Assembly: GCA_937897315.1 (NCBI GenBank) | Contig: CALCNS010000216.1 | Span: 1-13,900, forward strand | Origin: an uncultured Bacillota bacterium | Lineage (GTDB): Bacteria > Bacillota > JAAYKD01 | Direction of reading: 5' to 3' | DNA length: 13,900 nt | Shown here: positions 1 to 13,900 of the stretch, in pieces | How the letters are laid out: each line of letters opens with the position of its first letter | Position numbering within the stretch: the stretch's first letter is position 1 | Notes under the pieces: model-generated | Databases searched by the model: none | What the model was told of the DNA's origin: nothing | The model's input: only the letters and a program-made list of their open reading frames with translations | Program-made: the position numbers and the translations under genes

Positions 1-331
1 AGGTAGAGGTCGTCAATGGGTTTCGTTCCGCTTCGGAAATCCTAGTTAACCCAGAGGCGGAAGCCAATTCTATGACTCCGGTTCCATCGGGTAGGAGAAC
101 AAAAGGGGCTTGTATGTCTCGACCAAGGGGGTCCTGAACGCAAACCCAACGGAGAGTTCCACCCAAAGCGGATGCCAATGCAGCACCGGTCCCCTCGCCA
201 CCATCGGCGATGGGTAGCACCGTGCAATGTGCATGAGGGAATACCCTGCGGATTCCCGTTTCCACAGCAGTACCTGCTTCTAAACTACTGCAACTGCCTT
301 TGAAAGAGTCCATAGCGATGAGAAACTTCAT
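1..331 (-). CDS. glxK: Glycerate kinase (partial, N-terminal part)
   Basis: Glycerate kinase phosphorylates D-glycerate with ATP in the cytoplasm, feeding it into lower glycolysis. The gene starts at the ATG at 331 and runs off the left edge, so only about 110 N-terminal residues are visible. The translation opens with MKFLIAMDSFKGS, followed by PIADGGEGT and, near the edge, an ASASGL..ISEAERNPL stretch; all three are typical of the GlxK/GarK family at the expected spacing. An AGAGG ribosome binding site sits just upstream and overlaps the udk stop codon. Only 12 bases separate the two genes, so they are almost certainly one transcription unit and may be translationally coupled. The family call is secure. 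Which product isomer is made, 2- or 3-phosphoglycerate, cannot be read from this fragment. Confidence 0.9.
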   Translation of the reverse strand, partial: MKFLIAMDSFKGSCSSLEAGTAVETGIRRVFPHAHCTVLPIADGGEGTGAALASALGGTLRWVCVQDPLGRDIQAPFVLLPDGTGVIELASASGLTRISEAERNPLTTST

Positions 332-343
332 GATAAAAAACCT

Positions 344-985
344 CTATTCCGGTATTCGTTCTTCTACTTCTTCGATGTGAGCCCTCAAACGCAACAAGAG
401 CATTTCTATAGCGACTCGATTACGGCCACCTTCGGGTATGACAATATCAGCAAATCGTCGGCTTGGTTCCACAAAGCGTTCATGCATGGGTTTTACTGTC
501 GATAAGTATTGATCGCGTACCGAAGCCAACGTTCTTCCGCGTTGATTGAGGTCGCGTTCGATTCGGCGAAGAATACGCACGTCGGCGTCGGTATCGACGA
601 ATATTTTTATGTCCATCATATCTCGCAAATCCGGGTCTTGTAGGATGAGAATACCATCGATAACAATAATCGGCTTCGGCTGAACTTGTATAGTATCTTT
701 GGAACGATTATGTTGTGTAAAGTCGTAAACCGGGCAGAATATGCTGTGTCCTTGTCTTAAGGTATGCAAATGCTGAACCAACATATCAGTCTCAAAGGCA
801 TCGGGGTGATCGTAATTCAACAGGCACCGTTGATCATAGGTCAGCTCATCATGGCAGCGGTAATAATTATCATGATACATGACACACAAATCTTCTCCAA
901 ATCGCTTGGCCAACTGTCTGGTTAAGGTAGTTTTCCCGGATCCGGTTCCTCCGGCAACTCCGATGATTAAGGTCCTCATGCCCAT
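344..985 (-). CDS. udk: Uridine kinase
   Basis: Uridine/cytidine kinase makes UMP or CMP from the nucleosides in pyrimidine salvage; it is a cytoplasmic P-loop kinase. The 213-residue protein has the usual family length. Visible motifs are a Walker A loop, GGTGSGKT (residues 12-19), the YHDNYYR substrate-site motif, a YDFTQHNR segment and an IDGILIL strand. The start at 985 is preceded by AAAGGCGG with short spacing. A second ATG six bases downstream (979, protein MRTLIIG...) would have more usual spacing and is a real alternative. The gene is divergent from the PLP enzyme gene on the right and is followed by glycerate kinase. Phosphoribulokinase is a related P-loop family, but length and motifs fit Udk better. 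Confidence 0.93.
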   Translation of the reverse strand: MGMRTLIIGVAGGTGSGKTTLTRQLAKRFGEDLCVMYHDNYYRCHDELTYDQRCLLNYDHPDAFETDMLVQHLHTLRQGHSIFCPVYDFTQHNRSKDTIQVQPKPIIVIDGILILQDPDLRDMMDIKIFVDTDADVRILRRIERDLNQRGRTLASVRDQYLSTVKPMHERFVEPSRRFADIVIPEGGRNRVAIEMLLLRLRAHIEEVEERIPE

Positions 986-996
986 CGCCGCCTTTC

Positions 997-1072
997 ATAT
1001 CATGCTATTGTGTTTGCCAAAAGATATGCCTTTTCCTTCAGCTATGCTTGCTCTTGCTTACTTTCATGATAT
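997..1072. promoter_or_regulatory. Widely spaced inverted repeat in divergent intergenic region
   Basis: ATATCATG at 997-1004 and its exact reverse complement CATGATAT at 1065-1072 flank the gap between the divergent udk and PLP enzyme genes. The right copy overlaps the -10 box of the rightward gene and the left copy lies about ten bases upstream of the udk start. A shared regulator binding both copies is possible, but 8-bp matches in AT-rich DNA can arise by chance. Confidence 0.25.
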
Positions 1073-1075
1073 AAT
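1048..1075 (+). promoter_or_regulatory. Predicted sigma-A promoter for the PLP enzyme gene
   Basis: The -35 box TTGCTC (1048-1053) and a perfect -10 box TATAAT (1070-1075) are separated by 16 bases. Transcription would begin near 1082, leaving a leader of about 25 bases that carries the ribosome binding site. Confidence 0.55.
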
Positions 1076-1105
1076 ATCCTTAAAAGAAGAGAAAGGGTGG
1101 AAACT

Positions 1106-2170
1106 TTGAAACTGAATCAATTAGAAACTCCGGTTTTGATCTTAGATGAAGTGAAATTCAATAACAACCTTAAGCGCATGATGGAATTAATTGACGGAAG
1201 CGGAATGGCACTACGACCACATTACAAGTCGCATAAATCGGTTGAGATCGCCCGCAAGCAAATTGCCTATGGGGCAAAAGGTATTACTTGTGCCAAACTA
1301 GGCGAAGCAGAAGATTTGGCCGATGCGGGCATAGAGGATATTCTCATTGCCAATCAAATTGTACAGCCCTCTAAACTAGCTCGGGTAGCTCACTTGGCCA
1401 ATCGTTGTAAACTGACTGTTTGTGTTGACCATGAAGAAAACATTCAAGCTTTAGAAACGGCGGCTGCGGCAGCCAATTCTTTGGTTCATGTGTATGTGGA
1501 ATTTGATGTCGGTATGAAACGATGTGGAGTCACTTCCTTAGAATCCGTTGCCACACTGGCAAAATGCGTGATGGCTCAACCGCACCTAAGCTTTGATGGT
1601 ATCCAAGCTTACGCCGGTCAGCTTTCACATGAATTTGATGCCGATAAGCGGAAACACGAGTCTGGCGTGACCGATGAAAATCTTGTCATCTTGAAGAAGT
1701 ATTTGTTGGATCAAGGAATTCCGGTCAAAGAAGTGAGTGGAGGCAGTACCGGTACCGCACTTTTAAAAGGGAATCCGAAAATTTATACAGAATTACAAGC
1801 AGGCACCTATATTTTTATGGATGCTTCTTATGCAAAAATGACGTTACCGTTCGAACATAGCTTGTTTGTGCTTTCAACGGTCATTAGCACCGGTCCGGAA
1901 CTGGTGGTGACCGATGCGGGAGTAAAATCGGTGGGAGTCGATCAAGGATTACCGAAGTTTATCGGCTTCTCCCCGGAAGCCCCCATTAATCTTAGTGAAG
2001 AACATGGTGCCATTCGAGTAGCCAATCACGGCAAAAAGTTGAACGATAAAGTTTGGTATATTCCCGGGCACAGCTGTACCACAGCAAACTTACATGATCA
2101 AATCTATTTGTTCCAAGGAGACGAGGTTACCGGCAAAATCATGATAACCAGTCGCGGGAAAGGCAGATAA
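1106..2170 (+). CDS. D-threonine aldolase / D-serine dehydratase-like PLP enzyme
   Basis: This cytoplasmic enzyme belongs to fold-type III PLP proteins (alanine racemase-like N-terminal barrel, D-serine dehydratase-like C-terminus), whose members cleave D-threonine to glycine and acetaldehyde or deaminate D-serine. The segment LRPHYKSHK contains the PLP lysine (K41 from the chosen start). Near the C-terminus, PGHSCTTANLHD supplies the His/Cys pair (H322, C324) that binds the catalytic metal in this family. Length (354 aa) is normal. I prefer the TTG at 1106 (protein begins MKLNQLETPVLILD): AAAGGGTGG lies 5 bases upstream and family members usually begin close to the LETP motif. A GTG at 1097 in the same frame would add three residues. 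The gene has its own promoter and terminator, so it is monocistronic. Family membership is clear; the exact substrate is not. Confidence 0.85.
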   Translation: MKLNQLETPVLILDEVKFNNNLKRMMELIDGSGMALRPHYKSHKSVEIARKQIAYGAKGITCAKLGEAEDLADAGIEDILIANQIVQPSKLARVAHLANRCKLTVCVDHEENIQALETAAAAANSLVHVYVEFDVGMKRCGVTSLESVATLAKCVMAQPHLSFDGIQAYAGQLSHEFDADKRKHESGVTDENLVILKKYLLDQGIPVKEVSGGSTGTALLKGNPKIYTELQAGTYIFMDASYAKMTLPFEHSLFVLSTVISTGPELVVTDAGVKSVGVDQGLPKFIGFSPEAPINLSEEHGAIRVANHGKKLNDKVWYIPGHSCTTANLHDQIYLFQGDEVTGKIMITSRGKGR

Positions 2171-2186
2171 TAACTTCAAACTAACT

Positions 2187-2230
2187 GAGTCGCAGAAGAG
2201 GGATACATTCCCCTTCTGCGACTCTTTTTT
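2187..2230 (+). terminator. Strong Rho-independent terminator after PLP enzyme gene
   Basis: A perfect 12-bp stem (GAGTCGCAGAAG at 2187-2198 pairing with CTTCTGCGACTC at 2213-2224), extended inward by GGGA/TCCC, is followed at once by six T residues (2225-2230). It separates the PLP enzyme transcript from the hydrogenase operon. Confidence 0.93.
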
Positions 2231-2395
2231 GTGCTGTGAAACTTTTCTTGAATTTGAGAAAAAACCTGAAGGAGTTTGCCATATTCATCCAGAAATAGAG
2301 ATTAATAGAGAAATAAATCACAAACCATACGAAAGATTGTGAATTCTCTAAAGTCTTTTAAAAACCATTTTAGGTCAATGAAGAGGGGGAACAAG
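2231..2395 (+). other. Leader region of the hydrogenase operon
   Basis: No gene is supported here. The only -35/-10 pair I could place is weak: TTGCCA (2276-2281) with AGATTA 17 bases downstream (2299-2304). Two inverted repeats are visible: TTTTCT (2243-2248) with AGAAAA (2257-2262), and TCACAA (2318-2323) with TTGTGA (2337-2342). The latter has Rex-like half-sites in the wrong relative orientation. The ribosome binding site GAGGGGG (2383-2389) belongs to the first hydrogenase gene. Confidence 0.4.
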
Positions 2396-2911
2396 ATGCA
2401 GGTGTCACAAGTGGAACAAGTTGTAAAAAAAATACCGGATTCACAGGAGTTGGAGAAAATTCTAAATCTAATCGATCTCTATGGTAATCGTCCCGAAAAT
2501 TTGATTCAGATTTTGCATGGCACTCAACAAATCGCAGGGCACATTCCCTTGACGTTGCAGTGTATTATTGCAGAAAAGTTAAGTATTCCTGTTAGTGAAG
2601 TATCGGGAGTGGTATCCTTTTACTCATTCTTTTCCGCCAAACCGCGAGGGAAACACATCATTAGAGTCTGTCTGGGAACTGCCTGCTATGTTCGAGGTGG
2701 AAAAAAGCTAGTAGAAACACTTCAACACAAGCTTCAAGTAAACCTTGGAGAAACGACTGCAGATGGCCAGTTTACCTTGGAAATTGCCCGATGTATTGGA
2801 GCGTGCGGATTAGCACCCGCTATGATGATTGATGATGAGGTGTTCCGCCAGGTCAATCCTAACAAAGTCGATTCCATTCTTCAGCAATATGAAGGAGGGA
2901 GGAGTTCATGA
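2396..2911 (+). CDS. hydC: Hydrogenase small subunit, NuoE/HydC-like [2Fe-2S] protein
   Basis: This is the thioredoxin-fold [2Fe-2S] subunit of a NAD(P)-linked [FeFe]-hydrogenase, equivalent to HydC, HndA or NuoE, which passes electrons between the flavin subunit and other clusters. The 171-aa protein has an N-terminal helical region and then a C-terminal thioredoxin-like domain with four cluster cysteines, C92, C97, C133 and C137 (CLGTAC and CIGAC). The motif GVVSFYSFF is typical of NuoE. I chose ATG 2396 because GAGGGGG lies 6 bases upstream; an in-frame GTG at 2339 would add 19 poorly conserved residues with no good ribosome binding site. The stop overlaps the next start as ATGA, so it is the first gene of a coupled hydrogenase operon. 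Confidence 0.92.
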   Translation: MQVSQVEQVVKKIPDSQELEKILNLIDLYGNRPENLIQILHGTQQIAGHIPLTLQCIIAEKLSIPVSEVSGVVSFYSFFSAKPRGKHIIRVCLGTACYVRGGKKLVETLQHKLQVNLGETTADGQFTLEIARCIGACGLAPAMMIDDEVFRQVNPNKVDSILQQYEGGRSS

Positions 2912-5900
2912 TTAGCAAGATTGAAAATGTCGAACAACTATCTTCTTTGAAAGAAGAGTATCTAAGACATCTTGCCACTTTTCGATATCAGGTGTTGGTC
3001 TGTGGGGGAGCTGGGTGTGTCTCTTCTCATTGTCAGGAAATCGTCGCTGCTCTTCAGGAATCTTTAGTAGAGGAAAGAATTTCAGACGATGTTCTGGTGA
3101 CGGTAACCGGTTGCATGGGTTTATGCGCGGTAGGACCGGTGATTCTGGTGTTGCCTGAGCGGACATTCTATACCAATTTGACCCCTGAAAAGACGAAAGC
3201 CATTGTCAAGTCGCATTTGAAAGAGCAAAAGATTCTAGAAGAGTATACTTTTTTCGACGCTTCTTTGGAGAGGCATGTGACATGTATGGATGACATTGAG
3301 TTCTACAAAGCTCAGCTGAAAATAGTATTAGATAACTGTGGTCAAATTGATTTCAATGACATCAAAGCATACATAGCAAGAGATGGTTATTTGGCATTGG
3401 CCTCTGCTTTAAAGCAACAAACTCCGCAATCGATTATCAACGAAGTGAAAACGTCGGGGTTGCGTGGTAGAGGAGGAGCTGGTTTCCCGACCGGTATCAA
3501 ATGGCAAGCCGGGCATGATCAATTAGGCGAGCAGAAATATATGGTCTGTAATGCAGATGAAGGAGATCCGGGTGCTTTTATGGACCGGAGCATCATCGAG
3601 GGTGACCCGCACGCCGTAATTGAAGGAATGGCTTTAGGAGGATACGCCATAGGAGCCAATAAGGGATATGTGTACATTCGTGCCGAGTACCCCATTGCCA
3701 TCGAGCGTCTGACCGAGGCGATGAAACAGGCAAAACAGATGGGCTTACTGGGAGACCATATTTTCGGGTCCAATTTCTCATTTGCTCTGGAAATCCGCAT
3801 TGGTGCAGGAGCATTTGTTTGCGGAGAAGAGACCGCTCTCATGGCGAGTATTGAAGGAAAAAGAGGAGAACCGAGGCAGAAACCCCCCTTCCCCTTCCAG
3901 TCCGGGTTATTTGGGAAACCTACCATCATTAATAATGTAGAAACCATTGCTAATATTCCCAAAATCCTACGCCGAGGTGGAGCGTGGTATGCCGGATTCG
4001 GCTTACCGAAAGCGACCGGAACTAAAGTGTTTGCTTTGGCTGGGCAAGTGGTGAACACCGGAATTATAGAGGTTCCCATTGGTACTTCCATTGGAGATAT
4101 TGTCTACAAAATCGGTGGGGGAATTCGAGATGGCAAAGCCTTTAAAGCAGTGCAAATTGGAGGTCCTTCCGGCGGTTGTGTGACGAAAGAAGCGCTGAAT
4201 ACACCGGCCGATTATGAAGCATTGAGCCAACTAGGGGCAATTATGGGCTCCGGTGGCCTAATCGTCATGAATGAGGATACCTGTATGGTAGACACCGCTC
4301 GCTTTTTCATGGACTTTATTCGCGATGAATCCTGTGGAAAATGCGCTGCGTGTCGCATTGGGACCAAGCGCATGTTGGAAATCTTAGAAAACATTACAGA
4401 AGGCAGAGGTAAAATAGGGGATATAGAACTGTTAGAGGAAATCGGCGAGACCTTGAAACAGACGGCACTATGTGGCTTAGGACAAACGGCAGCCAATCCC
4501 ATCTTATCTACGATTCGGTATTTTAGAGAGGAGTATGAAGAACACATTCTTCAGAAATATTGCCATGCCGGGGTCTGTGCCTCATTATTCATTTCACCTT
4601 GTGAAAACACGTGCCCAGCGAATGTCAATGTTCCTGGTTATGTTGCATTGGTCGCTTCAGGGAGATTTCTCGATGCGTATCGTTTGATTATGCAAGAAAA
4701 CCCGTTACCTGCGATATGTGGTCGGATTTGCACACGTCCCTGTGAGCAAAAGTGCCGTCGGGGAACGGTAGATGAAGCAGTAGCCATACGCGATCTGAAA
4801 CGTTTTGTTGCAGACTATGCGTTTAAACACGAAACTTCCAACATGCTTCAGTGGACTGCCCCACGCAATGGGAGGCGAATTGCCATTATTGGTGCGGGTG
4901 CATCGGGATTAACATGTGGATACTATTTGGTGCGTTTGGGTTATGATGTCGATATATTTGAAGCAGAACAGATTGCCGGAGGGGTATTGGCCTATGGAAT
5001 CCCCGAGTATCGATTGCCCAAAGATGTTTTGAGCCATGAGATTGATCTCATTGTGAAAGCCGGTGTTAAGATTAAATATGGGGTGGAGATCGGTCGCGAT
5101 ATCGATTTTAAAACGTTACAAGATCAATACGATTCTGTTTATGTGGCAACAGGAACTCAATATCCTCAAAAGGTTCAGATTCCGGGAGAAGAATTAGATG
5201 GAGTGATTCACGGTATCCGTTTTCTCAAGAATGTTCATTTCCAAAAAATCAAACGTTTAACCGGAACCGTTGCAGTCATTGGTGGAGGAAACACTGCCAT
5301 TGATTCTGCAAGAACAGCCGTACGTTTAGGAGCAAGTCGAGTCGTGATTGTTTATCGACGTACAATTGATGCCATGCCAGCATATCATGAAGAAGTGGTT
5401 GAAGCGTTGGAAGAGGGTATTGAAATCATGGAGCTGGCCGCTCCGGTGAAAATTTGGGGAGATCATAGAGCGCGTGTGCGTGAGCTGGAAATGGTGCGCA
5501 TGGAATTGGGTGCATTTGATGCCAGTGGACGCAGAAAGTCGGTGGAAGTAAAAGGGTCTCGTTTCCGATTGGAAGTCACAACTGTGATTCCAGCAGTGAG
5601 TCAATATGCGGATTTACCGTTCGTAGGAAAGCAAGAAGTTCAACGGACTGCTTGGGGGACTTTTGTCATTGATGCTGAAACCCAAATGACCAGTATGCCG
5701 GGTGTTTTTGCTGGTGGTGATGTGGCCAGAGGTCCGGATGATGTGATTCGAGCGATAGCCGATGGAAAACGAGCAGCCATGGCCATGGACAAATATCTTG
5801 GTGGTAAAGGAATTCTCAACAAAGGTGAGCCCATCGAAATTCCAGAAATCGTGGATTCGGATGAAATTGTGTTCCATACGCAATTTGAGAAAGAAGTATT

Positions 5901-6012
5901 GGTTCCGGAGAGGCGTGTGAAAAGTTTTGAAGAAGTCGTCAAAGGATATCATAAGATCAATGCAATCGCAGAAGCCATGCGCTGTTTGCATTGCGATAGG
6001 AGGGCATTATGA
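2908..6012 (+). CDS. NuoF/HydB-like hydrogenase subunit fused to a GltD/NfnB-like FAD-NAD(P)H module
   Basis: This 1034-aa polypeptide joins two electron-transfer units. Residues 1-120 form a thioredoxin-like [2Fe-2S] domain (C32, C37, C69, C73). From about 180 to 525 is the NuoF/HydB core: GRGGAGFP and CNADEGDPGAF (FMN/NADH site), then CGKCAACRIG and a later CGLGQ cysteine (N3-type [4Fe-4S]). From about 565 to the end is a complete GltD/NfnB/PreT-like module: a cysteine-rich Fe-S domain (CENTCPANVNVPGY ... CGRICTRPCEQKC), an FAD motif IIGAGASGL (near 656), a second dinucleotide motif VIGGGNTAID followed by VVIVYRR (near 786), GGDVARGPDDVIRAIADG (near 931) and a terminal CLHCD. The two 4Fe-4S ferredoxin motifs usual at the HydB C-terminus are absent and the GltD-like module takes their place. 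The known role of the first half is NAD(H) oxidoreduction; GltD relatives mostly use NADPH, so a second, NADP-linked site is inferred. ATGA overlaps join it to both neighbours. The frame is intact throughout, arguing against an assembly artefact. Confidence 0.93.
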   Translation: MISKIENVEQLSSLKEEYLRHLATFRYQVLVCGGAGCVSSHCQEIVAALQESLVEERISDDVLVTVTGCMGLCAVGPVILVLPERTFYTNLTPEKTKAIVKSHLKEQKILEEYTFFDASLERHVTCMDDIEFYKAQLKIVLDNCGQIDFNDIKAYIARDGYLALASALKQQTPQSIINEVKTSGLRGRGGAGFPTGIKWQAGHDQLGEQKYMVCNADEGDPGAFMDRSIIEGDPHAVIEGMALGGYAIGANKGYVYIRAEYPIAIERLTEAMKQAKQMGLLGDHIFGSNFSFALEIRIGAGAFVCGEETALMASIEGKRGEPRQKPPFPFQSGLFGKPTIINNVETIANIPKILRRGGAWYAGFGLPKATGTKVFALAGQVVNTGIIEVPIGTSIGDIVYKIGGGIRDGKAFKAVQIGGPSGGCVTKEALNTPADYEALSQLGAIMGSGGLIVMNEDTCMVDTARFFMDFIRDESCGKCAACRIGTKRMLEILENITEGRGKIGDIELLEEIGETLKQTALCGLGQTAANPILSTIRYFREEYEEHILQKYCHAGVCASLFISPCENTCPANVNVPGYVALVASGRFLDAYRLIMQENPLPAICGRICTRPCEQKCRRGTVDEAVAIRDLKRFVADYAFKHETSNMLQWTAPRNGRRIAIIGAGASGLTCGYYLVRLGYDVDIFEAEQIAGGVLAYGIPEYRLPKDVLSHEIDLIVKAGVKIKYGVEIGRDIDFKTLQDQYDSVYVATGTQYPQKVQIPGEELDGVIHGIRFLKNVHFQKIKRLTGTVAVIGGGNTAIDSARTAVRLGASRVVIVYRRTIDAMPAYHEEVVEALEEGIEIMELAAPVKIWGDHRARVRELEMVRMELGAFDASGRRKSVEVKGSRFRLEVTTVIPAVSQYADLPFVGKQEVQRTAWGTFVIDAETQMTSMPGVFAGGDVARGPDDVIRAIADGKRAAMAMDKYLGGKGILNKGEPIEIPEIVDSDEIVFHTQFEKEVLVPERRVKSFEEVVKGYHKINAIAEAMRCLHCDRRAL

Positions 6013-7781
6013 TTCAATGTACTATTAAGCGTCAAAGCATATCGGTGTTGGAAGGCACAACGATTTTGGAGGCGGCGAAACAGAATCATATTCGCATCCC
6101 AAATCTTTGCTACATGGAGGGTCTACATAGTACAGGATCATGCCGTATTTGTAGCGTAGAGGTAGTCGGTGCAAAAACCCTAATGGCAGCTTGTGTGACA
6201 GAAGTGCGAGAAGGTATGCAGGTTTTTACCCATTCAAAGAAAGTCCAGGATGCCCGCAAGATGCTGTATCAACTGCTCCTGTCGGATCATCATCAAGATT
6301 GCTTGCGCTGTAACAGAAATCTCGAATGTGAATTTCAGGAATTAGGAAGAGAGTTGGGTGTGACGCAATCGTTGTTCCAAACAACTTCTTCTCGCTCCGC
6401 CAAGGACGAAGGTCCATCCATTGTACGAGATACATCGAAATGTATTTTGTGCCAACGATGTGTGACGGTTTGTCAAGATATTCAAGGAGTTGGGGCGATA
6501 CGGGTTCAGAACAGGGGGTTCCAGTCTGTGGTGGCGCCTGCTATGGAGTTACCTTTGGCGCAAGTCAACTGCGCCAATTGCGGTCAATGTACCATTGTTT
6601 GCCCGGTAGGAGCTTTGGAAGGCACCGATGCCACCGAAATAGTGTGGCAAGCCCTTCATGACCCCAATGTTCGAGTCGTCATGCAGTGTGCACCCGCAAT
6701 ACGAGTGGCCATTGGTGAGTTGTTCGATTATCCGGTAGGAACTCGTGTCACCGGGAAATTGGCTGCCGCCATGAAAGCATTGGGAGCCGATGATGTATTT
6801 GATACAAATTGGGCTGCAGACCTAACCATTTTGGAAGAGGGAACCGAATTACTTCACCGTTTGCTGAAAAGTCTTGAAGGTCAGCCGGCAGCCTTTCCCA
6901 TGATAACAAGTTGTTCGCCAGGTTGGATTAAGTTCGTTGAGCACCAATATCCCCATCTGCTGGATCACTTATCAAGCTGTAAATCTCCTCATATGATGCT
7001 CGGAGCCTTATCCAAAAGTTACTATGCTGAGAAACTGGGGATCAATCCCAAAAAAATCTTCGTCGTATCTGTGATGCCGTGTACAGCCAAAAAGTTCGAA
7101 ATTACGCGTGAAGAAATGATCCATGATGGGTTGAAGGATGTAGATGCGGTATTGACCACTCGAGAACTGGGAAGAATGATTCGACAAGCCGGCATCGATT
7201 TTCGTCAACTAAAGGACATTCCTTTTGATCAGCCCATGGGGTTCTCTACCGGGGCTGCAGATATCTTTGGTGTCACGGGTGGAGTGATGGAAGCAGCATT
7301 GAGAACAGTGTATACCGTATTGTCCGGACGACCCTTACCTTTTGCCAAGCTTCATGTGGAATCCATTAGAGGAATGGATGAAGTAAAGGAAGCCACCCTT
7401 GTTTTGCAAGACCTACTGCCACAATATCATGCCTTGGAAGGAGCTCACGTGAAGGTTGTAGTGACGAGCGGACTTCACGGTGCAAGAGTACTCATGGATC
7501 AAATCCAAGCGGGCAATTCTCCTTATTTATTTATGGAAGTGATGGGTTGTCCCGGTGGGTGTATCACCGGAGGGGGTCAACCCCGCAGCCATGACCCAGA
7601 AGTTCGCTCGAAACGTATGAAGGCATTATATGAAGAAGATGAGAGCAAAGTACTTCGTGAATCACATGCAAATCCATCCATAGATGCACTATATCGGGAG
7701 TATCTTGGCGAGCCCTGTGGTGAACGATCACACCACTTGTTGCATACTCATTATATAAAACGAGCTCCGATCATTCCTTGA
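6009..7781 (+). CDS. hydA: [FeFe]-hydrogenase catalytic subunit HydA
   Basis: This subunit interconverts protons and H2 at the H-cluster. Domains in order: an N-terminal [2Fe-2S] ferredoxin domain (C34, C45, C48, C62), the His-Cys [4Fe-4S] motif (H94, C98, C101, C107), a two-cluster ferredoxin domain (CILCQRCVTVC and CANCGQCTIVCP, residues 145-198), the H-domain and a C-terminal small-subunit-like region. H-cluster motifs are L1 TSCSPGW (300-306), L2 MPCTAKKFE (356-364) and L3 EVMGCPGGC followed by GGGQP (from 510). L1 has Ser where the textbook motif has the second Cys. At 590 aa it matches the HydA/HndD class of multimeric, often electron-bifurcating enzymes. It is the last gene of the operon. 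No leader peptide or Tat signal is seen, so the complex is likely cytoplasmic. Maturation genes hydE, hydF and hydG are not in the window. Confidence 0.96.
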   Translation: MIQCTIKRQSISVLEGTTILEAAKQNHIRIPNLCYMEGLHSTGSCRICSVEVVGAKTLMAACVTEVREGMQVFTHSKKVQDARKMLYQLLLSDHHQDCLRCNRNLECEFQELGRELGVTQSLFQTTSSRSAKDEGPSIVRDTSKCILCQRCVTVCQDIQGVGAIRVQNRGFQSVVAPAMELPLAQVNCANCGQCTIVCPVGALEGTDATEIVWQALHDPNVRVVMQCAPAIRVAIGELFDYPVGTRVTGKLAAAMKALGADDVFDTNWAADLTILEEGTELLHRLLKSLEGQPAAFPMITSCSPGWIKFVEHQYPHLLDHLSSCKSPHMMLGALSKSYYAEKLGINPKKIFVVSVMPCTAKKFEITREEMIHDGLKDVDAVLTTRELGRMIRQAGIDFRQLKDIPFDQPMGFSTGAADIFGVTGGVMEAALRTVYTVLSGRPLPFAKLHVESIRGMDEVKEATLVLQDLLPQYHALEGAHVKVVVTSGLHGARVLMDQIQAGNSPYLFMEVMGCPGGCITGGGQPRSHDPEVRSKRMKALYEEDESKVLRESHANPSIDALYREYLGEPCGERSHHLLHTHYIKRAPIIP

Positions 7782-7806
7782 AAACACATTGATTTCATGG
7801 TAAAAT
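7778..7806 (+). promoter_or_regulatory. Predicted sigma-A promoter of the DtxR-family gene
   Basis: TTGAAA (7778-7783) and TAAAAT (7801-7806) are separated by exactly 17 bases, with an extended TGG before the -10 box. The -35 box overlaps the hydA stop codon (TGA 7779-7781). Transcription would start near 7813. The regulator can thus be made independently of the hydrogenase operon, although no terminator separates them and read-through is likely. Confidence 0.75.
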
Positions 7807-7809
7807 GAG

Positions 7810-7835
7810 TTCAAGCAATTCAACCGTTGTTTGAA
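7810..7835 (+). promoter_or_regulatory. Candidate operator at the regulator's transcription start
   Basis: TTCAAGCAA (7810-7818) and TTGTTTGAA (7827-7835) form an inverted repeat with a single mismatch and an 8-base spacer. It begins next to the -10 box and ends within the ribosome binding site, an ideal place for autorepression by the encoded regulator. It does not obviously match the known DtxR or MntR consensus boxes. Confidence 0.4.
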
Positions 7836-7849
7836 GGAGGAGAAGCACC

Positions 7850-8215
7850 ATGAAAATCAGCGCTTCCGGGCAAGATTATTTAGAAGCTTTGCTAGAGCTT
7901 TCAGAAGAAGGGGGCTCTGTTCGCTCGGTCGATGTGGCCAAACGCATAGGGGTTTCTCGAGCTAGCGTTAACAAAGCGATGAACGTTCTCAAAGAGAGCG
8001 GTTTAGTGGAACAGGAAAGATATGCTGAGATTACACTTACCGATGAAGGAATCCGCACTGCGAAAGCAGTCTACAAACGTCATGCCATATTGAAGCGGTT
8101 TTTGACCGATGTTTTAGGGGTCAGCGAAGCAAATGCAGAAAACGATGCCTGCCGTATGGAACATGTCATCAGTATAGAGACGTTAGAGAAACTTCAAAGA
8201 TTTTTAAATCAATAA
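7850..8215 (+). CDS. DtxR/MntR-family metal-dependent transcriptional regulator
   Basis: A 121-aa cytoplasmic repressor with an N-terminal winged helix (about residues 5-65; recognition region around VSRASVNKAMNVLKESG) and a metal-binding dimerisation helix region. It lacks the C-terminal SH3-like domain of DtxR/IdeR, so it has MntR-like length. Metal ligands can be placed by comparison: D9 and E12 (MntR Asp8, Glu11), H78, and the DACRMEH segment giving C101, E104 and H105. Thus position 9 is Asp as in MntR, while 101 is Cys as in DtxR/IdeR rather than MntR Glu99. Whether the metal is Fe(II) or Mn(II) cannot be decided. An excellent ribosome binding site (AAGGAGGAG) precedes the ATG. Its place directly after the iron-rich hydrogenase genes suggests iron-linked control of that operon, which is inference. 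Confidence 0.88.
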   Translation: MKISASGQDYLEALLELSEEGGSVRSVDVAKRIGVSRASVNKAMNVLKESGLVEQERYAEITLTDEGIRTAKAVYKRHAILKRFLTDVLGVSEANAENDACRMEHVISIETLEKLQRFLNQ

Positions 8216-8257
8216 GCAAACAACCGGTGCAGAAAATGCACCGGTTGCTTGCTTATT
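8211..8257. terminator. Bidirectional terminator between convergent genes
   Basis: A 20-bp stem with one mismatch covers the whole gap between convergent genes: AATAAGCAA (8211-8219) pairs with TTGCTTATT (8249-8257), and CAACCGGTGCA (8221-8231) with TGCACCGGTTG (8237-8247), around a GAAAA loop. Both stop codons lie inside the outer stem. The flanks are T-rich on both strands but have no long uninterrupted U-run. Confidence 0.8.
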
Positions 8258-9995
8258 GACATAAATTGTGAAGCCACTGACTTTGATAGGTTTGATTTGG
8301 CCATGTTTCTTGATTCATAGGCCTTCCTCGCAAATCTAACATAATGCCTGAAATTCCACCTTGAACAGTAACCTTAGTTTGTTCTGCAGGCCATTTGGCT
8401 CCGTTGTGAAGCGAGATGGTTATCGAAGCCGTTTCGTTTGATTGTAAAGGGATTGATAGGAGTTCCCCCCAATTACCGGTTTGCTTTAAGAGACGACCCG
8501 TGCTTGTTTTTCCTTCAATCGTTATAGCAGGTTGACCTAGTGAACCGAAACCAAGGGGCACCAACGAGGTGCCAAGGGGTATTAGGCAGTCGCGTTCGAG
8601 AATTTCTAAGGCACCGGCTTCGTCTGCATGAGAAAAGGCACCTAAGTGTGGCAGCATAAAGATGGAGTCTACCATGAGTTCGGTAATACCAACGGGTTGA
8701 AAGGCATCAAGGAGCATGGCGGCTGCTTGTCCACGATGTGGCGCGTTCGATAAAACGCCACCCGACCCGATAATCATGTCGAAATCGTCGATGTGGATTT
8801 CCTTTTCGGTTTCAGCAAGTGAGCTAGAGAACAAACCTTTGGGCTTCTGTATTTTCGCAATGGCTTTATGATCCAAAAAAGACAACCTCAATGCTTCTCG
8901 TCCAGCTGCTTGTTCCATGTATAGTTCATGTAAAGTCGCAGGTATCGAAGTAGGATAAATCAATTTATTACCGATACGCTCTTGCAAATCATCATTGGTC
9001 AGCTGGTGATTGGGAATCCAACAGGCGATGGAATCGAGTCCGGCACTGGAAGCAACGTTTCCAATGCTGTAACTCATGCCATAGTTGGCACTTACGGTGC
9101 GTACATATTGCCCTTTCACCACGGAGAACACGTCGGTGGTTGCGCCACCGATATCGACACATAGAATACTCTTTTTTGTTTTTGTCGCATAAAGGCAAAG
9201 GATGTCACCCACCGCAGTGGGAGTTGGCAATAAGTCCATAGCGGTCATGTCTTTTAAACGGCTATAACCCGGTGCATGGGACATGACATGCTCAATAAAA
9301 AGCTCATGAATCGCTTCCCTCGTTGGAGTAAGATTTTCTTCCTGAAAGGAAGGCCGTAAATTATCTACAATTTTGAGAGAGAATTGATCTCCCAGAAGGT
9401 CTTCGACTAAATCTACTGCTTTTGAGGTTCCGGCATAAATAATGGGAAGAGTATATTGATAACCAAATTTTGGTTTTGGATGAGCAGAGCGAATGAAATC
9501 ACACATTTCAATCATAAAGGAACCGGGCTCTGCGCCGTCGACACCTCCGGAAAGCAAAATCATGTCTGGACGTAAGGTCCGAAGGCGCTCCATGCGTTGG
9601 AAAAGTGTTCGACCATCATCGGCAGCAAATACATCAAGCAAAACAGCTCCTCCGCCCAAAGCTGCTCTTTGCGCACTCTCTGCAGAAATACGACCAACAT
9701 GACCGCAAACAACCATTTGTAAACCACCTCCGGCAGAGCTGGTAGAAAGGTAGGGAATATCGTTCAGCACTTTTCCTTGATTTGTTTCCTGAAGTAGTGA
9801 TTGATTGCAGCGTTGTTCCACCATCTCAATGGATCGAATGACACCTACCATGACATCGGCATCGGGTGCTTCCACGGTAGTCGCAGCTTCCCCTCGTGCG
9901 ATAAGTTGCCATTGTTGATGTTGCTTTTCAAAATACAACGCCTTGGTCGTGGTGCTTCCTACATCTGTGATTACAATCCGTTCCCATGAAATCAT
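8253..9995 (-). CDS. MutL/GlmL-type ASKHA ATPase (glutamate mutase L family, long form)
   Basis: This 580-aa protein belongs to the MutL/GlmL family (unrelated to mismatch-repair MutL), actin/Hsp70-like ATPases first seen encoded between the two glutamate mutase subunits and thought to protect or reactivate B12 enzymes. Visible motifs are phosphate-1 DVGSTTTK (residues 11-18), phosphate-2 DIGGATTDV (about 280-288) and an adenosine-site GSGGVLSNA (about 409-417). The usual GlmL is nearer 460 residues; here about 100 extra C-terminal residues look beta-rich (TSTGRLLKQTG, ASITISLHNGAKW, VTVQGGISGIMLDLRG). The start at 9995 has GAGGT six bases upstream and overlaps the previous stop as ATGA. It is the last gene of a three-gene operon. 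No mutase subunit gene is present, so the partner protein is unknown. Confidence 0.85.
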   Translation of the reverse strand: MISWERIVITDVGSTTTKALYFEKQHQQWQLIARGEAATTVEAPDADVMVGVIRSIEMVEQRCNQSLLQETNQGKVLNDIPYLSTSSAGGGLQMVVCGHVGRISAESAQRAALGGGAVLLDVFAADDGRTLFQRMERLRTLRPDMILLSGGVDGAEPGSFMIEMCDFIRSAHPKPKFGYQYTLPIIYAGTSKAVDLVEDLLGDQFSLKIVDNLRPSFQEENLTPTREAIHELFIEHVMSHAPGYSRLKDMTAMDLLPTPTAVGDILCLYATKTKKSILCVDIGGATTDVFSVVKGQYVRTVSANYGMSYSIGNVASSAGLDSIACWIPNHQLTNDDLQERIGNKLIYPTSIPATLHELYMEQAAGREALRLSFLDHKAIAKIQKPKGLFSSSLAETEKEIHIDDFDMIIGSGGVLSNAPHRGQAAAMLLDAFQPVGITELMVDSIFMLPHLGAFSHADEAGALEILERDCLIPLGTSLVPLGFGSLGQPAITIEGKTSTGRLLKQTGNWGELLSIPLQSNETASITISLHNGAKWPAEQTKVTVQGGISGIMLDLRGRPMNQETWPNQTYQSQWLHNLCQ

Positions 9996-10798
9996 GATTG
10001 CACCTCATTTCCAGTCTTCTGAGTTTGATCCCAAAAGGCCTGATGATCCCCATAGAAGGCAAGATTTCCTAAAAATGCATCTTCGCTTTTTTTAAATTTT
10101 AAGAAGCTGAACATTCCCTTTTTATTTTGTCCACACTGCAATACGTTTTCTTCCTGTAAAGTTTGCCAGAGAGATGCTGCTAATGATTGAAAGGCTTGTA
10201 ATGCGGTTTCGGTATATTCGCGCTGAGACATCCACTGTTTGGCAATTTCCATCATTTCACTCTCGATGGAGTGAGTGCTTTCGTGCCAAAACGGCCATTG
10301 CTTTAGTAATCGCGTCCAGTGCATCAGGGGCATTCTCAGTGGTTCGTTATTTGCATAAGTGTGACCTAACGCATATAAAATCTCAATTCCTTTATTATAA
10401 GCCAGAACATGCCCTTTTTCGTCCAATGTTTTCATGAATTGCAGGAAAGAAGATTCGCGCAGAGCAGAAATGAGTTTAACTTCCTGTCGTAACCCGGGAG
10501 CCTGTAAGTGCATCATTGAAGAGTTCTCTCCAAAGGGTACAAAAACACACAACCATGGTTGATTGGGTTTTTGGGCATCTTTGAAAGTTAAATGACTGTC
10601 ACAATAGGACTCTTCTAAACCGAATGCACGGCAATGTTGCAGCCATAAAGGCCACAAATGCATGTGGATTCCAGCAAAAGCCACTAATCCGCTAAACAGA
10701 GCCGTATCTTGACAAGAAATATCCTTGCGCACTTTCTCTAGAGCAGGTGCCCAGCATTTTGCTAAGGAGATGCCCTGTTCGCTTAAGTATTTGGTCAA
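9992..10798 (-). CDS. Uncharacterised 268-aa protein of the MutL operon
   Basis: I do not recognise this family. The protein has no signal peptide and no clear membrane segment, is rich in Trp, His and Met, and is probably helical. The C-terminal half holds an SFLKFKKSEDAF segment. I place the start at TTG 10798, not at the in-frame ATG 10825: the TTG overlaps the upstream gene's TGA as TTGA and has a strong GGAGGT eight bases upstream, whereas ATG 10825 would lie 28 bases inside the upstream gene without a good site. The 3' end overlaps the MutL-type gene by ATGA. Unbroken coupling on both sides suggests the three proteins are made in fixed proportion, perhaps as a complex. The longer alternative would be 277 aa. 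Confidence 0.75.
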   Translation of the reverse strand: MTKYLSEQGISLAKCWAPALEKVRKDISCQDTALFSGLVAFAGIHMHLWPLWLQHCRAFGLEESYCDSHLTFKDAQKPNQPWLCVFVPFGENSSMMHLQAPGLRQEVKLISALRESSFLQFMKTLDEKGHVLAYNKGIEILYALGHTYANNEPLRMPLMHWTRLLKQWPFWHESTHSIESEMMEIAKQWMSQREYTETALQAFQSLAASLWQTLQEENVLQCGQNKKGMFSFLKFKKSEDAFLGNLAFYGDHQAFWDQTQKTGNEVQS

Positions 10799-12102
10799 GA
10801 AACAGCACCTCCAATCTTCTGGCAATTTTGGACTGGTATCTGTATAGAACTTCCGTCCTCCAATTGAATGTGTACTAAGGCAGCCATCGTTCCGGCTTCG
10901 GTAGCTTGAAGTTCAGAGCGAAGCTGAACCACTCGGCCAATTGCTCCAAAGTGTGGTTCGCGAATGAGTTGAACAAAATCGTTGACATGTAGATTTCTAT
11001 CGGTGTTGACCGGTTCCAGCTGTTGTGGTTCATCTTCTTCCAAAGCAATAAGAATTTCGGGGCGTACGACACCAGCGCGTAACTGAGTACTCCCATCTAT
11101 GGAAGCGCTCATGCCATGGTGTGAGGCTAATTCTTGATAAAGAGCGTTGGACATCGCACAGCCAAATCCTTGCATGAGAATAATGGTAAATGGAAGGTCC
11201 ATTCGGGAACCCATTACGGTTAAAATATCTTCACGGCTATACTCTTTGAGCACATGGGGCTTAATTGTTCCTAAAATCAAGCCCTTTATGCCTGCTTTCT
11301 CTACCGCCCGCAATGCTTCCAGCGTGATACCACCTCTGGCTATGAGAATCTTTCCTTTCATATCGGCGGGGAGATCGAAGGTGTCAAGATCCTCAGACTT
11401 GGAGGAAACTGCCTCTAGAATACCAATTTGCTCACCACCATACCCTATGACACCCGGATAACGATAACCATACCCTTGAATTACTAAGGTGGAGGAGTCG
11501 GGTTGGTCTACCACAGTACCGTTCAGATGGGCATACAGCTCTGTCACTTGGTAAAGCGGAGCTAAAATGATATAACCGCCATTGACCGAAATCTCGCGAA
11601 TTCGACCCACGGCAGGAGCTAGTATCGGTGGTTTAGAGGTAACTAAAACACGACCTTTATCCACTACAGTACCTTGCTTTATCGTGGTTCCAGCGGCAAA
11701 AGCCAGCTTTGATAAACCAAAATCCTCTGCTCTCAGCCATATCGGTTCTTTCGGTCCAGCGGGAAGGGGTTCACGAATGAATACATTGCCTAAGAATTTA
11801 GAGATTAAAGCCACATATCCGGATGTAGGGCTTAGTACGGTCGTTTCAAAAAAGCATTCATCGTTTCTTGCCAGTATATCTCCCTTATCTACCCAATCGT
11901 TTATATCTTGCACGATTTTCCGGTGAATGTATTTCGGAGCGATGCCCAGTTGATCTGCAACATTGCATCGAACCATTTGACCGGGTATATAATCCAGCTT
12001 CCCGACAATCGTGTCTTTTTCTACTTTCTGCCCGGGTTTAACCAGTAATTGACCCTGAGCAATTAAGCGACGGGTAACTGTTAAACGTTGTTTCTTTCCC
12101 AT
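10795..12102 (-). CDS. Uncharacterised 435-aa protein with carrier-like segments and a KOW-like C-terminus
   Basis: The function is unknown; I recall similar proteins encoded beside long MutL-type ATPases in other bacteria, without an assigned role. Visible parts: residues 18-40 resemble one half of a biotinyl/lipoyl-type (barrel-sandwich) carrier fold (VKPGQKVEKDTIVGKLD); repeats of that flavour recur near 66-80 (VDKGDILAR) and 137-170 (GTVVDKGRVLV, APAVGRIREI). The middle, about 245-355, is alpha/beta-like (GKILIARGGITLEALRAVEKAG, then TIILMQGFGCAMS). Residues 371-430 look like a KOW/SH3-type barrel (VNDFVQLIREPHFGAIGRVV, IQLEDGSSIQIPVQN). No lipoylation or biotinylation lysine in a recognisable MKM or DKA context is present. 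AGGGGG lies six bases before ATG 12102. It is the promoter-proximal gene of the operon and may serve as an assembly or scaffold factor, which is a guess. Confidence 0.75.
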   Translation of the reverse strand: MGKKQRLTVTRRLIAQGQLLVKPGQKVEKDTIVGKLDYIPGQMVRCNVADQLGIAPKYIHRKIVQDINDWVDKGDILARNDECFFETTVLSPTSGYVALISKFLGNVFIREPLPAGPKEPIWLRAEDFGLSKLAFAAGTTIKQGTVVDKGRVLVTSKPPILAPAVGRIREISVNGGYIILAPLYQVTELYAHLNGTVVDQPDSSTLVIQGYGYRYPGVIGYGGEQIGILEAVSSKSEDLDTFDLPADMKGKILIARGGITLEALRAVEKAGIKGLILGTIKPHVLKEYSREDILTVMGSRMDLPFTIILMQGFGCAMSNALYQELASHHGMSASIDGSTQLRAGVVRPEILIALEEDEPQQLEPVNTDRNLHVNDFVQLIREPHFGAIGRVVQLRSELQATEAGTMAALVHIQLEDGSSIQIPVQNCQKIGGAVS

Positions 12103-12132
12103 GATGTTCCCCCTATTCGCTATGATTCAACA

Positions 12133-12185
12133 ATGCAAAATCTTAACATAAAATGGCTCAGACCGCAAGGTTTCTATGCAAAATC
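12133..12185 (-). promoter_or_regulatory. 10-bp direct repeats flanking the MutL operon promoter
   Basis: ATGCAAAATC occurs twice on the plus strand, at 12133-12142 and 12176-12185, 43 bases apart (about four helical turns). Read in the operon's direction, one copy covers the end of the -10 box and the start site and the other lies just upstream of the -35 box. This is a plausible paired operator for an unknown regulator. Confidence 0.4.
12140..12168 (-). promoter_or_regulatory. Predicted sigma-A promoter of the MutL operon
   Basis: On the minus strand, TTGCGG (12163-12168) and TAAGAT (12140-12145) are separated by 17 bases, with TGT directly before the -10 box as an extended element. Transcription would begin near 12133, giving a leader of about 30 bases, too short for a cobalamin riboswitch. 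Confidence 0.65.
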
Positions 12186-12211
12186 GACTAGGTTCTTCTC
12201 ATAGGATATGT

Positions 12212-12246
12212 AAAAACCGGAATCGCCATGTTAAGGCAATTCCGGT
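12212..12246 (-). terminator. Rho-independent terminator after the YitT-like gene
   Basis: On the minus strand ACCGGAATTGCC pairs with GGCGATTCCGGT (one T-G wobble) around a 7-base loop, followed by a run of T residues. It lies 25 bases after the YitT-like stop codon and before the MutL operon promoter, so the two units are transcribed separately. Confidence 0.85.
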
Positions 12247-12270
12247 GTTAATAAGCGACTCACAGGTCGG

Positions 12271-12864
12271 TCATGGTAAACTATCGGTTAAAGGTTCGAC
12301 CGTCCATAACAGGGATGCCATGGATTGGTCTTTATGCCAATACAAAGTGGGTATCTTTTGCTCCCATATCATCTCTAATTCACGAAGTGGGGTAAAAAGG
12401 AGTGAGAACAAACTGCTACCATGTGCTTGAAGCGGTTTCAAACGAATGCCAAATAATGCAATGGTTCCGTTAGAAACAAGAATGGTACATAAGGTATAAA
12501 GCAAACGTCTCAGGGGTAAATAGGTCGCTGAAGCCAGAAGAATAAGTGTATCAGTAACGATATACCAAAGGGAAACGGGTATGGATAACCTCTTTTCCAT
12601 GACGAGGGCAAGGGAGGAATCAAAACCGGAAGCGACTCGGTTCTTAATGAGAATGCCTTCTCCGGAACCCAGCAAAATTCCACCTAACAAAGCGGCTAAC
12701 AGAGGAAGACTTGCAAAACTGGGTAGGATGGGAGGGAAGAGTTCGTAAAGGCGAAAGAAAGCAGCAAAACTTACCGCAGCAAATAAGGATTGAATCGCGA
12801 ATTTCCTGCCAAATATCCACATTCCAAGTAGAATTCCCAATAAATCCAGCGCTAATAATGTCAT
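12271..12864 (-). CDS. YitT-like membrane protein, downstream part after an in-frame stop
   Basis: This 197-codon frame encodes a hydrophobic protein with about five membrane segments. The central stretch GGILLGSGEGILIKNRVASGFDSSLAL matches the YitT-family signature (glycine-rich segment followed by a GG/GFD-like turn); the function of that family is unclear. The C-terminus (SLLFTPLRELEMIWEQKIP onward) may be a shortened remnant of the DUF2179 domain common in YitT proteins. The ATG at 12864 has no ribosome binding site and begins inside what should be the second membrane segment. The natural N-terminus lies upstream in the same frame (13026-12886), separated only by a TGA. I read this as the larger piece of a gene broken by one nonsense codon, unless the TGA is read through. 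Confidence 0.7.
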   Translation of the reverse strand: MTLLALDLLGILLGMWIFGRKFAIQSLFAAVSFAAFFRLYELFPPILPSFASLPLLAALLGGILLGSGEGILIKNRVASGFDSSLALVMEKRLSIPVSLWYIVTDTLILLASATYLPLRRLLYTLCTILVSNGTIALFGIRLKPLQAHGSSLFSLLFTPLRELEMIWEQKIPTLYWHKDQSMASLLWTVEPLTDSLP

Positions 12865-12882
12865 AGAAAGAGGAATGTCAGC

Positions 12883-13026
12883 TCACTGGTAAGCGAGGAG
12901 CGCCAACCCGACGCTACCTCCTTCGGCTAAGTTGCTTTGTGCATGTACATTATAAATACCAAATGATGAAATTGCTGCACCCAACAAAGTAAAAAGTACT
13001 TTATTTGAGTGCTTTCGAGTAATCAT
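12883..13026 (-). pseudogene. YitT-like gene, N-terminal part ending at an in-frame TGA
   Basis: This piece encodes the missing N-terminus of the YitT-like protein: a short basic start (MITRKHSNK), one membrane segment (VLFTLLGAAISSFGIYNV) and the YitT-like sequence NLAEGGSVGLALLAYQ, then TGA at 12883-12885. The frame continues without shift into the downstream part after six codons. The start at 13026 has AGAAAGG ten bases upstream; an ATG at 13074 lies within the promoter region and is unlikely. Full YitT proteins are usually about 280 residues; both parts together give about 251 codons. TGG (Trp) or CGA (Arg) would become TGA by a single change. Confidence 0.6.
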
Positions 13027-13056
13027 GTTGTCAAAACCTTTCTGTATAATATGATT

Positions 13057-13066
13057 TCGTATACGA
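13057..13066 (-). promoter_or_regulatory. Perfect 10-bp palindrome at the YitT-like gene's start site
   Basis: TCGTATACGA is a perfect palindrome at or just after the predicted transcription start and ahead of the ribosome binding site. A repressor site is possible, but there is no second copy to support it. Confidence 0.25.
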
Positions 13067-13073
13067 TAATACA

Positions 13074-13102
13074 AGTATATCGGAAACAGACCATATCGTC
13101 AA
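13074..13102 (-). promoter_or_regulatory. Predicted strong sigma-A promoter of the YitT-like gene
   Basis: On the minus strand, TTGACG (13097-13102) and TATACT (13074-13079) are separated by 17 bases, close to the consensus. Transcription would begin near 13067, leaving a leader of about 40 bases with AGAAAGG before the ATG at 13026. A weaker second pair, TTGTAT (13069-13074) and TATTAT (13046-13051), overlaps but would cut into the ribosome binding site. Confidence 0.7.
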
Positions 13103-13117
13103 ACCATCAACCATAGG

Positions 13118-13152
13118 GGAAGTCAGCGGAAGTCAACGGAAGTCAGCGGAAA
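13118..13152. repeat. Three tandem 10-bp repeats (GGAAGTCARC) plus a partial copy
   Basis: GGAAGTCAGC (13118-13127), GGAAGTCAAC (13128-13137) and GGAAGTCAGC (13138-13147) follow one another directly, then GGAAA begins a fourth copy. The 10-base period equals about one helical turn, so every copy presents the same DNA face. The array lies between the divergent YitT-like and deacylase promoters, ending 11 bases before the latter's -35 box, a suitable place for an activator. Confidence 0.85.
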
Positions 13153-13163
13153 CCCTTGGCCAT

Positions 13164-13194
13164 TTGACCCAATTCCGGATTGGACTGTTTAAAT
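13164..13194 (+). promoter_or_regulatory. Predicted promoter of the deacylase gene with internal inverted repeat
   Basis: TTGACC (13164-13169) is a good -35 box; the -10 element is less sure, with TTTAAA (13188-13193) at 18-base spacing the best candidate. CCAAT (13169-13173) and ATTGG (13179-13183) form an inverted repeat around TCCGG inside the spacer, where a bound protein would block RNA polymerase. Confidence 0.45.
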
Positions 13195-13265
13195 CCACTT
13201 TGGCAGAGAATGGCAGGGTTTTATCAGAAAGTTGCAGAATAATGGGGATGAGGAAGGTGAAAAGG

Positions 13266-13900
13266 ATGCAACGTATCTTCATACGCCAGGTAAGATTATT
13301 GGATGGTAGTGGAGCTCCTTGGCAGTGGGGTAACATTCTCATCGAAGGTTCGAAAATTCTAGCCATGGGGCATACAGAAGAAACTGCCGATTTGGTCATC
13401 GAAGGAAAGGGTAATCTACTGGTTCCGGGCTTCATTGATTTGCATACTCATGCGGATCGAGGAATTCTGGAGTTCCCTTTGGCAGAAAACTATCTTCGTC
13501 AGGGTGTTACCACTCTGATTGGAGGGAATTGTGGCGGTTCTGCTTATCCCATAAAGGAACACAAGCTGGCAGTGGAACAACAGGGGATTGCCATAAACTA
13601 TGGCTTACTCGTTGGCCACGGTAGCATTCGCCAAGCAGTAATGGGAATGGAAATGCGTCATCCTACCCCAAATGAGCAGACGAGAATGCAAGATGTTCTT
13701 GCGAAAGCGCTGGAAGATGGAGCACTCGGAATGTCTCTTGGGCTGTATTATACGCCAGGTAGTTATGCAAAAACCGACGAAGTGGTAGGGTTAGCTAAAG
13801 TCGTTGCACAATATCATGGGTTCGTTAGTATTCACATGAGAGATGAAAGTGACTACAATATTGGTCTGCTGGCATCCATTGAAGAAGCCATTGAGATTGC
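13266..13900 (+). CDS. N-acyl-D-amino-acid deacylase / D-aminoacylase (partial)
   Basis: Enzymes of this amidohydrolase family remove acyl groups from N-acyl-D-amino acids in the cytoplasm. The first 211 residues are visible before the right edge; full proteins have about 500. The frame shows PGFIDLHTHAD (metal ligands H60 and H62), QGVTTLIGGNCG (C89, the family's metal-binding cysteine), the GHGSIRQAVMG loop, GALGMSLGLYYTPGSYAKTDEV and HMRDE (H190, a further metal ligand). The HxH motif, the GNCG cysteine and the GLxYxPG segment together separate it from dihydroorotases and other amidohydrolases. The ATG at 13266 follows an AGGAAGGTG ribosome binding site. Substrate preference (D-Glu, D-Asp or neutral D-amino acids) cannot be read from this part. 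Confidence 0.92.
   Translation, partial: MQRIFIRQVRLLDGSGAPWQWGNILIEGSKILAMGHTEETADLVIEGKGNLLVPGFIDLHTHADRGILEFPLAENYLRQGVTTLIGGNCGGSAYPIKEHKLAVEQQGIAINYGLLVGHGSIRQAVMGMEMRHPTPNEQTRMQDVLAKALEDGALGMSLGLYYTPGSYAKTDEVVGLAKVVAQYHGFVSIHMRDESDYNIGLLASIEEAIEI

What the first reader, a model, noticed from the sequence alone, without database searches (positions are those of the whole stretch)
2908..6012. Hydrogenase flavin subunit fused to a complete second flavin/NAD(P)H reductase module
The sequence shows one uninterrupted frame carrying a NuoF/HydB core (FMN/NADH motifs plus N3-type cluster) and a complete GltD/NfnB-like module with its own Fe-S domain, FAD motif and second dinucleotide-binding motif, in place of the usual C-terminal ferredoxin domain of HydB. 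Separate GltD-like genes beside [FeFe]-hydrogenases are known (group A2-type loci); a covalent fusion within a HydABC-like trimer would place two pyridine-nucleotide sites and two flavins on one chain. Inference: the complex could couple H2 with both NAD(H) and NADP(H), combining hydrogenase and Nfn-like transhydrogenase chemistry, with either flavin a possible bifurcation site.
Basis: partly seen in the sequence, partly recalled or inferred. Interest (0 to 1): 0.78.

Follow-up and report, generated by a model that had tools for sequence, protein, structure and literature searches.

The report
Hydrogenase fused to NADPH-reductase module
The window carries a real three-gene hydrogen enzyme whose NADH-binding subunit has lost its ferredoxin-docking tail and gained a complete NADPH-handling module instead; the layout is widespread and was already noted in two genome papers, but I found no measurement of what it does.

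Summary
ORF 2908-6012 is one 1,034-aa frame: a HydB/NuoF core joined to a complete GltD-type module. It lies between HydC (2339-2911) and a group A6 [FeFe] HydA with an intact H-cluster site (6009-7781), with 4-bp gene overlaps. It is neither an artefact nor rare: 74 of 80 fetched loci encode the same uninterrupted fusion, 70 of those 74 with HydA nearby. Nor is it new in print: Vallitalea (2018) and Hydrogenedentota "sub-type I BfuB" (2024) describe the same domain swap. What I add is residue-level. The flavin-core ligands (C1, B1, B2/Zn hinge, B5) are kept; only the B3/B4 ferredoxin domain is replaced, directly after the hinge. The GltD part has a full cofactor set, with the Stn-type Lys cluster ligand (47/47) instead of the NfnB Glu, which argues against its FAD as bifurcation site. 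Fifteen of 20 genomes examined that hold the fusion also keep a ferredoxin-type HydB. Best model: NADP(H) takes ferredoxin's place on the low-potential branch (2 H2 + NAD+ + NADP+ = NADH + NADPH + 2 H+). NADP(H) use is likely; bifurcation is inferred and untested.

The parts
2396..2911 (+). HydC/BfuC (NuoE-like): thioredoxin-like [2Fe-2S] cluster C1; the ORF opens at GTG 2339 but the likelier start is ATG 2396
   Evidence: PF01257 over 44-184 of the GTG-started frame; Cys 111, 116, 152, 156 present; upstream sequence
2908..6012 (+). Fused subunit HydB-GltD (1,034 aa)
   Evidence: AF2 model mean pLDDT 88.4, pTM 0.84
2983..3213 (+). N-terminal thioredoxin-like domain, [2Fe-2S] B5 (C32, C37, C69, C73)
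   Evidence: PF01257; C69/C73 47/47, C32/C37 46/47
3445..3960 (+). FMN/NADH-binding Nuo51 domain (GRGGAGF; CNADEGDPGAF)
   Evidence: PF01512; the nine motif residues checked are 47/47
4030..4176 (+). SLBB domain
   Evidence: PF10531
4291..4545 (+). N3-type [4Fe-4S] B1 domain (C476, C479, C482, C522)
   Evidence: PF10589; 47/47
4543..4578 (+). B2 cluster / Zn hinge site (H546, C552, C557, with C459 upstream)
   Evidence: 47/47; matches in spacing the A. mobile HydB ligands Cys438, His525, Cys531, Cys536 (PMC8880783 passages)
4564..4833 (+). GltD Fe-S domain (DPD domain II): two [4Fe-4S] sites; Cys 565, 569, 608, 612, 616 and Lys631
   Evidence: PF14691; conservation; K631 aligns to StnC K170
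4876..5766 (+). FAD-binding and NADP(H)-binding Rossmann folds (GAGASG; GGGNTAID; YRR), R702 = StnC R239 / NfnB R201
5983..5994 (+). C-terminal CxxC (C1026, C1029) expected to complete the distal [4Fe-4S] of the GltD domain
   Evidence: 46 of 47, the other row ending at a contig edge; aligns to the EAxRCLxC of NfnB/StnC
6009..7781 (+). HydA, [FeFe] hydrogenase group A6, with the cysteine set for clusters A1-A4 and the H-cluster
   Evidence: NF040763 840.4 bits over cut-off 765; Cys census and L1-L3 motifs; best solved relative by E-value 7q4v_A, A. woodii HydA1

Best explanation
The operon encodes a soluble three-subunit [FeFe] hydrogenase (HydC, HydB-GltD, HydA) that exchanges electrons among H2, NAD(H) and NADP(H). 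Shown by sequence: the HydBC flavin core and its hinge are intact, only the ferredoxin-docking domain is exchanged for a cofactor-complete NADP(H)/FAD module, and HydA has an H-cluster site. Inferred: H2 electrons reach the FMN through HydA and cluster B1. The FMN/C1/B2 centre sends one pair to NAD+ and the low-potential electrons across the hinge into the two [4Fe-4S] clusters of the GltD module, then to its FAD and NADP+. NADP(H) so stands where ferredoxin stands in ordinary HydABC: 2 H2 + NAD+ + NADP+ = NADH + NADPH + 2 H+, reversible. In H2-poor fermenters it would run toward H2 from NADH plus NADPH; at higher H2 it would make NADPH.
For: All B1 and B2/Zn-hinge ligands are kept in 47/47, B5 in 46 of 47; the C1 cysteines are present in the window's HydC. 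The swap point lies directly after the hinge motif HxxxxxCxAGVC: of 20 unfused HydB candidates fetched from the same genomes (20 of the 36 unfused NuoF-type places), 16 match the hinge pattern and all 16 continue with two CxxCxxCxxxC clusters. In StnABC the putative ferredoxin exit is exactly this C-terminal domain, and deleting the C1-equivalent cluster abolishes the coupled reactions (PMC10482914 Results). The GltD cofactor residues are complete and nearly invariant. The Lys of the Stn-type, non-bifurcating FAD site is present in 47/47; the six Glu rows are NfnB-size or other GltD proteins. 15 of 20 genomes with the fusion also hold a ferredoxin-type HydB, so the fused enzyme is not simply the cell's ferredoxin-type enzyme. 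Mid-range energetics: equilibrium pH2 about 119 Pa for NADH+NADPH against 3 Pa for NADH alone (assumed potentials).
Against: Even in T. maritima HydABC the B3/B4 clusters lie over 30 A from their nearest neighbours unless the domain moves (PMC9499530 passages), so the exit route is itself a hypothesis. NADPH (about -375 mV) is a mid-potential carrier: the gain from bifurcation is modest, and plain equilibration also works thermodynamically at many H2 pressures. S. wolfei HydB, which lacks B3/B4, does not bifurcate; it lacks the N-terminal cluster too, so the parallel is imperfect. By the published Bfu definition B3/B4 are required. Whether the hinge site is a [2Fe-2S] or Zn is disputed. The likeness to StnC is not complete: StnC C114, near the same cluster, is Val in the window.
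Confidence: 0.43

Rival explanations
1. Non-bifurcating, doubly wired hydrogenase: NADH enters by FMN/B1 and NADPH by FAD/GltD clusters, both simply equilibrating with H2 (and so also acting as an NADPH:NAD+ transhydrogenase).
For: The ferredoxin exit B3/B4 is gone, and the S. wolfei enzyme without B3/B4 is non-bifurcating. The FAD site is of the Stn type, a plain two-to-one electron switch there. A short relative (L125: N3 + GltD with no FMN domain, with an H-domain about 0.7 kb further on in the same contig) suggests that GltD can feed a hydrogenase without FMN at all; that short form still keeps three of the four hinge ligands, so hinge conservation alone does not prove bifurcation.
Against: Free equilibration would waste the NADPH/NADH difference. 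The fused family keeps the whole FMN-side apparatus (C1 in the window's HydC, B1, B2/hinge, and B5 in 46 of 47).
Confidence: 0.32
2. Four-substrate enzyme: ferredoxin still reacts, for example at the distal GltD cluster as in NfnB, so the complex merges ferredoxin/NAD(H)/H2 bifurcation with Nfn-like transhydrogenation, possibly with the FAD as a second bifurcating centre (the first reader's view; the 2024 Hydrogenedentota authors also raise the FAD centre).
For: NfnB uses its two [4Fe-4S] clusters for ferredoxin (PMC7483475 section 11 part 1), and both cluster sites are complete here. R702, the N5-contacting Arg of NfnB (R201), is invariant. The 2024 authors propose an alternative FAD centre.
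Against: The proximal cluster position has the Stn Lys instead of the NfnB Glu in 47/47. In Stn the same Arg is conserved yet does not contact N5, and the authors conclude that FAD does not bifurcate. The cluster that would meet ferredoxin is the one that must connect to HydB here (inference).
Confidence: 0.18
3. Stn-like direction: NADPH is the mid-potential donor that feeds the FMN core through the GltD module, which sends electrons to NAD+ (high) and to protons through HydA (low).
For: In StnABC NADPH electrons travel GltD, Fe-S chain, B1, FMN.
Against: There the GltD domain is on the A-type subunit that feeds B1; here it is on the opposite exit, and HydA occupies the B1 feeding position. 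This is a topological inference from sequence only.
Confidence: 0.05

Closest known systems
Hydrogenedentota sub-type I BfuABC (PMC11406978, 2024)
   Same: BfuB in which the B3/B4 domain is replaced by a DPD_II domain plus FAD/NAD(P) domain; group A3 [FeFe] hydrogenase; same uncertainty about a second flavin centre (section 7 read)
   Different: Phylum and gene order: theirs is labelled BfuABDC with an extra gene D, the window is C-B-A with no D. The words NADPH and NADP do not occur in the main text
Vallitalea guaymasensis L81 second trimeric [FeFe] hydrogenase (PMC6163223, 2018)
   Different: Annotation only in the passages seen; authors suggest a link to glutamate oxidation or assimilation
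StnABC / Nfn-Bfu transhydrogenase (8oh5, 9bov, 9n5u)
   Same: HydBC-type flavin core plus GltD module with Lys at the cluster-ligand position; GltD half closest in sequence and fold
   Different: GltD is part of the NuoG-like StnC, the ferredoxin domain of StnB is kept, and there is no H-cluster
HydABC bifurcating [FeFe] hydrogenases (T. maritima, A. woodii, T. kivui)
   Same: HydB core to residue ~561 and HydA
   Different: Their HydB ends in the B3/B4 ferredoxin domain; no GltD module
NfnAB (4ylf, 5jca)
   Same: GltD/NfnB fold with FAD and NADP(H) sites
   Different: Glu instead of Lys at the cluster-ligand position, CxxC at the N- not the C-terminus, separate NfnA flavin subunit
Hyt-FdhA of C. 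autoethanogenum
   Same: Couples H2, NADP(H) and a HydB-like subunit (passages of PMC6288185 and PMC6085437)
   Different: More subunits plus FdhA, needs ferredoxin, NADP(H) is thought to bind the HydB-like HytB; no GltD fusion mentioned in the passages seen

Membership tests
[FeFe] hydrogenase group A (NCBIfam group A6) | Profile score above curated cut-off; H-cluster motifs L1-L3 | tested here: met
   NF040763 840.4 > 765 and TIGR02512 496.1 > 405.95; motifs at 300, 356 and 510. Ten other HydAs scored (5 beside fused, 5 beside ferredoxin-type HydB): 10 of 10 pass NF040763, so A6 does not separate the two types
Bfu family (BfuABC) | BfuBC core with FMN and clusters C1, B1, B2, B5 | tested here: met
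   Ligand residues by sequence only; the fourth B2 Cys is Thr in the window, the variation described as Cys/Thr
Bfu family (BfuABC) | B3/B4 ferredoxin domain at the BfuB C-terminus | tested here: not met
   Replaced by the GltD module
Bfu family (BfuABC) | Coupled reaction with ferredoxin and NAD(H) | not testable with these tools
   Needs purified enzyme
Hydrogenedentota sub-type I BfuB architecture | DPD_II + FAD/NAD(P) domain in place of B3/B4 | tested here: met
Hydrogenedentota sub-type I BfuB architecture | Gene cluster BfuABDC with extra gene D | tested here: not met
   Window order is C-B-A, followed by a DtxR/MntR-like gene
Stn / Nfn-Bfu | GltD domain within the A-type (NuoG-like) subunit, no H-cluster, ferredoxin domain on StnB | tested here: not met
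Stn / Nfn-Bfu | Lys ligand to the FAD-proximal [4Fe-4S] | tested here: met
   K631 47/47; aligned with Lys in 8oh5_C, 9bov_A, 9n5u_A. By sequence only
NfnAB | Glu ligand to the FAD-proximal [4Fe-4S]; separate NfnA subunit | tested here: not met
HydDB group A2 (GltS-linked) hydrogenases | HydDB classification of HydA | not tested

The most novel reading that the evidence does not exclude
A ferredoxin-free electron-bifurcating hydrogenase: the HydBC FMN core keeps its low-potential branch but delivers it to NADP+ through a hinge-mounted GltD/FAD module, so one enzyme splits H2 electrons between NAD+ and NADP+. If so, ferredoxin is not essential to this class of bifurcation and its exit domain is a swappable cassette.
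Probability: 0.37. Interest if true: 0.75.

Novelty: new member of a known kind. Interest (0 to 1): 0.42.

Why it matters
How HydABC-type enzymes bifurcate with a single FMN is an open argument, and the role of the mobile ferredoxin domain is central to it. A widespread natural variant in which only that domain is replaced by an NADP(H) module is a ready-made domain swap: measuring whether NAD+ and NADP+ reduction are mutually dependent would test whether the C1/B2 branch carries low-potential electrons without ferredoxin.

Tried and rejected
Stn complex as identity: first hypothesis (the GltD/HydB combination), rejected because GltD is on HydB, the ferredoxin domain is gone and HydA has a full H-cluster site. 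Frameshift or gene-fusion artefact: rejected, since 74 of 80 loci have an unbroken frame of 980 aa or more; of the other six, five end at a contig edge and one (L024) is split. Decayed module: rejected, cofactor residues nearly invariant (exceptions: C569Y in L050, Gly for C32 and C37 in L069, E685 varied in five rows, and the contig-edge row L070). HydA type as discriminator: group A6 fits both fused and ferredoxin-type partners, 10 of 10, so it says nothing about coenzyme. 'Only hydrogenase of the cell' argument: only G011 (L042, a 1.8-Mb assembly) has a single [FeFe] and no [NiFe] family match; G005 has one [FeFe] but also [NiFe] matches; G003 has five [FeFe], so this was not used. RnfC_N matches are mixed (14 of 20 genomes; the family also rings in control genomes such as B. 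subtilis) and do not discriminate. Clean monophyly: the HydB-core tree needs two label changes (outlier L076; one origin in 20% of 200 bootstrap trees), so single origin is neither shown nor excluded; the quick HydA tree likewise needs two. Electron path: model coordinates are not in the box, so no cluster distances were computed. Window's own genome: not held.

In-print check: searches and 69 of the held open-access library led me to no biochemical study of the fused enzyme; subscription papers are largely not covered, and I read only passages or sections of the papers I opened. The HydDB paper (PMC5037454) was seen only as a search listing.
Full report
What is there. ORF 2908-6012 (+) is a single 1,034-aa frame. 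Pfam places, in order, a thioredoxin-like [2Fe-2S] domain (26-102), the Nuo51 FMN/NADH domain (180-351), SLBB (375-423), the N3-type NADH_4Fe-4S domain (462-546), then DPD domain II Fer4_20 (553-642) and an FAD/NAD(P) Pyr_redox_2 region (657-953). By sequence the first half is HydB: A. woodii 7q4v_B over 24-561, E 2e-219. The second half is the GltD part of Stn/Nfn proteins: 9n5u_A over 562-992 in the whole-protein search, then with the half alone 9n5u_A, 9bov_A, 8oh5_C, and after these the NfnB chains 4ylf_B and 5jca_L. HydC lies upstream and HydA downstream, overlapping by 4 bp at each junction, which suggests one translationally coupled operon. HydA passes NCBIfam NF040763, 'NADH-dependent [FeFe] hydrogenase, group A6' (840 bits, cut-off 765), and has the cysteines for A1-A4 and all three H-cluster motifs.

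How common. Of these 80 loci, 74 hold an unbroken fused frame of at least 980 aa; 71 of the 74 have a HydC hit within about 4 kb on the same strand and 70 a HydA hit starting within 4.5 kb downstream. Of the 64 HydAs of at least 560 aa, 62 match all three H-cluster patterns; L005 and L039 miss the first. A stricter third pattern used was missed by more. Holders include Bacillota, Bacteroidota, Lentisphaerota, Kiritimatiellota, Armatimonadota and Planctomycetota by the origins shown. The four loci without HydA are two cut at the contig end (L014, L070), the short contig L076, and L079, which has room for it.

What is kept and what is replaced. An alignment of the window protein with 46 of the 80 loci (chosen by me, most near-copies and incomplete ones left out) was checked at each cofactor position. 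B1 ligands (C476, C479, C482, C522) are 47/47. The hinge site (C459, H546, C552, C557) is 47/47, with the fourth cysteine position Thr in 35, Cys in 11 and Ser in 1; this corresponds in spacing to the A. mobile 'B2' ligands Cys438/His525/Cys531/Cys536 with a semi-conserved Cys/Thr at 476 (PMC8880783, passages). The T. maritima authors model the site as Zn, a hinge for the mobile ferredoxin domain (PMC9499530, passages). B5 cysteines are 46-47/47. In the GltD half, C565, C608, C612 and C616 are 47/47, C569 46/47, and C1026/C1029 46/47 (the other row ends at a contig edge). K631, R702, the FAD glycines, the GGGxxAxD motif and R802, R806, R817, R818 are 47/47; the acidic FAD residue E685 is Glu in 42, Asp in 4, Asn in 1.

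Controls for 'replaced'. In 20 genomes that carry the fusion (chosen by me among the loci) the NuoF-type Fe-S family rings at 56 places, 20 of them the fused genes. I fetched 20 of the 36 unfused places. Sixteen, from 15 genomes, match the hinge pattern, and all 16 continue right after it with two CxxCxxCxxxC clusters; the other four did not match the pattern and were not examined further. The swap therefore sits exactly at the hinge, and 15 of 20 holders keep both kinds of HydB. G003, G005 and G011 have only the fused NuoF-type gene; the unfused ones of G019 and G020 were not fetched. In G013, G014 and G016 the two kinds lie on opposite strands of one contig about 6-11 kb apart.

Which flavin. 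In StnC the FAD-proximal [4Fe-4S] has a Lys ligand (K170) where NfnB has Glu, and the authors conclude from structure and mutants that the StnC FAD does not bifurcate, while the HydBC-like StnAB core does (PMC10482914, Results section read). The window aligns with Lys at that position (K631) and with Val at StnC C114, a second residue near that cluster which is not strictly conserved in Stn either. In a set of 30 GltD-type proteins from the 20 genomes (the 30 kept as loci out of 77 matches) plus the window, Lys occurs in all 21 fused proteins, in three Stn-like or HydA-inserted proteins and in L125, and Glu in six NfnB-size or other proteins (the labels go by size and neighbourhood, not by a profile). 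This ties the module to the Stn kind and lowers, without excluding, FAD bifurcation. The invariant Arg (R702) does not discriminate, since Stn has it too.

Ancestry. On the HydB-core tree (95 rows: 75 fused, 20 unfused) the fused label needs two changes, because L076 falls with weak support among the others; starred branches force only one. The quick HydA tree (82 rows: 65 fused, 17 unfused) also needs two. The window groups with Bacteroidota and Christensenella sequences; its own organism is not known.

Mechanism. [quoted passage not shown] PMC9304861, parts 3 and 5 of 9 plus passages). The fused enzyme keeps everything up to that exit and puts an NADP(H) module there. The simplest reading is that NADP(H) is the low-potential partner, giving a ferredoxin-free H2/NAD(H)/NADP(H) enzyme. 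With assumed in-vivo potentials (NADH -280, NADPH -375, ferredoxin -500 mV, near those in Table 1 of PMC9304861), the H2 pressure at equilibrium is about 3 Pa for NADH alone, 119 Pa for NADH+NADPH, 4.8 kPa for NADPH alone and 15 kPa for NADH+ferredoxin; these are arithmetic, not measurements. Against coupling: S. wolfei HydB without B3/B4 and without the N-terminal cluster does not bifurcate, NADPH is not a strong low-potential acceptor, and the natural short form L125 (no FMN domain) still keeps three of the four hinge ligands, so hinge conservation is not proof of bifurcation. On checking, I had overstated the loss in L125; mending this moved the main model from 0.45 to 0.43, the novel case from 0.38 to 0.37 and the non-bifurcating rival from 0.30 to 0.32. 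I hold NADP(H) as a substrate at about 0.85.

Prior work. Vallitalea guaymasensis (PMC6163223, two passages) and the Hydrogenedentota study (PMC11406978, section 7 and passages) both describe this replacement; the latter also proposes a possible FAD centre next to the FMN-FeS centre and says that the co-existence had never been reported. The Bfu family paper places Nfn-type modules in BfuA, and no BfuB fusion appears in the parts and passages I read. No assay of the fused enzyme turned up in the searches. The finding is therefore a real, seemingly uncharacterised but already described type, and the window is one more member of it.

Noticed in passing
L121 (G008:C227:3611-6253) and L122 (G009:C34:882-3524): Single frames of 1,146 and 1,156 aa hold both a GltD domain and the [FeFe] hydrogenase H-domain: a StnC-like HydA with GltD inserted, a second topology for combining hydrogenase and NADP(H) module.
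   Followed up: partly
L125:1138-2970 (G012:C279): A 611-aa protein made of the N3 domain plus GltD without the FMN domain, with one of the four hinge ligands (the C557 counterpart) lost, and an [FeFe] hydrogenase H-domain about 0.7 kb further on; possibly an NADPH-only hydrogenase.
   Followed up: partly
L072:8770-10404, L073:4665-6341, L074:13159-14793, L075:14389-16086: In these PVC-group loci a second, unfused NuoF-type gene (545-566 aa) lies between the fused HydB-GltD and HydA, so two FMN subunits may share one complex; L078, also checked, gave no such hit.
   Followed up: partly
L079:10883-13915 and L076:2149-5175: Fused HydB-GltD without a HydA nearby although L079 has 10 kb downstream; the electron partner is unknown.
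   Followed up: no
G013:C107, G014:C1, G016:C3 (genomes of L053, L058, L062): Ferredoxin-type and GltD-type NuoF genes lie on opposite strands of one contig about 6-11 kb apart, suggesting division of labour by coenzyme.
   Followed up: partly
window 7850-8215 (+): A short (121 aa) DtxR/MntR-like regulator starts 68 bases after hydA; it may belong to the hydrogenase operon.
   Followed up: no
window 8253-12102 (-): MutL-type (PF13941) gene next to two ORFs of 277 and 435 aa without NCBIfam matches at the threshold used; the 435-aa one has only weak barrel-sandwich Pfam hits. An uncharacterised cluster.
   Followed up: no
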